DNA from: Bacteroidota bacterium | GTDB lineage: Bacteria; Bacteroidota; Bacteroidia; Flavobacteriales_D; Sanyastnellaceae | Length of the DNA stretch: 64,000 nt | Direction: 5' to 3' | Assembly: GCA_002746975.1 (NCBI GenBank) | Contig: NVXE01000003.1 | Coordinates: 85,321 to 149,320 of the forward strand | Shown here: piece by piece, positions 1-64,000 of the stretch | How positions within the stretch are numbered: the first letter of the stretch is position 1 | How the letters are laid out: every line of letters starts with the position of its first letter | Position numbers and translations under genes: made by a program | Notes under the pieces: model-generated | What the model was told of the DNA's origin: nothing | The model's input: only the letters and a program-made list of their open reading frames with translations | The model's database searches: none

Positions 1-1542
1 CTACGTGAGCAACTAGCAGGTGTTAAGTCTGCTGCTGAGCTAGAAGAAGTCGGTACAATCCTTCAAGTAGGTGACGGAATTGCCCGCATTTACGGTTTAA
101 GTAATGTTCAATCCGGTGAGCTCATCGAATTTGACAATGGTGTGCGTGGTATCGTCCTCAACCTTGAGGAGGATAACGTAGGTGCTGTACTGCTTGAGCC
201 ATCTAAAGACTTGAAGGAGGGAAGTTCTGTGAAAAGAACAGGAACTATTGCATCAATTAAGGTAGGAGAGGGTCTTCTAGGACGTGTTATTAACACCCTA
301 GGTGAGCCTATCGACGGTAAAGGTCCCATTCAAGGTGATCTTTACGAAATGCCTATTGAGCGTAAAGCTCCAGGTGTGATTTTCCGTCAGCCAGTTGCAG
401 AACCCCTTCAAACGGGCATTAAAGCGATTGACTCAATGATTCCAATTGGAAGAGGTCAGCGTGAACTTATCATTGGTGACCGTCAAACAGGAAAGACTAC
501 CGTTGCTCTTGATACGATCATTAATCAAAAGGAATTTTATGACGCTGGAGAGCCTGTTTTCTGTATCTATGTAGCCATAGGCCAAAAAGGTTCAACGGTG
601 GCGGGTATTGTAAAAATGCTTGAAGAAGCAGGCGCGATGGCATACACTGTTATCGTTGCTGCTACAGCTTCAGACCCTGCACCACTTCAATTCTACGCTC
701 CGTTTACTGGAGCTGCTGTTGGAGAATTCTACAGAGATACAGGTCGCGCGGCTTTAGTTGTGTACGATGACCTTTCAAAGCAAGCTGTTGCTTATCGCGA
801 GGTAAGCTTGTTACTTCGTCGCCCTCCGGGTCGCGAGGCTTATCCTGGGGACGTTTTCTACCTCCACTCTCGCCTATTAGAGAGAGCAGCGAAAATCATC
901 TCAGAAGATACTATCGCAAGGGACATGAACGACCTTCCCGACTCGCTGAAAGGCCTTGTTAAAGGAGGAGGGTCATTAACGGCTCTTCCGATTATTGAAA
1001 CTCAAGCGGGTGACGTGAGTGCATATATACCTACTAATGTAATTTCGATTACTGACGGTCAAATATTCCTTGAATCAAACTTATTCCTTTCTGGAATTCG
1101 TCCTGCGATTAACGTAGGTATTTCTGTAAGCCGCGTAGGAGGATCGGCTCAGATAAAGTCTATGAAGAAAGTATCAGGGACTTTGAAGCTTGACCAAGCT
1201 CAATTCCGTGAGCTCGAAGCATTTTCTAAATTCGGTTCAGACCTTGACGATGCGACTAAAGCAATTCTTGATAAAGGAGCTCGTAACGTAGAAATTCTTA
1301 AGCAAGATTTAAATTCGCCTCTTCCTGTTGAAGAACAGGTTGCTATGATTTACTGCGGAACTAAAGGTTTGTTAAAGAATGTTCCTTTGAATAAAGTAAA
1401 GCAATTTGAGACGGAGTACCTCGAGTACCTCAAAGCAAAACACGCGGATACATTAGAAGCTCTCAAAAACGGTAAATACTCAGACGCTGAAACTAGCGTA
1501 CTAGAGGCTGCTGCTGCTGAGATGACTGCTCGTTACGCATAA
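1..1542 (+). CDS. atpA: ATP synthase F1 subunit alpha (5' end cut by window)
   Basis: Alpha subunit of the F1 catalytic head of ATP synthase, which binds nucleotide at the non-catalytic sites on the cytoplasmic face of the membrane. The reading frame is open from the first base and gives 513 residues before the stop, so only about a dozen N-terminal residues are missing compared with the usual 520-530. The Walker A motif GDRQTGKT is encoded at 475-498, and the conserved [15 protein letters not shown] segment near 805-855. The first ATG inside the frame (142) lies within the conserved N-terminal beta-barrel domain and is not the start. atpG follows 11 nt downstream, the standard atpA-atpG order of the operon. 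Identification is secure. Confidence 0.98.
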
Positions 1543-1553
1543 TCTAGACTAAT

Positions 1554-2432
1554 ATGGCTGGAGGATTAAAAGAAGTAAGAGAGCGCATAGGTTCGGTTCA
1601 GAACACTATGCAAATAACGTCGGCTATGAAAATGGTTTCAGCGGCTAAACTGCGCCGTGCTCAAGATGCCATTACTCGCATGCGTCCTTATGCAGAAAAA
1701 ATCCAAGCTATTTTAGCCAATGTAAGTGCGACTCTAGATTCTACGGAAGGCGTTTTTTCCGAAGAAAGAAAAATAAGCAAAGCCTTAGTTGTTGCAATAA
1801 CATCTAACCGAGGCTTATGCGGAGGGTTTAACAACAACAGCCTTAAAATTGCAAAAGCTACTATTGCTAAACATCTCGAAAACGGAACAGAGGTTGTCGT
1901 ATTACCACTTGGGAAAAAAGCGTTTGAGTCATTTGAACGAGAGGGTTACTCTTTCGCTGAAGGTTTTGGAGATTCAGCACTAACTGTGTTCGACAATCTA
2001 AATTTCGATACAGTCTCAGAGATAGCAAAAACCATCATGAATGGTTTTGTCTCTAAACACTGGGACTCAGTTGATATTGCATATAGTCAATTTAAAAATG
2101 CAGCGGTTCAAATACCTACCTGCGAACCATACTTACCCCTTTTACCTATATCTAATGATGATAACTCATCATTAGATTATATCTTCGAGCCAAGTAGAGA
2201 AGAAATAGTTGAGAACATCCTCCCAAATGCACTTAAAGTTCAGCTTTACAAAGCAATTTTGGACAGCAATGCCGCAGAACACGGGGCAAGAATGACAGCG
2301 ATGCATTCTGCAACAGAAAATGCGGGGGATTTACTACAAGAGCTTAAGATATCTTACAACAAGGCGAGACAAGCTTCTATTACAACTGAGATTCTCGAAA
2401 TTGTCGCTGGATCAGAAGCTTTAGGTGGGTAG
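1554..2432 (+). CDS. atpG: ATP synthase F1 subunit gamma
   Basis: Central rotor shaft of F1, which couples proton-driven rotation to ATP synthesis. The 292-residue product has the two terminal helices that form the coiled-coil shaft. The N-terminal one carries the conserved stretch around MQITSAMKMVSAAKLRRAQ (about residues 19-37), and the C-terminal one carries MTAMHSATENAGDLLQEL and ends with ITTEILEIVAGSEAL. Length and both signature regions are normal for the family. The ATG is 11 nt after the atpA stop, so the two are co-transcribed. No epsilon or beta gene follows, so those subunits must be encoded elsewhere, as is common in Bacteroidota, where atpD and atpC form a separate operon. Confidence 0.98.
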   Translation: MAGGLKEVRERIGSVQNTMQITSAMKMVSAAKLRRAQDAITRMRPYAEKIQAILANVSATLDSTEGVFSEERKISKALVVAITSNRGLCGGFNNNSLKIAKATIAKHLENGTEVVVLPLGKKAFESFEREGYSFAEGFGDSALTVFDNLNFDTVSEIAKTIMNGFVSKHWDSVDIAYSQFKNAAVQIPTCEPYLPLLPISNDDNSSLDYIFEPSREEIVENILPNALKVQLYKAILDSNAAEHGARMTAMHSATENAGDLLQELKISYNKARQASITTEILEIVAGSEALGG

Positions 2433-2471
2433 AAAATTTTTTGGCCCGATTTTAGTACTTAGATTGCTACA

Positions 2472-3911
2472 ATGGGTTTAAGAATCAGAATTTTTTTGGG
2501 GATGTTGGTTGTGGTGTTAGTTGCTCTAGCATCTACAGCTATTGTTGCATATGACTATTCTCAGCAACAAGAAGTCGCATATAATAATCAACGTCTTCTT
2601 AGAAAGGAAGCAGCTTTAGCGAGGAGTTTAGACTACGTAATTGCACGTCAAGGAGGTCTCTTATCAGAGGATAGTGTCTCTATACTTTTTACAGATCATA
2701 TTTGTGAATTAGCGGATGTTCATGGGCTTATACTAAGCCTCTATAGGCTGGACGGTTTATTAATAACAACCTCTGCGCCATTTTCGAATGAGGATCTTCA
2801 GCCAGACATGACTCTTAGAGAAGAAATCCGTAATGAGCTTAAACTTAAAGGTGATAGGGTTGTTTCTCAAGAAACATTAGGGCCAAACCAAATCACTCGT
2901 GTGCATTGGCTAGTCACATCTGAATTAGGAAAACCGCTATTTATTGCAAGTGCGAGATATAACCCTAGACCACTTACACAAGGTGGAATTAGGCCATTTC
3001 TGAATAGACTTGCCCCTGTTTATCTGTTTTTATTTCTTGGAGCGATGTTGATTGCATATTTAACAGTTCAATCAATTGTTAGGCCCCTATTTAGACTTAA
3101 AGTTGAAATGGCGAAAGTGGATCCGCTGGGAAACTCAACAAAATTAGAACATAGCTGGAACGATGAAGTAGGTAAGTTAGTAGATCAATACAATGAACTA
3201 CTATCTAAGCTTAGGGAAAGTTTAATTAGAAGAGCTAAAGACGAGAGAGAGGGAGCGTGGAGAGAAATGGCACAGCAAGTTGCACATGAGATAAAAAATC
3301 CCCTTACCCCCCTAAGGCTCGGTATTCAACAACTAGAAAGGGCTTGGAACGATGGTGCTTCTGATTTTCCATCTCGTCTAAAGAAATTCACCTCAACCGC
3401 GATTTCTCAGATTGATGTTTTAGCTGGGATAGCGGAAGACTTTGCTCTTCTTGCCGTTGTTCGTGAACCGGAAATTATTTCTGTTGACTTGAGTGATGTT
3501 GTAAATAAAGCCGCAGGTTTGTATGGAGAAGAGAGCGTCATCGTCGATGAGAAAACTAAAGGCATCTACGTAGAAGGTGATTCAAGTCGTTTAATTCGCG
3601 CATTCAATAACCTTATAGCCAATGCCCTTGATTCAATGTATGAAGCGAAGTCTAAGACACCTATTAGAGTTGAGGTTTCTGAAGATGGAAAGTATGCGGT
3701 TGTGAAAGTAATAGATCAGGGAGTAGGAATATCGGTTGAAAAGTTAGACCGAATCTTTGAGCCTAGATTTACTACTAAGACTCACGGCTTAGGACTGGGC
3801 TTGGCTATGGTTAAAAGCATCGTAGAACAATCAAAAGGAGATGTTTATGTAGAATCAGTAGAAGGAAAGGGAGCAACCTTTATTATTAAGCTTCTTCAAG
3901 CGGGAAGATAA
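2472..3911 (+). CDS. NtrY-like membrane sensor histidine kinase
   Basis: Membrane-bound two-component sensor kinase of 479 residues. In order: a first membrane segment near residues 8-27, an extracytoplasmic sensor region to about 178, a second membrane segment near 180-200, a HAMP linker to about 250, a dimerisation/phosphoacceptor domain with the H-box HEIKNPLTPLRLG (His272), and a HATPase domain with DQGVGIS and the G-box GLGLGLAMVKSI. The KNPLTPL form of the H-box is typical of the NtrY/PAS-less kinase group. It starts 39 nt after atpG, but no response regulator lies in this window, so it is an orphan here and its signal is unknown. Its 3' end overlaps the convergent cyclase gene by 26 nt. 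Confidence 0.9.
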   Translation: MGLRIRIFLGMLVVVLVALASTAIVAYDYSQQQEVAYNNQRLLRKEAALARSLDYVIARQGGLLSEDSVSILFTDHICELADVHGLILSLYRLDGLLITTSAPFSNEDLQPDMTLREEIRNELKLKGDRVVSQETLGPNQITRVHWLVTSELGKPLFIASARYNPRPLTQGGIRPFLNRLAPVYLFLFLGAMLIAYLTVQSIVRPLFRLKVEMAKVDPLGNSTKLEHSWNDEVGKLVDQYNELLSKLRESLIRRAKDEREGAWREMAQQVAHEIKNPLTPLRLGIQQLERAWNDGASDFPSRLKKFTSTAISQIDVLAGIAEDFALLAVVREPEIISVDLSDVVNKAAGLYGEESVIVDEKTKGIYVEGDSSRLIRAFNNLIANALDSMYEAKSKTPIRVEVSEDGKYAVVKVIDQGVGISVEKLDRIFEPRFTTKTHGLGLGLAMVKSIVEQSKGDVYVESVEGKGATFIIKLLQAGR

Positions 3912-4650
3912 CCGGCCTACTTGGTGCAGCGTCCAAATCAAATGGCGAGACTTGTAAATTGAGGGCGTATAAGCCGTCTCTAACGTCGTTAGGGACGAAG
4001 ACGAACTCAGTTATGGTTGCGTTTCTTCTAGGTAGCTTAGGGACCCCGAAAAACGCCCTATGGCTTTCAAGCGCACCTCCATCCACCTCCCTGTCGACAG
4101 ACGGAAGATCAATAAGAAGATGTTTTACCCCCCTCTCTACAAGTTGTTTTGTGAATTGAGGGTCTAAATAAGGTGGATTTGTGTTCGCCCAGTCCTTTGA
4201 CTTTTTATCAGGTAAATTAGGAAGAGTGCGAATGATGATGGCTGGAGGTAGTAATACTGAACCTGATTTGGAGCTAGGGAGGTGTGATGTGTTTATCACG
4301 AAATCACCATTAATATACTCTGGAGTTATAGATATGACCAAGCACGTCATTAATGTAGGTATTACACAGGAGTTAACTGACTCCGCCTCCTTCGTTATAT
4401 GCCCAAGGCATTCCGTGTGTGTTCCATGCCCATGGGGATTAAAACTTACGTTTGTGAAATTTACCGCCCCACCCTCAGCCACTCTACCCACAAACCCATC
4501 TGCCCTTACCGTCTCAAATTTAGGTCTTCCCACGTACCAAGCAGAAGGGCCTTCCCCAGCTCGAGAGTCACGTAAAGGAATGCTGAGGTCTATAGGGTTT
4601 GAAAGGTTAGTTTCGAAAGAATGATTATCCCACTTTAATATCAACCTCAT
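3886..4650 (-). CDS. Cyclase-family metal-dependent hydrolase (kynurenine formamidase-like)
   Basis: A 254-residue protein of the cyclase / kynurenine formamidase fold (Pfam Cyclase family), probably a soluble cytoplasmic metal-dependent amidohydrolase. The opening IDLSIPLRD and the metal-binding segment HGHGTHTECLGHI (about residues 73-85) match the family's HxGTHxDxPxH region, with an acidic residue (Glu) in place of the usual Asp and no Pro. No tryptophan-catabolism genes lie nearby, so kynurenine formamidase activity is only a possibility; the substrate is unknown. It converges on the histidine kinase gene, with 26 nt of coding overlap. The terminator at 4694-4720 lies upstream of it and belongs to the next minus-strand gene. 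Confidence 0.8.
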   Translation of the reverse strand: MRLILKWDNHSFETNLSNPIDLSIPLRDSRAGEGPSAWYVGRPKFETVRADGFVGRVAEGGAVNFTNVSFNPHGHGTHTECLGHITKEAESVNSCVIPTLMTCLVISITPEYINGDFVINTSHLPSSKSGSVLLPPAIIIRTLPNLPDKKSKDWANTNPPYLDPQFTKQLVERGVKHLLIDLPSVDREVDGGALESHRAFFGVPKLPRRNATITEFVFVPNDVRDGLYALNLQVSPFDLDAAPSRPVIFPLEEA

Positions 4651-4693
4651 TTGAGTAGTGCTTTATTCGTCAAACGAAAATAGAACAAAAAAG

Positions 4694-4720
4694 AAAGGCG
4701 CCCTATTGAAGGACGCCTTT
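4694..4720 (-). terminator. Rho-independent terminator after the barrel-protein gene
   Basis: The arms AAAGGCG (4694-4700) and CGCCTTT (4714-4720) pair perfectly, and a further CCT/AGG can pair inside after one mismatch. Read on the minus strand the stem is followed by CTTTTTTG, the U-tract expected of an intrinsic terminator. It sits 30 nt downstream of the gene ending at 4750. Confidence 0.8.
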
Positions 4721-4749
4721 CGAAAGGTAATAATAAACCGTTTGATTAA

Positions 4750-5583
4750 TTAATCAAAAAGAAATCCCACACGGATCGCACCGTTAAATACGTTTCCGAG
4801 AGTAGTGCTTGATACTAAGTTCGGAGCAATATATCCCTCATCATAATAATCGTAGAAGATATCACCATCAATAACATTGAAAGGAAGTTCTCCGACAAAG
4901 CTATCTGCAACAGCTGATCCTGCAGTTGTTGGGTCAAAAGCACCATTAAATTGAATATTGAATGCTGTTAAATCGCTAGTTCCGATTACGTGGTTTCCGA
5001 AAGTAGTTTTACCGAACCCAAGCCCAGCTTCAAAACCAACATATATCGCATCAGCGAAGTAGTAGTCAGCGCCGAAAAGAAGATTTAACCCCATAGAGCT
5101 ATACCCCTGCTTGTTTGTCAAGTCCCAAGTAACATATACGTCTGGTTGCCCTACGTTATCTAAGTCGTTTGGTCCCCAAAACTCCATTAAATCAGAACGA
5201 TTACCCATTAAGTAGTAAGCCTCTATTCCGAAGTAAGGGCTAAGATTATCAGTTCCGTCGAAGTGCATCTCATAACCAGGAGCAATTCCAAACACAGTAG
5301 TTGATGTAGATAAGTTCAGCTGAGGGCTAACAGGGTCGCCTAAAACTTCACCTTCCTGCCAGTAAGCGTATGAATCCGAAGACGAACCAACAGTTAATGA
5401 TAAGCGAAATGCTGCATTATCATCTAAGAACTTACGGTACTTGATAGTAGTTCCGTCAATAGGGCTATTGCCAAATGGCATTAGATTAACCTCAATGTTG
5501 TGCTCTCCGCCCAACTGCTTTTGCGCATTTGCGCTTGTGAAAACTAGCGAGCAAATCGCTAATGTGAACATTAGTTTTTTCAT
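4750..5583 (-). CDS. Outer-membrane beta-barrel protein, function unknown
   Basis: A 277-residue exported protein. Residues 1-20 are a signal peptide (MKKLMFTLAICSLVFTSANA, then Gln). The rest alternates short polar turns with aromatic/hydrophobic strands (for example AFRLSLTVGSSSDSYAY, YFGIEAYYLMGN, IYVGFEAGLGFGKTTFG), and the chain ends with GAIRVGFLFD, an aromatic C-terminus typical of outer-membrane barrels. No family-specific motif is visible. It is a single-gene transcription unit with its own terminator and lies about 150 nt downstream of glmS. A porin-like or OmpW/OmpX-type structural role is likely, but the substrate cannot be read from the sequence. Confidence 0.75.
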   Translation of the reverse strand: MKKLMFTLAICSLVFTSANAQKQLGGEHNIEVNLMPFGNSPIDGTTIKYRKFLDDNAAFRLSLTVGSSSDSYAYWQEGEVLGDPVSPQLNLSTSTTVFGIAPGYEMHFDGTDNLSPYFGIEAYYLMGNRSDLMEFWGPNDLDNVGQPDVYVTWDLTNKQGYSSMGLNLLFGADYYFADAIYVGFEAGLGFGKTTFGNHVIGTSDLTAFNIQFNGAFDPTTAGSAVADSFVGELPFNVIDGDIFYDYYDEGYIAPNLVSSTTLGNVFNGAIRVGFLFD

Positions 5584-5651
5584 GTACAGAATTTTTAGAT
5601 TTCAGATTTCAGAGTGCAATAACGTGAATCTTTAGCAAAATAACGAAAACA

Positions 5652-5670
5652 GTAGGTTGTTAACACCTAC
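5652..5670 (-). terminator. Possible weak terminator after glmS
   Basis: GTAGGT (5652-5657) and ACCTAC (5665-5670) form a 6-bp stem. On the minus strand it is followed by TGTTTTCGTTATTTT, a broken U-rich tract. It lies 60 nt downstream of the glmS stop. The short stem and interrupted tract make this a weak call. Confidence 0.35.
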
Positions 5671-5732
5671 CTAATTAATGTGAATAACTATATCAAACGC
5701 ACACCGCTACTGATAATCAACAACTTACGACC

Positions 5733-7592
5733 TTATTCGACAGTGACAGATTTTGCCAAATTTCTTGGTTGGTCTACGTTGCACCCTCTCAGAACTGCAA
5801 TACGGTAACTTAATAGCTGTAAAGGAACGACACTAAGTAGAGGTGCTAGTGCGTCAACACACTTAGGAATCTCGATTACGTGATCAGCGATTTGGGCTAC
5901 ATCCTTATCACCTTCGGTAACGATAGCAATAAGTCTTCCGCCACGAGCCTTCACCTCTTGAATATTGCTAACGACTTTTTCGTACACATCATCTCTTGGG
6001 GCAATAAAAATAACAGGCATATCATCGTCGATAAGGGCGATAGGGCCGTGTTTCATCTCAGCAGCGGGATATCCTTCTGCGTGAATGTAGCTGATTTCTT
6101 TAAGCTTTAGCGCACCCTCTAACGCTACAGGAAATTGATACCCTCTACCTAAGTAAAGTGCGTTTTCTGCCTTATCAAATTTAGATGCGATTTCGTCAAT
6201 TGCGTCGGCTTGTTTGAGCACAGTTTCTACAAGTTCCGGAATCCCGTTAAGTTCTGTAAGGAGTCGAGTAAAACGCTCTCGAGGTAGGCAGCCCTTCCTA
6301 AATCCTACGTGTAATGCGATCATTGAAAGCACAGCAATTTGTGACGTAAAGGCCTTCGTAGATGCAACACCAATTTCTGGGCCAGCGTGTGTATAAGCTC
6401 CGCTATCTGTTTCTCTTGCAATACTTGAGCCAACGACGTTACAAACGCCAAACACATGTGCTCCAGCTTCTTTTGCGGTTTTAATTGCTGCAAGAGTATC
6501 AGCAGTCTCTCCACTCTGAGAAATAGCGATTACGACATCATCGGGACGTATAATAGGATTGCGGTAACGAAATTCAGAAGCGTATTCAACCTCTACAGGA
6601 ATTCGTGTGAATTCTTCTAGAAGATATTCTGCGACAAGACCAGCGTGCCAACTTGTTCCGCATCCAAGGATAAGTATTCGTGAAGCATTTTCCCACTTAT
6701 CCCAATGATCGTCAATCCCCGCCATTTTCACTTCACCTAGCTTTAGGTTGATTCGGCCTCTTATTGAGTCGCGAATTGACTGCGGCTGTTCAAAGATCTC
6801 CTTAAGCATAAAATGCTCGTAACCAGCTTTTTCAATTGATTCTAGCTCTATTTCAAGAGCGTGAATCTCAGGAGTTACCTCACCATTAGTAATGGTCCGA
6901 ATTCGTAGGCCCTCATTTAAATCTAGCGATGCAATCTCTTCATCTTCAAGATAGACGACATTTTTTGTGTATGACACGATAGGCGTAGCGTCAGAGGCAA
7001 CGTAGAACGCCCCATCCTCACCCATCCCTATTACAAGAGGGCTAGATTTACGTGCGGCAATTAAGCGAGTGGGATTGTTTTTATCAATTACAACGATTGC
7101 ATAAGCTCCTACGACTTGCTTAAGCGCTGCCCTGACCGCATCAAATAAGTCGAGCTCAGAACCAAACATCATTTCTTCAATAAGATGAGCTAATACTTCT
7201 GAGTCTGTGTCGCTTAGAAGAGAATGTCCTCTTTGGTTTAAAGTTGCCTTAATTGCAGAGTAATTCTCAATAATCCCATTGTGAATGAGAGCAATTCTAT
7301 CAGTTCCTGCGCGATGTGGGTGGGCATTTACATCGTTTGGAGGGCCGTGGGTTGCCCAACGCGTGTGACCTATCGCAATATTTCCAGTAAGCTTTTCATC
7401 TCCGATATGTTCAAGCAGGTCACTAACTTTGCCTTTTTTCTTTCTAACTACAAGCTCATCAGGCAAACTCCCTTTAGATTCTATAATAGCAACTCCCGCG
7501 CTATCATATCCTCGATATTCAAGGCGCTTAAGCCCTTCAATAACAATGGGGAAAGCGGGTTTGGGTCCTAGATATGCAACTATTCCACACAT
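5733..7592 (-). CDS. glmS: Glutamine-fructose-6-phosphate aminotransferase (isomerizing)
   Basis: Makes glucosamine-6-phosphate from fructose-6-phosphate and glutamine, the first step toward UDP-GlcNAc for peptidoglycan and LPS. The 619-residue chain starts MCGIVAYLG, so Cys2 is the N-terminal nucleophile of the class II glutaminase domain (about 1-230, with RWATHGPPNDVNAHPH). Two SIS sugar-isomerase domains follow (about 295-440 with SQSGETADT and 470-600), and the chain ends with the conserved PRNLAKSVTVE. It is the last gene of a minus-strand operon: it starts 14 nt after the DUF4270 gene. I saw no glmS ribozyme-like element, as expected outside Gram-positives. Confidence 0.98.
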   Translation of the reverse strand: MCGIVAYLGPKPAFPIVIEGLKRLEYRGYDSAGVAIIESKGSLPDELVVRKKKGKVSDLLEHIGDEKLTGNIAIGHTRWATHGPPNDVNAHPHRAGTDRIALIHNGIIENYSAIKATLNQRGHSLLSDTDSEVLAHLIEEMMFGSELDLFDAVRAALKQVVGAYAIVVIDKNNPTRLIAARKSSPLVIGMGEDGAFYVASDATPIVSYTKNVVYLEDEEIASLDLNEGLRIRTITNGEVTPEIHALEIELESIEKAGYEHFMLKEIFEQPQSIRDSIRGRINLKLGEVKMAGIDDHWDKWENASRILILGCGTSWHAGLVAEYLLEEFTRIPVEVEYASEFRYRNPIIRPDDVVIAISQSGETADTLAAIKTAKEAGAHVFGVCNVVGSSIARETDSGAYTHAGPEIGVASTKAFTSQIAVLSMIALHVGFRKGCLPRERFTRLLTELNGIPELVETVLKQADAIDEIASKFDKAENALYLGRGYQFPVALEGALKLKEISYIHAEGYPAAEMKHGPIALIDDDMPVIFIAPRDDVYEKVVSNIQEVKARGGRLIAIVTEGDKDVAQIADHVIEIPKCVDALAPLLSVVPLQLLSYRIAVLRGCNVDQPRNLAKSVTVE

Positions 7593-7606
7593 GATTATAA
7601 GTTAAC

Positions 7607-8956
7607 TTAGTGACTGCATGTAAGAACGAGCCGTGCAGGATTCTCAACAACACTGGTACCATTGATAACGACACCTTGAATTGATATTCCAGCTCTACTC
7701 GAGACTATGTAAAAAGGAGGAACGGGGTTATCGGGTGAAAAATTGCCATATCCAATTCCAGATTCTCGATTTAAAAGCAGTTGAATGGTTCTACTAATAT
7801 TGAAGTGATATTCTTTTGCTTCGTAATCATAATAGCCATCAATGTTTACACCTAATGAGATTTGGTCTGGAGTTGAGACCGAATTTCCGTCAACTGTCTC
7901 AGTTAGAATGAAGAGTTGCTCATGTGGAGGGTAACGCGAATCAAAAAATGATTCGTCAAGGGGTAGGATTAACTCAGCTTTTTGAACGGCTCTTTCAGGC
8001 CCGAGAGAATCGTTTATTGAGCTAAGGAAAGGAATTCTGAACTCAGTTTTGAGACCAGCTCCAGACATAACGTATAGAGACTTTTCCCCTGAAACAAAGG
8101 CTGAGTCAGAAGGAGGGGCGTTTAAAAACGAAAGCTCACCCACGTAATCTTGTTCAAACATATTCACTCTTGCGCTTAATGGACTAATCAAGAAATCATA
8201 AAACGCAGTGTCCACATCATTGTGGTAGTGTAGGCGCATTAAACTCATTCCAGATGATATATCTATACCTGCCGCACCTACGCCGTCGGCAAGAGTAGTA
8301 ACCTTAATTCCGTGGAAAAACTCAAGCCAAGATTGATTATCGGCAAATGTAGAGGTGTCTTGATTTAGTAAGGTTTGGCCTAATGAATTCTTAAGCTTGA
8401 GACGAATCATAGAAACAACAGTGTCTTCACCGATTATCAAATCTTCAGATGGGTTCAGAGAAATGGGCCCTTGTGAAGGGTCAACTAAGTTTTCATGAAG
8501 CCCTTCAGGAGAGAAAACGGAGTAATAAGACGAATCGTAAGAAATAGAATCGGCAAGTTGTTCAACTAGAAGAGATTGATTGCTAAGCTGTCCATATGTA
8601 TCCCCAGTAAACTTTAAGTTTAGGAATAAAGAGTCCACAATAGGATTAGCTCCGAAGTCAATACCGGGAGCACTTAGTCGCAGTTGTGAAACAAATCCGG
8701 CAGTTGTCCAACCAATTCGGGGCATAAAAACTCTGCCGAGCACTGCTGTACTTAGCTCGTCGGTCTTCAAAGAATCCTCCCTAATCGTCACCATGTCTAT
8801 GGTTAACGTGTCGGTAACAAACAGGTTCAACATATCAGACTCAGGCTGAAGGCCTAGTCCAATTGAAGAATCGGGCTTTTTACACCCCACAAAAATAAGT
8901 ATGCACCAAAAGGTCCAGTAGGCTGCCCAAGGGATGCTAGCGTGTTGCTTCATCAT
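7607..8956 (-). CDS. DUF4270 family lipoprotein
   Basis: A 449-residue exported protein that matches the Bacteroidota DUF4270 family by its N-terminus: a hydrophobic signal ending in FVGC (lipobox cysteine about residue 25), then KKPDSSIGLGLQPESDMLN and a segment beginning VTDT. The remainder is beta-rich with repeated short strands and no catalytic motif. The family is almost always found between a glycogen-synthase-like gene and glmS in flavobacteria, and the same order holds here (18 nt to the upstream gene, 14 nt to glmS). The conserved neighbourhood suggests a cell-envelope or polysaccharide-linked role, but no biochemical function is known to me. Confidence 0.82.
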   Translation of the reverse strand: MMKQHASIPWAAYWTFWCILIFVGCKKPDSSIGLGLQPESDMLNLFVTDTLTIDMVTIREDSLKTDELSTAVLGRVFMPRIGWTTAGFVSQLRLSAPGIDFGANPIVDSLFLNLKFTGDTYGQLSNQSLLVEQLADSISYDSSYYSVFSPEGLHENLVDPSQGPISLNPSEDLIIGEDTVVSMIRLKLKNSLGQTLLNQDTSTFADNQSWLEFFHGIKVTTLADGVGAAGIDISSGMSLMRLHYHNDVDTAFYDFLISPLSARVNMFEQDYVGELSFLNAPPSDSAFVSGEKSLYVMSGAGLKTEFRIPFLSSINDSLGPERAVQKAELILPLDESFFDSRYPPHEQLFILTETVDGNSVSTPDQISLGVNIDGYYDYEAKEYHFNISRTIQLLLNRESGIGYGNFSPDNPVPPFYIVSSRAGISIQGVVINGTSVVENPARLVLTCSH

Positions 8957-8974
8957 AGGGCGCGAATATATCCT

Positions 8975-9805
8975 TTATTCCTCGACAGCCTCAACCTTTC
9001 CCTCAAGAACTTCATCGTAAAAAGAGTTAATATCTGCAAGATACCCCTCTTCACCAGGGAAAGGAAGGACAGGAATACCAGCAGCATCAATCTTTGCAAG
9101 CGTTTCTTTATCGAGATTATCAGACGCAGTTATTATCGCATCGGCATTCTCGATAGCAATTGCATTCATGTTGTTGAATGTAGGATCCTTAATTGTTGTA
9201 ACCTTATCAGCAGAAATGCCATCAAAGGTGATCTTTTCAGACATACGACTATCAAGGGACCCCTCAAACCCCTCGTCATAAATACTACATATAACCTTGC
9301 TTTTTGCAAAATAAGGATCGTCAGCATAGTTCTGCTTCAAGTATAGGGGTAGAAGATTAGCCATCCATCCATGACAGTGAATAACATCCGGGGCCCAGCC
9401 CAGCTTTCTAACAGTTTCAAGAACTCCGCGAATGAAGAAAATAGCTCTAACATCACTGTCTTCAAAGAGATTGTCGTCAGCATCATACAACACTGCTTTG
9501 CGCTTGAATAAGTCATCGTTATCGATGAAGTAAACCTGCATTCTGGCTGTAGGTATGGAAGCAACTTTTATGATAAGTGGATGATCTACATCATCTACAT
9601 TTAGATTCATACCTGAAAGTCGAATAACTTCGTGAAGTTGGTGGCGTCTCTCATTAATTTTACCAAATCGTGGCATAAATACGCGAATTTCACGTCCTTT
9701 GTCGTGGGCACCTTGTGGTAAATGGCGTGAAATGGCGCTCATAGGTGTCTCAGGAAGAAAAGGAACTAAGTGTTGTGAAACGTATAAAATGCGTGCTTTA
9801 CTCAT
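8975..9805 (-). CDS. Short glycogen/starch synthase-like protein (N-terminal GT5 domain only)
   Basis: Resembles the N-terminal Rossmann domain of GT5 glycogen synthases: ARILYVSQHLVPFLPE at the start, GREIRVFMPRFG near residue 37, and VIHCHGWMANLLPLYL near 140. It is only 276 residues, whereas true GlgA is about 470-500, so the second (nucleotide-sugar-binding) lobe is absent. The KxGGL motif that binds ADP-glucose in GlgA is also missing; its place holds LPETPMS. A full glycogen synthase activity is therefore doubtful despite the usual annotation. First gene of the operon with DUF4270 and glmS, preceded by a good promoter at 9837-9867. Similar short forms are known in flavobacteria, so this is not a local truncation. 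Confidence 0.8.
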   Translation of the reverse strand: MSKARILYVSQHLVPFLPETPMSAISRHLPQGAHDKGREIRVFMPRFGKINERRHQLHEVIRLSGMNLNVDDVDHPLIIKVASIPTARMQVYFIDNDDLFKRKAVLYDADDNLFEDSDVRAIFFIRGVLETVRKLGWAPDVIHCHGWMANLLPLYLKQNYADDPYFAKSKVICSIYDEGFEGSLDSRMSEKITFDGISADKVTTIKDPTFNNMNAIAIENADAIITASDNLDKETLAKIDAAGIPVLPFPGEEGYLADINSFYDEVLEGKVEAVEE

Positions 9806-9836
9806 GGTTTGTGTTTTCTTCAGGTTAGACGAATAA

Positions 9837-9867
9837 CAAATATAACTAATTTTACGCCGAAATCCAA
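9837..9867 (-). promoter_or_regulatory. Bacteroidota-type promoter for the glgA-like / DUF4270 / glmS operon
   Basis: On the minus strand a TTG (9867-9865) is followed by exactly 20 nt and then TATATTTG (9844-9837), a perfect match to the flavobacterial primary-sigma consensus TTG-N19/20-TAnnTTTG. Transcription would begin near 9830, about 25 nt upstream of the ATG at 9805. Confidence 0.6.
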
Positions 9868-9906
9868 GTATTTACATGGGATACAGCGCAAAAACGGGCT
9901 AAAAAA

Positions 9907-10749
9907 ATGAAAATTATTCATACTTCTGCAGAGTTAAAGCACTGGTTTAAAGAACATAAAATTAGACCAATGAATGATCTGGGGTTTGTCCCAACAATGG
10001 GGGCTCTTCACGTAGGACATGCTTCATTAATCGCAAGAGCCACAAAAGAATGCGAAAAGGTAATTGTTAGCATCCTCGTAAACCCTACTCAATTCAACGA
10101 AAAAGGAGATTTGGACTCATACCCTAGAAATTTAGAGGAAGACGCTATAATTGCCAAGGAAGCAGGTTGCGATGTGATTTTTGCGCCATCACCAGAAGAT
10201 TTATATGGCGGAGAACCGTCAGCAGAGCTTGTTGATTGGGGAGATGTGACAAACGAGTTTGAAGGGAAAAGCAGACCGGGTCATTTTGATGGTGTTATTG
10301 CTGTAGTAGATAAGTTTTTTCAAGTAATTAGTCCCAAAAGGGCTTATTTTGGTGCAAAAGATCTACAGCAAGTGGCAGTAGTTTATAAAATGGCACAAAT
10401 TCGCCACCCTAGTGTAGAGGTCGTAGAGTGTGACCTAGTGCGTGATTCAGAGGGTTTAGCGCTCAGTTCAAGAAATTCACGACTTTCGAAGAAAGGCCTT
10501 AAAATGGCGTTAGAGTTATCTTTAGCTTTAAGGAAAGTTAAAGATACCGTCGCAACAGGAATGCCGGTTATGCAGTCTGTAAATGAGTCAAGAGAAGCCC
10601 TAAAAGCTTTGTCAGAGCTAGAGATTGAATACTTTGATGGTGTTAACAACCTTTCGTTTTCTTCGAGTGATAAAAGTGAAAACTGGACACATATAATCGT
10701 TGCAGCTTGGGTGGAAGGAGTAAGACTTATTGACAACATTAGATTGTAG
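9907..10749 (+). CDS. panC: Pantothenate synthetase
   Basis: Condenses pantoate and beta-alanine with ATP in coenzyme A biosynthesis. The 280-residue length is normal. The nucleotide-binding HIGH-like segment appears as FVPTMGALHVGHASLI (about residues 27-42), SILVNPTQFNEKGDLDSYPR follows near 56-75, the pantoate site GVIAVVDKFFQVISPKRAYFG near 125-145 is present, and the KMSKS-equivalent SSRNSRLS lies near 183-190. It is divergent from the glycogen-synthase-like gene, an arrangement common in flavobacteria. panD is not adjacent. Confidence 0.97.
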   Translation: MKIIHTSAELKHWFKEHKIRPMNDLGFVPTMGALHVGHASLIARATKECEKVIVSILVNPTQFNEKGDLDSYPRNLEEDAIIAKEAGCDVIFAPSPEDLYGGEPSAELVDWGDVTNEFEGKSRPGHFDGVIAVVDKFFQVISPKRAYFGAKDLQQVAVVYKMAQIRHPSVEVVECDLVRDSEGLALSSRNSRLSKKGLKMALELSLALRKVKDTVATGMPVMQSVNESREALKALSELEIEYFDGVNNLSFSSSDKSENWTHIIVAAWVEGVRLIDNIRL

Positions 10750-10750
10750 G

Positions 10751-10781
10751 TTGGTGGTTTAGTTGCTTTTTCGGAACTTTG
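10751..10781 (+). promoter_or_regulatory. Candidate promoter for tatA
   Basis: TTG at 10751-10753, a 20-nt spacer, then GAACTTTG at 10774-10781, which differs from TAnnTTTG at one base. The predicted start of transcription falls just before the tatA ATG at 10798. It lies in the 48-nt gap after panC and would allow tatA and the genes behind it to be transcribed separately. Confidence 0.35.
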
Positions 10782-10797
10782 TCTTAAATTAATAATC

Positions 10798-10977
10798 ATG
10801 GGTATAGGTGCTCCTCAACTAATTCTGATTGCCCTTGTGGTATTGCTTCTTTTCGGCGGACGTAAGATTCCTGAACTAATGCGCGGCCTAGGCCAAGGCG
10901 TTAAAGAGTTCAAGGATGCTACAAACAAAGACGAAACGAAATCAGATAAGAAATCTGACGACAATAACGACAAGTGA
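10798..10977 (+). CDS. tatA: Sec-independent (Tat) translocase subunit TatA/E
   Basis: A 59-residue protein with the classic TatA layout: a short periplasmic N-terminus, one membrane helix (PQLILIALVVLLLFGG, residues 6-21), the hinge GRKIPELMRGLGQGVKEFK forming the amphipathic helix, and a very polar Lys/Asp-rich tail. TatA oligomerises to form the pore for folded, twin-arginine proteins in the inner membrane. The FGG..IPELMRGLG signature is typical. The stop overlaps the GTG start of the downstream transglycosylase gene by four bases, so translation is probably coupled. tatC is not in this window. Confidence 0.93.
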   Translation: MGIGAPQLILIALVVLLLFGGRKIPELMRGLGQGVKEFKDATNKDETKSDKKSDDNNDK

Positions 10978-12221
10978 GTCGGGAGGTCTTTATAAGTTTT
11001 TTCGCCCTTTTTATTGCGTCTAATATTTCCGTAAGTGCCCAAGACGTTAATTATATAGTTTCGGACTCGCTTGTTGTAGATTCTGTGATTAGACCCTTTA
11101 ATTGGGAAGTAGAATGGGGATTGTGGTGCGATGCTCAAACCTGTGTGAGCTCGGATACGGGACTGTGGAATATTATGGGGGAACCAGAGATAGAGCTAGA
11201 TACAGCGGTTATGAAATCGCGAATGGCTATACTAGACTTGTCATCTGAGCTAGATTTAAGGTGGAACCCTGTGTCGCATAGAAGGATAGCTTTGTACGTG
11301 AGTAAGCGAAAGCGAGGGCTTGGAACGATGTTAGGTAGGGCTCCTGCTTTTTTTCCGTTATTTGAAGAGATGCTTGTAAGGGAAGGGTTACCGTTGGAAC
11401 TCAAATACCTGCCGATTGTAGAGAGTGCTTTGAACCCAGAAGCGAGGTCGCCAGCAGGAGCGAGGGGGCTTTGGCAATTCATGTACTATACCGCTAAATC
11501 TGAGGGGCTTAGGATAGATAGTTACATAGATGAAAGGAAGGATCCGAGGTTGAGTACTGAAGCGGCGTGCAATCATTTGAACAAGTTATATAGGATGTAT
11601 GGCGATTGGTATCTCGCTCTTGCTGCATACAATGCTGGAGCCGGAAACGTCAATAAAGCAATTCGAAGGAGTGGTGGCAAGTCAAATTATTGGGAAGTAA
11701 GGCCCTTTCTGCCTAAAGAAACCCGCAATTACGTACCTAATTTTCTAGCAGTTGTCTATTTGATGGAGTATCATGCTGAGTATGGAATTATTCCTAGAAA
11801 TATATTGCCTGGATATATGGAAATGGATTCCCTACACGTAGAAGGCCCTCTTAGATTTGACCAAATCGCTGAGCTCACCCCACTAACAGAAGCTGAATTA
11901 TCAGTGCTGAATCCAATGTTTCGCAAGAAAATAATTCCAGGACCGGGTGAAAAATGGCCACTGAGAATACCAAACGAATTTGTAGCTGTTTTTCTAAAAA
12001 ACGAGGGAGCAATGATGCTGGTAAACCCTGAACTTACACCGGAGATAAAATACGAACCTGAGCCAGTAATTTATAGAGTTAAGTCTGGAGATGTACTTGG
12101 CACGATTGCTGAGAGACATGGGGTAACGGTAAGGAAAATCAAGGATTGGAATAGTTTAAAAAGTTCAAACATTCGCATAGGTCAACGCCTTATCATTCAC
12201 GGAGACCCCACGAAACTATGA
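10974..12221 (+). CDS. MltD-type lytic transglycosylase with C-terminal LysM
   Basis: A 415-residue exported peptidoglycan lytic transglycosylase. A GTG start, which overlaps the tatA stop (GTGA), gives a signal peptide ending near VSAQ (residue 23). The SLT domain (about 140-270) has the catalytic glutamate in ESALNPEARSPAGARGLWQF and the downstream ALAAYNAGAGNV. A LysM peptidoglycan-binding domain sits at the C-terminus (about 368-410: YRVKSGDVLGTIAERHGVTV to IRIGQRLIIH). It cleaves the glycan strand to leave 1,6-anhydro-muramic ends. The stop overlaps the next gene by ATGA. Bacteroidota commonly place this gene between tatA and DUF4837. Confidence 0.92.
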   Translation: MSREVFISFFALFIASNISVSAQDVNYIVSDSLVVDSVIRPFNWEVEWGLWCDAQTCVSSDTGLWNIMGEPEIELDTAVMKSRMAILDLSSELDLRWNPVSHRRIALYVSKRKRGLGTMLGRAPAFFPLFEEMLVREGLPLELKYLPIVESALNPEARSPAGARGLWQFMYYTAKSEGLRIDSYIDERKDPRLSTEAACNHLNKLYRMYGDWYLALAAYNAGAGNVNKAIRRSGGKSNYWEVRPFLPKETRNYVPNFLAVVYLMEYHAEYGIIPRNILPGYMEMDSLHVEGPLRFDQIAELTPLTEAELSVLNPMFRKKIIPGPGEKWPLRIPNEFVAVFLKNEGAMMLVNPELTPEIKYEPEPVIYRVKSGDVLGTIAERHGVTVRKIKDWNSLKSSNIRIGQRLIIHGDPTKL

Positions 12222-13291
12222 GAGAACGCAACATGCTTAAAGTTTTTGCTACAGTAATAGGCTTGATATGGTTGATTTCTGGTTGTGGAAGTCAAGAAGG
12301 AGCGAGGTCACCTCTACCAAGCAAAGTAGGCCCACAGGGAGAGGTGCTTGTGGTGTGTTCTGATGCGGTTTGGGAAGGAGAGGTAGGAGATACGATTAGG
12401 AAGATATTGCAGCGACCATACGCTGTCCTACCACAGATGTATGCAGAAACGTATGAGCCTATGTTCGATTTGGTGCATAAAAACAGACACGAATTCAACA
12501 AGTTTTGGAAGCCTCATCGCAACATTATTGATATTGAAATAGCTGATAGGGTTGACACTCAGGAGCCTACAGTAGTGTTTTACACTGAGAAGTATTCAAG
12601 GGGCCAAATATATATTGAAGGAAAAGCTAGAACTAGAAGAGAGCTTGCTGCTAAGTTCGCGGAGAGGGCAAACGAAATGGTAAGCTTATTAAACGATGTA
12701 GAGGTAAAAAGGACGACTTATGTAACAAAACTCTCAGTAGATGAAGTGATACAAAGGGAAATTAACAAGGTATGGGGGGTGGATTTATTAATTCCTATGG
12801 GCTCATTCGGCGTAAGGATAGACACTTCTTTTACGTGGATAGATAGACAACTAACAAGATTTAGAGGAAGTGATAATCACGATGTTCAAGAGGGCTTTTT
12901 CATCCATAGCGAACCATATATCGGTCCGGAACAATTTACGCTTGACCATTTATTAGCAAGGCGAGACGAGTTGACAAAGCGATATGTTTCCGGCCCTACA
13001 GAGAACAGCTATATGCAGATTGAAAGGCGTTTGATACCTTCTTATGAAGAGATACTTTTCAAAGGAGGGTTTGCGGCAGAAGTGAGAGGACTTTGGCGCA
13101 TGGAAAACGACTTTATGGGAGGGCCATACTATAGTTTGACCTTTTATGACGAGCCTAATACAAGGCTAATTACCGTTGAGGGCTATGCTTATGCACCATA
13201 CTTCGACAAGCGACAATATATGCGTGAAGTTGAGGGAATCGTTAAGTCAGTATCTCTACTTGGTGACGATAAAACGGGTGTTGTTGAGTAA
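12218..13291 (+). CDS. DUF4837 family lipoprotein
   Basis: A 357-residue predicted lipoprotein: a hydrophobic signal ends in LISGCGSQ, giving a lipobox cysteine near residue 23. The mature part begins with GEVLVVCSDAVWEGEVGDTI and continues with Gln/Met-rich and aromatic segments matching my recollection of the Bacteroidota DUF4837 family, which regularly follows the MltD-like transglycosylase. No catalytic motif is apparent. The start codon overlaps the previous stop (ATGA), so it is probably translated together with the transglycosylase and may act in the same envelope process. Its last 36 nt overlap the 3' end of the convergent M1 peptidase gene. Confidence 0.8.
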   Translation: MRERNMLKVFATVIGLIWLISGCGSQEGARSPLPSKVGPQGEVLVVCSDAVWEGEVGDTIRKILQRPYAVLPQMYAETYEPMFDLVHKNRHEFNKFWKPHRNIIDIEIADRVDTQEPTVVFYTEKYSRGQIYIEGKARTRRELAAKFAERANEMVSLLNDVEVKRTTYVTKLSVDEVIQREINKVWGVDLLIPMGSFGVRIDTSFTWIDRQLTRFRGSDNHDVQEGFFIHSEPYIGPEQFTLDHLLARRDELTKRYVSGPTENSYMQIERRLIPSYEEILFKGGFAAEVRGLWRMENDFMGGPYYSLTFYDEPNTRLITVEGYAYAPYFDKRQYMREVEGIVKSVSLLGDDKTGVVE

Positions 13292-15850
13292 TTCTTCTCC
13301 CTTAAACCAAACAGCGATATAGTTTCCTTCTCCCCAGCCCTGTAAATCAACAGTTATTTTTTCGCCTCCAGAAAGAGATTTACAAAACACAATCCTACCG
13401 CCCGAATCCCAAACCTTTATTGCGTCTGCGATTAGATTACCCCCCCCTGACGACAAAGGATTTTCAAGCGTGATGTTCGAAGTCGAAGAGGCAGGAGATG
13501 GGTATGCTAGAGCAGAAGAGGCCTCTAAAGAAGGAGAATCTATTGCGAGCGAGATATTTCCATTAGCAAAGGCATATTGTCCCTTTCTAAGTGTAGAAAC
13601 CTTGAAAACGCCGTTACCGTTGCTTAGCGAACCTGCTTGCCATGTGTAGTCGGGATATTGAACCCAAGTCGAAGACGAGTTCGGTCGCCAAGCGAGGAAG
13701 GCATCCTCTTCCCCTCCGTTGTAAAGATCGAAATCAAGACCTTCTTCGCTGTTTCCGACATAGGAAAAGCGTGCGTCGAGGGTGAGGTCTTCAGAGCCTT
13801 CAATTCCGTTTTCCCATGTTCCGTCTATAGTCCAAAAGTGGGTCGAGCTTATTTCGTCAAAATAGAAATCGAGGGGCTCGTTATCTGGAGCCGCCCAGTG
13901 ATGTTCAACCCTTACGATTATGCTATCTGAAATGTTATCACAACCGAGTCTCATCTCGACCCATGGAATAGTCGATAATCCAGTGGGCTCACTAATCACA
14001 AATGTATTGTCGAGTCGCCCTTGATTCAACCGTCCATCAGCGTTTAGAGCTATAAGTTCGAAGGGTTCGGAGTGTAAAACCGTAGCTTCGTCATACTCTC
14101 CACCGACTCTTATATGAACGAGGGTAGTATCCCAATTAGAATTCCACATCGTTACGTCAAGCGGTTCGTTATCGTGAAAATTCGAGCAAGCACGAAGCTT
14201 TTGGTTTAGATAAAGTGTAGTAGAGTAAAGATCCTGATCTACTACGACCTCGGTTGAAGTGGAGTCGATAATCCAGGTCGAAAACCCGGGCTGATAGATT
14301 TGGGCGTCAAAGAAGGCGTCGAGATCTACGCCTGTGACATCTTCTAAAGTGGTGCGGAATAAATCGGCATCCATATGGCTGTCGAAATGTGTAGCGATAA
14401 CGTCTTGACAAGCGGTTCGATATAGCTCATCTCCCAAGTAGGCTCTTAAATTATGGTGAATCGAAGCGCCTTTGTAGTATGTGGTACGGCCATATATTTG
14501 CTCGTCAGGCATGGGCGAAAGTGGATGGAAGCCCCCGTCTTGGATATGACATTCTTCCAAAACGAATTTTTGGTTATCCTTAATTCCATCAATAAAATCG
14601 CGGTGCCCATCTTTAAGCTCAATAAATAGATGACTAGAATACTCGGCCGGCCCTTCTTTGAGCCACATGTGGTTGTGAATGGTTGGAGCTACGATATCTC
14701 CCCACCAATGATGGCCTAGTTCGTGAGCGAAAAGGTCGCCGTTTGCAAAGACGCTTTCGCCTATCATAGATTTGGGATAAGCGATGTTTGTAGGGACTTC
14801 TAAAGCTCCGTCGGTGGTTAAAACATAGCCCACCCTTTCCCAAGCATAGGGTCCCCACCAATATTCTAACGCGTCAATAGCGTAGCCTAGGTCGGTGAAT
14901 TTATTCACCATTTGGTTTATATCCTCGGGCCTAGCAGTAAGCCTTACGGGTATTTCGCCATACTCGCCCATATGCACGAAGTTGCTGTCGACGTAATCGG
15001 CTACGGCAAATGCCGCACAGTGTGTAGTGATAGGGTGCTGGAGAGTGAAGCTTCGAGTGATGGTGTCGCCGGCTTCTTGTATCTCGTCTATGAAGGTGCC
15101 TTGGAGATGTGCTTTCATTCCTCCAGCGCTGCGGATATTCCAGGTGTATGTGGCTCTTTCAACGAAGTTGTCGAAACATGGGTGCCAAACTTTTCCATAA
15201 TTAGGAGGGATACTTGTAAGCCCTATCCCCAAGTGAAATATGTGTCCTGCAGCGAAGTAAACACCTCCCCAATATGGATCTTGTTCAGGGTGACCGGAAT
15301 AGAAAACTTCTATTTCATGGGTGGAATTTATCGAGAAATTCGGCAATGCTTCCCCTACGACAATTTCGCCGGGAGCCGGGATTATCAATCGTCCATTTTC
15401 GTGGACGAAATCGGAGTTCGTTCCGTCGACATTAATGGAGTCCGTACTTAACCCCACGAAATCGAACCATATATCGCTTGCCCCGTTTTCAATTACGGTT
15501 AGAGTAATTAACGCTCTCCCCTTGATTTGCTGAAGAGAGTACTTAGTAAGGTCGAGATCCACCTCGTAGCTTTCGATATCGAAGGTGTCGCTCCTTGAAA
15601 TAGACTCCGTCATATCGTAATTATCTACGAGTAGTCTATTTATAACCCCGTTTTGGGACTCGGCCTCTCTATGTTCGTGACCTTCTAGCCCGATTCCCCG
15701 ACAACCTATAGGAACGAAAACCCTAGGGGAGGGGCTGTATTCATTGAGGTTTGGGATATCAGATTGACCCAAAACAGATTGTGGCACCGCGAAAAGTGCG
15801 AGAAAGAACAAAAAAACGCCAAAAGAGTATTCAAGTCGTTGCATACCCAC
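13256..15850 (-). CDS. Secreted M1-family metallopeptidase with type A T9SS sorting domain
   Basis: An 864-residue zinc aminopeptidase-fold protein exported by Sec and then T9SS. A signal peptide ends near VLGQ (residue 29). The M1 active site is HELGHHWWGDIV (His376, Glu377, His380) with the third zinc ligand Glu399 in KEGPAEY. The exopeptidase GAMEN loop is replaced by GALEVPTN. A beta-sandwich region follows the catalytic domain, and the last ~80 residues form a type A C-terminal sorting domain (AYPSPASSTSNITLEN through VWDSGGRIVF to GNYIAVW and a basic end). It is likely a cell-surface or released peptidase. Its 3' end overlaps the DUF4837 gene. Confidence 0.92.
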   Translation of the reverse strand: MGMQRLEYSFGVFLFFLALFAVPQSVLGQSDIPNLNEYSPSPRVFVPIGCRGIGLEGHEHREAESQNGVINRLLVDNYDMTESISRSDTFDIESYEVDLDLTKYSLQQIKGRALITLTVIENGASDIWFDFVGLSTDSINVDGTNSDFVHENGRLIIPAPGEIVVGEALPNFSINSTHEIEVFYSGHPEQDPYWGGVYFAAGHIFHLGIGLTSIPPNYGKVWHPCFDNFVERATYTWNIRSAGGMKAHLQGTFIDEIQEAGDTITRSFTLQHPITTHCAAFAVADYVDSNFVHMGEYGEIPVRLTARPEDINQMVNKFTDLGYAIDALEYWWGPYAWERVGYVLTTDGALEVPTNIAYPKSMIGESVFANGDLFAHELGHHWWGDIVAPTIHNHMWLKEGPAEYSSHLFIELKDGHRDFIDGIKDNQKFVLEECHIQDGGFHPLSPMPDEQIYGRTTYYKGASIHHNLRAYLGDELYRTACQDVIATHFDSHMDADLFRTTLEDVTGVDLDAFFDAQIYQPGFSTWIIDSTSTEVVVDQDLYSTTLYLNQKLRACSNFHDNEPLDVTMWNSNWDTTLVHIRVGGEYDEATVLHSEPFELIALNADGRLNQGRLDNTFVISEPTGLSTIPWVEMRLGCDNISDSIIVRVEHHWAAPDNEPLDFYFDEISSTHFWTIDGTWENGIEGSEDLTLDARFSYVGNSEEGLDFDLYNGGEEDAFLAWRPNSSSTWVQYPDYTWQAGSLSNGNGVFKVSTLRKGQYAFANGNISLAIDSPSLEASSALAYPSPASSTSNITLENPLSSGGGNLIADAIKVWDSGGRIVFCKSLSGGEKITVDLQGWGEGNYIAVWFKGEELLNNTRFIVTK

Positions 15851-15869
15851 AAAGTACGACTGACCTTTG
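15839..15869 (+). promoter_or_regulatory. Candidate promoter for slyD
   Basis: TTG (15839-15841), a 20-nt spacer, then GACCTTTG (15862-15869), one base off TAnnTTTG. The ATG of slyD at 15874 follows almost at once, so the transcript would be leaderless or nearly so. It overlaps the first codons of the divergent M1 peptidase gene. Confidence 0.4.
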
Positions 15870-15873
15870 CCTT

Positions 15874-16347
15874 ATGGAAAAAAGAATTGTAGCTCAGGGT
15901 AAATTTATTGAAATCGAGTACTTACTCAGTGAAGCAGAAGAGAATGGTGAAGTTGGAGAAACCCTTGAAGAATGCCCAGCAGAGGATGCTTTCGGCTTCC
16001 TTGTAGGAGCTGGAGAGGTACTAGAGTCTTTCGAAAAAGCTCTTATCGGAAAGCAAACGGGCGAGCCTTTCGAGGTGACAATTCCATGTACGGACGCATA
16101 CGGTCCTACTTCTGAAGATGCAATAGTCATGATTCCTAAGGATGTTTTCGAAGTGAACGGCCAGTTCGATGAGGAACACGTTCAAGTGGGCGAAGCTCTT
16201 CCTATGAATGATGAGGACGGTAACGAAGTTTTCGGAATAGTAGTGGATATCACAGCCGATGAAGTCCAAATGGATTTCAACCACCCTTTTGCTGACCTCG
16301 ACCTCCAGTTTTCAGGTCGTATTTGCGACATTAGAGACGAGGCCTAA
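15874..16347 (+). CDS. slyD: SlyD-like FKBP-type peptidyl-prolyl isomerase
   Basis: A 157-residue folding helper of the SlyD family: an FKBP domain interrupted by an insert-in-flap (IF) chaperone domain. The start MEKRIVAQGKFIEIEYLL and segments FGFLVGAGEVLESFEKALIG and GIVVDITADEVQMDFNHPFA match, including the conserved NHPLAG-like NHPFAD. The C-terminal metal-binding His/Cys tail of E. coli SlyD is absent. I choose the ATG at 15874 rather than an in-frame upstream start at 15751, because the extra 41 residues are basic, unlike the family, and overlap the divergent peptidase gene and the promoter. Confidence 0.92.
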   Translation: MEKRIVAQGKFIEIEYLLSEAEENGEVGETLEECPAEDAFGFLVGAGEVLESFEKALIGKQTGEPFEVTIPCTDAYGPTSEDAIVMIPKDVFEVNGQFDEEHVQVGEALPMNDEDGNEVFGIVVDITADEVQMDFNHPFADLDLQFSGRICDIRDEA

Positions 16348-16387
16348 ACCGTTCCCTTTCTCGACCCGTGGTACGTAACTTCGCACC

Positions 16388-17416
16388 ATGGAACGCACGG
16401 AAATTCAGGAGTTAGGAGAGTTCGCTTTAATAAGCCGACTCACGAAAGATTTAAAGAAAAACTCACCCTCGACATTGCTCGGAGTGGGAGATGATGCCGC
16501 CGTAATTGACCCTATGGGCAAAAAAGTTGTCGTAACAACTGATATGCTGGTTGAGGGAGTTCATTTTGACTTGAGTTATGCGCCGTTAAAGCATTTGGGC
16601 TATAAGGCAGTGATTGCAAATCTGAGTGATGTTTGCGCAATGAATGCCAAACCGACTCAAATCGTTATCGGCCTAGGTATTTCGAACCGTTTTTCTGTTG
16701 AAGCTCTTGAGGAATTATACGGAGGGATTAAAACAGCGTGTGAACTCTATAAAGTCGATCTGGTAGGAGGCGATACTACTACGAGCCCCTCTGGTCTTAC
16801 GATTTCTATAACTGCAATAGGATTAGTTGACGCGGATGCTATTGTAACACGAGGCGGAGCAAAAGCGGGAGATTTACTAGTGGTAACAGGCGATTTAGGG
16901 TCTGCATATATGGGTTTGCAAATTCTAGAACGAGAAAAAGAAGTTTTTAAGGAAGCTCCTACGGCTCAACCAGAACTCACAGATCACAGTTATATTTTAG
17001 AGCGACAATTAAAACCTGAAGCTCGAACGGACATTATTATAGAGCTTGCGGACTTAGGGATTAAACCCACGAGCATGATAGATATCTCGGATGGTTTGGC
17101 CTCAGAATGTTTTCATTTAATGGCAGCGAGCGGGTTAGGTATTCGAGTATATGAGGAGAAGCTTCCGATTGACCCTAAAACTTACGATACGGCTCGTGAG
17201 TTCAACTTAGACCCTACGGTTTGTATGCTTAGCGGGGGTGAAGATTATGAGCTGTTGTTTACCGTCAGCCAAGACGATTTTGAAAAGATGCGCAATCATC
17301 CGAAACTGTCTATTATCGGACATATGACAGAGGATGCGAAGGAGCACATAATGGTAACGAAAAGCGGTCAAGATGTAGAATTGAAAGCGCAGGGCTGGGA
17401 CGGATTAAAAGGTTAA
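16388..17416 (+). CDS. thiL: Thiamine-monophosphate kinase
   Basis: Phosphorylates thiamine monophosphate to thiamine pyrophosphate, the last step of cofactor synthesis. The 342-residue protein has the ThiL/PurM-like layout: FALISRLTKDLKK at the start, LGVGDDAAVID (Mg/ATP site, about residues 36-46), DMLVEGVHFDL, HLGYKAVIANLSDVCAMNA, GGDTTTSP, and in the C-terminal half MIDISDGLASE and LSGGEDYELLFTV. All the ATP- and magnesium-binding aspartates appear intact. It begins 40 nt after slyD and is followed by asnB after 13 nt, so the three probably share a transcript. Confidence 0.96.
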   Translation: MERTEIQELGEFALISRLTKDLKKNSPSTLLGVGDDAAVIDPMGKKVVVTTDMLVEGVHFDLSYAPLKHLGYKAVIANLSDVCAMNAKPTQIVIGLGISNRFSVEALEELYGGIKTACELYKVDLVGGDTTTSPSGLTISITAIGLVDADAIVTRGGAKAGDLLVVTGDLGSAYMGLQILEREKEVFKEAPTAQPELTDHSYILERQLKPEARTDIIIELADLGIKPTSMIDISDGLASECFHLMAASGLGIRVYEEKLPIDPKTYDTAREFNLDPTVCMLSGGEDYELLFTVSQDDFEKMRNHPKLSIIGHMTEDAKEHIMVTKSGQDVELKAQGWDGLKG

Positions 17417-17429
17417 AAACGAGATAAAT

Positions 17430-19358
17430 ATGTGCGGAATAGCTGGAGTTTTCGGAATAGAAAACTTCCCTTCGGGGGAGGCTTTAGAGATTACTTCACA
17501 GATGGTGGGAGCGATGTCACATCGTGGCCCGAACCATAACAAGGTTTGGTCAGACGACAAGCTTCTCACCCTAGGTCATTCCCGTCTGAGCATTTTCGAT
17601 ATTAAATCTCCTGAAGCGAACCAACCATTTCATGACGAAATATCGGGAGATGCTTTTGTATTTAACGGAGAGATTTATAATTTTCTCTCGTTAAGGGACG
17701 AACTTAAATTGTCAGACGAAAGCTCTCACAAATTTGTTACCCAAAGCGATTCAGAAGTTTTGTTTGCTGCTCTCAGAGCTTGGGGATTAGATAAAACACT
17801 TCATAAATTAGATGGAATGTTCGCTTTTGCATGGTGGAATGCAAGGTCAGAAAAACTAACCTTGGCAAGGGATAGGTTTGGTATAAAACCACTTTACTGG
17901 TCAACAGAGGCAAAGGGTGGGGCTATAATTTTTGCTTCAGAAGTTAGAAGTTTGCTGGCCTCAGGAATTGTCGAAAAACGAATTAACAGGACGGCTTTTA
18001 CAGATTATTTACGGTACTCTACGGTTCATTCTCCGGCAACGATAATTGAGGGGATTCAACTTCTTGAGCCAGGTTGTGCTGTGGAGATTCAAGATGAATC
18101 TGTCGATTCGTTTAGGTGGTGGAATACTGCAAGTGCCGTGATTTCGCAAAAAGCTACCTCTCAACGTAATTTAACAAGACCACAAACGACAAAGGCTCTT
18201 CGAGAAACGCTTTATAATTCAGTAGGGGCGAGAATGCAGTCCGACGTCCCGTTTGGCGCATTTCTCTCAGGAGGAATTGACTCCACCGCGATTGTAGCCC
18301 TAATGTCTGAAATTTCGGAGAAACCCGTAAATACGTTTACAATTGCGCTTCAAAACGACTCTCTTGATGAGAGTTCTTACGCAAAAAAAGTAGCAAAATT
18401 ATATAGCTCTAACCACAACGAAGTGCATCTTAATAGGAAAGACGTTCTTGAACAAGTCCCCGCCGCACTTAAAGCTATGGATCACCCATCGTTAGATGGA
18501 ATAAACACATTCATAGTTAGCGGAGCAACCCACGACGCAGGAATTAAAGTAGCCCTCAGCGGTTTGGGGTCTGACGAGGTATTTGCGGGATATCCGGTCT
18601 TTGAAAGATCGGTAAACCTTATGAAACATCGTTGGCTTGCTGCTTGGCCGAGAGGCATTCGTAAAATTGCCGGGAAGTCATATAAAACTATATTTCCAAG
18701 CGCGGCGTCTAACAAAAAAGCAGAAATTCTTGCTAGCAATTATTTCGACCTAGAACACACCTACCCTCTTTCTCGTCAATTAATACTAGACTCAGAGATA
18801 CTACAATTACTTCATGTACCAAACGCTTCAGACACACTAGCTCCTAACGCAGTTTTCGAGTGGATAACAGAAACCCTTAAGCCAGGTACTGACGCATTCA
18901 ACTTACCTTTTCTCAGTAAAGTGTCTCTAGCAGAAATCCACACTTATCTCGGTCACACGCTTCTTAGAGACGCAGATGTTTTCAGCATGGCACATTCGTT
19001 AGAAGTGCGTACTCCTTTTCTTGACCATAATCTAGTAACACAAGTACTCGCTCTAGAAGATGAATTAAAGCCCCCCAGGTCTCAATCGACACCTCCTAAA
19101 TCACTACTGGTAGATGCTTTAGATGGTCTTATTCCGCAGGATATCGCTATGCGTAAAAAAAGTGGTTTCGTACTGCCATGGAACGAGTGGCTCGAAGGCC
19201 CTTTGGCACAAATATTTAATGAGGGAATCGAAGGGTTGCAAGAAACGGGCCTTGTAAACGAGGAGTTCCTTCACAAATTTTTAGCCCAAACCGATTGGAG
19301 CAGAAAATGGAGCCTTTCAGTTCTCGGCAACTATATAAAGCGCCATGGACTCTCCTAA
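17430..19358 (+). CDS. asnB: Asparagine synthase (glutamine-hydrolysing)
   Basis: Makes asparagine from aspartate, ATP and glutamine; family members also amidate cell-surface sugars. The 642-residue chain starts MCGIAGVFG (Cys2 nucleophile of the Ntn glutaminase) with SHRGPNHN and the FNGEIYNF loop. The synthetase domain has the PP-loop LSGGIDS (residues 279-285) and LSGLGSDEVFAGYPVF. It belongs to the long ~630-residue asnB form often found with exopolysaccharide genes. The glycosyltransferase gene begins 14 nt before its stop, so the two are coupled; this could mean a role in surface polysaccharide rather than amino-acid supply alone. Confidence 0.93.
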   Translation: MCGIAGVFGIENFPSGEALEITSQMVGAMSHRGPNHNKVWSDDKLLTLGHSRLSIFDIKSPEANQPFHDEISGDAFVFNGEIYNFLSLRDELKLSDESSHKFVTQSDSEVLFAALRAWGLDKTLHKLDGMFAFAWWNARSEKLTLARDRFGIKPLYWSTEAKGGAIIFASEVRSLLASGIVEKRINRTAFTDYLRYSTVHSPATIIEGIQLLEPGCAVEIQDESVDSFRWWNTASAVISQKATSQRNLTRPQTTKALRETLYNSVGARMQSDVPFGAFLSGGIDSTAIVALMSEISEKPVNTFTIALQNDSLDESSYAKKVAKLYSSNHNEVHLNRKDVLEQVPAALKAMDHPSLDGINTFIVSGATHDAGIKVALSGLGSDEVFAGYPVFERSVNLMKHRWLAAWPRGIRKIAGKSYKTIFPSAASNKKAEILASNYFDLEHTYPLSRQLILDSEILQLLHVPNASDTLAPNAVFEWITETLKPGTDAFNLPFLSKVSLAEIHTYLGHTLLRDADVFSMAHSLEVRTPFLDHNLVTQVLALEDELKPPRSQSTPPKSLLVDALDGLIPQDIAMRKKSGFVLPWNEWLEGPLAQIFNEGIEGLQETGLVNEEFLHKFLAQTDWSRKWSLSVLGNYIKRHGLS

Positions 19359-20502
19359 AACGAAAGTTCTCGTTGCTGCTCAGTGGTTTCCCCCTGCTTA
19401 TCAAGCGGGCGGACCTATAAGAAGCGTCGCAAACCTTATTCACGCCTTGCATTCAAATTTCGAACATGAAATTGAATTCTTCGTTTTTGCTGGTGCTTAT
19501 GATCTGGGAGACGAAAAAGAGATGAGGGATATCTCTACAGGAACTTGGGACGAATCAACAGGAGGTATAACGTGTAGAGTAATTTACCAAAAGCGAAACG
19601 ACTGGAGCAAAAAGCGTTGGAACGAAATATTTGACGAAGTCAAGCCCGATGTTTTATACTTGAACAGTCTATTCAGCCTTCCTTTTGCATTACGTCCCTT
19701 AAAGATTGCTCGTTCAAGGGGGGTGAAAACAGTTCTCGCTCCTAGAGGAATGTTAGGAGAAGGCGCACTGATGATAAAGCCCTTAAAAAAGTTCGTGTTT
19801 CTTAGCTTAGCTAGAACGTGGGAAATATTCAGAGGTGTCATTTTCCATGCAAGCAACAATATGGAAGCTCAGGAAATAAAGATTCATATTCATAACGCAA
19901 AGGTTATAGAAGCGCGAAATTTCCCAGACCCAACAATTAAGTTACTGAGTACTGTAGAAAAGCGAAAAAACACATTAAACCTACTTTGTTTAGGTCGCGT
20001 TCATCCAGTAAAAAACCTATATTTTGCATTAAAGGTCTTATCGGAAATGGACCTTTCATCTACTCATGTTAAAGTTAACATAGTAGGTCCTGACGAGGAC
20101 ACGAATTACCTCAATTCGTTGCTTTCGTTATCAAACGAAAACCTTGAAATAACATTTTTAGGAGCAATTAAGCACTCTGAATTAGAGCAAGTTTTTATTA
20201 AAACCCACTTTCTTCTCCAACCATCTTCTCACGAAAATTTCGGCCACTCGATTGTAGAGTCATGGGGATATGGTAGAGGCGTGATTATAAGCGATAAGAC
20301 ACCTTGGAACGATTTAAAGTCATCAGGGCTAGGCTATGATTTGGAGCTAAATAAGGAGGTTTGGACTAAATGTTTTGAAGAAATATTCCTTTTAAACTCG
20401 GAAGACCTATCGAATAAATCAGCAATTTGTCGAAACAAATACGAAAAACTTATTTTCGACACAGAACTCCTAGAAGCAAACCTCAACCTCTTTAAATCAT
20501 AA
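19345..20502 (+). CDS. GT4-family glycosyltransferase
   Basis: A 385-residue GT-B glycosyltransferase. The N-terminal Rossmann domain opens with VLVAAQWFPPAYQAGGPIRS (the acceptor-side glycine-rich loop) and has VLAPRGMLGEGAL near residue 130. The C-terminal donor domain starts LNLLCLGRVHPVKNL (about 210) and has the EX7E motif ENFGHSIVE (about 295-303), typical of retaining GT4 enzymes. The donor and acceptor are unknown. It overlaps the end of asnB by 14 nt and is followed 13 nt later by the flavoprotein gene. No other polysaccharide genes are adjacent, so its product could be a surface glycan or a glycolipid. Confidence 0.88.
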   Translation: MDSPKTKVLVAAQWFPPAYQAGGPIRSVANLIHALHSNFEHEIEFFVFAGAYDLGDEKEMRDISTGTWDESTGGITCRVIYQKRNDWSKKRWNEIFDEVKPDVLYLNSLFSLPFALRPLKIARSRGVKTVLAPRGMLGEGALMIKPLKKFVFLSLARTWEIFRGVIFHASNNMEAQEIKIHIHNAKVIEARNFPDPTIKLLSTVEKRKNTLNLLCLGRVHPVKNLYFALKVLSEMDLSSTHVKVNIVGPDEDTNYLNSLLSLSNENLEITFLGAIKHSELEQVFIKTHFLLQPSSHENFGHSIVESWGYGRGVIISDKTPWNDLKSSGLGYDLELNKEVWTKCFEEIFLLNSEDLSNKSAICRNKYEKLIFDTELLEANLNLFKS

Positions 20503-20515
20503 ATTCTAGATTGTG

Positions 20516-21487
20516 ATGACTCAGAAAACATCTCTTAAAAACAGAATCACGAAACTGTTCAATATTGAATATCCCATAATTCAGGGGGGTATGGTTTGGT
20601 GTGCGGGTTGGGAGCTGGCGAGTGCTGTAAGCAACGCTGGCGGATTGGGGATTATAGGCTCTGGCAGTATGTATCCGAATGTTTTAAAAGACCAAATAAT
20701 CAAGTGTCAAGCCGCCACATCTCGTCCCTTTGCGGTTAACGTACCTCTACTTTACCCATCGGTAGAGGAACATATGCAAACGATTGTAGACCTAGGTGTT
20801 CCCATTGTATTTACAAGCGCAGGGAGCCCTAAGATTTGGACTTCACACCTTAAAGCCAAAGGAATAACAGTGGTGCACGTTGTTAGCAGCTCTAAGTTTG
20901 CAATTAAGTCTGAAGAAGCTGGTGTTGACGCAGTCGTGGCAGAGGGGTTCGAGGCGGGGGGGCATAATGGCCGCGAAGAAACGACCTCAATGTGCCTAAT
21001 TCCTGCCGTTTCGTCTATTAGTTCAATTCCCGTTATTGCTGCTGGAGGGCTTCATGACGGAAGGTCAGTGCTTGCTGCAATGATTCTCGGTGCAGATGGA
21101 GTCCAAATGGGCTCAAGGTTTGTTGCGTGTGAGGAATCATCTGCTCATATTGCCTTTAAGGAAGCAGTGATAGGGGCAGGAGAAGGAGCAACGTCTCTTA
21201 CCCTTAAAGAGATAACACCAGTAAGGATGCTCCACAATCCACTATATAAAAAACTGGCAGAAGCTCAACAAAGGGGTGCTTCTATTGATGAACTTACAGA
21301 AATTTTAGGGCGCGGCAGAGCTAAGCGAGGAATGTTTGAGGGTGATCTTATTGAGGGTGAGTTAGAAATAGGCCAAATAGCATCTTTGCTTGAGGGTATT
21401 CCTTCGGCATCTGAAATAATAGACGAAATAGTATCAGAATATCGTGATCTAGGAGCGAAAAAGTTAGGAGAAAAGTTTAATTTCTAG
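20516..21487 (+). CDS. Nitronate monooxygenase / NAD(P)H-dependent flavin oxidoreductase
   Basis: A 323-residue TIM-barrel flavoprotein of the 2-nitropropane dioxygenase / FabK-like family. The FMN-binding regions are visible: QGGMVWCAGWELASAVSNAG near residue 21, VVAEGFEAGGHNG near 140, PVIAAGGLHDGRSVLAAMIL near 172, and GADGVQMGSRFVACEES. Members oxidise nitronates or reduce enoyl-ACP; the GHNG histidine typical of nitronate monooxygenases is present, but the substrate cannot be settled here. A GTG at 20513 directly precedes the chosen ATG. It converges on uvrC with 14 nt between the stops. Confidence 0.87.
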   Translation: MTQKTSLKNRITKLFNIEYPIIQGGMVWCAGWELASAVSNAGGLGIIGSGSMYPNVLKDQIIKCQAATSRPFAVNVPLLYPSVEEHMQTIVDLGVPIVFTSAGSPKIWTSHLKAKGITVVHVVSSSKFAIKSEEAGVDAVVAEGFEAGGHNGREETTSMCLIPAVSSISSIPVIAAGGLHDGRSVLAAMILGADGVQMGSRFVACEESSAHIAFKEAVIGAGEGATSLTLKEITPVRMLHNPLYKKLAEAQQRGASIDELTEILGRGRAKRGMFEGDLIEGELEIGQIASLLEGIPSASEIIDEIVSEYRDLGAKKLGEKFNF

Positions 21488-21501
21488 CCAAGAATATTAA
21501 T

Positions 21502-23316
21502 CTAAGAACCGCTTTCTATGAAGTGGTTTTTTAAAGCCGTAGCTATTTTTTGAGTTGAAACATTAGTAATATCAGCTTCTGAAGCTTGAATTACTTTTGC
21601 CGCAGAACCGAAATGAGTAATCAATTTATCCCGTGTTGCTGGGCCTATGCCGGGAACGTCATCTAAAATAGAAGAAATTGCCTCTTTAGATCTGCGCTTT
21701 CTGTGGTGAGCAAGAGAAAACCTATGAGCCTCATTCCTCATGTTTTGAATAACCTTTAAGGTCGAAGACCTCTTGTCTAAATATATCGGTGCAGAATCTC
21801 CAGGAAAGAAGAGCTCCTCTAGACGCTTTGCAATTCCGACAATTGCAATTTCACCTCTTAGGCCCAGCTCTTCTATAGCCTCCATAGCGTGACTCACCTG
21901 TCCCTTGCCACCATCAATTACGAGAAGCTGTGGTAAGGAATCCCTACCCCCTTCTCGTAAAAGCCTAGAATACCTTCTAAATACCGCTTCGCGCATAGAG
22001 GCGAAATCGTCAGGGCCTTCAACTGTTTTGATATTAAAATTCCGATAATCCCTTTTAGCGGGCTTTCCATTTCTAAACACCACACATGCAGAAGTAGGAT
22101 TCGTTCCCTGCAAGTTAGAGTTGTCGAAACACTCGATATGTTTAGGTTGGGATTTTAATCTAAGGTCCGCTTGCATTGTCTTCATAAGCCTCTCTGTAGC
22201 AGCTTCCGGATCAATTTGCTCTTGGTTTTTCTGTCTATCCTTCATAAAAAACCGAGCGTTTTTGTCTGACATTTCTATGAGTCGTTTCTTATCACCCTTT
22301 AACGGGACAGAAAAACGCACTCCAGGCAAAGCGATTTTTATCTTGAAGGGGGTATATATTTCCTTGCTCTCACTTTTAAATCGGGACCTAATCAACGGAA
22401 TGGCTGACTCAAGTAATTCTAGGTCTGTTTGATCTAGACGTTTTTTTACTTCAAAGGTTTGGCCCTTTACTATTGCTCCAGCAACGATATGCATGCAGTT
22501 TATATAACCAGCGCTAGTATCGCTTATTACGGAGAAGACATCTACGCAGTTAATTTTGGGGTGCACAACGGTACTTTTTGCGCGGTACTGGATTAGGGAG
22601 GCGAGTTTGGATTTAATTGAATCAGCTCTTTCAAAAGCAAGCTCATCAACAGCCGCTTCCATTTCCTTCTGAAGCTCATTCCTTACAACGGAGAGGTTAC
22701 CCTTTAAGACGTGCCTTATAGCTTGTATGCTAACATTATAATGCTCAACAGACTGCTTATCGACGCAGGGACCGAGGCAATTCCCCACATGGTATTCAAG
22801 GCATACACGAAACTTCTTTTGGTCAATATTTTTCTTACTTAAATTGAGGGAGCACGACCTAATCGGATATAACTTTTTGCATAAATCCAAAACCGTTCTC
22901 ATGCTCTTAAGGCTAGTAAATGGACCAAAATACTCACTCCCGTCATTTGTAACCCGCCTTGTAGAGAAAACTCGTTCGAAACGTTCTTTTTTAATAACGA
23001 TATAAGGAAAACTCTTGTCGTCCTTGAGAAGTATATTGAAAAAAGGACTGTATTCCTTTATCAAGCTACTCTCAAGTAATAGCGCATCTTGTTCAGTGGG
23101 AGCAACTAGCCACTCTATATCCTCAATCTTCTTTACAAGCATACGAGTTTTCCCATTCTCGTAAATTTTCCTATTAAAATAGCTTGACACACGCTTACGT
23201 AGATCCTTCGCTTTTCCAATGTAAATCACTACTCCATTACTATCAAAATGCTTGTAAACCCCAGGTTCGTGAGGTAAGCGATCAATAATATTTTGTATGT
23301 GTTTTGAGGGTTTCAT
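21502..23316 (-). CDS. uvrC: Excinuclease ABC subunit C
   Basis: Nuclease subunit of nucleotide excision repair; makes the 3' and 5' cuts around UvrB-marked damage. The 604-residue chain has the N-terminal GIY-YIG nuclease (PGVYKHFDSNGVVIYIGKA, about residues 17-35), a cysteine cluster CLEYHVGNCLGPC, a UvrB-binding UVR motif (about 205-240), the RNase H-like 5'-nuclease domain (ECFDNSNLQGTNP, DGGKGQVSHAMEA) and C-terminal helix-hairpin-helix motifs (LDDVPGIGPATRDKLI). Length and order are normal. It stands alone, divergent from the epimerase gene by 38 nt. Confidence 0.97.
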   Translation of the reverse strand: MKPSKHIQNIIDRLPHEPGVYKHFDSNGVVIYIGKAKDLRKRVSSYFNRKIYENGKTRMLVKKIEDIEWLVAPTEQDALLLESSLIKEYSPFFNILLKDDKSFPYIVIKKERFERVFSTRRVTNDGSEYFGPFTSLKSMRTVLDLCKKLYPIRSCSLNLSKKNIDQKKFRVCLEYHVGNCLGPCVDKQSVEHYNVSIQAIRHVLKGNLSVVRNELQKEMEAAVDELAFERADSIKSKLASLIQYRAKSTVVHPKINCVDVFSVISDTSAGYINCMHIVAGAIVKGQTFEVKKRLDQTDLELLESAIPLIRSRFKSESKEIYTPFKIKIALPGVRFSVPLKGDKKRLIEMSDKNARFFMKDRQKNQEQIDPEAATERLMKTMQADLRLKSQPKHIECFDNSNLQGTNPTSACVVFRNGKPAKRDYRNFNIKTVEGPDDFASMREAVFRRYSRLLREGGRDSLPQLLVIDGGKGQVSHAMEAIEELGLRGEIAIVGIAKRLEELFFPGDSAPIYLDKRSSTLKVIQNMRNEAHRFSLAHHRKRRSKEAISSILDDVPGIGPATRDKLITHFGSAAKVIQASEADITNVSTQKIATALKNHFIESGS

Positions 23317-23331
23317 TTGCTTCTAATGAAA

Positions 23332-23339
23332 CAAAGATA
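23332..23339 (-). promoter_or_regulatory. Perfect -7 box upstream of uvrC
   Basis: TATCTTTG on the minus strand (23339 to 23332) matches TAnnTTTG exactly, 15 nt upstream of the uvrC start. No TTG lies at the right distance, so the -33 element is weak. On the plus strand TACCTTTA (23342-23349) could serve the divergent epimerase gene. Confidence 0.4.
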
Positions 23340-23354
23340 ATTACCTTTACCTAC

Positions 23355-24362
23355 ATGAATAAACCAGATTTTATTACAGGAGCAACAGGGATAGTTGGGC
23401 GAGAATTAGTTGTACAATTAATCAATTCTGGTAGAAGTGTAATTGCTTTACGACGTGAAAATTCGGATGTAAACTCTATTGAAAAACTTATCCCAGCGAA
23501 CTCACCACTTAAGTGGGTTATGGGAGATCTGAATAATTCAGAATCGCTAGAAAAAGCAATGCTCGGGTGTAGTAGGATTTTTCATACAGCAGCTATTGTA
23601 TCCTTCCATCCAGATGATGCAAAGAATATTATATCAAACAATGCTGAAGGAACAGCAAACGTTGTAAATGCTGCTCTACACACCGGTGTGAAAGACTTTA
23701 TCCATGTAAGTTCTGTCTTCGCATTAGGCCACATTGAGGATGAGCTCATCACAGAAAACACCCCCTTTGAAGAAAGCGATGGCGTTACTGATTATGCAAG
23801 AAGTAAGTATAAAGCAGAATTAGAAGTATGGAGAGGTCAAGAAGAGGGGCTTAACGTTGCTGTAGTTAACCCTACGATAATTATGGGAGCAGGGGATTTT
23901 AAGAGAAGCTCTAGTGAACTCTTTTCTCAAATAGATGCCGGTATTCCACTTTACCCACAGGGTTCTAATGGTTATGTTTCTTCCGCTGACGTTGCAAAAG
24001 CGTGCATTATCTTGGCTGATAACAGGGTTTGGGGTGAAAGATTTATTCTTAACTCTGAGAACCTGAAGTATAAAGACCTTATTAGGTCTGTGGCGCAAGC
24101 TCTTAATACCAAACCGCCTGCGAAGCCTATTAGACCCTGGATGGTGGGTATAGTTTGGAGGGCTTTCTGGTTGTTAGAGAAACTAACAGGCAAACGAGCG
24201 TTGGCTACTAAAGACAGCCTCTCAATGGCACAATTAAACATGAGTTATAATGGTACAAAAATCGAAAAAGTGTTGTTACAGATAGATATTAAATGGGTTT
24301 ACGAGCCCGTTAGTATCGCCATTGAAAGAACAGCATCAGCCTATCTTTCTGCTTCTAACTGA
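23355..24362 (+). CDS. NAD-dependent epimerase/dehydratase (extended SDR)
   Basis: A 335-residue extended short-chain dehydrogenase/reductase. The NAD(P)-binding motif is TGATGIVGRELVVQL (about residues 7-21), DLNNSESLEKAM follows, the active-site serine lies in VSSVFALG, and the catalytic pair is in YARSKYKAE (YxxxK). Upstream in-frame codons to 23304 would add 17 residues but run into the divergent uvrC start, so I use the ATG directly before NKPDFITGATG. Substrates of this group include nucleotide sugars, dihydroflavonol-like compounds and 3-beta-hydroxysteroids; none can be chosen here. Its last 22 nt overlap the convergent DUF4296 gene. Confidence 0.88.
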   Translation: MNKPDFITGATGIVGRELVVQLINSGRSVIALRRENSDVNSIEKLIPANSPLKWVMGDLNNSESLEKAMLGCSRIFHTAAIVSFHPDDAKNIISNNAEGTANVVNAALHTGVKDFIHVSSVFALGHIEDELITENTPFEESDGVTDYARSKYKAELEVWRGQEEGLNVAVVNPTIIMGAGDFKRSSSELFSQIDAGIPLYPQGSNGYVSSADVAKACIILADNRVWGERFILNSENLKYKDLIRSVAQALNTKPPAKPIRPWMVGIVWRAFWLLEKLTGKRALATKDSLSMAQLNMSYNGTKIEKVLLQIDIKWVYEPVSIAIERTASAYLSASN

Positions 24363-24736
24363 GAAAGATTCTCCGTAACTTCTAAAAGCACAGATTTCAT
24401 TGCAACAGGGTGGCTCCACCACCAAGCGTGACTGGTTTCAAATTCCTCTTTACTTACAGAGTATTTTTCAAAAACTTCTAAGTACGCTTCACCCAGACGT
24501 TTTTTTACATCGTCATTCCTCCACACCCGATTTTTAGATGCGGCTTCAATTAGCTGAATATCCGACAGAAGTAGGACAAAACTATCCTTTGCTATTATTC
24601 CGGATGGAGCTACGATATTAGCAGAATCACGAGGGTCTTCAAAACAGCCAGTTATAATACTTGAGCAAAAGATAAAAGCTGAGAATAAATAAATTCTAGC
24701 GATTGAACGTGAGTCTTTCTCCTGCATGATTTCCAT
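24341..24736 (-). CDS. DUF4296 family lipoprotein
   Basis: A 131-residue predicted lipoprotein. The signal segment IYLFSAFIFCSSIITGC places a lipobox cysteine near residue 31. The mature part has IIAKDSFVLLLSDIQLIEAA and YLEVFEKYSVSKEEFETSHAWW, matching the short Bacteroidota DUF4296 family (an I...F...L.DI.L.E.. pattern, then a KY.(I/V)...F..S..YY helix). It begins inside the 3' end of the dihydroorotase gene (41-nt overlap; a second Met at codon 4 is an alternative start), so it belongs to that operon. Function unknown; small helical periplasmic lipoprotein. Confidence 0.8.
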   Translation of the reverse strand: MEIMQEKDSRSIARIYLFSAFIFCSSIITGCFEDPRDSANIVAPSGIIAKDSFVLLLSDIQLIEAASKNRVWRNDDVKKRLGEAYLEVFEKYSVSKEEFETSHAWWWSHPVAMKSVLLEVTENLSQLEAER

Positions 24737-26057
24737 CTTCTGTTAATAAATTCACACCATCCCAAACCATAATTCCATTTACCCAAGTTCCAACAACCTT
24801 TGATTTAAACTTGTGGCCAGTGAATGGAGACCAACCACATTTGTAAAGGATGTTCTCGCCTGTTACTGTCCAAGAGGCGTCGGGATTTACCAAAACTAAG
24901 TCTGCTTTATATCCTTCTCGGATAAATCCCCGATTTTCGATTTGAAATAATTCGGCAACTCTGTGCGACATTAAATCCACAACTTTTTCGACTCGTATAA
25001 CACCATTATGAACAAGGTCGAGCATTGCAGGAAGACCATGCTGTACTAAAGGACCACCGGAAGGGGCGTTAAAATAACGTCCATTTTTTTCCTGAATTGT
25101 ATGAGGAGCGTGATCTGTTGCGATGACATCAATCCTCCCGTCTAATAATGCTGCGCGTATTGCCTCTCGATCTGAATAGGTTTTTACAGCTGGGTTCCAC
25201 TTAATAAACGTTCCCTTTGAATCATAATCTGCATCAGTAAACCAAAGGTGATGAATACACGCTTCTGCCGTAATTTTCTTTTCACCTAATGATATTGAGC
25301 CATCAAAAAGGTCTAATTCCCGAGCTGTTGAAATATGTAATACATGAAGCCTAGTCCCAAGTTTTTCAGCGAGAGCTACGGCTTTTGAAGAGCTTCTATA
25401 ACAGGCTTCTGCGGACCTAATTAAATGATGTTGGTTCATAGGAACGTCCTCTCCATACTTCTTACGAGCTAAAGCAAGGTTCGCTCTAATTAACTCCTCG
25501 TCCTCGCAATGTGTCGCAACAATGGTGGGGCTCTCCTTAAAAATTCCTTCAAGAACTTTTTCTTCATCCACTAGCATATCTCCCGTAGATGACCCCATAA
25601 ACACCTTCACTCCGCAAACTCTATTGGGGTCTGTTTTAAGAACCTCGTCAATGTTGCCATTACTTGCCCCCATAAAAAAGCTGTAATTAACAGTGCTTAC
25701 CTCATCGGCCCTTTCGTATTTGTCCTGTAAAAGCTGCTGAGTCAATGCTTGAGGCACGGTATTCGGCATCTCCATAAAAGATGTAATTCCTCCCGCTGCC
25801 GCTGCTGCAGACTCTGTTGAAATCTCTGCTTTATGAGTCAGTCCGGGCTCTCGAAAATGCACCTGATCGTCAATACACCCAGGCATAAGCCAAAACCCAG
25901 TCGCATCAATCACTGTTGCGTCATCACCTCCAAGCAACATTCCCCCACCTCGTTCTATTTTTGCAATCTTGTCTCCATCAGTAAGTACATCTCCAACAAA
26001 AACCTCCCCCTCATTTACGATGTGCGCTCCCTTAAATAAAGTTTTCCCTTTTGCCAT
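24696..26057 (-). CDS. pyrC: Dihydroorotase
   Basis: Third step of pyrimidine synthesis: interconverts carbamoyl-aspartate and dihydroorotate. This 453-residue amidohydrolase belongs to the class I (long) type. Visible metal/catalytic segments are DDQVHFREPGLTHK (residues 63-76), GVKVFMGSSTGDM (the lysine position that is carbamylated), ATHCEDE, HVLHISTAREL and IATDHAPHT (catalytic Asp). The first histidine of the usual HxH is Gln65, which I recall as normal for the flavobacterial group. In an operon with the mannosyltransferase and pseudouridine synthase upstream and DUF4296 downstream, an order conserved in flavobacteria. Confidence 0.92.
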   Translation of the reverse strand: MAKGKTLFKGAHIVNEGEVFVGDVLTDGDKIAKIERGGGMLLGGDDATVIDATGFWLMPGCIDDQVHFREPGLTHKAEISTESAAAAAGGITSFMEMPNTVPQALTQQLLQDKYERADEVSTVNYSFFMGASNGNIDEVLKTDPNRVCGVKVFMGSSTGDMLVDEEKVLEGIFKESPTIVATHCEDEELIRANLALARKKYGEDVPMNQHHLIRSAEACYRSSSKAVALAEKLGTRLHVLHISTARELDLFDGSISLGEKKITAEACIHHLWFTDADYDSKGTFIKWNPAVKTYSDREAIRAALLDGRIDVIATDHAPHTIQEKNGRYFNAPSGGPLVQHGLPAMLDLVHNGVIRVEKVVDLMSHRVAELFQIENRGFIREGYKADLVLVNPDASWTVTGENILYKCGWSPFTGHKFKSKVVGTWVNGIMVWDGVNLLTEDGNHAGERLTFNR

Positions 26058-26091
26058 GTCGCGAAGTTACCCCTTGTGAGCACAATAACCC

Positions 26092-26832
26092 TTATCCCCC
26101 GAACTTCTTACGAAAAAACTTCATTTTCAAGACCCCTAAAAACGCTTCGCGAAAAATATCCATACTCATTTTCGACGTTCCCAAAACTCTATCGCAAAAA
26201 GAAATCGGCACCTCAACTATGTGAAACCCCTTTCTTTTTGCTCTTAGTTTCATCTCGATTTGGAAAGCGTACCCTATAAATTCGACTGCATCTAAATCGA
26301 TAGCCCTTAAAACTTCGCTTCGATAACCTACAAACCCGGCCGTACTATCCTTAACCCCCAACCATAAGACTGAGTTAACGTAAATGGAAGCTCCGCGACT
26401 TATCACGCGCCTACCCAAAGGCCAGTTTACTACCCCGCCCCCCATAACATACCTAGAACCAACAGACACGGACGCCTCTTCCGTACCAGCGATTGCAGCA
26501 TGAAGTCTGACCAAATCTTTCGGGTTGTGTGAAAAGTCACAATCCATTTCAAAAATATACTCAAACCCTTGTTTGAGTGCCCACTTGAACCCAGCTATGT
26601 ATGCCGTTCCTAACCCCAATTTTCCAGCACGTTCTAAAATATGTATTCGCTCACCGAAAATGGACATTTGATTTTTTACAAGATCCGCGGTCCCATCAGG
26701 ACTCCCGTCATCTACAACAAGTACGGAAAAATCGTTATCTAGCCCCATTACCGCTTCGAGCATAGCAACGACGTTTTCTTTTTCGTTGTACGTAGGAATT
26801 ATGACGAGACTTTTACTCATACCCATTTTCAT
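26092..26832 (-). CDS. Polyprenol monophosphomannose synthase (GT2)
   Basis: A 246-residue GT-A glycosyltransferase of the dolichol-phosphate mannosyltransferase type, which moves mannose from GDP-mannose to a polyprenyl phosphate on the cytoplasmic face of the membrane. The start SLVIIPTYNEKENVVAMLE, the DDGSPDGTADLV nucleotide site (about residues 41-52), MDCDFSHNP (the DXD-like metal site) and GSRYVMGGG are all present. There is no C-terminal membrane domain, as in the short soluble form. Its first four bases overlap the stop of the upstream pseudouridine synthase gene. The sugar donor is assumed from the family. Confidence 0.9.
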   Translation of the reverse strand: MKMGMSKSLVIIPTYNEKENVVAMLEAVMGLDNDFSVLVVDDGSPDGTADLVKNQMSIFGERIHILERAGKLGLGTAYIAGFKWALKQGFEYIFEMDCDFSHNPKDLVRLHAAIAGTEEASVSVGSRYVMGGGVVNWPLGRRVISRGASIYVNSVLWLGVKDSTAGFVGYRSEVLRAIDLDAVEFIGYAFQIEMKLRAKRKGFHIVEVPISFCDRVLGTSKMSMDIFREAFLGVLKMKFFRKKFGG

Positions 26833-27833
26833 GTAGTCATTCTTAGGATGCTAAGTTCTTCCTCAGTAATGAATCGCCACTGACCTCTCGACAAATTTTT
26901 CTTGTTTAAGCAAGCTAGAATAACCCTATCTAACCGGGTTACTTTATAGCCAAAATGTTCGAAAATTCTTCGTACAATTCTATTTCTTCCAGAGTGAATT
27001 TCTACTCCGATTTGACGAGGGTCATCCTTAACGAATTCCGCCTTTTCAAATTTTACAAACTTTCCATCTAGCTCAAACCCTTCGATCATTTTCTGAAGAT
27101 CGACCCTGCTTATCTTGTCTTTAAAAGTGGCGTGATAAAGTGTTCTAACACCGACTTTAGGGTGAGTAAGACGTTTCGCCATTTCACCATCGTTCGTAAA
27201 CATTAAAAGACCAGTTGTGTCTCTATCAAGCCTACCTATGGGAAAGACCCTTTCTTTACACGCTCCTCTAATAAGCTCCATTACTGTCCTTCTACCTTGT
27301 GGATCGTCACCAGTTGCTAAGAAATTTTTCGGCTTATTTAATAGTATATATTGCTTTTTTTCGGCCTTAATAGTGTCGCCCTCTACCTGAACTTTGTCAG
27401 TAGTACGAACTCGGAACCCCATCTCTGTTATGACATCGCCATTAACACTAACAACCCCAGCTGCAATCAGAACGTCAGCATCTCGTCTAGAACAAATACC
27501 TGCCTGAGCTACGTAGCGATTCAGCCGCATTGGAGCATTTGAATCAGGAAGTGGTTTGCGTTTGTTCTCGTCTTTTTTACGCCAAAACTCAGGCTTATAT
27601 GACCCCGTTCTCGTCTTGGGCAAAGGTCGACCACTACCTTGATATTTCCCTCCTGCCTTCCCCGCCTTTCCTTCTGTTTTTTCTGAGGATACACCAGGTT
27701 TTTCTTCTGTTTTACCTCGTGGTTTAAGCCTTACACCACTTCCACCACTTTTACGTTTTGGAAGGAATGATTTAGACTCGGGTTTGGTTCTTCGGGCGCC
27801 TCCTCGGCGGCCTGAACCGGATTGCTTTTTCAT
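26829..27833 (-). CDS. RluB/RsuA-family rRNA pseudouridine synthase with long basic N-terminus
   Basis: A 334-residue enzyme that converts a uridine of 23S (or 16S) rRNA to pseudouridine. Residues 1-100 are a Lys/Arg/Gly/Pro-rich low-complexity extension, likely an RNA-binding tail. An S4 domain follows (MRLNRYVAQAGICSRRDAD, about 102-120), then the catalytic domain with GRLDRDTTGLLMFTNDG, whose aspartate is the nucleophile, and GRNRIVRRIFEHFGY. The basic extension is common in Bacteroidota homologues. First gene of the operon leading to pyrC and DUF4296; a perfect -7 box lies 24 nt upstream. Confidence 0.92.
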   Translation of the reverse strand: MKKQSGSGRRGGARRTKPESKSFLPKRKSGGSGVRLKPRGKTEEKPGVSSEKTEGKAGKAGGKYQGSGRPLPKTRTGSYKPEFWRKKDENKRKPLPDSNAPMRLNRYVAQAGICSRRDADVLIAAGVVSVNGDVITEMGFRVRTTDKVQVEGDTIKAEKKQYILLNKPKNFLATGDDPQGRRTVMELIRGACKERVFPIGRLDRDTTGLLMFTNDGEMAKRLTHPKVGVRTLYHATFKDKISRVDLQKMIEGFELDGKFVKFEKAEFVKDDPRQIGVEIHSGRNRIVRRIFEHFGYKVTRLDRVILACLNKKNLSRGQWRFITEEELSILRMTT

Positions 27834-27856
27834 CTTTTTGAAAATAATTGAGACGA

Positions 27857-27864
27857 CAAAGATA
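27857..27864 (-). promoter_or_regulatory. Perfect -7 box upstream of the pseudouridine synthase operon
   Basis: TATCTTTG on the minus strand (27864 to 27857), an exact TAnnTTTG, 24 nt before the start codon at 27833. The nearest TTG is 24 nt upstream of the box rather than 19-21, so the -33 element is poor. Confidence 0.4.
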
Positions 27865-27871
27865 CATCACC

Positions 27872-28240
27872 CTATGCAGATGCACCTTCAAAAGCATCCT
27901 GGACATGATCTATCCACCAATCACCCTTTGATTTCCTCACTCGTATTAGGTCAAATCGGCATGATAAATTTCCCTTTACGTTCATAGCGAGGTACGCACT
28001 TGCAGCGCGGATTATTCTTCGTCTTTGAGGGAGTTTTATCTCAGCGCCCTCGTCGATAGCTCTGGAGCTACGTGTTTTAACCTCGATAAAAACCACTACT
28101 CCTTCGTGTATTGCAATTAGGTCGATTTCGTATTTAAACCAACGCCAATTTCGAGCCATAATTTTAAAACCCCTAGATGTTAAATACTTCTCTGCGAGCT
28201 TCTCTCCGCTTCGCCCGGTTTCTGTGGTCGATATTCTCAT
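27872..28240 (-). CDS. YraN family (UPF0102) nuclease-fold protein
   Basis: A 122-residue protein of the YraN/UPF0102 family, which has a restriction-endonuclease-like fold. Visible are TGRSGEKLAEKYLTSRGF (conserved Glu about residue 13), the WFKYEIDLIAIHEGVVVFIEV segment with the Asp, and the Glu-x-Lys pair of EVKTRS, together the D-ExK metal site of such nucleases. The biological role of the family is not firmly established; it is often suggested to act in DNA processing or repair. It stands 38 nt upstream of the pseudouridine synthase gene on the same strand and 81 nt downstream of the coiled-coil protein gene. Confidence 0.9.
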   Translation of the reverse strand: MRISTTETGRSGEKLAEKYLTSRGFKIMARNWRWFKYEIDLIAIHEGVVVFIEVKTRSSRAIDEGAEIKLPQRRRIIRAASAYLAMNVKGNLSCRFDLIRVRKSKGDWWIDHVQDAFEGASA

Positions 28241-28321
28241 TAGCCGAAAATCAGCTAAAAACGAGAATAAAGTGTCACGAGTTTATAAGTGTAGGAGCTT
28301 AGTTTGTACTTAGATAAAAAC

Positions 28322-29182
28322 CTAGCGCAAGTCTAAATTAATACTACCTATAACGACATCCCCCTCAAGGATTTCAATCATGTATGCACCAGCTACAAGC
28401 CCCAGACTTTCATCCTCTGAAGTGTAGAAAATGCAAGCCTCTAACCTCTCGTTTGCGTAATCTATAGATCTTGAAGCACTAAATCCATCATCTTCGCTAG
28501 AAGAGAGAACACCTCCGTTCGGCTGAGTGATTTTAAGGTGAAGAAGCTTATCTCCGGGCTTGGCGATTTTATTTTCTAATAATTTAAAACAAACCTTGAT
28601 CATCTCAGTCCTATCAGCTCTTGAAGTTTCTCGTTGCCTTCCAGAAGAGAGTATCCGAACTCCAACGGCGCTTATTTCAGTACACTGTAACACCCTTCCA
28701 GCAGCAATGATGTCCTCCATATTTCCCTGGCGTTCTTCGAGCTTCTCATTTAAGTTTTGGACCTCCTCTACACGATTTCGCATAGCGATGTTTTCCTCAG
28801 TTAGAGCATTATTTAGCTGATTTACAGAGTCTATAGTTGCGATATACCCCTTCATGATAGTTCTCAATGTCTCAGCCTCTTTTTTTGCACGACCAAGCTC
28901 CCAATTTCCGTTTTTCACCTTAGTTAAGAGGCCGTCAATTCTGTCTCTTTGTGCTGATATTTCTGCCACCATCATACTGTTTTCAGTCTGCAATGTGTCG
29001 TATGAGAAACGCATCTTTTCCAAATCGAAGACGACTTGTTCCTTGTCCATTTCTAACCTCCCGAATTCACCGGTAAGCTCGTCGAAATTTTGATTGCCTA
29101 TAAATAGTTTGGCCCCTAGGAAAATACACACCACAGCAAGCACGACTATTGCTATTATTGATTGTTTGGACGTTAAATTCAT
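28322..29182 (-). CDS. Membrane-anchored coiled-coil protein, function unknown
   Basis: A 286-residue protein with one N-terminal membrane helix (IIAIVVLAVVCIFLGAKLFI, residues 9-28), a long heptad-rich coiled coil (about 35-165, Glu/Lys/Asn-rich with regular Leu/Met), and a compact C-terminal beta-type domain (about 170-286: ISAVGVRILSSGRQRETSR, KVCFKLLENKIAKPGDKLLH, MIEILEGDVVIGSINLDLR). I take the ATG at 29182 because codons further upstream would place 31 atypical residues before the membrane helix. Similar proteins are found throughout Bacteroidota as unnamed hypotheticals. The layout suggests an envelope-spanning scaffold; no enzyme motif is seen. Confidence 0.75.
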   Translation of the reverse strand: MNLTSKQSIIAIVVLAVVCIFLGAKLFIGNQNFDELTGEFGRLEMDKEQVVFDLEKMRFSYDTLQTENSMMVAEISAQRDRIDGLLTKVKNGNWELGRAKKEAETLRTIMKGYIATIDSVNQLNNALTEENIAMRNRVEEVQNLNEKLEERQGNMEDIIAAGRVLQCTEISAVGVRILSSGRQRETSRADRTEMIKVCFKLLENKIAKPGDKLLHLKITQPNGGVLSSSEDDGFSASRSIDYANERLEACIFYTSEDESLGLVAGAYMIEILEGDVVIGSINLDLR

Positions 29183-29241
29183 GTATGCAAAGAAACAAGA
29201 CCCGTGCCAGACTTCAAAAAAGGTAGTATATTCGTATGTAA

Positions 29242-30648
29242 ATGAACATAATAATAACTTTTTCATTGAGAACATGCTGTTTTTTGGTAGCTCTTATGCA
29301 TTTAAGCGCTCTTAAAGCCCAAACAACTTATCAGGTCGGCTCTACTACTTTGACAGAGTCAACCCTAATATCTTCTATAGACTTGCCTTGGGAGATTCTT
29401 TGGGGGCCCGACGATTACGTTTGGGTTACGAGTAGAAAAGGAACGGTAACCCGAGTAGATCCAGAAACGGGAGCTTCGTCAGTGATTTTATCTAAGGCAG
29501 TTATGAATGGCGGGACTGGTGAACCGGGAATGTTAGGCATGGTTATGCATCCGGACTGGAATAATACCCCTAGGGTCTTTATTGTTTACTGTACAGGTTC
29601 GAGTTGGAGTGGTACAGAAAATTTAAGTTCCTTCGATTGGAATGGAACAGCGCTAATTAACGAACAAGTTCTATTAACGCTTCCGGCGGGAGGAATTCAT
29701 AACGGAAGTAGGTTGTTACTTTTACCCGATAACACCTTACTAATGACGACAGGTGATACAGGTGATGGAGGGTCTTCCTCTCAGAATATAAACTCACTTA
29801 ATGGAAAAATTCTTCGAATTAACTTAGACGGTTCAGTACCCTCGGACAACCCTATATCTGGAAGCTACGTTTATAGTTACGGGCACAGAAACCCTCAGGG
29901 ATTGTGTGCTGGACCTGGGGGTTTGGTATATAGCTCAGAGCATGGTCAAAGCACTAATGACGAACTCAATATTATTCAACCTAATCGCAATTTCGGATGG
30001 CCAAATGTCGAGGGATATTGTAATACGAGCAGTGAAATTTCATATTGTAACACGAATGATGTCGCGGAACCTATTTTTATCTGGACCCCGTGTGTTGCAG
30101 TAAATGGCATGGAGTATTACAACCACCCAGCAATTCCAGAATGGCAAAATTCTATTTTACTTTCTGTTTTAGGCGGGCTCGGAGCACAATACGAAAGGCT
30201 TAGCATTATGCATTTAAGCGCTAACGGACTAACCGTACTTTCTGAGGATCAATATTTCTCTAATTTCAACCAGCGTATTAGAGATGTATGCGTTAACCCT
30301 TATACTGGCGCGGTTTATATGGCTTTAAATGGTGGGAATTATCCTGGAAGTGGACCAAATGAGATTAAAGAATTCAGAAATTATTCATATACCCCTCCTG
30401 TCCCAATAGCGGGATGTACCTATTCCGGGTCTACGAATTATGACGCCGCCGCCACTTATGATGATGGATCCTGCATATTTTCGGGTTGTCTCGATTCTTT
30501 AGCCCTCAACTATATAGCTTGGGCAAACACGGACTCTGGTAATTGTGTATACTCCGCTATTTGTACAGAAGACATAAACGCTGATGGTGCCGTTACCGTA
30601 GGTGACCTTCTTCTCATACTTGGTGCCTTCGGTCAAGTTTGTCAATAA
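29242..30648 (+). CDS. Secreted PQQ sugar-dehydrogenase-like protein with cysteine repeats and dockerin-like C-terminus
   Basis: A 468-residue exported beta-propeller of the glucose/sorbosone dehydrogenase (Asd/YliI) family. A signal peptide ends near ALKAQ (residue 27). The family signatures are LGMVMHPDW, GHRNPQGLCAGPGGLVYSSE, HGQSTNDELNII and NFGWPNVEG; these enzymes use PQQ to oxidise aldoses. After the propeller (to about residue 385) come two copies of a Cys repeat (GCTYSGSTNYDAAATYDDGSC, 391 onward, then GCLDSLALNY...) and a final DINADGAVTVGDLLLILGAF loop resembling one calcium-binding dockerin repeat. There is no T9SS sorting domain. The gene lies immediately upstream of the lysyl-oxidase gene. 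Confidence 0.85.
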   Translation: MNIIITFSLRTCCFLVALMHLSALKAQTTYQVGSTTLTESTLISSIDLPWEILWGPDDYVWVTSRKGTVTRVDPETGASSVILSKAVMNGGTGEPGMLGMVMHPDWNNTPRVFIVYCTGSSWSGTENLSSFDWNGTALINEQVLLTLPAGGIHNGSRLLLLPDNTLLMTTGDTGDGGSSSQNINSLNGKILRINLDGSVPSDNPISGSYVYSYGHRNPQGLCAGPGGLVYSSEHGQSTNDELNIIQPNRNFGWPNVEGYCNTSSEISYCNTNDVAEPIFIWTPCVAVNGMEYYNHPAIPEWQNSILLSVLGGLGAQYERLSIMHLSANGLTVLSEDQYFSNFNQRIRDVCVNPYTGAVYMALNGGNYPGSGPNEIKEFRNYSYTPPVPIAGCTYSGSTNYDAAATYDDGSCIFSGCLDSLALNYIAWANTDSGNCVYSAICTEDINADGAVTVGDLLLILGAFGQVCQ

Positions 30649-30723
30649 GCCCTATGAGCAACCATTTATTTATATAATGCGTCAATCAATTGACTAATTC
30701 TGAACCAAACAGACATTCCCCAA

Positions 30724-33060
30724 ATGAAAAAGACAATTAACACCCTTTTCGCGACTCTACTTTTCGCGCTTTTTATCTCACCGCTCACTCCAATACACGC
30801 TCAATGTGTTCCTGGAGAGTCTGAGATTACAGTTGTTCTATTAACAGATAACTACCCAGCTGAAATTTCTTGGACTCTGTCAGACACCACTGGGGTGATT
30901 CTATCGGGAGGATCATATACAGGAAATAATACAACATACACTGCTTCTGTTTGTATTCTAGCATCTACAACACCCTCATGTCTTCAGTTTATTATTAATG
31001 ATAGTTACGGAGATGGTATTTGTTGTGCTTTTGGAAATGGGGCCTTTACTATTTTAGTGGATGGAGTTGAAGTCGCAACGGGAGGAAATTTTGCTTCACA
31101 AGACGTTGTAATGTTCGACTGTGCTCCAGGAACGACATGTAACGACGCTGTCGCTTTAACTAGCGCTGACTATGGAATAATATCTCAGACGTCGGATAAT
31201 TTTTGGTACACATTTACAGCGCCAGCTAACGGAATGTATGAATTCAGTTCATGTGGAGCAGGATGTAATACGACCTTGTTTATATATGACTACTGCAATA
31301 TGAATAATTTTGCAGACACAAATGAAGGGACTATTTACTACGACGATATGCAGGGTGGATGCGGTCAAGAAGCGGCTCTAACAGTTCTGCTTGTTGGAGG
31401 TCAACAGGTTTGGATTAGATGGGCATCCCTAGACATGAGTTGTGGTGCATTCAACTGGAATTTCAGTTTCGTTGGACCGCCTACGGGCTGTATGGACTCA
31501 ACAGCTTGTAATTATAACCCCGCGGCTGAGATAGATAATGGGTCTTGCATTTATCCTGGTGACCCACTTTGTACTGGGCCCGACCTTACTATTGTAACGG
31601 ACGCGATTACGAGCTCTCTTTATGCTACGACTCTGCAGGTAAACCAAACCGATTGTTATATCGTTGAGGGGTGTCTAAATGGGTTTGGTCAAAGGGAGAT
31701 AATCAGATTTACAACGCATATAAAAAATATTGGCGATCTTGACTATTATGTGGGGACGACATCAAATAACTCCACAACTCAACAGTTCGAATGGGGAAAT
31801 TGTCACAATCACTGGCACTATGCAGGATATGCAAAATATGACCTTTTCGATATGGCGGGGGCTCATATTCCAGTAGGGTTTAAGAATGGTTTCTGTGTAA
31901 TGGATCTAGAATGTAGTGGTGGGGGGACAGCGCAATACGGTTGTTCTAATATGGGAATTACAGCTGGTTGTGGAGACATTTACTCCAGTGGTCTTAGTTG
32001 TCAATGGATTGACGTTACAGACGTTCCCGATGGACAATATAGAATGGTGGTTAGGGTAAACTGGGATTACGATCCAGATGCTTTAGGTCGCTACGAAACA
32101 AACCTCGATAACAACTGGGGTGTTGTTTGTATCGAAATAAACAGAACTAACGGATATGCTGTTACGATTCTCACAGACTGTCCGGTTTATACCGACTGTA
32201 ATGGCGACCCTTACGGGACTGCTTTGTTCGACTGTGCTGGAAACTGTGGAGGAGCAACTATTATAGGCGACATAGATAATGATTTCGACCAAGACCTCGT
32301 TGACGCTCAGCTATACGTAGAGGGAGTTTTAGGAGGAGACATTCCAATAACGCCATGTAACGATATAAATGCAGACGGTACTATTAACGTTACGGACGCC
32401 GCTATTATGGCGGACTGTCAATACTGGAACGTAGCACATACTCATGTCGACAGTTCGGGATTTCATACTCATTGCGACTTTCCTGTAGTAGCAGTTCAGA
32501 ATCCATTCGATAATGTTGAGTTCACTATCGGCTCTGTAAATTGGGACCTTCAGTATTTCGACGTACACGTTCTTAACCCCGATAACCGTATTTACGCTTA
32601 TCAGCTTGAGTTTGATGGAATTCAAATATCTCAAACAGAGTCTCTATTAGATCCACTTCTATATTCAGGCGTTCCGACTCATGCTCCAGGTGGAATCACC
32701 GCCCTTTGTCTTAGTTATGACGGCACCACTATTCCGAAGAACACTGTTTACACCCCTTTGTTAAGGGTACACTGGATAGGGCCTGCTAATGGAATGGTTT
32801 GTATATCGCAAGTGGTTGACGTTGTTAACGATGCCCTGCAAACTACCATGACTAGTCTTTTCAACCCTTGCGTAGACCAAACCTCAACGGCATGCCCTGG
32901 GGATTTAGACGGAGACCTTATGGTTACCGTAAACGATATTTTAAGCGTTTTAAGTGAGTTTGGATGTCTATCATCATGTACAAATGACGTGAATGGAGAC
33001 GGCGCGGTTAATGTAGCTGACGTTTTATTAGTTTTATCTGCATTCGGAACGGCCTGCTAA
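30724..33060 (+). CDS. Secreted lysyl-oxidase-domain protein with dockerin- and cohesin-like modules
   Basis: A 778-residue exported multidomain protein. The signal peptide ends at HAQ (about residue 27); a beta domain of unknown type fills about 28-250; GCMDSTACNYNPAAEIDNGSC is a Cys repeat at 255-275. The lysyl oxidase domain spans about 285-475: copper-talon histidines 361/363/365 in WGNCHNHWHY, Lys387 in GFKNGFC and Tyr420 in CGDIYSSGLSCQWIDVTDV align with the copper ligands and the Lys/Tyr pair that form the LTQ cofactor in animal LOX. Next come DCNGDPYGTALFDCAGNCGG, dockerin-like EF loops (515-567), a cohesin-like beta domain (about 585-720) and a terminal dockerin-like pair. It would oxidise primary amines outside the cell; the substrate is unknown. 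Confidence 0.85.
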   Translation: MKKTINTLFATLLFALFISPLTPIHAQCVPGESEITVVLLTDNYPAEISWTLSDTTGVILSGGSYTGNNTTYTASVCILASTTPSCLQFIINDSYGDGICCAFGNGAFTILVDGVEVATGGNFASQDVVMFDCAPGTTCNDAVALTSADYGIISQTSDNFWYTFTAPANGMYEFSSCGAGCNTTLFIYDYCNMNNFADTNEGTIYYDDMQGGCGQEAALTVLLVGGQQVWIRWASLDMSCGAFNWNFSFVGPPTGCMDSTACNYNPAAEIDNGSCIYPGDPLCTGPDLTIVTDAITSSLYATTLQVNQTDCYIVEGCLNGFGQREIIRFTTHIKNIGDLDYYVGTTSNNSTTQQFEWGNCHNHWHYAGYAKYDLFDMAGAHIPVGFKNGFCVMDLECSGGGTAQYGCSNMGITAGCGDIYSSGLSCQWIDVTDVPDGQYRMVVRVNWDYDPDALGRYETNLDNNWGVVCIEINRTNGYAVTILTDCPVYTDCNGDPYGTALFDCAGNCGGATIIGDIDNDFDQDLVDAQLYVEGVLGGDIPITPCNDINADGTINVTDAAIMADCQYWNVAHTHVDSSGFHTHCDFPVVAVQNPFDNVEFTIGSVNWDLQYFDVHVLNPDNRIYAYQLEFDGIQISQTESLLDPLLYSGVPTHAPGGITALCLSYDGTTIPKNTVYTPLLRVHWIGPANGMVCISQVVDVVNDALQTTMTSLFNPCVDQTSTACPGDLDGDLMVTVNDILSVLSEFGCLSSCTNDVNGDGAVNVADVLLVLSAFGTAC

Positions 33061-33087
33061 TCAACGACTTAAAAATCCATTGTGTAT

Positions 33088-33115
33088 AACTGCTTAACTA
33101 TCAAGCAGTTTTGAG
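33088..33115 (+). terminator. Intrinsic terminator after the lysyl-oxidase gene
   Basis: AACTGCTT (33088-33095), loop AACTATC, AAGCAGTT (33103-33110): a perfect 8-bp stem followed by TTGAGTTTAG. The U-tract is short. It separates the secreted-oxidoreductase pair from the TonB-dependent receptor gene that starts at 33168. Confidence 0.6.
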
Positions 33116-33167
33116 TTTAGAAAAAGGGTTAATTGTAACGAATCAATTTTCTAACCTATTCATATAC

Positions 33168-35834
33168 ATGAAGAATTTTTATACTAAAGCTTGTGTTTTG
33201 CTATTTTTAGTTACCACAAGCGCTCTTTCATTTGCTCAAACTACAATTACCGGTTCTGTTAAGGACGCCTCTACTGGGGAGGCTCTTATTAGCGCTTCAA
33301 TTGTTGTTAAAGGCACTACTAATGGTACCTCGACTGATACGAACGGGTCTTTCTCGTTACAAGTGTCGACCATACCTGTTACATTAACCGTGAGTTTTAT
33401 CGGTTATCAATCTCAAGACGTAACCTCTTCTGGCGGCGCCGTTAATGTTTTACTTGCTCCTGGTCAGCAATTAGAGGACGCTGTTATAGTAGGTTCTCGT
33501 TTCATACCTAGAACGGCTATTTCATCACCAGTTCCTATCGATAATATCTCAGCTTCTGAGCTAGAGTCAACAGGTCAACACGGTGTGGACAAGATGCTTA
33601 CTTTTAAAGTACCTTCTTACAATTCTACTCAGCAAACTGTCTCTGACGCTACGGCTCACTTCGACCCTGCTGATTTAAGAAATCTAGGACCTAGCCGTAC
33701 GCTAGTATTGATTAACGGGAAACGAAAGAACGCTAGTTCTTTGGTTTACATTAACGACACTCCAGGTAAAGGAGAGGTAGGAGTAGACATGAATAGTATT
33801 CCTTCAGCGGCTATTGCAAGAGTTGAAGTTCTACGTGATGGAGCTTCTGCTCAGTATGGATCGGATGCTATTGCGGGTGTAATAAATATTATCCTAAAGG
33901 AAGACGTGGAGTATACCTCGGTAAATTTCACATCAGGGATTACTACAGAAGGTGATGGCGCTACGATGGGATATGATGTTAATACAGGTGCGAAAATTGG
34001 GGATAATGGATATGTAAATATTACGGCTTCTTATTATGACCAAAAAGAAACAAATCGCGCTGGTCAGCCGGGTAGCGATGCTCTTTTTATAGATTTAATA
34101 GGACTGGAGGATAACACAGGCTTTATAGATGCAAACCCAGATTTAGGAATGCATGTGGGTACACCTAATATGACCACGAACGACCTCTTTTACAATGCCT
34201 CGATAGACCTTGACGATAACACAGAACTATATAGCTTCGGTGGAGTGACACAACGTCAAGGATTAAGCTACGCGCTTTATCGTGCGCCATACTGGATAGG
34301 AGATCCTAATAACATTTTCGGCGAAGGCGCGGACTATGATGGTTTTCAACCAACTTTCGAAACAGACATTTTAGATAACACGTTTGCAGTAGGTGTGCGT
34401 GGAATGAAAGGTGAGTGGAACTATGACTTAAGCAGTACTTCAGGAGGAAACTCTGTAAACTACACGATAGGAAACACGATTAACACGTCTATGGGAGCTG
34501 CAAGTCCTACATCTTTTCAGGCTGGGGGATATGAGTTTAGTCACTCAGTAACAAACCTAGATTTAGGTCGTCAATACGGAAAGCTGTCAGTAGGTTTAGG
34601 AACGGAATTCCGTTTCGAAAACTTCATCGCTAATGCCGGTGAAGAAGCATCATACATTGATGGTGGCGCACAGTCTTTTCCAGGAATTCAGCCACAGAAT
34701 GAAGTTAACGCGACTCGCCACAACGCAGGTGTTTATGCAGACCTAGGTTATGACGTGACAGAAGACTTCTACATAGGAGGAGCTGCCCGTATGGAAAACT
34801 ACAGTGATTTCGGCGAGAACTTCTCTTGGAAGGTAAGTAGTCGTTATCAATTAATGGATGACAAAATGACCGTGAGAGGTTCTGCTTCTACAGGATTCAG
34901 AGCGCCATCATTGCACCAGATTTACATGAGTAATGTTCAGACCTTAGTTTCAGGAGGAACAATATCTAACCAAGGAACTTTCGCTAATGGTTCTGCCGTA
35001 GTGCGTTCTTTAGGTGTTGCGCCTCTTACTAACGAGTCAGCGGACAACATTTCTTTCGGTATAGCGATGAAACCTATGGAGGGTCTTTATGTAAGTTTGG
35101 ACTACTATCAAGTAAATGTTCAAGACAGGATAGTTTACTCTAGTAGTATCGCTTCTTCTGATACGACAAGTGCTGTATATGCGATTCTTCAGGATAACGA
35201 TGTTACTAGCTTGAAGTTCTTCACGAATGCAGTAGATACCGAGACTAAAGGTCTTGACATTGTTGTAAGCTACACAGGCATGGAGATAGGTTCTGGAAGA
35301 TTAGGAATTAATTTCTCAGCAAACTTTAACGAGACGCGCGTAGTCGGAGAAGTAGTTACTCCGACGGCGATTGCTGATTCAGGAGTTGACTTATTCGATC
35401 GTAAAGAGCAGTCACGTCTAGAAACAGCTCGTCCTTCAGATAAGCAGTTAATAGGTCTTACATACAGAGTTGGTAAATTAACTGTAGCTCTAAATAACAC
35501 TCGTTTCGGTGAGGTTACTTGGAAGCATCAGAATAACGATTTGAATGGCGCTCCATTTGGACCTAATGGTGAGGCTCTTCCATTAAATGATGCTGATTAT
35601 GACCAAACCTTTTCTGCAAAGGTTCTAACAGACTTAAACCTGAATTATCAGATTACTGAGAAGGTGGGTTTCAATCTTGCGATCAACAACCTCCTTAACG
35701 TTTACCCTGATGTAATCGACACGAAAGGTGATATGGTTACGGACTTAGGGGGTCGTTTTTTATACCCATGGGAAGTAAACCAGTTCGGATTTAACGGGAC
35801 TACGATTGCAGGTAAGCTTTCGTTCCAGTTCTGA
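33168..35834 (+). CDS. TonB-dependent receptor (CarboxypepD_reg-like N-terminus)
   Basis: An 888-residue outer-membrane active transporter. The chosen ATG gives a clean signal peptide (MKNFYTKACVLLFLVTTSA to FAQ); an in-frame upstream start at 33111 would bury it. A carboxypeptidase-regulatory-like beta domain (TITGSVKDASTGEALISASI) is followed by the plug (about 110-240, with LGPSRTLVLINGKRKN, GASAQYGSDAIAGVINIIL) and a 22-strand barrel ending in TIAGKLSFQF. No SusD partner gene is adjacent, so it is probably not a classic polysaccharide-utilisation pair. The substrate is unknown. A strong terminator follows at 35882-35910. Confidence 0.93.
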   Translation: MKNFYTKACVLLFLVTTSALSFAQTTITGSVKDASTGEALISASIVVKGTTNGTSTDTNGSFSLQVSTIPVTLTVSFIGYQSQDVTSSGGAVNVLLAPGQQLEDAVIVGSRFIPRTAISSPVPIDNISASELESTGQHGVDKMLTFKVPSYNSTQQTVSDATAHFDPADLRNLGPSRTLVLINGKRKNASSLVYINDTPGKGEVGVDMNSIPSAAIARVEVLRDGASAQYGSDAIAGVINIILKEDVEYTSVNFTSGITTEGDGATMGYDVNTGAKIGDNGYVNITASYYDQKETNRAGQPGSDALFIDLIGLEDNTGFIDANPDLGMHVGTPNMTTNDLFYNASIDLDDNTELYSFGGVTQRQGLSYALYRAPYWIGDPNNIFGEGADYDGFQPTFETDILDNTFAVGVRGMKGEWNYDLSSTSGGNSVNYTIGNTINTSMGAASPTSFQAGGYEFSHSVTNLDLGRQYGKLSVGLGTEFRFENFIANAGEEASYIDGGAQSFPGIQPQNEVNATRHNAGVYADLGYDVTEDFYIGGAARMENYSDFGENFSWKVSSRYQLMDDKMTVRGSASTGFRAPSLHQIYMSNVQTLVSGGTISNQGTFANGSAVVRSLGVAPLTNESADNISFGIAMKPMEGLYVSLDYYQVNVQDRIVYSSSIASSDTTSAVYAILQDNDVTSLKFFTNAVDTETKGLDIVVSYTGMEIGSGRLGINFSANFNETRVVGEVVTPTAIADSGVDLFDRKEQSRLETARPSDKQLIGLTYRVGKLTVALNNTRFGEVTWKHQNNDLNGAPFGPNGEALPLNDADYDQTFSAKVLTDLNLNYQITEKVGFNLAINNLLNVYPDVIDTKGDMVTDLGGRFLYPWEVNQFGFNGTTIAGKLSFQF

Positions 35835-35881
35835 AGTTGAAGAATTAACGAGATTTAATTACTTAAAACGTAATTAATGGA

Positions 35882-35910
35882 AACGCCCGGCATAACGTCG
35901 GGCGTTTTTT
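35882..35910 (+). terminator. Strong intrinsic terminator after the TonB-dependent receptor
   Basis: AACGCCCG (35882-35889) pairs with CGGGCGTT (35899-35906), followed by six T (35905-35910). A textbook plus-strand terminator. The convergent small gene ends at 35909, so the hairpin also lies just past that gene's stop and may work in both directions. Confidence 0.9.
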
Positions 35911-36061
35911 AGTTCTTATTATTAATTACGAGGGCAGCAATTACGCCCGGCACCCACCCGAAGCAAGTAAGTATGGTAACTATTACAATGGATCCACACC
36001 CCTTGTCTAGTACAGAAAGAGGAGGAAATAATATCGCGAGTATGACTTTGCCGCATCCCAT
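35909..36061 (-). CDS. YqaE/Pmp3 family small membrane protein
   Basis: A 50-residue gene that is easy to miss. The product MGCGKVILAILFPPLSVLDK continues with GCGSIVIVTILTCFGWVPGV and ends IAALVINNKN. This is the Pmp3/YqaE (UPF0057) pattern: a first membrane helix with the conserved LAI(L/F)xPPL, a short polar loop with a charged residue and Gly, and a second helix with the G-(W/Y)-(V/I)-PG-x-(I)-(H/A)A signature. Plant and fungal Pmp3 affect membrane potential and salt tolerance; bacterial ones are often stress-induced. A 64-residue reading frame on the same strand in another frame shows no family similarity and is a shadow. Confidence 0.82.
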   Translation of the reverse strand: MGCGKVILAILFPPLSVLDKGCGSIVIVTILTCFGWVPGVIAALVINNKN

Positions 36062-36290
36062 ACGGTAAAGGTAGAGTAATTTTATGGCGGATTACGACCC
36101 CCTCGCTATCGCTCATGGGCCGTGATCCTGAAGGGGGCGACTCAATAAAAAATCAACATCACCCCACGCGCTTCGCTTGTGGTTTGTGCGTTTTTTCTTC
36201 CCCGAAATTCTGAAGCTTCGCTTCGCATTTCTTGTCATCAAAAAACCCCCAGACAAACTTTCGTTTGCTGGAGGTTGATTTTTTTATTGA
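36062..36290. other. Intergenic stretch between the YqaE gene and tRNA-Cys
   Basis: About 230 nt without a convincing gene. It holds a wide inverted repeat (CCCCCT at 36098-36103, AGGGGG at 36132-36137), a small hairpin GAAGC-TTC-GCTTC near 36212-36224, and the tRNA terminator at 36244-36276. GCTTCGC-type words recur several times. I recognise no known small RNA. Confidence 0.4.
36244..36276 (-). terminator. Terminator downstream of tRNA-Cys
   Basis: AACCCCCAGACAAAC (36244-36258) pairs with GTTTGCTGGAGGTT (36263-36276) around a TTTC loop. On the minus strand it is followed by TTTTTTGATG, and on the plus strand by GATTTTTTTAT, so it could act in both directions. It lies 14 nt past the 3' end of the tRNA. 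Confidence 0.85.
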
Positions 36291-36360
36291 GGTCCGAAGC
36301 GGATTCGAACCGCTGTAGCAGCTTTTGCAGAGCTGAGCCTAGCCGCTCGGCCATCGGACC
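36290..36360 (-). tRNA. tRNA-Cys (anticodon GCA)
   Basis: Folds on the minus strand as a complete cloverleaf: acceptor GGTCCGA/TCGGACC, D-arm GCCGAGCGGCTAGGC, anticodon arm CAGCT-CTGCAAA-AGCTG with GCA in the loop, and T-arm AGCGG-TTCGAAT-CCGCT. The base after the acceptor stem (36290) gives U73, the discriminator expected for cysteine tRNA. The 3' CCA is not encoded, so it must be added after transcription. Alone, with its own terminator. Confidence 0.97.
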
Positions 36361-36423
36361 AATAAGTCTGGCAAATATACGTAATAGAATGATAAAGGTT
36401 GCACTTAGAAGTATCTTCGTTGT

Positions 36424-37167
36424 ATGAATTTTAAGAGATTAATACCTAACGCCCTGACTATGGGGAACTTATTAGGTGGAGCTTTTGTTTGTTGGTCTGC
36501 CGCTTCGGGAGCGGATATTACAGACGGAGTAGTTGCAGGGGTTTGGTTAGCGGCGATGTTTTTTGATGTTTTGGATGGGTGGGCAGCACGAAAATTGGGT
36601 GTAGATGGACCTATGGGTGTACAACTGGACTCCTTGGCGGACTTAGTTACGGGTGGGTTAGCGCCCGCATTTGTTGCGTATAGGCTTGTTTGTGAATCGG
36701 GTGCGTGTGATGGATTAGTGTTGAACGCCTTGCCCGCTCTGTTAGTGGTGGCTGCTGCATATAGACTTGCTAGATATAATGTTAGTGCTGCAGAAAGTGT
36801 GGGTGGGGGTAACGGGTATTTTGAGGGATTGCCAGCTCCAGCGGCGGGTCTTTTTTGGATGGGAATGACGATGTGGTGGGGAGGTGTAGAATATGCTAGT
36901 GGGTTAGAACTGAGGGTGATGCTCGTAGTAGCGGGTGTAGGAATGTTAGTGGTTCCGCTCTTAATGGTGATAAAACGACCTTTTTTTGGGCTTAAATCGT
37001 GGGGAAACGATATTAAAATTGACCGCGTGAGAGGTGGTTTAGGGCTGGGTTTTATAGGAGTTGCAATAGGAACGTGGTTTGCTTGGGGAAATGTGTATTC
37101 AGCAGTTCCGTTGTGTGTACTTTTGTACTCAGGTTTGGCCTTAATATTTGCTCCTAAAAATAACTAA
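36424..37167 (+). CDS. pssA: CDP-diacylglycerol-serine O-phosphatidyltransferase
   Basis: Makes phosphatidylserine from CDP-diacylglycerol and serine, on the way to phosphatidylethanolamine. The 247-residue integral membrane protein has the CDP-alcohol phosphotransferase motif: FDVLDGWAARKLGV, then G and LDSLADLV, i.e. DxxDGxxAR(x8)GxxxDxxxD (about residues 42-69). About six membrane segments follow. The N-terminal IPNALTMGNLLGGAFVCW is characteristic of the PssA subgroup. purS begins 3 nt after its stop, so the two share a transcript. Confidence 0.9.
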   Translation: MNFKRLIPNALTMGNLLGGAFVCWSAASGADITDGVVAGVWLAAMFFDVLDGWAARKLGVDGPMGVQLDSLADLVTGGLAPAFVAYRLVCESGACDGLVLNALPALLVVAAAYRLARYNVSAAESVGGGNGYFEGLPAPAAGLFWMGMTMWWGGVEYASGLELRVMLVVAGVGMLVVPLLMVIKRPFFGLKSWGNDIKIDRVRGGLGLGFIGVAIGTWFAWGNVYSAVPLCVLLYSGLALIFAPKNN

Positions 37168-37170
37168 AGC

Positions 37171-37422
37171 ATGAAATTTGTAGCTGAAATTGATATTATG
37201 CCTCTTCCGGCACTTCTTGATCCTCAAGGTAAAGCTGTCGCAAGCAATATGGGCAACATGGGGCTGCCTGAGGTGGTGGGCGTTAGAATAGGTAAGCATG
37301 TGACGCTTGAAATTGAAGCTGCTGATAAGGTTGTGGCGGAGAGTAAAATCGTTGAGGCTTGTGAGAAGCTTCTTGTAAACCAAATCATGGAGCACTTTAC
37401 CTTCCGCATTCAGGAGGCGTAA
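37171..37422 (+). CDS. purS: Phosphoribosylformylglycinamidine synthase subunit PurS
   Basis: An 83-residue homologue of PurS, the small scaffold subunit that bridges PurQ (glutaminase) and PurL (synthetase) in the fourth step of purine synthesis. The start KFVAEIDIMPLPALLDPQGK, the VASNMGNMGLPEVVGVRIGK core and a C-terminal helix ending in FTFRI match the family in sequence and length. Its presence implies the split PurSLQ enzyme rather than the single ~1300-residue PurL found in many Bacteroidota; purQ and small purL are not in this window. It is coupled to pssA (3-nt gap). Confidence 0.9.
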   Translation: MKFVAEIDIMPLPALLDPQGKAVASNMGNMGLPEVVGVRIGKHVTLEIEAADKVVAESKIVEACEKLLVNQIMEHFTFRIQEA

Positions 37423-37454
37423 CAAAGTTCTCGAGATTCTTTATTTCTCGAAAT

Positions 37455-37982
37455 TTAGAGGAGACCCATCGTTAACAGTAGGGCGAAGAGTTCTGTTGGG
37501 TTAGGGTCGCCCTGAAGAACGGTCACAATATCGAAGGGACTTATGCTATTGTCTCGGAAGATGTTTATTACACCTGGTAGATTTCTATCGGGCACGATAG
37601 TATATGCTATGTCTAGCGGAAAGTTACTGTCACCGACATAGATTTTGTTTTCGTTTAGAGAGTAGGAAATAGCATCGGTAAAGTACGAGTCGCCTATATA
37701 TAGCTTGTTATCACGAAGGGTAAAAGCGAGGTCGAAGGTGCTAGTGCTATAGCCCAAGTATATTCGATTGCGATTCACTGTATACGAGACCTCTCCTCTC
37801 CAGTCATTGCCAAGCCTTACTACACCTCGTTCGATATGGCATAAGGCTTCATTCCAACGAAGCTGAGAAGTGGGGTAGGCGTATGTGGGAGTCTGGGTTT
37901 GGGCTGAAAGGGAGGGCAAACCAAAACCGACGCCGAAACCGAACATCGTGAAAGCAAGCAAGCAACTCAGCCTATATATCAT
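37455..37982 (-). CDS. Secreted protein with tandem 20-residue repeats, function unknown
   Basis: A 175-residue exported protein with a signal peptide ending near LSAQ (residue 28). Residues 52-130 hold four imperfect repeats of almost exactly 20 residues: RGVVRLGNDWRGEVSYTVN, RNRIYLGYSTSTFDLAFTLR, DNKLYIGDSYFTDAISYSLN and ENKIYVGDSNFPLDIAYTIV, with a degenerate fifth around 140-156. The pattern is (N)xIY(V/I)GDSxFxxDIAYT(L/I), suggesting a stacked beta-hairpin or solenoid. There are no catalytic motifs and no T9SS tail. It lies between purS (convergent) and the PLP enzyme gene, whose stop is 9 nt upstream of its start, so they may be co-transcribed. Confidence 0.65.
   Translation of the reverse strand: MIYRLSCLLAFTMFGFGVGFGLPSLSAQTQTPTYAYPTSQLRWNEALCHIERGVVRLGNDWRGEVSYTVNRNRIYLGYSTSTFDLAFTLRDNKLYIGDSYFTDAISYSLNENKIYVGDSNFPLDIAYTIVPDRNLPGVINIFRDNSISPFDIVTVLQGDPNPTELFALLLTMGLL
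37593..37829 (-). repeat. Four tandem 60-nt coding repeats
   Basis: Encodes residues 52-130 of the secreted repeat protein as four units of 19-20 codons, each with the pattern IY(V/I)GDS...D(I/L)A(Y/F)T. Divergent at DNA level, so old rather than recent duplication. Confidence 0.6.
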
Positions 37983-37991
37983 GTGGGGAAG

Positions 37992-39284
37992 TTACGCCAG
38001 CTCGGCGAAATCAACACACTCCTTAGATATTTCGCAAGCAGCTTTAAGAGCACAATCTATGTCAGCGATTAGATCCTCAGGATGCTCAAGGCCTATAGAT
38101 AATCGAACGAGCCCTTCTGTAATTCCGTGACGCATCTTCTCGTCTATAGGAACTCCGGCATGCGTCATACTTGCAGGATGCTCGGCTAAAGACTCCGTAG
38201 ACCCAAGACTAACAGCGAGTTTAAAATGCTTTAGATTGTCTAAGAATGCGAATGCTGCTTTACGTCCTCCCGGGAGCTCTAATGCTATCATTCCTCCTCC
38301 ATTAGCTTGTTGCTCTTGGGCAATAGCAGCAGATTTAAGATCCCCTGCCCCCGCAAGATCTTCAGCCCAAGCGGAATATATCTTGTTTATTCCGTCGATA
38401 GGTTTTCCCGGAGATGTTTGAATATGGTCGAGGATTTTACGAGCAGAACTCACTTGACGTTCAACTCTAATAGCAAGAGTCTCCATAGATCGTGCTAGCA
38501 TCCAGCTTGTCCAAGGGTCAGCCATTCCCCCAAAGAAAGTCCTGTATTCAAAGACTTTCGCCATTGCATCTGCCCCCCCACTAACTGCTCCAGCAACAAC
38601 ATCACTGTGTCCGCCTATATATTTGGTTGCTGAGTATAGATTAAGGTCTGCACCTAGCTCTAATGGACGTTGAAAAATCGGTCCTAGGAAAGTGTTATCT
38701 ACTGCGACAATAACACGGTGCTCATCAGTAGTCTTTTGCTTAGCCCATTCAGTCGCCGTTTTAATTCTATGGAGTTGCAAAGTAGGATTAGCAGGCGTCT
38801 CAAGATAAATCATACCAGGAATTCCATCTTCTTCTGTCATTAAGGCCAAATCATCTAAACTCTCCATTCTTTTTACACTAACCCCCATAGAAGGAAGAAT
38901 GTCATCAATAATATGCTGAGTTCCTCCATAAAGCGGCCCTACATACCAAAGCGCTCTTCCAGGTCCCGTCCAAGCGAATAACGTCGTACTTATAGCAGCC
39001 ATCCCACTCGAAAATAACGCAGCAACATCTGAGTCATCCCATGTAGCAAGTCGCTTTTCAGCTACCGATAACGTTGGGTTTCCTAATCTACTATAGATAA
39101 ACCCGTTCTCAGGCGGAGTCTCAGCTCCCTCAACTCCATATGCCGTTTCCATGTGAGCAGCCCCTGTTGCAGCATCGGGGAATACAAATGTAGAAGCCGG
39201 GTGAATGGGCGGCTTTACAGCGCCGTGGTTCTCAGAAGGCTCATATCCAGCAAATAATGCTCTCGTCTCTAAATGCGTTTTCAT
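37992..39284 (-). CDS. Cys/Met metabolism PLP-dependent enzyme (methionine gamma-lyase / cystathionine lyase group)
   Basis: A 430-residue fold-type I PLP enzyme of the trans-sulfuration family. Visible are HPASTFVFPD, YSRLGNPT, the FSSGMAAISTTLFAW region that binds PLP phosphate, YLETPANPTL, VAVDNTFLGPIFQRPLELGA, and the cofactor lysine in SATKYIGGHSDVVAGAV. The C-terminal SLGSTESLAEHPASMTH and VRLSIGLEHPEDLIADI are also standard. It may eliminate from methionine, homocysteine or cystathionine; these activities cannot be separated by eye. It is divergent from an Lrp/AsnC regulator gene with shared GCACAAA operator-like boxes in between, so that protein probably controls it. Confidence 0.9.
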   Translation of the reverse strand: MKTHLETRALFAGYEPSENHGAVKPPIHPASTFVFPDAATGAAHMETAYGVEGAETPPENGFIYSRLGNPTLSVAEKRLATWDDSDVAALFSSGMAAISTTLFAWTGPGRALWYVGPLYGGTQHIIDDILPSMGVSVKRMESLDDLALMTEEDGIPGMIYLETPANPTLQLHRIKTATEWAKQKTTDEHRVIVAVDNTFLGPIFQRPLELGADLNLYSATKYIGGHSDVVAGAVSGGADAMAKVFEYRTFFGGMADPWTSWMLARSMETLAIRVERQVSSARKILDHIQTSPGKPIDGINKIYSAWAEDLAGAGDLKSAAIAQEQQANGGGMIALELPGGRKAAFAFLDNLKHFKLAVSLGSTESLAEHPASMTHAGVPIDEKMRHGITEGLVRLSIGLEHPEDLIADIDCALKAACEISKECVDFAELA

Positions 39285-39337
39285 AGTAGTAAACTTAGGT
39301 GTTTGTTATGTAAGATTTGTCAGTGACAGAACAAATG

Positions 39338-39408
39338 CACAAATTTTATTGAAATTAATGTAGTTTGTGCTAATTTGTGCTTTATAATCGTATATTTTTA
39401 GCACAAAT
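39338..39408. promoter_or_regulatory. Lrp/AsnC-type operator cluster between divergent genes
   Basis: Four copies of the heptamer GCACAAA/TTTGTGC: 39338-39344 (plus), 39364-39370 (inverted), 39374-39380 (inverted) and 39401-39407 (plus, running into the ATG of the regulator gene). The pairs form inverted repeats, for example ATTTGTGC (39373-39380) with GCACAAAT (39401-39408). Such spaced palindromic half-sites suit octameric Lrp/AsnC proteins. Confidence 0.6.
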
Positions 39409-39847
39409 GAATCTTATTGACGCTTTAGACCGAATAATTGTCGAACATCTCGCTTTTGATGGCCGTTCTAGTATGCAAGACCTAAGTGATCTAACAGGAT
39501 TAAGTAGAAGTGCTGTTTTTGCTCGAGTAAAACGTCTTGAAAGTGATGGAGTCATTCAAGGTTATACAGTTAAACTCGACAGAAAAAAGATGGGGCTTGA
39601 AATTAAAGCCTTTTGTAATGTCAACTTAAAACTTCATGAGCGAGTAGCTTTAGAAGAGTTTGAACAAGATATTGGTGGCTTTAGAGAGGTTAAGGCGTGT
39701 TATCACCTTACAGGCTCTTCAGATTATATGCTAGAAGTACACGTAGCGGATATGGATAGTTACCATAAATTCATTACCCGTAAGCTTGCGGCAATGGACA
39801 ATATAGCTCAGGTTAAAAGCATGTTCGTTATGAACGATATTATTTAA
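39407..39847 (+). CDS. Lrp/AsnC family transcriptional regulator
   Basis: A 146-residue amino-acid-responsive regulator. The helix-turn-helix occupies residues 1-60 (LDRIIVEHLAFDGRSSMQDL, SRSAVFARVKRLESDGVI), and the RAM/AsnC ligand domain 65-146 (AFCNVNLKLHERVALEEFEQ, CYHLTGSSDYMLEVHVADMD). I start at the ATG at 39407; an in-frame GTG at 39377 would lie among the operator boxes. The start codon itself overlaps one GCACAAA box, consistent with autoregulation. It is divergent from the Cys/Met PLP enzyme, a typical regulator-target pair, so methionine or a related sulfur amino acid is a plausible effector. The last 8 nt overlap pgk. Confidence 0.93.
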   Translation: MNLIDALDRIIVEHLAFDGRSSMQDLSDLTGLSRSAVFARVKRLESDGVIQGYTVKLDRKKMGLEIKAFCNVNLKLHERVALEEFEQDIGGFREVKACYHLTGSSDYMLEVHVADMDSYHKFITRKLAAMDNIAQVKSMFVMNDII

Positions 39848-41024
39848 TAGCTTCGATTCCGGGTAATACTTTCCCCTCTAGGTATTCTAACATAGCGCCT
39901 CCCCCCGTACTGACATAACTAACCTCATCAGCTAGGTTTGCTGAATTTATAGCTGCAACGGAATCGCCCCCTCCTACGAGTGTATACGCACCGTTTTCGG
40001 TTGCTTCCTTCAGGGCGTTTGCGACAACATATGTCCCTTGTGCGAAAGCTTCAAATTCAAAGACCCCCATCGGGCCGTTCCAAAGGATGGTTTTACTCAG
40101 TTTAATGACTTCAGAGAATTCTATACATGATTCCGGGCCTATATCTAGCCCCATCCATCCATCGCGGATGGAATCGGTCGAACATATTTCTGTTTTGGCT
40201 TCGGCAGAGAAGTTGTCAGCGGAAATAGTGTCGATGGGAAGATGTATTTGTGTTTCGCACGAGTTTGCTTTTTCGAGAATAGATCGGGCACGATCGACCA
40301 TGTCTTCCTCGACAAGGCTAGCTCCCACTTTTCCGCCCATTGCAAGGACGAAAGTGTACGCCATTCCCCCACCGATAATAAGACGGTCGACCTTTTCAAC
40401 GAGATTCTCGAGAATGGCTAGTTTACTACTCACCTTCGCTCCGCCAATTATTGCAAGGAGTGGTCTAGACGGCTCTGTCATAACGCGACTGAGCGCTGTT
40501 ATTTCTGCCTCCATAAGTTCCCCAAACGCCTTGTCTTCTGGGAAGAAACGAGCAATAATGGCCGTAGATGCATGTGCCCTATGCGCAGTCCCGAAAGCGT
40601 CATTTATGTATAAGTCTCCGTTTTCAGCGAGTTGTCCCGCAAAAAACTCATCACCTTCTGTTTCCTCATTGTGAAAGCGTAGGTTCTCTAATAGAGCGAC
40701 TTGTCCTGGCTTAAGGGTTTGGGTTAAATCGAGTGCATCATCACCTATACAGTCTGAAGCAAAAAGTACAGGCATGCCTAACAAACTCTCTAGGCTAGGA
40801 ATAATATTTTTTAAACTAAGCTTTTTCGAATATCCATCCTTGGGTCTGCCGAGGTGACTCATAAGAACCACAGAACCACCGGCCTTTAAAAGGCTTTTAA
40901 TAGTAGGTATTGCACGTCGTATACGAGTGTCATCAGTTACCCTTAGCTCATTATTAAGAGGAACGTTGAAATCAACCCTTACTAGGGCTCTCCTGCCTTT
41001 TATATTAAGATTGGAAATGTTCAA
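39840..41024 (-). CDS. pgk: Phosphoglycerate kinase
   Basis: Glycolytic enzyme interconverting 1,3-bisphosphoglycerate + ADP and 3-phosphoglycerate + ATP. The 394 residues show the full signature set: ALVRVDFNVPLN, DDTRIRRAIPTIKSLL, MSHLGRPKDG, INDAFGTAHRAHAST, GGAKVSSKLAILENLV, and in the ATP domain WNGPMGVFEFEAFAQGT and VGGGDSVAAI with STGGGAMLEYLEG. Length is normal. It overlaps the stop of the glycyl-tRNA synthetase gene by 4 nt (ATGA), so the two are coupled, and it converges on the Lrp-like gene. Confidence 0.98.
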   Translation of the reverse strand: MNISNLNIKGRRALVRVDFNVPLNNELRVTDDTRIRRAIPTIKSLLKAGGSVVLMSHLGRPKDGYSKKLSLKNIIPSLESLLGMPVLFASDCIGDDALDLTQTLKPGQVALLENLRFHNEETEGDEFFAGQLAENGDLYINDAFGTAHRAHASTAIIARFFPEDKAFGELMEAEITALSRVMTEPSRPLLAIIGGAKVSSKLAILENLVEKVDRLIIGGGMAYTFVLAMGGKVGASLVEEDMVDRARSILEKANSCETQIHLPIDTISADNFSAEAKTEICSTDSIRDGWMGLDIGPESCIEFSEVIKLSKTILWNGPMGVFEFEAFAQGTYVVANALKEATENGAYTLVGGGDSVAAINSANLADEVSYVSTGGGAMLEYLEGKVLPGIEAIK

Positions 41025-42553
41025 GAGAAGAGAGTTTCTAATCCAACACGAGCTTCAACGTATGCTGGAAGATCGACAATTGCGATTCTCTCTTGAGTCA
41101 TTCCATCTCTTTCGCGTACAGTAACCGCATCGTCATTCAAAGTATCGTGATCAACCGTGATACAGAGAGGTGTGCCTATAGCGTCTTGACGTCTATAGCG
41201 TCGCCCTATAGCGTCTTTTTCGTCGTATTGAACGTTGTGTTTAAGCCTGATACTCTTTAGAATTTCTTTTGCCTTCTCGGGAAGTCCATCCTTTTTTATA
41301 AGTGGTAGAACTGCGACTTTCACAGGCGCAAGAGCAGGGGGAATGCGAAGGACAGTTCTCTCATTACCTCCTTCTAGAGTTTCCTCGGTGTATGCACTGC
41401 TTAAAACAGCAAGGAACATTCTGTCTAAACCTATAGATGTTTCTACAACATATGGAACATAGCTTTCTTTTGACTCAGGGTCGAAGTACCGTAGTTTTTT
41501 ACCGCTGAATTCCTCATGGCTTTTGAGATCGAAATCTGTTCTAGAGTGAATCCCCTCTAGTTCTTTGAATCCCATAGGAAAGTTGAACTCAATATCACAG
41601 GCGGCATCTGCGTAATGTGCGAGTTTTATGTGGTCATGAAAACGGTAGTTTTCGTCTCCTAAACCCAGAGCGGAATGCCATTTTTTTCGCTCCTCCTTCC
41701 AATGTTCATACCACTCAGTCTGTGTCCCAGGCTTTATAAAGAACTGCATCTCCATTTGTTCAAACTCTCTCATTCTGAAAATAAACTGGCGAGCAATTAT
41801 TTCGTTTCGGAAAGCCTTACCGATTTGGGCTATTCCGAAAGGAATCTTCATGCGTCCGCTCTTCTGAACATTTAAATAGTTAACGAATATCCCCTGAGCC
41901 GTTTCAGGCCTGAGGTAAATGATACCCGCATCTCCACTCACAGCCCCTAATTCAGTGTTAAACATCAGGTTGAACTGTCTAACATCTGTCCAGTTTTTAG
42001 AGCCACTTATAGGACAAACTATACCTAGCTCTTCTATCAATGCTTTAACTGCTGCGAGATTATCATCGTTCATAGCCTCCTTAAACTTCCTATTGATTTC
42101 GTCAATGGAAGCTTGGCGACGAAGAACGTTGGGGTTAGTGGCTCGAAATTCAGCTTCGTTGAAATCATCCCCGAATCTCTTAAACCCTTTGGCAACGTCT
42201 TTATCGATTTTCTTATCGATTTTAGCAATATGGTCTTCTATTAAGACGTCTGCTCGGTATCGTTTATTACTATCCTTATTGTCGATTAATGGATCATTGA
42301 AAGCATCAACGTGTCCAGAAGCTTTCCAAGTAGTAGGATGCATAAATATCGCAGCATCGATGCCCACGATATTGTCATTCATACGAACCATCGAAGTCCA
42401 CCAATAATTTTTAATATTATTCTTTAACTCACTACCTAGCTGACCATAATCATAAGCAGCACTTAACCCATCGTAAATCTCACTACTCGGGAATACAAAA
42501 CCGTATTCTTTTGCGTGGCTAATAATTTTTTTCAGTCCGTCTTCTTGGCTCAT
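41021..42553 (-). CDS. glyS: Glycyl-tRNA synthetase (dimeric alpha2 type)
   Basis: Charges tRNA-Gly. The 510-residue class II synthetase is of the eukaryote/archaea-like homodimer type. Visible features are GFVFPSSEIYDGLSAAYDYG at the N-terminus, WKASGHVDAFNDPLIDNK, motif 2 around GKAFRNEIIARQFIFRMREF, motif 3 in VETSIGLDRMFLAVL, and a C-terminal anticodon-binding domain ending near RIAIVDLPAYVEARV. The chain lacks the beta-subunit of the E. coli-type enzyme. First gene of a two-gene operon with pgk, with a perfect -7 box upstream at 42597-42604. Confidence 0.97.
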   Translation of the reverse strand: MSQEDGLKKIISHAKEYGFVFPSSEIYDGLSAAYDYGQLGSELKNNIKNYWWTSMVRMNDNIVGIDAAIFMHPTTWKASGHVDAFNDPLIDNKDSNKRYRADVLIEDHIAKIDKKIDKDVAKGFKRFGDDFNEAEFRATNPNVLRRQASIDEINRKFKEAMNDDNLAAVKALIEELGIVCPISGSKNWTDVRQFNLMFNTELGAVSGDAGIIYLRPETAQGIFVNYLNVQKSGRMKIPFGIAQIGKAFRNEIIARQFIFRMREFEQMEMQFFIKPGTQTEWYEHWKEERKKWHSALGLGDENYRFHDHIKLAHYADAACDIEFNFPMGFKELEGIHSRTDFDLKSHEEFSGKKLRYFDPESKESYVPYVVETSIGLDRMFLAVLSSAYTEETLEGGNERTVLRIPPALAPVKVAVLPLIKKDGLPEKAKEILKSIRLKHNVQYDEKDAIGRRYRRQDAIGTPLCITVDHDTLNDDAVTVRERDGMTQERIAIVDLPAYVEARVGLETLFS

Positions 42554-42596
42554 TCTTGAGTATTTCTGCGATTAATAATTGAATGTTTACGCAATG

Positions 42597-42604
42597 CAAA
42601 GTTA
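42597..42604 (-). promoter_or_regulatory. Perfect -7 box upstream of glyS-pgk
   Basis: TAACTTTG on the minus strand (42604 to 42597) matches TAnnTTTG, about 44 nt before the glyS start. No TTG is seen at -33, so this is a partial promoter match. Confidence 0.4.
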
Positions 42605-42659
42605 CCCATAAATCGAATGTTTCAGTTTATCCTATCTTGCCTACAAATTAGAGTCCAAC

Positions 42660-44888
42660 ATGATTGATAGATATAGAATATTAAATTCTCGATTCTCGTT
42701 AAATAGGGTAGCAATAATGCTTGCCTTTATTTCATTAACAGTCGCCTCTGTTAATGGACAAGGATATTGCATTACAGTGCCTGCAGACTTTACTTGGAAT
42801 TGTGAGGAGGAAGATTATTCTTTTGTTTACCAAAGCTCTCTCGGGGTTGAAATTTATCAGTGCATAGACCCGACTACATTAATAAGTGTTCCAATAAATA
42901 TTGATGTTTCAATTGAAGAGTTTAATTGTTCTAACACTCTTTATCCTGGAGTTGTAAGAAGAATATCTAGAACGTTTACGGCTGATGTTGGTAATCTTGT
43001 TGACAATACCGGTTGTGGAATAGGGCTAGTGTGCGGTACACAAATAATAGAGATTATTGATACTCAATCACCATCGTTTATTAGTGTTCCTGCTGACGTC
43101 ACTAGAGATTGCATAGGTTGGAATTTAGAGGAGTATCTGTTGGCACAGCCTTTTCCGCTAGATTATCAGGATAACTGTGGAACACCAGAGCTATTAAATA
43201 CCCTTCAAATTGTTGATGACCCAACTTGTCCTTCTGCTCAGAGTTTTATTTGGAGTTTTACAATAACAGATGTGTGTGGAAATTCAGCGACGGCTTATCA
43301 TACTGTGAGTGTTGTAGATACGACCCCCCCTTTAATTGTCTTTGCTCCGTCCTTACAAGATATAGGGATAGCGAATTGTGCAGACGAAGTTGTTTGGCCT
43401 CTTTTGTCAGCAGTTGAGCTATGCTCAGCAAGCTCAGTTGAATGGGCTGATACTTCAACAATTACAACTACACCATTAAGTTGTCAGAATCACTACACAC
43501 TTACGAGGGTTGCTAATTCACTCGACGAATGTGGGAATGCAAGTTCATCAGAATTTCAAATAATAGTTCAAGACACGTTGTCGCCAATTTTTACATCTCT
43601 TCTACCTGACCTAACTATTTCTTGCGAAGACGACTTACTGTTGCAGGCAGCTTTAGTTTCCTTGCCTTTGTTCGAAGATGTATGTGCGGGTGAGTTGGTT
43701 TATTCTGAATCGATTGACTCAGTTCCTTCGGGTTTATGTTCTCAAAACTATTCTTTAATAAGAACTTATAATGTAACAGACGCTTGTAATAACGCAACGG
43801 AAGATCAAGTACAAACCATTATAATTCAGGACACCGTATCTCCGATTATTACTCCTGAATTAGGGTTCACCCAGGAGTGTTCGCTTCCGTTATCTGTCGA
43901 TTTGCCTAATGTTTTTGATAATTGTGACAATAATGTAATAAGCGATTCAATACAAATAGAGACAATAATAACAAATCAAACCTCTATCGGCACCTATACT
44001 TCCACCATCATTTATACTATTGAAGACGCATGTGGAAATAGCTCAACAGATTCCACTGTGATTAGTATAGTAGATACGACCCCTCCCTTTTTCACAAATT
44101 TTCCTGAAGATTTAGTCTTAAACTGTGGAGAGGGATATCCCGATGATCAAGCTGCATACGAAGACGCATGTGATCCTAATGCATATATTTTTAATTACGA
44201 TCTTCAATTTGATTTTCAGGACTGCGCAAACAACACGGTAATTACAAGAACGTTTACAATTACAGATGATGCGGGAAACTTAACAGACTCGACACAGGTA
44301 ATTAACTACTTAGATACAGAGCCGCCGATATTGATAACCCCACTAGATAGCATGTTCTATCAGTGTGCTTATGAGATGCCAAACTGTACTGATATGTGGG
44401 GTCAGCTTGAGCTAGAATTTGACGATTGTAGCATGGGAGAAGTTGTGATAATTGACTGCGCTGACCAAGTAGTGGAAGGAAATTGTTTGGAACAAGCTTG
44501 TGTGATTGAAAGAACATATTATTTTGAAGACGCCTGTGGTAATGTAGGAAATGCAAGCCACTTTATTCGAGTGCAAGAAACGGTTTTGACCCCTACTATG
44601 CCTACTGGGATGACACCTAATGGTGATGGGTATAATGACACTTATGTGATTCTTGATATTGGACCATCTATAGGCTCTAGCCCTGAGGAGGTACAGTGTA
44701 GTTGGCTTCCAAATACACGTTTCAGGGTGATAAATCGTTGGGGCCAAATAGTTTTCGAAACAATAGATTACCGCAATGATTGGAGTGGAATTAATAAGAG
44801 TGGAGAAGAACTGCCTCCCGGAACTTATTTTGTGGTGTTTGAGGCAGAAGGGGTCGCTTTTTCAACTTATGTAGATATCCGAAGATGA
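42660..44888 (+). CDS. T9SS type B cargo protein with HYR-like repeats (gliding motility-associated C-terminal domain)
   Basis: A 742-residue exported surface protein. A signal region ends near VNGQ (residue 34). From residue 134 to about 560, six units begin with a D(T)xxPxI/F element (DTQSPSFISVP, DTTPPLIVFAP, DTLSPIFTSLL, DTVSPIITPEL, DTTPPFFTNFP, DTEPPILITPL), each with a Cys pair and a DACGN-type strand: immunoglobulin-like HYR repeats used in adhesion. The last ~95 residues are a type B C-terminal sorting domain (PTGMTPNGDGYNDTYVI, RFRVINRWGQIVFET, GTYFVVFEAEG). The stop overlaps the PorP/SprF start (ATGA), marking it as the partner cargo. Confidence 0.9.
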   Translation: MIDRYRILNSRFSLNRVAIMLAFISLTVASVNGQGYCITVPADFTWNCEEEDYSFVYQSSLGVEIYQCIDPTTLISVPINIDVSIEEFNCSNTLYPGVVRRISRTFTADVGNLVDNTGCGIGLVCGTQIIEIIDTQSPSFISVPADVTRDCIGWNLEEYLLAQPFPLDYQDNCGTPELLNTLQIVDDPTCPSAQSFIWSFTITDVCGNSATAYHTVSVVDTTPPLIVFAPSLQDIGIANCADEVVWPLLSAVELCSASSVEWADTSTITTTPLSCQNHYTLTRVANSLDECGNASSSEFQIIVQDTLSPIFTSLLPDLTISCEDDLLLQAALVSLPLFEDVCAGELVYSESIDSVPSGLCSQNYSLIRTYNVTDACNNATEDQVQTIIIQDTVSPIITPELGFTQECSLPLSVDLPNVFDNCDNNVISDSIQIETIITNQTSIGTYTSTIIYTIEDACGNSSTDSTVISIVDTTPPFFTNFPEDLVLNCGEGYPDDQAAYEDACDPNAYIFNYDLQFDFQDCANNTVITRTFTITDDAGNLTDSTQVINYLDTEPPILITPLDSMFYQCAYEMPNCTDMWGQLELEFDDCSMGEVVIIDCADQVVEGNCLEQACVIERTYYFEDACGNVGNASHFIRVQETVLTPTMPTGMTPNGDGYNDTYVILDIGPSIGSSPEEVQCSWLPNTRFRVINRWGQIVFETIDYRNDWSGINKSGEELPPGTYFVVFEAEGVAFSTYVDIRR

Positions 44889-45835
44889 AAAATTATAAAT
44901 TTAGTTTGATAGTCTTGATTTTAGGGTTTGGGATATTTCAAGCAAAAGCAGTACAAGCACAGCAAGATTTTTTAACGAGTCAGTATAATTTTAATGCGGA
45001 GGTTTTAAATCCTGCTTATGCTGGGGCGCATAATTATGTGCAGACCAGTGTTATGTATCGTAACCAGTGGTCTGTAGAGGGTGCGCCGACGACTCAAGTT
45101 CTTTGTGCTGATGGGCTTTTGAAAAAGCTACCAATAGGGGTAGGGCTTTTGATAACGACAGATAGAATAGGAATTACAAATGAAAGAACGATTGCTACAG
45201 ATATGTCATACCATTTGCGCACACGATTTGGCAAAATGTCCTTCGGATTACGAGGAGGATATGTCAGTTATTCGGCAAATATAGATGAGCTTGTTTACTG
45301 GGATGAGGGTGACCCGCTATATCAACAAGGAAATGTAAAAGAAGGGTTTTTAACCCTGGGGTTTGGGGCGTTTTTTCTAGCATCAGACGGGAGGTGGTTT
45401 GGCGGAGTTTCAATACCAAACTATTACGCAAAAGACAATGTTCTTCGATCGTCTCCAGATGTGCGATTCTACAAACGACACGTTTATGCTTATGGAGGTG
45501 GGATAGTAAAAACAGGGTGGGGGATAGAACTTAAACCGAGTGTTTTAATTCGAGCTACGGGCGGGGCTCCGATCTCGACAGATATAAACTTACATGCTCT
45601 ATTAATGGAGAAAGGTCTGGGCGGAACCCAGGTCTGGCTCGGACTGGGATATCGAACGAAATCGGTTACGGTAGCGTCCTTAGAAATATCGCTTCCTCAC
45701 CATCTTCGTCTAGGATATGCTTATGACTTCATGGGGTCAGGACTTCAAGACGCCCTAGGTTCAACTCATGAAATCCAACTTGGATTTAATTTCGGCGGAG
45801 AAACGTCATTAATCCAAAACCCACGTTACTTCTAA
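44885..45835 (+). CDS. PorP/SprF family T9SS outer-membrane protein
   Basis: A 316-residue outer-membrane beta-barrel. The signal peptide ends near VQAQ (residue 26) and is followed by the family hallmark QDFLTSQYNFNAEVLNPAYA, then SVMYRNQWSVEGAPTTQVLC and LGVGLLITTDRIG-like glycine-rich strands; the chain ends IQLGFNFGG. In flavobacteria, SprF-like proteins are needed for secretion and surface attachment of type B cargo, usually the cargo encoded beside them. The start overlaps the cargo stop, and the stop overlaps the OmpA-protein start (TAATG), so the three are translationally linked. Confidence 0.93.
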   Translation: MKNYKFSLIVLILGFGIFQAKAVQAQQDFLTSQYNFNAEVLNPAYAGAHNYVQTSVMYRNQWSVEGAPTTQVLCADGLLKKLPIGVGLLITTDRIGITNERTIATDMSYHLRTRFGKMSFGLRGGYVSYSANIDELVYWDEGDPLYQQGNVKEGFLTLGFGAFFLASDGRWFGGVSIPNYYAKDNVLRSSPDVRFYKRHVYAYGGGIVKTGWGIELKPSVLIRATGGAPISTDINLHALLMEKGLGGTQVWLGLGYRTKSVTVASLEISLPHHLRLGYAYDFMGSGLQDALGSTHEIQLGFNFGGETSLIQNPRYF

Positions 45836-48243
45836 TGAGAAAGCTAATTACATACAGCGGGGGAGTGATTTTCGGTTTGGCACTCCTGACAGGGTGTTCC
45901 TCACAATACTATATGGAGGCAAAAGCTCTAGAAAATCAGGGCGAATTTACTGCAGCAGCCGAACAATTCGAACGTGCGGCTAAGGGCAAGAAAAAGCTAG
46001 AAGCTCATAAGGAATTGGCAGAGATTTATCAACGCTTAAATGCGCATGAGAAAGCCTTGGCTTCTATGGACACTCTAGAAGCGAATGGGGTAATGCCTAA
46101 AGACATGCCATTTGAAAAGGCTGAAACCTTACTTGCTTTAGGGCGATATGAAGAGGCAAAAGAGATATACTCTAGCCTGTCTGAAAAAGTAGGAAACGAT
46201 GCTGATTTGTCAAAATCTAGGCTGTTAATGCTGCAGTCACTCGATTTAAGGCAAGCGGATAGCATAAACTTCCGACTCCGCACAGTTGATATTATTAGCA
46301 TTGATGAAAACGGGGCTCAATTTGTGAGCGCAGCAGCTCCCTTTAGAGTTGGGAATAAAATATTCTTTACGGTAGAGAAGCCACGAGAGTATAGAATCAG
46401 AAGGGGAGAAGAAATGAATTTGGACAATTATACAGGGAATAGGCTTACAGACCTGTGGGAAGCTGAAATCGTTGATACTACAGGGTTAGAGGGTCCTATA
46501 TATTTGATGTCAAAACCTACGATCTCTATAAACACAGAACTACACGATGGGTTCGTAGCGTACCTTGAAGGTGATACAGTAGGGATTGTGTCGAAATCAT
46601 ACGTTCAAGAAAAACCATCGTTTAAGGAAATTTTAAGTAAAGAACCTGGAGCCACTGTTTTAAAGCCAATTCAATTATTTGAAGCTGTTTTACGCTTAGA
46701 CTCTTCAGGAAATAGTACTTGGGAAGTTTTAGAAAGACTGTCTTTTTGTGATGAAAGATATATGTTCGCACATCCCGCAATTTCGCCTAATGGAAACTCT
46801 ATTTATTTCACATCAGATAAGCCGGGCGGGTTTGGAGGAATGGACATTTGGAGAGTAGATAGAAAAAGCGGAGGATGGGGAAATCCTGTAAATTGTGGAA
46901 ATGTAGTTAATTCATCAGGTAACGAAGCGTTCCCTACAATGAGAAGCTCAGACACGCTTTACTTTAGCAGCGATGGACACTTGTCAATGGGCGGATTAGA
47001 TATTGTATACGCCACTAAAAGCGTTAGCTCAGGAGGCTGGACAGACCTGTATGACAGATTGCCTTACCCTATAAACTCTACAAGAGACGAATTCGGGTTA
47101 CAGCTGGATCCAGTTGGATATGGGGGTTTTTTCTCGTCAGATAGGACAGGCATAGACGCTATTTATCACTTTCACGGTTATGAAACGGAGATAGTGTTAA
47201 ATGTTGAGATAATACACGATACAGATGGCAGTCCTTGGCCAAGTTTGGCTGCAGTATTATCTGAAAATGCTCCAGCTCCAGGAAAGTTAATGATGGATGA
47301 TGAGGCTTTCGTTTCTGATGCAGCGGGAAAATGGAGCATGACAGTTGATCGTGGGGCTAATTACCAAGTTAATTGTAGTAATTCGTTTGGTTATATTCCA
47401 GAGCCTTTTTCCGCTCCTTTAGACCAAACACTTAAAGATTTTACAGTCATTGTTCGAATACCACTTATTATTGAAGTAGGGTGTAAAGATCCGTTAGCTT
47501 GCAATTATCAGCCACAGGCTGTAGTAGGTGATGATTCATGTACTTACCCTGGAAAAAAATACGATTGTGACGGTAATTGTATTAGTGATACAAATAATGA
47601 TGGAATATGCGACTTAGATGAAATACTTGGCTGCACATCTCTTCATGCATGTAACTACAATGAAAGAGCTACTGATGATGACGGATCGTGTGAGTATTTG
47701 ACATGTGTAGAAGCACAAGGTGGTGTCCAAGGAGAAACAGTTGTCTTGAATGTTCACTGGGACTATAACAACGCTTTATTACGAGACGAAGACAGACCTA
47801 GTCTGGCAAGTTTCGCAGCATACTTATTAGCAAATCCAGAATACAAGGTTTTACTGACATCTCATTGTGATATTCGAGCGACAGAAAGCTTCAATGATGC
47901 ACTTTCTCAAAAAAGGGCAGAAACGGTTTTGAAGAACCTAGTTTCGCTGGGAATATCAGAAGATAGGCTAGTGTCATTCGGGGCAGGGGAACAATTCCCC
48001 ATAAATGATTGTGAGGCAGGCGACTGTACGGATGAAGAGTATCAGAAGAATAGGCGCACAACTGCAAAAGTGCTTCTAGAGAATCAAAACATAGTAGTTC
48101 ATAGAGTAGTAGAGGGAGAAATTTTAGGCGAAATAGCAAATAAATACGGAGTACAAGTTATAGATATAAAGAAGTGGAATAAAGTTGCAGATAAAAGACT
48201 TAGGGTAGGCCAAGAATTACTGATTTACTTGATGGAAGAGTAA
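45835..48243 (+). CDS. PorE-like OmpA lipoprotein: TPR, PD40 propeller, Cys repeats, OmpA and LysM domains
   Basis: An 802-residue lipoprotein (signal ending LLTGCSS, Cys about residue 21). Domains in order: TPR-like helices (about 25-145), a WD40/PD40-type propeller (about 165-450; SPNGNSIYFTSDKPGGFGGM), a carboxypeptidase-like beta domain, two Cys repeats flanking a calcium-type loop (549-625: GCKDPLACNY, DTNNDGICDLDE, GCTSLHACNYNERATDDDGSC), an OmpA peptidoglycan-binding domain (about 640-755, with the diaminopimelate-binding Asp in LTSHCDIRAT and Arg in LSQKRAETV), and a C-terminal LysM (VVEGEILGEIANKYGV, 760-802). It is laid out like PorE, which ties the T9SS to peptidoglycan. The Cys repeats and LysM are unusual additions. 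Confidence 0.88.
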   Translation: MRKLITYSGGVIFGLALLTGCSSQYYMEAKALENQGEFTAAAEQFERAAKGKKKLEAHKELAEIYQRLNAHEKALASMDTLEANGVMPKDMPFEKAETLLALGRYEEAKEIYSSLSEKVGNDADLSKSRLLMLQSLDLRQADSINFRLRTVDIISIDENGAQFVSAAAPFRVGNKIFFTVEKPREYRIRRGEEMNLDNYTGNRLTDLWEAEIVDTTGLEGPIYLMSKPTISINTELHDGFVAYLEGDTVGIVSKSYVQEKPSFKEILSKEPGATVLKPIQLFEAVLRLDSSGNSTWEVLERLSFCDERYMFAHPAISPNGNSIYFTSDKPGGFGGMDIWRVDRKSGGWGNPVNCGNVVNSSGNEAFPTMRSSDTLYFSSDGHLSMGGLDIVYATKSVSSGGWTDLYDRLPYPINSTRDEFGLQLDPVGYGGFFSSDRTGIDAIYHFHGYETEIVLNVEIIHDTDGSPWPSLAAVLSENAPAPGKLMMDDEAFVSDAAGKWSMTVDRGANYQVNCSNSFGYIPEPFSAPLDQTLKDFTVIVRIPLIIEVGCKDPLACNYQPQAVVGDDSCTYPGKKYDCDGNCISDTNNDGICDLDEILGCTSLHACNYNERATDDDGSCEYLTCVEAQGGVQGETVVLNVHWDYNNALLRDEDRPSLASFAAYLLANPEYKVLLTSHCDIRATESFNDALSQKRAETVLKNLVSLGISEDRLVSFGAGEQFPINDCEAGDCTDEEYQKNRRTTAKVLLENQNIVVHRVVEGEILGEIANKYGVQVIDIKKWNKVADKRLRVGQELLIYLMEE

Positions 48244-48270
48244 TGATTTGATGATGTTATCTTCGCGAAC

Positions 48271-49287
48271 ATGGAAGACAAATCTAACGAGCATAATTTG
48301 CCGAGGATAGGACTGCTAGGAAGCGGGAGTTGGGCAACAGCCCTTGCGAAAATGTTGTGCGAGAATGTCTCGGAGCTAAATTGGTGGGTGAGGAGCGAGG
48401 ATACAATAGAGCACATTAATAAATTCGGGAGTAATCCGAGGTATATTCAAAGCATTCAGTTTCCTGTCGACAAGCTTAAGTTAACGACTGATATGCAAAT
48501 AGTTATAGACGCAAGCGACATAATTATTGTAGCTATTCCTTCAATGTATTTGGACCAAACATTTGAAGAAGCATCCCCTCTTCGACTTAACGAGAAGATA
48601 GTTTTTTCGGCTATTAAGGGGATGATTTCGAAATACAATTCGATTCCTGCTAGGTATCTTCATAAACGTTACGAAATTTCTTACGAAAAACTGGGGATAA
48701 TATGCGGACCTTGTCATGCCGAGGAGGTAGCTAGGGAAAGGCTTTCTTATTTAACGGTTGCTTGTCCTAACATCTCAGAGGCAGAGATTTTCGCGCCTTT
48801 TTTAAGGACGAGATACATTAAAGTAAGTACTTCGGATGATGTTTTCGGAGCGGAATTGGCGGCCGTACTTAAGAACGTATATGCGGTAGGTGCTGGTTTG
48901 GCACATGGATTAGGCTACGGGGACAACTTTATCTCCGTACTTATTTGTAATGCTGCGACGGAGATGAAACGATTTATCGACGCAGTACATAACATAGATA
49001 GAGATATTAACGAGAGTCCGTATTTGGGTGATTTATTAGTGACGGCTTATAGCATTAACAGTAGAAATAGAGCACTTGGCACGATGGTTGGTGGAGGATA
49101 TACTGTAATGGCAGCAGTTATAGAGATGCAAATGGTTGCTGAAGGGATGACAGGAGCGAAAGGCATTTTCGAAATGAACAAAGAGTTCATGGTTGAAATG
49201 CCAATTGCTGATGCTGTATATAGAATACTACATGAACGTATGTCACCCGTTCTTGAAATGCGCCTACTTTCGGATGTGTTAAAATGA
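48271..49287 (+). CDS. gpsA: NAD(P)-dependent glycerol-3-phosphate dehydrogenase
   Basis: Reduces dihydroxyacetone phosphate to sn-glycerol-3-phosphate for phospholipid synthesis. The 338-residue protein has the Rossmann motif RIGLLGSGSWATALAKML (about residues 11-28), IIVAIPSMYL, the KGM segment in FSAIKGMISKYN, GPCHAEEVARE (about 148-158) and the catalytic lysine region AAVLKNVYAVGAGLAHGLG with GDN. The C-terminal YTVMAAVIEMQMVAEGMTG is also typical. It starts 27 nt after the OmpA gene; a -7-like TATCTTCG directly precedes its ATG and may give it separate expression. Confidence 0.95.
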   Translation: MEDKSNEHNLPRIGLLGSGSWATALAKMLCENVSELNWWVRSEDTIEHINKFGSNPRYIQSIQFPVDKLKLTTDMQIVIDASDIIIVAIPSMYLDQTFEEASPLRLNEKIVFSAIKGMISKYNSIPARYLHKRYEISYEKLGIICGPCHAEEVARERLSYLTVACPNISEAEIFAPFLRTRYIKVSTSDDVFGAELAAVLKNVYAVGAGLAHGLGYGDNFISVLICNAATEMKRFIDAVHNIDRDINESPYLGDLLVTAYSINSRNRALGTMVGGGYTVMAAVIEMQMVAEGMTGAKGIFEMNKEFMVEMPIADAVYRILHERMSPVLEMRLLSDVLK

Positions 49288-49316
49288 TTAAATTGTGGTT
49301 TAATTAAATGGTGTAA

Positions 49317-52300
49317 ATGAGTAATTGTCTAAGAAATATTTCGTCTTTGATGTTTGTTTTAGCCCTAGTATTAGGACCCTTTCACGAAATTGTAGCACAA
49401 AATTCTTCGTCAATTGTATTTACACCAAACCAAGGACAATGGGATGACTTCGTTTCTTATCGAGCTGATTTAGATGGTGGGGTGTTTTGGATGGAAGACG
49501 CGGGATGGACAGTTTGGTTAGCTGGAGATGGATATGAAGATTTGTGGAGTCATGAAAATAAAAGCCCTGACTCAGAAGGAGCCCCAGAAGAACTAATCTC
49601 ACATGCGTGGAAGGTGCAATTCAAAAATGGAAATGTGAATGCAGTTAAATCGGGGAGACATCAATTAGGATATAAAGTAAATTATTATAGGGGAAATGAC
49701 CCTGAGAAGTGGGTTTCGGGCTTAGAGCCAGTAAGTCAGGTGAGGTATGATGGGGTTTGGGATAAAATCAACTTAGTGATGGATGGGAGAGGAAGAGGTA
49801 CACTAAAGCTCAAGTACGACTGGATAATTGAGCCCGGGGGAGATCCAGAGGAGATACGCCTCATCCACGCCGGAACCGATGTAAGTTTGAGAGGAGACGG
49901 GTCGATTTTACACACTTTGGGTAAGGTGGGAGATGTAGTTGAAGGCACTCCTTTTGCATATCAATTCGTTGGCTCCCGGATCGTTCCGATTGAGTGTAAC
50001 TATGTGGTTTCATACAATGACGATGGAACGACTGAAGTAGGGTTCGAAGTGGGAGCCTATGACAATGACCTTAAGTTAGTAATTGACCCCGATCTTGTTT
50101 TCGGAACATTCATAGGCTCGACTCAGGCAAATTGGGGGTTTACCGCAGCTTTCGATAATGCAGGTAGATCTATTACGGGTGCAGCGTTATGGGATGGCGG
50201 AATGGGGACCTACCCTACAACAGCAGGTGCGATTTCGACCACATTTGCGAACGGAAACGGCCCTTTCGACATCGGCATATCAGTATTTTCAGCAGATGGC
50301 ACGAACTTAGAATACAGTACAATTGCAGGAGGTAATGGAATGGACATAAGCTCATCTATCGTAGCCGATTCTAACGGAGATTTTTACGTTTTCGGAACGA
50401 CGGGTTCTTCGGACTTCCCTATTACCTCAGGTGCTTACGACGCTTCTTTTAATGGAGGCCCCTCGGCAAGTCTAAACGGATGTTGCTTCTTCCCAGGAGA
50501 TTTCGGGTCGGGCTCCGATTTGTTTATTATGAAATTCGCTAGCGGTATGACGGGTCTTCTTTCGAGCACCTTTATCGGAGGGACAGGGAATGATGGGATA
50601 AATTCCGGGACGATGTTGAATTATAATTACGGAGACGTGTTCAGGGGTGAGATAAACGTAGATGAACTTGATAGGGTTTGGGTTGCGACTGTGACTTCAA
50701 GCATAGACTTCCCTATCGTAAATGGCCCATATATTAGCTATAATGGAGGTGCAACTGATGGGGTTCTTTTTAGGATGAGCTCGGACCTATCGGCAATGGA
50801 GTGGTCATCATTTGTTGGAGGTTCACAGGCAGACGCAGCTTATGGCGTGCAGTTTACCTCGGCTTTCGAACCTGTAGTTTGTGGAGGAACTCGGAGTACA
50901 GATTATCCTGCTTTGGGCAGTTCCCACCAGTTCGTTTTCGGTGGGGTCGTAGATGCTTTTGTAACGAGGTTTCCTAATGGTGGAGGCACCCCTCTCGCAA
51001 GTACTTATTACGGTAGTTCGGCTTATGATCAGTCATATTTTGTACAGTTAGATGATGCAGATAATATCTATCTTTTTGGCCAAACAGAAGGTGATTTACC
51101 ACTATCAGGAGCCGTTTACTCATCTAGCCCAAATGCAGGACAATTCATAGCATGCTTCGATTCAAACTTGCAAAATCTTCTTTGGAATACAAGAGTAGGG
51201 AATCCTAATAATCAATTTCATATCGACATAAGCCCTACGGCTTTTCTAGTTAGCGACTGTGGGCAGATTTACTTGAGCGGATGGGGAGGGGGAACTAATT
51301 CGGGTAACTCACCCTATGCAAATTTTAGTGGGACTATGGGTATGCCTACTACTGGAGATGCTTTTCAATGGAACACAGATGATAGTGATTTCTGGCTTGG
51401 GATGTTAAATCCAGGAGCTCAGACGTTGATCTATGGAACTTATTTCGGGGGATCGTCTTCAGCAGAACATGTTGATGGCGGAACGTCGAGATTTGATAAG
51501 AACGGAACAGTTTATCAAGCGGTTTGTGCTGGATGTGGTGGAAATAGTGACTTCCCTACTACTCCAGGAGCTTGGAGTAGCACGAACGATAGTTTTAACT
51601 GTAATCTCGGCCTTTTTAAGTTCGAATTAGGAGCGATTCAAGTCAATATAGACTTAGTAGCACCCGATGTCATTTGTCCTGATGAGCCTATTCAATTCGT
51701 CAATAACTCTCAAGGGGGCGGAGCATATTTGTGGCAATTTGGCGATGGTGAAATTAGCGATGAATTCGAGCCTATTCATGTTTATCCATCATCAGGGGAT
51801 TGGCAAGTTTCTCTAACTGTTTCGGATCCTCTGGGTTGCTTAGACGAACAAACAGCAATCTTAAATCTTACTATTGAAGAGCCATTAAACCCAACAATTG
51901 ATCAAGTTCTTCCAATATGTTTAGGAGATGAGGTACAATTGAATGCTTGGGGGAGCGATGGACTTTTTTGGCTTGCAGACCCCACATTAAGTGCAACGGA
52001 TATACCCAACCCAATCGCAACACCTACAGAGACCACGACTTATACGGTTCACGATGAAAACGCGTGTGGAGCTATGCAGGCAGAGGTTACCGTAGAAGTA
52101 AGCTTTGTGGAAGCTTCTGTAAACACTCCTGCAACGACAATTTGCTTAGGTGATAACGTAGAGTTATCTGCTGATGGAGGAACACTGTATAATTGGTTTC
52201 CGCCCACGGGTCTAGATAATCCCTCAGCATCTACAGTGTCAGCGTCACCTAACGTAAACACTCTTTACACAGTTACTGTTTCAGACGCTATAGGGTGTAA

Positions 52301-53303
52301 TGACACTCAAACTGTTCAAATTACTGTCGTTCCTGAACCTCCTGGGGGTCAAGTTTATGATAGTATAGACCTTTGTATAGGCTATGGTGCATCTTTACCG
52401 GGCGCAGAAGGCGACGCATGGCTTTGGGACCCTCCGATAGACCTAAGCTCAACTAGCGCTCAAGCTCCTTATGCCACTCCCACACAAGATATTACGTATC
52501 AGGTAACTATCCATAATATTTGCGGATTTGGCACTGATGAAGTAAGTGTTCACGTAATAACCCCAACTGCCCAAGCATCTGAGGGAGGGAGTATTTGTAG
52601 AGGCGAGCAGTTTCAGGTTTCGGCTTCGGGAGGAGACCCAAATGGCTCCACGTTTAATTGGTCACCAGCCCCTTTAGTGGGCCAACCTACAAGTGGAGAA
52701 ACGTATGTAATTCCGTACTTCACCCAAACGTTTACTGTTTACGTAACTGACTCGAATGGGTGTACTGCAAGCGACGAACTAACCGTTTACGTGGGTCAAC
52801 CCCCTAACGTTAATGCTGGCCCCGATAGAGATGTAGAATGGCTCGATAGAGTAAGATTGCTAGGATCGACAAGCGGAGATAATTTTTGGTGGACTCCTGC
52901 AGAAGATTTGACATGTTCATACTGCACTATGCCAGAAGTCCTCTCAGCGGAGCCAGGGTGGTATGTTTTTCACGCTTTAGATTTAAATGGATGTGAAGGA
53001 AGAGACTCTACTTTTCTAGACGTATTCTACCCCGTCTTCTTACCCACATCTTTCACCCCGAATAACGACGGCATTAATGACGCCTTCTTCGCTAAAGGTT
53101 TAAGGCTACAGGGTTATAGACTTATTGTTTACAACAGATGGGGCGAAGAGGTTTACTTTTCAGAAGATGCAGAAGAGGTTTGGTCTGGCACATCAAAAGG
53201 CGGCACGCACTTCTGTCCAAACGGTGTTTATCTCTACACTTTGCGTTATGAAGATCAAGACGGTCCACACCTTAAGTACGGTCACGTAACCCTAATAAGA
53301 TAG
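49317..53303 (+). CDS. Large T9SS type B surface protein (DUF7948, SBBP-type repeats, PKD domain)
   Basis: A 1328-residue secreted protein. The signal ends near EIVAQ (residue 28). Residues about 30-260 form the DUF7948-type module (IVFTPNQGQWDDFVSYRAD, WMEDAGWTVWL, NYYRGNDPEKW, IDPDLVFGTFIG). Beta-propeller-like SBBP repeats fill about 265-770 (FVYGTTGSSDFPIT-type, SSTFIGGTGNDGI, YTYFGGSS-type units). A PKD domain follows near 790-870 (YLWQFGDGEISDEFEPIHVY), then several Ig-like SPTGLDNPSASTVSASP-type units, and a type B sorting domain at about 1239-1328 (PTSFTPNNDGINDAFF, YNRWGEEVYFS). Likely an adhesin or surface-layer component. Unlike the 42660 cargo, it has no adjacent PorP/SprF gene. 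Confidence 0.9.
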   Translation: MSNCLRNISSLMFVLALVLGPFHEIVAQNSSSIVFTPNQGQWDDFVSYRADLDGGVFWMEDAGWTVWLAGDGYEDLWSHENKSPDSEGAPEELISHAWKVQFKNGNVNAVKSGRHQLGYKVNYYRGNDPEKWVSGLEPVSQVRYDGVWDKINLVMDGRGRGTLKLKYDWIIEPGGDPEEIRLIHAGTDVSLRGDGSILHTLGKVGDVVEGTPFAYQFVGSRIVPIECNYVVSYNDDGTTEVGFEVGAYDNDLKLVIDPDLVFGTFIGSTQANWGFTAAFDNAGRSITGAALWDGGMGTYPTTAGAISTTFANGNGPFDIGISVFSADGTNLEYSTIAGGNGMDISSSIVADSNGDFYVFGTTGSSDFPITSGAYDASFNGGPSASLNGCCFFPGDFGSGSDLFIMKFASGMTGLLSSTFIGGTGNDGINSGTMLNYNYGDVFRGEINVDELDRVWVATVTSSIDFPIVNGPYISYNGGATDGVLFRMSSDLSAMEWSSFVGGSQADAAYGVQFTSAFEPVVCGGTRSTDYPALGSSHQFVFGGVVDAFVTRFPNGGGTPLASTYYGSSAYDQSYFVQLDDADNIYLFGQTEGDLPLSGAVYSSSPNAGQFIACFDSNLQNLLWNTRVGNPNNQFHIDISPTAFLVSDCGQIYLSGWGGGTNSGNSPYANFSGTMGMPTTGDAFQWNTDDSDFWLGMLNPGAQTLIYGTYFGGSSSAEHVDGGTSRFDKNGTVYQAVCAGCGGNSDFPTTPGAWSSTNDSFNCNLGLFKFELGAIQVNIDLVAPDVICPDEPIQFVNNSQGGGAYLWQFGDGEISDEFEPIHVYPSSGDWQVSLTVSDPLGCLDEQTAILNLTIEEPLNPTIDQVLPICLGDEVQLNAWGSDGLFWLADPTLSATDIPNPIATPTETTTYTVHDENACGAMQAEVTVEVSFVEASVNTPATTICLGDNVELSADGGTLYNWFPPTGLDNPSASTVSASPNVNTLYTVTVSDAIGCNDTQTVQITVVPEPPGGQVYDSIDLCIGYGASLPGAEGDAWLWDPPIDLSSTSAQAPYATPTQDITYQVTIHNICGFGTDEVSVHVITPTAQASEGGSICRGEQFQVSASGGDPNGSTFNWSPAPLVGQPTSGETYVIPYFTQTFTVYVTDSNGCTASDELTVYVGQPPNVNAGPDRDVEWLDRVRLLGSTSGDNFWWTPAEDLTCSYCTMPEVLSAEPGWYVFHALDLNGCEGRDSTFLDVFYPVFLPTSFTPNNDGINDAFFAKGLRLQGYRLIVYNRWGEEVYFSEDAEEVWSGTSKGGTHFCPNGVYLYTLRYEDQDGPHLKYGHVTLIR

Positions 53304-53361
53304 TTGAAAACCTATCCTTGAGTACTTTGAAATTTTCGATTTTCGTGATTATATTGCCTGC

Positions 53362-54417
53362 ATGGACTTAAAGTACACTCGCGGACTACTCCCTGGAATG
53401 TTCCTCGATTACGACTGTGTAATTGTACCCGGACTTGGAGGTTTCGTATGCAATGAGCGCTCTGCTTGGTATGATGCAGATAAAGCTGAAATGGTTCCCC
53501 CTTCTAGAGACGTTTTATTCAGTCCAAACCTGACTCATAACGATGGCCTCCTCGCTCAAGAAATAATGCGCGCTACGGAGTGTTCTTATTCTGATGCGAT
53601 GTCTATTGTCAATTCGGAGTCTGCTATGATGGTCGAGGACTTGAGCAATGGTATTCCTGTTGAATTACCTCGAGTAGGAAGACTTTATAAAGGAGAGGAT
53701 GGAGTTATTCGATTCCTTCCAGACGCTGAAATTGTGAGAACTCTAAGTTCGTTTGGTCATTCAAGAATTCCACTTTCCCTATTAAAACAAAACGTAGTAG
53801 AACCTTCCGTTTCCGCTACCCCAACCCCAAGGGTAATTCAGATTTCTGAGAAAATCGAGAATCAGCAATTTTCTAATGCTATCCCTCTAAGAGTTAAAAT
53901 TGCTCGAGTAGCAGCAGTAATTGCCATTCCCGCTATGTTAGGAGGGGCATGGATGCTTACAGACACAACTCCTTCGACAACATTAATGAGTGTTCTGCCT
54001 TCGTTCTCACCATCTACAGGTTCTTTGCTATACGATACAGACGATAACAATAAAGAAGAAGAGTTGGTAATTAACTATTCGTCTGATGACCTAGAAGTTG
54101 TCAGAACGGAAGATAGCAAGCCTGCTGACGAATCAACCGTTGACATTACACTCGAGACTTTGGAGGCAAAGGCAGATCAACCTCTAAAGGAGATAAATTT
54201 TTTAATTGTAGGAGGAGCGTTTTCTGTAAAAGAAAATGCTTTGTCCTTAGTTGCTACACTAAAAGAAGAGGGGTACACTCCGACACTCCATTTTCAAAAG
54301 CATAATAAACTACATCTGGTCGCATTAAGTGAGCACGAAACAGAGCAGTCTGCAAGAAGGGGCCTATCTAAAGCAAGAAAGTCAGGTCGTAAAGCTACTT
54401 GGCTGAAAAAGATGTAG
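53362..54417 (+). CDS. HU (CCDC81-type) - transmembrane - SPOR domain protein
   Basis: A 351-residue protein with three parts. Residues 1-135 match the bacterial HU-CCDC81 domain pair (YDCVIVPGLGGFVCNERSAW, FSPNLTHNDGLLAQEIM, VELPRVGRLYKGEDGVIRFL), relatives of the DNA-bending protein HU. A single membrane helix lies at about 184-200 (AAVIAIPAMLGGAWMLT) after a basic stretch, so the HU part is cytoplasmic. After an acidic linker, a SPOR domain (about 272-351: FLIVGGAFSVKENALSLVAT) would sit in the periplasm and bind denuded peptidoglycan at the septum. The design could tie the nucleoid to the division site. It is a single-gene unit; a TTG-N20-TATATTGC promoter-like element precedes it. Confidence 0.85.
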   Translation: MDLKYTRGLLPGMFLDYDCVIVPGLGGFVCNERSAWYDADKAEMVPPSRDVLFSPNLTHNDGLLAQEIMRATECSYSDAMSIVNSESAMMVEDLSNGIPVELPRVGRLYKGEDGVIRFLPDAEIVRTLSSFGHSRIPLSLLKQNVVEPSVSATPTPRVIQISEKIENQQFSNAIPLRVKIARVAAVIAIPAMLGGAWMLTDTTPSTTLMSVLPSFSPSTGSLLYDTDDNNKEEELVINYSSDDLEVVRTEDSKPADESTVDITLETLEAKADQPLKEINFLIVGGAFSVKENALSLVATLKEEGYTPTLHFQKHNKLHLVALSEHETEQSARRGLSKARKSGRKATWLKKM

Positions 54418-54442
54418 AATTAGTTTATAGCTATTTACGACT

Positions 54443-54865
54443 TTATTCTGTAAAAAGTTTTTCTAGTTCAGAGTGTTTGTCTTCAGGGCAAGGCAAAAGG
54501 CCTTGTTCTAATAGTAAGAATATCTCCCTTCCTCTAGCTTCTGGGGGAAACTCTTTTTCACCTCGAAAAATATCGGGACTTTTCTCGCTTTTTTTATGGA
54601 CTAAACGCAGAACTTTTGCTTTAGTTTCGGAAAACTTAAACACCCAACGATCTTCTTCACTATGTCTTTCTAAAAATGTAATTCGCGAGGTAGTTGATTC
54701 CCAAAAGAACGTACTGAATTCATCAAGAAGGTACTCTACCATGTGAGGGTTCTCTCGCTTAATTTTTTGCCACTCTGGAGCATCCACCCCCTGAGAAGAC
54801 AGAAATTTTACAAATTCAGATTCTACTGCTGTAAATTCTTCTTCAGTCAGGCGCCTAAATCTCAT
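54443..54865 (-). CDS. DUF6495-like conserved protein
   Basis: A 140-residue soluble protein. The start MRFRRLTEEEFTAVESEFVK, then FLSSQGVDAPEWQKIKRENP and VEYLLDEFSTFFWEST, match my memory of a flavobacterial family (DUF6495) in which an N-terminal helical part precedes a small beta domain; I cannot verify the number. There are no catalytic or membrane motifs. I choose the ATG at 54865, since an upstream in-frame start would overlap the end of the peptidase gene by nearly 90 nt and add unrelated residues. It begins 4 nt after the S9 peptidase stop and so probably shares its transcript. Function unknown. Confidence 0.65.
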   Translation of the reverse strand: MRFRRLTEEEFTAVESEFVKFLSSQGVDAPEWQKIKRENPHMVEYLLDEFSTFFWESTTSRITFLERHSEEDRWVFKFSETKAKVLRLVHKKSEKSPDIFRGEKEFPPEARGREIFLLLEQGLLPCPEDKHSELEKLFTE

Positions 54866-54869
54866 ATTG

Positions 54870-57092
54870 TTACTTTTCGATACCCTCAAGCATAAATAAG
54901 AAGGCATACTCCATTGCCGTTTCTTTAAATCTCGCAAACCTTCCGGAAGCACCACCATGTCCAGTTTCCATATTGCAATGCATAAGAATTAGGTGGTCGC
55001 CTTGTTTTTTATCTCGAAGTTTAGCAATCCATTTTGCAGGCTCCCAATATTGAACTTGACTGTCCCAATAGCCTGTTGTAATTAATGTATGAGGATATTT
55101 AAGTTCAGCAACGTTATCGTACGGGCTATACGACATGATATAATCGAAATAATCTGGATTTTTAGGATTCCCCCACTCATCGAACTCTCCAGTCGTTAAT
55201 GGTATGCTTTCGTCAAGCATAGTGTTAATGACATCAACAAACGGAACCGCAGCAACGATACCGTTGAATAGCTCAGGCTCGAGATTCATAACTGCTCCCA
55301 ATAGAAGTCCCCCAGCGCTTCCTCCCATAGCGTAAAGGTGATCTGGGGATGTGTAGTTATTTGTAACGAGGTGTTTTCCACAATCGATAAAATCGTTGAA
55401 GGTGTTCATCTTCTTAAAAAGTTTCCCATCTTCATACCAATGTCTTCCCATCTCTGAACCGCCTCTAATATGTGCCATTGCAAATATAAATCCACGATCT
55501 AATAAACTGAGTCGAGTTGTCGAAAACCCGGGGTCGATACTATATCCGTAACTACCGTAGGCGTATAATAGTAGAGGGTTAGATCCATCAAGTTTGATGC
55601 CTTTACGATAGACAATGCTAACGGGAACTTTTGCTCCATCACGAGCCTCAACCATTATTCGTTCGCTTATGTAATTAGCCGGATCGAAATCACCACCTAA
55701 TACCTTTTGTTGCTTTAGAAGAGTACGGGATTTATCGGAAAAATCGTGCTCAAATGTAGTATGTGGGGTTGTGAGCGAAGTATAGCCAAACCGTAGTTTT
55801 GTGGCCTTAAAATCGGGGTTAGTTCCGACATAAGTCATATAAGCGGGGTCGTTAAACTCTAAGTAGTAATCCTCTGCGCCATCCCAACTTTTAATACGTA
55901 TAGCTGTAAGTCCATCTTTCCGTTCTTCAATAACTAGATACTTTTCGAAAATCTCAGTCCCTTCAAATAGAACGTTGTCACGATGGGGTATTACGTCCTC
56001 CCAATTCTCCCGCGAGGGAGTTTTGATAGAAGTTTTTACAAGTTTGAAATTTTTCGCGTCTGCGTTAGTTTGAATGTAAAAGTAATCTCCATAGTGACTT
56101 ACGTGATATTCGTGATCTTCCTCCCTTGGAGAAATTACAGTCCACTCTGAATCGGGATTATTTGCATCAATATATCGTGTTTCACTGCTCAAGGTAGAGT
56201 GTGAGCCTATCATGATGAATCTTTCGCTCTTAGACTTGCCGACCCCCACATTAAAGGTGTCATCGGTTTCTTCGTAAACTACTTCGTCATCGCTCACATT
56301 TGTCCCTAAAATGTGTTTGTATATTCTGTAGCTTCTAAGTGTTACAGGATCCTTCTTAGTGTAGAAAAAGGTTTTGTTGTCATTAGCCCAAACCGCCCCC
56401 CCTGTCGTCTCAGGAATAACGTCCTCAAACATAACTCCCGTTGCCAGATTCTTTACTCTAAGAGTGTACTGACGGCGACTTACGGTATCTATTCCATAAA
56501 CGAGAAGGTCGTTATTAGGACTCACGCTCGAGCCCCCTACAGCGAAGTAACTATGGCCTTTCGCCAATGCTGGTTCGTCGAGAAGGATTTCTTCCTCCCC
56601 CTTCATAGTATCTTTCTTACGGCAATGAAACGCATACTCCTTTCCTTTTTCAAAACGAGAATAATACCAGTATCCTCTATAGAAAACAGGAACGCTCTCA
56701 TCGTCCTTTACGATTCGACCTACGATCTCATCGTAAAGCTTGTTTTGGAATTCTTTTGTATGCTCTAGAGCAGATTCTTTATACTTGTTTTCAGCGTTGA
56801 GATAATCGAGCACGTCTTGTGTTTGGTCATCAGGAGTGGAAGCACTCTTCTGCTCATCACTTAGCCTCATCCAAAAATAATCGTCGTGAATGCTTTTGCC
56901 ATGAATCTCTGTAGTGTGAGGCACTATTTTTGCATCAGGAGCTATAATATTACGAGAAGCGAGCTCTTGCTCACTCGTTGAGAGGGAAGTATTCAAGTTA
57001 GTTGAGTCAGACATAGATTTATTAGAAACTTCAGAAGGTTCAGAACAAGAAAACAGCACAACAGTTGCTATAATGTAAAGGCGGCTTAACAT
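54870..57092 (-). CDS. S9-family prolyl oligopeptidase / oligopeptidase B-like lipoprotein
   Basis: A 740-residue serine peptidase that cleaves short peptides. The N-terminus (LYIIATVVLFSCSEPSE) carries a lipobox, with Cys at about residue 16, so it is likely anchored in the envelope. An N-terminal seven-bladed propeller (about 60-450) gates a C-terminal alpha/beta-hydrolase. In the latter are YGSYGYSIDPGFS, MAHIRGGSEMGRHWYEDGK, the nucleophile elbow MGGSAGGLLLG (Ser592), the Asp region YWDSQVQYWEPAKW and the His in METGHGGASGRF. The FIFAMAHIRGGSE.G..WYE block is typical of oligopeptidase B. It is followed 4 nt later by the DUF6495-like gene and preceded by kdsB. Confidence 0.93.
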   Translation of the reverse strand: MLSRLYIIATVVLFSCSEPSEVSNKSMSDSTNLNTSLSTSEQELASRNIIAPDAKIVPHTTEIHGKSIHDDYFWMRLSDEQKSASTPDDQTQDVLDYLNAENKYKESALEHTKEFQNKLYDEIVGRIVKDDESVPVFYRGYWYYSRFEKGKEYAFHCRKKDTMKGEEEILLDEPALAKGHSYFAVGGSSVSPNNDLLVYGIDTVSRRQYTLRVKNLATGVMFEDVIPETTGGAVWANDNKTFFYTKKDPVTLRSYRIYKHILGTNVSDDEVVYEETDDTFNVGVGKSKSERFIMIGSHSTLSSETRYIDANNPDSEWTVISPREEDHEYHVSHYGDYFYIQTNADAKNFKLVKTSIKTPSRENWEDVIPHRDNVLFEGTEIFEKYLVIEERKDGLTAIRIKSWDGAEDYYLEFNDPAYMTYVGTNPDFKATKLRFGYTSLTTPHTTFEHDFSDKSRTLLKQQKVLGGDFDPANYISERIMVEARDGAKVPVSIVYRKGIKLDGSNPLLLYAYGSYGYSIDPGFSTTRLSLLDRGFIFAMAHIRGGSEMGRHWYEDGKLFKKMNTFNDFIDCGKHLVTNNYTSPDHLYAMGGSAGGLLLGAVMNLEPELFNGIVAAVPFVDVINTMLDESIPLTTGEFDEWGNPKNPDYFDYIMSYSPYDNVAELKYPHTLITTGYWDSQVQYWEPAKWIAKLRDKKQGDHLILMHCNMETGHGGASGRFARFKETAMEYAFLFMLEGIEK

Positions 57093-57096
57093 CTTG

Positions 57097-57104
57097 CAAA
57101 GATA
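57097..57104 (-). promoter_or_regulatory. Perfect -7 box directly upstream of the S9 peptidase gene
   Basis: TATCTTTG on the minus strand (57104 to 57097) ends 4 nt before the ATG at 57092, which would yield a leaderless or near-leaderless transcript. No TTG is found at the right spacing. Confidence 0.35.
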
Positions 57105-57119
57105 ATATCATAATAAGCA

Positions 57120-57860
57120 CTAGTCGATACTCCAACCGTCCCCTAATAATGATTCTATTTTCGAAAGGTCTTCGGGAGTATCTACTGAAAGTGTGCGATG
57201 ATTTGTGGTGCCGACATCTATTTTCCACCCGTGCGACAACCAACGGAGTTGTTCTAGACCCTCCCTTTCTTCAAGTTTAGAAGGGTGAAGATTTATAATA
57301 GCCTCTAGTGCAGAACTTGTAAAAGCGTAAAGTCCTACATGCTGAAGCCAAGCCCCTTCGCTATATGGAATAGGGCTTCTACTAAAATATAATGCCTTTC
57401 CATTAAGGTCCCTAACGACTTTTACTCGGTTAGAATCCTCTCTTCCTGGATCAGAAGATTTCATCGGATGAGCGAGAGTTGCTATGGACGCTCCAGGTTT
57501 GCGAATTAAGTGGACTAACTCTTTTAGTTGCTCGGGATGAACGAAAGGCTCGTCACCCTGAACGTTTATAATCGCTTGAGGTTTCGGATCTAATTGAGAG
57601 AGAGCGGCGTGGCATCTCATAGTTCCGTTTGCACAAGAAACAGGGGTCATAACCACCTCTCCTCCGAAGCCTAAGACGGCCTCTTCTATTCTTTTGTCAT
57701 CAGTAGCCACGATTACTCTATCTACTACTCCAGCCCCCTGTACACGACGTACAACACGCTCTATCATGGGCACCCCGCCAACTAGTGCTAGAGGTTTGCC
57801 CGGAAACCTTGTAGACCCGTACCTAGCGGGAATTATTGCAACAACATTATTATTTGGCAT
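57120..57860 (-). CDS. kdsB: 3-deoxy-manno-octulosonate cytidylyltransferase
   Basis: Activates Kdo with CTP to CMP-Kdo for the inner core of lipopolysaccharide. The 246-residue protein begins with the signature AIIPARYGSTRFPGKPLALV (about residues 8-27), with EEAVLGFGGEVVMT, NVQGDEPFVHPEQL (metal/nucleotide site near 98-111), HVGLYAFTSSALE and LEQLRWLSHGWKI following. All expected motifs are present. The ATG shares its A with the TAA of the upstream TonB-dependent receptor gene (TAATG), so translation is probably coupled even though the functions differ. The S9 peptidase gene follows after 27 nt. Confidence 0.97.
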   Translation of the reverse strand: MPNNNVVAIIPARYGSTRFPGKPLALVGGVPMIERVVRRVQGAGVVDRVIVATDDKRIEEAVLGFGGEVVMTPVSCANGTMRCHAALSQLDPKPQAIINVQGDEPFVHPEQLKELVHLIRKPGASIATLAHPMKSSDPGREDSNRVKVVRDLNGKALYFSRSPIPYSEGAWLQHVGLYAFTSSALEAIINLHPSKLEEREGLEQLRWLSHGWKIDVGTTNHRTLSVDTPEDLSKIESLLGDGWSID

Positions 57861-60292
57861 TATTCTATTTCATAGGTGTACACAACATTAACAAGTCTAG
57901 GAGCCTCAATTGCAAGAGGGCGCACGCTATACTCCTCATTGAATAAATTGCTTATAACTAGAGATAATTTAGAGTATTCGTTAAGATTTACTCCTACTCT
58001 AACATCGATAAGCCACGGTAAAGTTGGATGAGTATCGAGCCAGTTATTTAATCCCCAATCGACAAATTGAAAGTTTTCAAATGCCACGAAAGCTTGATCG
58101 AAATTCTTGATTACGCTTTGGTATCGAGCACTTACCCCAACGAAACCATGTGGATGAGTCCATTGCGCGTCGAATCGTACTAGATGAGGTGATCGATATT
58201 TTAATATGTAACCCGTAGTATCATGGCTTGTCCCGATATAAGTAGTGGATACATTAGAGCTGTCAGGGTTATAATTCAAATGCGGAGTTAGACTTATCGG
58301 GTTCGTGTATGTGTACCCACCTAGAATATCTAGAGTGTGTTGACCTTGAGCTCCCCATTTGGCTTGACCCATTAAGCTTATTTCTGCCCCTCTCACTTGA
58401 CTTTCTCCAGTGTTTAGGCTTCGAAACCCTAGACCAAATAAATTATCAAACCCCTCACTAGGAGCCCATGTGCCAAAGGAGAACTCTATGAAATCTGTGT
58501 ATTTCTGTTGGAAAACGGCAAAATCGAGATACCCCACAAATCCCCCAATTTTCAATCCTTGTTTTACTCCAATTTCAATGCTAGTAGAGGATTCTGGCCT
58601 TAGCTTTTCGTTAGGATATACCTGTAAATCTCCAAGCCCTGTCCGTATAAATTTCTCGGCAATAGTAGGGAACCTAAACCCTTGGCCTAGGCTACTTCGC
58701 AGGTATGTTTCTTCTGCAACTTGATAGTTCGCTCCCGCCCTAAATACAGGTTTTCCTTCAGACACTCCATTAATAGAAAAGTGCTCGTACCTCACACCAG
58801 ACGAGACGTTTAAGTATTGTCCTATAGGTTTGTCTATCTGAAGATACCCTGCTATGTTTCGTGCGATATTTACACCGTCTTCATTTCCTCCAGTATAAAG
58901 TTGCGCCTCCCCTTTCGTGTATTGATGGACAAGACCTCCCGTTATAGCCATTTCCTCCATACCCCACACACCGATTTTTTGAGACTGTAGTTCTGAGTAT
59001 AAAACGTCGGAATTATTACCCTGATTGTTGTCATTATCATTCCTTAAATGCTGCCATCGATTTCGAAAACTAGTTCTAACTCCAGAAGGACTCAAGTATT
59101 CTATAAATGGATCAACAGTACCCACAAGTTGCTTCGTACGAGTAGCGGCGCCGGCATAGCTGCTGTAAAGCCCCGTAGAAGAGTGCCCCCAAATTAAGGT
59201 ATTTAACGACTCACCTTTCTGCCAGTTAGTGCTCAATCCATAGGTCAAACCAGGAATAGAACTTTCTCTCTTTCGTAGATTGATATTAAACCTCGCTTGA
59301 GCATTTGCCCCATATCTATCGACAGAAAAGGGATTATATCCCGCTACGTTAGTGTCTATAGGCACATCGAGAGAATCGAACGTTATCGTGGGGCCTTTAT
59401 ACCCATCGTCTCCAAGTAAATTACCTCCAATTACGACGTCCCAATTTCCGATTTGTCGACTATGAAGAAATCGAATATTCGTTTGTTGTAAAGTAGTATT
59501 CCAATACATCGAGGAGTCAGACCTAGGATTTGAGTATGCTCCATGTTGAACGGTCACTCGTGTTAAAGGTCGAGCATCTGGATATCGAGTGCGGATATTT
59601 ATTACTCCACTAAGTGCGGCGCTTCCGTAAAGGACAGAGCTAGCGCCTTTAATAACTTCGATTTGGTCTAAATTTTCGAGGGGAAGAAACCCCCACATCG
59701 GACGCCCTGCGTCACCACTTAGAACGGGTAAATCGTCAACCATAATCATTACCCTAGACCCAGCACCATAACTAAAACCGCTGCCAGACCTAATCTGCGG
59801 TTCACCATCTACCATACTCACGCCCGGAGTCTGTTCCAAAGCTGATTCTAAAGATGTAGTGGCCTTACTCTCCACCAAAGCGGGTTGTAAAATTTCCATA
59901 GACACAGTTACTTCTGCGACACTTTGTTCGAAACGACCAGCCGAAACCACAGCTATATCGAGTGCCCTTGCCTCTGATTCAAGTGTTATGTCCCAAATAA
60001 CCTTCTGACCCCCAACAAACGTAAATTCTTTCGCTTCAGTTTTTTTACCGATAAAAGAACACGAAACCATTTGTAATCCAGGATTTAATTCTAACGAGTA
60101 CTTTCCATTGATATCAGTTGCTACAATATTATTATTATCCCCATTTGAAACATAAGCTCCTACAACGGGGTTGCCCTGTGTATCTGAGACAAAACCTGAT
60201 ATGGTTTGGGCGCTGATGACTAAAGATGAGGCGGTTAACCCAACGCAGATAAGCACATACCTAAGCATATGCGAAGTGATTCTCTTTTGCAT
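57860..60292 (-). CDS. TonB-dependent receptor (BtuB/CirA-like)
   Basis: An 810-residue outer-membrane receptor. The signal peptide ends near VISAQ (residue 29). A CarboxypepD_reg-like domain (TISGFVSDTQGNPVVGAYVS) precedes the plug (about 115-235: ALEQTPGVSMVDGEPQIRSG, VMIMVDDLPVLSGDAGRP, IEVIKGASSVLYGSAALSG), and a barrel follows, with GFRFPTIAEKFIRTG near 545. The plug form (a VMIMVDD..VL motif followed by GASSVLYGS) resembles siderophore/vitamin B12 receptors rather than SusC. No SusD gene is nearby. First gene of the transcript that continues into kdsB and the S9 peptidase. Confidence 0.92.
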   Translation of the reverse strand: MQKRITSHMLRYVLICVGLTASSLVISAQTISGFVSDTQGNPVVGAYVSNGDNNNIVATDINGKYSLELNPGLQMVSCSFIGKKTEAKEFTFVGGQKVIWDITLESEARALDIAVVSAGRFEQSVAEVTVSMEILQPALVESKATTSLESALEQTPGVSMVDGEPQIRSGSGFSYGAGSRVMIMVDDLPVLSGDAGRPMWGFLPLENLDQIEVIKGASSVLYGSAALSGVINIRTRYPDARPLTRVTVQHGAYSNPRSDSSMYWNTTLQQTNIRFLHSRQIGNWDVVIGGNLLGDDGYKGPTITFDSLDVPIDTNVAGYNPFSVDRYGANAQARFNINLRKRESSIPGLTYGLSTNWQKGESLNTLIWGHSSTGLYSSYAGAATRTKQLVGTVDPFIEYLSPSGVRTSFRNRWQHLRNDNDNNQGNNSDVLYSELQSQKIGVWGMEEMAITGGLVHQYTKGEAQLYTGGNEDGVNIARNIAGYLQIDKPIGQYLNVSSGVRYEHFSINGVSEGKPVFRAGANYQVAEETYLRSSLGQGFRFPTIAEKFIRTGLGDLQVYPNEKLRPESSTSIEIGVKQGLKIGGFVGYLDFAVFQQKYTDFIEFSFGTWAPSEGFDNLFGLGFRSLNTGESQVRGAEISLMGQAKWGAQGQHTLDILGGYTYTNPISLTPHLNYNPDSSNVSTTYIGTSHDTTGYILKYRSPHLVRFDAQWTHPHGFVGVSARYQSVIKNFDQAFVAFENFQFVDWGLNNWLDTHPTLPWLIDVRVGVNLNEYSKLSLVISNLFNEEYSVRPLAIEAPRLVNVVYTYEIE

Positions 60293-60413
60293 TTAACTAA
60301 GTAAATACATTCTGTATGGAAAATTGCTTAAATCGGGTAAACGTTGATAAATTCTTAGTTGTCAATTATAAACTCTCAATTGTTTCAGCCCAAAAAAAAG
60401 AGAGGTTTGCCTT

Positions 60414-61508
60414 ATGACTTCTCGTGTACATACTCTTTTGGCCCTCACTTTAATCGATGATTTAGGTCCCACTAAATTGAAAGCTCTGATAACATTAAAG
60501 GGATCTGCCTCAGCTGCTCTAAAAACCTACCCTTTACGCGTAAGAAAATCGGCTCTGGAAAGGGCTTTAAAGGTTCAAAAAAGCGTGTCAGATTTAGGTG
60601 GACGAGTAGTATCATTCCATTGTTCAGAGTATCCATTTCTGTTAAAAAATATTTCGGATCCGCCAGGAGTAATCTATGTAAAAGGTAATATTCCTAAAGA
60701 AATTTCTAGAGCTATTGCTGTTGTAGGAACTCGAAAATGTAGCCCCGAAGGAAAGCGTTTTGCAGAACTTTCTGTAAAGCATATGGCCAAACAAAATTGG
60801 CCACTCGTTAGTGGGTTAGCACTAGGGATAGATACCGCTGCACATAATATGGCGATAGAAAAAGGACTCCCATCTGTAGCAGTTTTGGCACATGGATTTG
60901 AAAGAATTCACCCAGTCTGTAATGAGAGTTTAGCGAATGAAATATTGCAGCATGGAGGAGCATGGATTTCTGAACACCCCCCGGGAACAAAAGTTTTGAA
61001 GTGGATGTTTGCGGCTCGAAATAGAATTTTAGTGGGTTTATGCACAGCAACTGTTTTGGCTGAAAGCCCTGAAAAAGGAGGCTCAATGATATCTTTGAAA
61101 CTAGCGCTCAATTACAACAGAGGTACATACGCTTTTCTTCCCCCTAATGCTTATGAAAACAGGTGGAATGGCAATAGATATATTATCGCTCAAAACCACA
61201 AAAATGCAATAAAAACGATACCGAATTGGCATAATCAACTCATATCAGAAATTAAAGAAATGGCAATAACTAAAGAAGAACAGAGGCTCACAAACCAAGT
61301 AGCTAAAAACACAAAAATAGCTGGTGCAAATAAGGCCCCTAAACGCTGTAAATCATTATATATGGAACTATCGAGAGACCCTAAATCGCCTTATGAAATG
61401 AGTAAAACTTTACGAACGGACGTGAAAACTATTAGGACTCGCCTGTTTATTCTTGAATCTCTTCAGATGGTGAAGCGTGAGCCGGGTGATTGCTACTCTC
61501 TTCTTTAA
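60414..61508 (+). CDS. dprA: DNA-processing protein DprA
   Basis: Binds incoming single-stranded DNA during natural transformation and loads RecA. The 364-residue protein has an N-terminal helical/SAM-like part (1-90), the Rossmann-like DprA core with VVGTRKCSPEGKRFAELSVK and LVSGLALGIDTAAHNMAIEK (about 103-150), SEHPPGTKVLKWMFAARNRI (about 188-207), and a C-terminal winged-helix-like domain (about 310-364). Length and order are normal. It is a single gene between two minus-strand genes; its last 62 nt overlap the 3' end of the antiporter gene on the other strand. Confidence 0.94.
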   Translation: MTSRVHTLLALTLIDDLGPTKLKALITLKGSASAALKTYPLRVRKSALERALKVQKSVSDLGGRVVSFHCSEYPFLLKNISDPPGVIYVKGNIPKEISRAIAVVGTRKCSPEGKRFAELSVKHMAKQNWPLVSGLALGIDTAAHNMAIEKGLPSVAVLAHGFERIHPVCNESLANEILQHGGAWISEHPPGTKVLKWMFAARNRILVGLCTATVLAESPEKGGSMISLKLALNYNRGTYAFLPPNAYENRWNGNRYIIAQNHKNAIKTIPNWHNQLISEIKEMAITKEEQRLTNQVAKNTKIAGANKAPKRCKSLYMELSRDPKSPYEMSKTLRTDVKTIRTRLFILESLQMVKREPGDCYSLL

Positions 61509-62841
61509 TTTCCGTTTTAATTTCTGGCTCGGATAATAGTAATTGCCCGTCATTTGTTGCGACAGGCTCAAGTCCAGTTCCTTTTTGGATTAAAGAAATA
61601 GTCATAATAATGCACGTAACAAGTATTACGACAAGTAAAATCCCTCCATCGAAGGCTGTGTCTATATGTTCAGGGTAATTAGATCCTATTTGGAAGAATA
61701 GAAGAATAGTAATCAGGCCTCTGGGAGCAATGTACAATAGAGAAGTAGGGTCCTTAGATCTGAAAACTCTGAGAAAAACAAACCTAACAGCATAAAGAAG
61801 GACAGAAATAGCAAGTCCGTAAAAGATCACTTTAATATCCGTTAGTGAGGCCAAAACAACAGTTGCTCCAAAGAGTACGAAGAAGAAAGTTCGAATTACA
61901 AAGGCACTTTCAAGAGTTAAAATATGAAAATCATGTCGTAAGCCAGCCATTTTCTTATCATCTAGAAGTCCGCCCAGCCAACTTTCGCCATTCTTGTTTT
62001 TGAAAATTTTTGCGAAGAAGATATTGTGATTATTCAACATTAAACCGAAGATTAATATTAGAATAAGAGGACTGAGGTGAAGAAGCTTTTGGACTGAATA
62101 AATGAGAATTAATACGGCAATCGATAAGAACAACTTCACGGAACTTGTGATTTTCTGTAAAACGTATACAAGTAGATAGCTCACAATTATAGATATTAAA
62201 AGCGAGGCCCCTAGGTTAATAGCAATTGCCTTCAGGACTTCACCTGTGCCAGTAGCTTGCTGATTTCCTAAAACTAGATAGAAAGCCATAATCCCCCAGA
62301 TGTCTGAGAAAGTGCTTTCGTATACCATGAACTCCTTTTTTTCAAGGGCAAGCCCTCCTACAGAAGGGATTATTATCGCGCTACTCATAATTGATAGAGG
62401 AATAGCATAAATCACAGACGTGAACCATTCTAAGCCTAAAGTAGCATTAAGTAGCCAGGCTATTGCGAGTGAACTAGCTATAAGTGAGAAAAGTGCTAAA
62501 GAGGCGCTTTTAATAATAAGAGGAAGCTTTTCTTTTGAAAGTTCGAGATCTAAAGACGCCTCAAGAAGTATGAAAATCAACCCCACAGTGCCGAGAAGTT
62601 CAAGCGCTAGATTTTCAAAAGGAATTTCGCTTACTCCTAAACTGGTTAATCCTTGACGAATAAGTATCCCCATTCCGATTAGTACAAGTACGGAAGGTAT
62701 GTTCGTTTTCTTCGCAAGTAGGTTTGCGAAATAAGACAGAATAATTATAATGCTTCCGCCAATTACAAGCGAAAAAGCACCAATATCATCAATAGAAAAT
62801 GAGTCAAAAATAGAGTTGAGCATAAGCCCAAGATAAAGCAT
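61447..62841 (-). CDS. Cation:proton antiporter (CPA family)
   Basis: A 464-residue polytopic inner-membrane protein with about 12 membrane helices. The N-terminal half has IGGSIIIILSYFANLLAKKT and NIPSVLVLIGMGILIRQGL, then LLGTVGLIFILLEASLDLEL, which resembles the Na+/H+ exchanger domain of CPA1/CPA2 transporters. The acidic pair in EASLDLE lies at the position of ion-binding acids in this fold. The last ~45 residues are a charged cytoplasmic tail (Glu-rich), encoded partly in the region overlapping dprA. Probably exchanges Na+ or K+ for H+; the ion cannot be set by eye. It starts 12 nt after the rseP stop, so it may be co-transcribed. Confidence 0.85.
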   Translation of the reverse strand: MLYLGLMLNSIFDSFSIDDIGAFSLVIGGSIIIILSYFANLLAKKTNIPSVLVLIGMGILIRQGLTSLGVSEIPFENLALELLGTVGLIFILLEASLDLELSKEKLPLIIKSASLALFSLIASSLAIAWLLNATLGLEWFTSVIYAIPLSIMSSAIIIPSVGGLALEKKEFMVYESTFSDIWGIMAFYLVLGNQQATGTGEVLKAIAINLGASLLISIIVSYLLVYVLQKITSSVKLFLSIAVLILIYSVQKLLHLSPLILILIFGLMLNNHNIFFAKIFKNKNGESWLGGLLDDKKMAGLRHDFHILTLESAFVIRTFFFVLFGATVVLASLTDIKVIFYGLAISVLLYAVRFVFLRVFRSKDPTSLLYIAPRGLITILLFFQIGSNYPEHIDTAFDGGILLVVILVTCIIMTISLIQKGTGLEPVATNDGQLLLSEPEIKTEIKEESSNHPAHASPSEEIQE

Positions 62842-62853
62842 TATTTTTTCAAC

Positions 62854-64000
62854 CTAGCTAAAGCCTCCTGTAAAGAGCCTCCAAAAATCATTACCCAATG
62901 CAAACACCATAAGACCCAACAGAAGAGTGATTCCTATAACTTGAGCGTATTCCATTATTTTCTCGGGAGCAGGCTTTCCAACAATCATTTCATAGAGCAA
63001 GAAAACAACATGTCCACCATCCAAAGCAGGAATAGGGAGAAGGTTCATAAAGGCCAAAATTAATGAGAAGAAAGCGGTATTTCTCCAAAAGATTAACCAG
63101 TCCCACCCCCCGTCAAAGATGCTTCCAAAAGTTATTAATGAGCCGACTTGTGATGCTCCGGCCTTTGATGCCAAAAAGCGCATAGAAAGTGCGTAATCTT
63201 GGAGAGTTGATCCAGCTAAAAAGAATCCGTTAACAATAGCTCCTCCAAAGGAATATTTAATTTCTTTCTGAACGAAAAGGTCAGTAAATGAAGCCGGACT
63301 GGCGAATGAAAATCCAAGATGACCAGCCGTATCAGTCATTGCAGGAAGAGATAATTGTTGACCGTCCCTTTCAATGTGTAGTATGACAGCAGAACTAGGA
63401 GAGCTTTCAAGAGCTTTCACAGTAAGTAACTGCTTCCCAGTAGTTGTATTGCCTACTCCAGTAATCAAATCTCCTGCTTGTAGTCCCGCTGTTTCAGCTC
63501 TTGAATCTTTGTTTACAGACTGTACCACAGATGGGAGTTGAAGATAGAAAGGTCTGCGAATGCCTTGATTAACTAGGGTTTGGCCTAACTCATTGTCAAA
63601 CGAAAGCTCTACAGCCTTTCCGTTACGCATAACCGTGGCTTCAGTAACAGTCTCGAAGAAAGCGGTACTTCTAAGATCCTGGAATGTTTCGAGAGGTTCG
63701 CCATTGAACTCAACGATATGATCCCCGTTTTGGAAACCTAAAGTCTCAAGACGCGGGTCGACGTTTACGCTATATTCGTTAGGCAGTACAGTTTCTCCCC
63801 AAACAAGTAAAACCATGCTGTAAATAACAAACCCTACGAGTAGGTTCATGATGATTCCCCCGAGCATGATGATTAAACGTTGCCAAGCTGGCTTAGATCG
63901 GAATTCCCATGGTTGAGCAGGTTGTTTCATTTGCTCTTTATCCATGCTTTCATCAATCATTCCACTGATTTTGACGTAACCTCCAAGTGGAAGCCATCCG
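62854..64000 (-). CDS. rseP: Site-2 protease RseP (5' part beyond window)
   Basis: Intramembrane zinc metalloprotease that cleaves anti-sigma factors and remnant signal peptides. The visible C-terminal ~380 residues include GWLPLGGYVKISGMIDE at the window edge (open frame to 63999), a membrane segment RLIIMLGGIIMNLLVGFVIY, the PDZ region (about GLQAGDLITGVGN), and the second active-site motif MNLLPIPALDGGHVVFLLYE, which carries the zinc-binding Asp. The HExxH motif is expected just past the window end. The first Met (63960) is internal, not the start. It is followed 12 nt later by the antiporter gene. Confidence 0.95.
   Translation of the reverse strand, partial: GWLPLGGYVKISGMIDESMDKEQMKQPAQPWEFRSKPAWQRLIIMLGGIIMNLLVGFVIYSMVLLVWGETVLPNEYSVNVDPRLETLGFQNGDHIVEFNGEPLETFQDLRSTAFFETVTEATVMRNGKAVELSFDNELGQTLVNQGIRRPFYLQLPSVVQSVNKDSRAETAGLQAGDLITGVGNTTTGKQLLTVKALESSPSSAVILHIERDGQQLSLPAMTDTAGHLGFSFASPASFTDLFVQKEIKYSFGGAIVNGFFLAGSTLQDYALSMRFLASKAGASQVGSLITFGSIFDGGWDWLIFWRNTAFFSLILAFMNLLPIPALDGGHVVFLLYEMIVGKPAPEKIMEYAQVIGITLLLGLMVFALGNDFWRLFTGGFS

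Follow-up and report, generated by a model that had tools for sequence, protein, structure and literature searches.

Copper and LTQ residues of animal lysyl oxidase in a multidomain bacterial protein with a dockerin-like tail

Introduction

Does the 778-residue protein encoded in a 64,000-nucleotide stretch of the genome of an uncultured marine Bacteroidota bacterium (hereafter the window, meaning the whole of the DNA analysed) belong to the lysyl oxidases (LOX), how might it be held outside the cell, and what would it do there? A LOX domain in Bacteroidetes is not new, since LOX proteins with conserved catalytic residues were already reported from this group in 2015 (Grau-Bove 2015, PMC4448552). 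That paper describes all but three of the prokaryotic LOX proteins as having a simple architecture, and states that the first histidine of the animal LOX motif is lost in bacteria. An archaeal LOX, from Haloterrigena, oxidises lysine polymers and many other amines after refolding with copper, and is sensitive to BAPN (PMC6452851); the same source calls the role of bacterial LOX for its owner "enigmatic". The view of the first-pass annotation (made from the nucleotide sequence only) that bacterial LOX domains are known but little studied is therefore right, as far as these two sources go, the first documenting residue conservation in Bacteroidetes and the second an active archaeal enzyme.

Here we describe the domain identity, the catalytic residues, the flanking modules, the C-terminal tail, the distribution and the gene neighbourhood of this protein, which belongs to what we call class A. 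The features are collected in Table 1.

Table 1. Features of the LOX locus, in window coordinates
Feature	Position	Strand	Evidence or remark
PQQ-dehydrogenase-like (GSDH) protein, upstream, co-oriented	29242..30648	+	PF07995 E 1.6e-67
Dockerin-like half tail of the GSDH protein	30556-30645	+	tail-profile match
LOX protein, 778 aa, class A	30724..33060	+	ATG ORF; PF01186 E 6.5e-32
Probable Sec signal peptide, residues ~1-27	30724..30804	+	by eye: MKK, hydrophobic stretch, HAQ
N-terminal beta-sandwich with conserved Cys and Asp, residues 28-133	30805..31122	+	vCBM60 Z 8.5
PPC-like / ColG collagen-binding-domain-like fold, residues 134-249	31123..31470	+	4hpk
Cys repeat GCMDSTACNYNPAAEIDNGSCIYPGDPLC, residues 255-283	31486..31572	+	Cys256/262/275/283, 80/80 motif-selected A3 rows
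LOX catalytic domain, residues 283-496	31570..32211	+	VIA-align to LOXL2 5ze3; PF01186
Copper histidines His361, His363, His365 (HxHxH)	31804..31818	+	143/143 domains; aligned to LOXL2
Lys387, LTQ lysine	31882..31884	+	143/143 domains
Tyr420, LTQ tyrosine	31981..31983	+	143/143 domains
Internal dockerin-type module, residues 508-568	32245..32427	+	profile A7
Cohesin-fold domain, residues 592-722	32497..32889	+	VIA-align
C-terminal twin dockerin-like tail, residues 725-778 and stop	32896..33060	+	NF041540, 24.1 bits
Weak terminator-like hairpin past the LOX stop	33088..33110	+	8 pairs, 3 G-C

Results

The protein is a lysyl oxidase by profile, alignment and fold

The Pfam model PF01186 (Lysyl_oxidase) matches residues 290-450 with 111.3 bits (E 6.5e-32), the cut-off being 20.4. 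Human LOXL2 (5ze3) is the top PDB sequence match of the protein (phmmer, E 8.4e-24), and when the PDB is searched with the family profile A2, built from 18 relatives, LOXL2 is found with E 8.3e-35 and the runner-up with E 0.066. The full-length protein as modelled by AlphaFold (from an alignment of 80 rows; mean pLDDT 78.3, pTM 0.47) has the same LOXL2 structure as its best fold match in VIA-align (Z 20.2, rmsd 3.2, 195 aligned residues, 30% identity) and, by far, as its first match in Foldseek (E 1.0e-13); the confidence of the model in the active-site region is low to middling, with block means of pLDDT between 55 and 82 over residues 341-420. The first-pass annotation had proposed a LOX domain, naming a search against PF01186 and an overlay on LOXL2 as checks; the search gives a significant match and, on the predicted structure, the overlay agrees. 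Together with the residues described below, this is strong evidence that the protein is a LOX whose copper/LTQ residues are all in place. No Pfam match to SRCR was found in it.

The three catalytic motifs lie where that annotation had placed them, with CHNHWH starting at residue 360 (and so contributing the three histidines), GFKNGFC supplying Lys387 and CGDIYSSG supplying Tyr420, and its alignment with the animal enzyme is borne out, since phmmer puts the three histidines, the lysine, the tyrosine and eight cysteines in register with LOXL2. The five catalytic residues do not vary in any of 143 distinct class A domains, a set selected by profile score alone. Ten cysteines, enough for the five disulfides of the LOX family, are present in the LOX domain; nine of them are identical in all 143 domains and Cys397 is found in 130, and the two that are not among the eight aligned with LOXL2 are the last ones, beyond the end of the phmmer alignment. 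In our alignment A3 all ten cysteines occur in 80 of 80 rows (Cys397 is absent from none), but these rows were chosen with a regular expression that itself demands the histidines, the lysine, the tyrosine and three cysteines, and the source loci of the relatives were found through patterns around Lys387 and Cys426; such a count is thus partly built in, which is why the recount on the 143 profile-chosen domains was made.

The position of the first histidine of the animal LOX motif is occupied by Gly358, in line with the loss described for bacteria. Each of the other three is required in LOXL2, where, according to PMC9694262, H626Q, H628Q and H630Q all abolish LTQ formation. The same source places the LTQ lysine and tyrosine 16.6 A apart in the solved LOXL2 precursor, and for this reason spatial clustering of the five residues in a model, which the first-pass annotation had offered as a touchstone, would be an unfair test.

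A conserved body of about 700 residues surrounds the catalytic domain

The LOX domain is part of a conserved body of about 700 residues, made of the beta-sandwich, the PPC-like domain, the Cys repeat, the LOX domain, the internal dockerin and the cohesin-fold domain. This body can be aligned up to about residue 720 in 20 diverse relatives, with invariant cysteines throughout (four of the 20 have extra N-terminal parts, and L006 and L054 start late).

The N-terminal domain, modelled alone, reaches a pLDDT of 90.4 and has 22 matches in its own genome (E up to 0.01). It is possibly carbohydrate-binding, but its assignment as a carbohydrate-binding module is weak, since the similarity of residues 33-133 to vCBM60 (VIA-align Z 8.5) is close to background and Foldseek finds no decisive match (MmpS5 comes first, E 1.5e-4) and no clear family. 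Residues 134-249 superpose on 4hpk with Z 10.3 and rmsd 2.4 over 97 aligned residues (VIA-align). The profile of the internal dockerin, A7, matches the CelS dockerin of C. thermocellum (1daq and 2mte, E 4.8e-6 and 4.9e-6) over positions 4-54 of 61.

For residues 592-722, VIA-align finds cohesins with Z 11.0, rmsd 3.0, 125 aligned residues and 7% identity. The calls of a cohesin and of a PPC fold rest on VIA-align, because in Foldseek the cohesin and PPC/ColG hits rank with unrelated proteins (Cry1Aa, SIDT1) of similar E-value. The system resembles cellulosomal dockerin-cohesin pairs in its dockerin profile matches and in the cohesin fold, and departs from them in two respects: the Pfam Cohesin model (PF00963) has zero matches in the genome at E up to 1 (and none in 20 relatives, searched at E up to 0.1), and the profile of the cohesin-fold domain has two matches there, both of them LOX proteins. 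"Cohesin" is consequently a statement on fold only, and a modelled fold likeness of this region to cohesins says nothing on binding. The first-pass annotation had guessed at cysteine repeats, dockerin-like loops and a cohesin-like domain; these were good guesses by structure comparison and dockerin profile matches, the repeats and the loops being present and the cohesin holding as a fold and failing as a member of the Pfam family.

The cohesin-fold domain adjoins the internal dockerin also in families without a tail match in the sampled genomes (e.g. G009). As the only proteins that its profile finds in this genome are LOX proteins, and as the domain is present where the sampled genomes have no tail match, its simplest partner would be the internal dockerin, with which it would pack in the same or in another LOX molecule; the tailed proteins are the less simple choice.

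The C-terminal tail sits in the place of a T9SS signal

The genome encodes a T9SS (SprA, 1820.8 bits) and has 73 type A CTD matches, 70 of them above cut-off. In most relatives the conserved body ends in such a signal (at E up to 0.1, PF18962 matches 16 and TIGR04183 17 of the 20 diverse relatives), and so does the paralogous LOX of the same genome, with 26.8 and 33.8 bits for TIGR04183 and PF18962, respectively. The window protein, which shares this body with T9SS type A CTD cargo, has a dockerin-like tail in place of the CTD, and neither model matches that tail at E up to 0.1. The NCBIfam model of GC-type dockerin domain-anchored proteins (NF041540) aligns with it over its whole length (1-67 of 67), although the score of 24.1 bits lies below the cut-off of 29; no paper under that name was found in the open-licence full-text literature. 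The tail profile matches the 2y3n dockerin with E 7.7e-9. The dockerin type I model PF00404 scores 22.1 on the window LOX protein, below its cut-off of 22.9, and 29.2 on the relative L033, which passes.

The twin dockerin-like tail ends 16 of 16 ORFs of the window clade. Among 133 full-length class A ORFs, a set that includes the same gene fetched twice, 101 tails were labelled CTD, 24 dockerin and 8 other (VKYTG...NDRD), CTD being the default label (all six of the CTD tails that were tested scored above the TIGR04183 cut-off). A tree was built from the tail-free bodies of 61 of these proteins, left after thinning; on it the dockerin label has to change twice, and a topology with a single clade of dockerin proteins is rejected (86.5 lower in lnL, p-AU 1.5e-5, for a grouping set after viewing the tree). 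As read from these sequences, tails have been exchanged at least twice. The window clade is nested in a well-supported CTD set, so the change there was from CTD to dockerin; in the second dockerin clade it may have run either way, according to where the root lies.

A search of the own genome with the tail profile gives 48 matches; of 30 that were examined, 29 end no more than 3 residues (0-3) short of the stop codon. When 149 genomes drawn from the class were searched (E at most 1e-6, with a profile, A4, made from the tails of this group, so that distant tails may escape it), the two members of the family had 26 and 38 matches, three other genomes had 1-2 and the remaining 144 had none. Being C-terminal, concentrated in one family and swapped with the T9SS signal among orthologues, the dockerin-like tail is best taken as another kind of tag for sorting or anchoring, a reading drawn from its position and its exchange.

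Distribution and kinship

Of the 101 genomes of the family to which the window belongs, 90 have a PF01186 match (18 of 21 genera), as have 97 of 395 genomes of the class (58 with strong matches, E at most 1e-20, and 39 with weaker ones only) and 4 of 296 genomes of a draw from the phylum. Since these draws differ in make-up, the sole comparison that we make across them is that LOX is patchy outside the family. The named relatives among the matches listed (80 kept of at least 546) are MAGs, mostly titled Flavobacteriales or Crocinitomicaceae, with others titled Bacteroidetes, two Saprospiraceae and two Euryarchaeota, the last two surely misnamed. LOX was confirmed in none of the viral contigs and found in no phages; the plasmid search returned 4 distant records. 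PADLOC gave no match for LOX or GSDH, which lends no support to a defence-system reading.

In a kinship tree with 53 of 131 class A rows (after thinning) and one animal sequence, LOXL2 adjoins class A with an SH-aLRT of 89. Close kinship between animal LOX and class A is not claimed, because long branches meet there and the animals are represented by that single sequence.

Neighbouring genes

The LOX gene starts 75 bp past the GSDH gene, on the same strand, and the two form a possible bicistron; the GSDH protein scores below the cut-off of the NCBIfam PQQ-dehydrogenase subfamily model. GSDH lies directly upstream of 8 of the 16 window-clade LOX ORFs (14 of which have room for it) and of 0 of the 72 other named ORFs. 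Hairpins such as the one past the LOX stop number 10 in the region, the shuffled mean being 6.4 (sd 2.7). The TonB receptor downstream of the LOX gene has one marginal hit in the other loci and otherwise no relative there.

The neighbours of the paralogue-type (non-dockerin) LOX ORFs are of another kind. Using profiles seeded from one member each, we found a CotH-type, kinase-like protein directly 3' on the same strand, often overlapping, in 38 of 65 such ORFs (62 with room), including the paralogue of the same genome, and an S46-type peptidase directly upstream in 44 of 65 (58 with room). Four CotH-type proteins that were scanned, one of them from the own genome, contain lamin-tail, CHB_HEX_C, CotH and CHU_C type IX domains, and PF10459 was confirmed in the one S46 peptidase scanned. 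In the window clade 0 of 16 LOX ORFs have the CotH neighbour, and hence its link to the window LOX is by paralogy only; in 20 of 20 class A loci of other families, neither partner stands beside LOX.

Lysine content

Lysine occurs 4 times among the 753 residues of the mature window protein, and Lys387 is one of the four lysines past residue 3. With protein classes defined by our own regular expressions, the median lysine content at these loci is 0.50% for CTD-like proteins (n=44), 0.91% for dockerin-tailed proteins (n=11) and 0.79% for LOX (n=69), compared with 2.70% for other signal-peptide proteins (n=183) and 3.74% for proteins without a signal peptide (n=351).

Lysine depletion as a protection from LOX was considered as well. 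Using 87 TIGR04183-tailed proteins of 16 genomes, hand-picked among the matches listed (18 genomes were searched, and G000 and G411 contributed none), the median is 2.18% in genomes with class A LOX (n 35) vs 2.88% in the others (n 52), with a pooled p of 0.028. The three same-genus contrasts give p 0.12, 0.52 and 0.86, the last in the opposite direction, and among four further within-family contrasts G049/G002 gives p 0.048 and G389/G312 runs in the opposite direction. The idea is not supported.

Discussion

Like animal LOX (LOXL2, 5ZE3), the window protein has the domain fold, the copper triad, both LTQ residues and cysteines that align with those of LOXL2 at eight positions; it differs in having no SRCR hit, in lacking the first motif histidine and in carrying its LOX domain among PPC-like, dockerin and cohesin-fold modules, with a tail of bacterial type. 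With the prokaryotic LOX proteins, as portrayed in PMC4448552 and PMC6452851, it has in common a LOX domain with its catalytic residues, but the architectures given in the former are mostly simple, whereas this one is multidomain and conserved. On the multidomain LOX form and on the tail exchange we found no paper among open-licence full texts.

Our preferred reading, which we hold to be somewhat more likely than not, is that the protein is a Sec-exported, probably surface-attached Cu/LTQ amine oxidase whose targets, modified or cross-linked by it, are proteins of the surface or matrix. By homology, Cu(II) would be held by the three histidines, and the LTQ cofactor would arise from Tyr420 and Lys387; the mature enzyme would oxidise primary amines, chiefly peptidyl lysines, to aldehydes, releasing ammonia and H2O2. 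The dockerin-like tail would fix the protein at the cell surface, where the likely use of the chemistry would be this cross-linking or modification, and the internal dockerin-cohesin pair of class A may help LOX molecules to pack or associate. Since CotH proteins in other systems act on proteins, the CotH-like pairing of the paralogue type leans towards surface-protein modification. What speaks against a cross-linker is that the lysine-poor exported proteins of these loci would be an odd substrate pool.

That same scarcity of lysines sits well with a nutrient enzyme, one whose extracellular deamination of amines, peptides or amine-rich polymers would yield free ammonia and which would make no structural cross-links. 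The relaxed specificity of the archaeal LOX for small amines (PMC6452851) points the same way, and the S46 peptidase upstream of the paralogue type would equally fit peptide use. However, the S46 link is absent in the 20 loci of other families and could be a gene order shared by descent, the immediate same-strand downstream partner is the CotH-type protein, and the TonB receptor beside the window gene is, save for its one marginal hit, without a relative in the other loci; we thus regard a nutrient role as the less probable one, at perhaps a chance in four. A third use of the same reaction would be the peroxide itself, directed against competitors or acting on algal surfaces. H2O2 is a consequence of LOX chemistry, and a second oxidoreductase, GSDH, is co-oriented with the gene and carries a similar tail, but none of the four neighbours scanned with Pfam points to such a role and PADLOC matched neither oxidoreductase, which makes peroxide as the main useful product an improbable explanation.

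Two further readings concern the protein as a scaffold. One, in which the LOX fold is kept for binding only and catalysis is dead, could draw on three divergent class B proteins that have no intact His triad (L039 twice, L046), but it is very hard to reconcile with five catalytic residues that are identical in every one of the 143 class A domains, and we give it hardly any weight. The other makes LOX the hub of a family-specific surface assembly, in which the cohesin-fold domain would take dockerin tails or the internal dockerins of further LOX molecules, LOX would fix them covalently and the tail would replace the T9SS domain as a tag for sorting or anchoring; we consider it unlikely.

If the preferred reading, that of a surface enzyme which cross-links proteins, is true, bacteria would join animals as makers of covalent matrices by means of LOX. 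Whatever the substrate, orthologues that share a body but not a tail offer a natural experiment on the sorting and anchoring of surface proteins in T9SS bacteria. Moreover, as LOX is near-universal in one marine family and forms there a fixed multidomain protein, genetics could reveal what it does for its owner, if a relative is cultured.

C-terminal tails of the LOX relatives and of other exported proteins

In the window's own genome, the profile of the dockerin-like tail, which on the window LOX stands in place of the T9SS type A C-terminal sorting domain (CTD), matches at 48 places. These include 16 strong twin-tail matches (≥52 bits) and 13 weaker ones, mostly of the half tail, all of which end at most three residues from the stop codon (29 of the 30 matches examined). 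Among the LOX relatives, a third type of C-terminal tail (D.N.SG.VKYTG..NDRD..L..IGG..PT; family f11) was seen at loci L057, L058, L060-L064 and L071; the one tested, from L061, matched nothing in Pfam and nothing meaningful in NCBIfam. PKD domains occur in the relatives from L033 and L034, and a direct scan of the former placed a MopE-type putative metal-binding motif (PF11617) immediately ahead of its dockerin tail.

The median lysine content of the CTD-like and dockerin-tailed exported proteins (window, L032 and L133-L211) is about 0.5-0.9%; a link between this low content and the LOX was considered, and is not supported. Two contigs carrying this bacterial LOX (L134 and L171) are titled “Euryarchaeota archaeon isolate SP189”, which is probably a misnamed bin; L134 has many neighbour genes in common with the window.

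A second LOX subfamily and its divergent members

Bacteroidia hold a second LOX subfamily (class B), comprising L036-L051 and the genome-search matches limited to about positions 128-197 of the LOX profile (PF01186). The ORFs are 619-1627 residues long in 15 of 18 cases, and many of the proteins have T9SS-like ends, as judged by eye. The lysine and tyrosine are retained, as is HxHxH in most members, and the majority of the class A cysteines are absent.

Divergent class B LOX ORFs from one genus
Locus	Feature	Position	Strand
L039	first of two adjoining ORFs	689-2794	-
L039	second of two adjoining ORFs	2802-4709	-
L046	ORF	2444-4525	

The three tabulated proteins have lost the copper histidine triad (one still has its last histidine) and retain the LTQ-type lysine and tyrosine. 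Their lysine content is 5.1-6.2%, whereas 13 other members of class B have 1.05-2.95%; L048 and L049, whose triads are intact, nevertheless have 10.9% and 8.6%. From their residues, the three are candidates for natural copper-less LOX pseudoenzymes.
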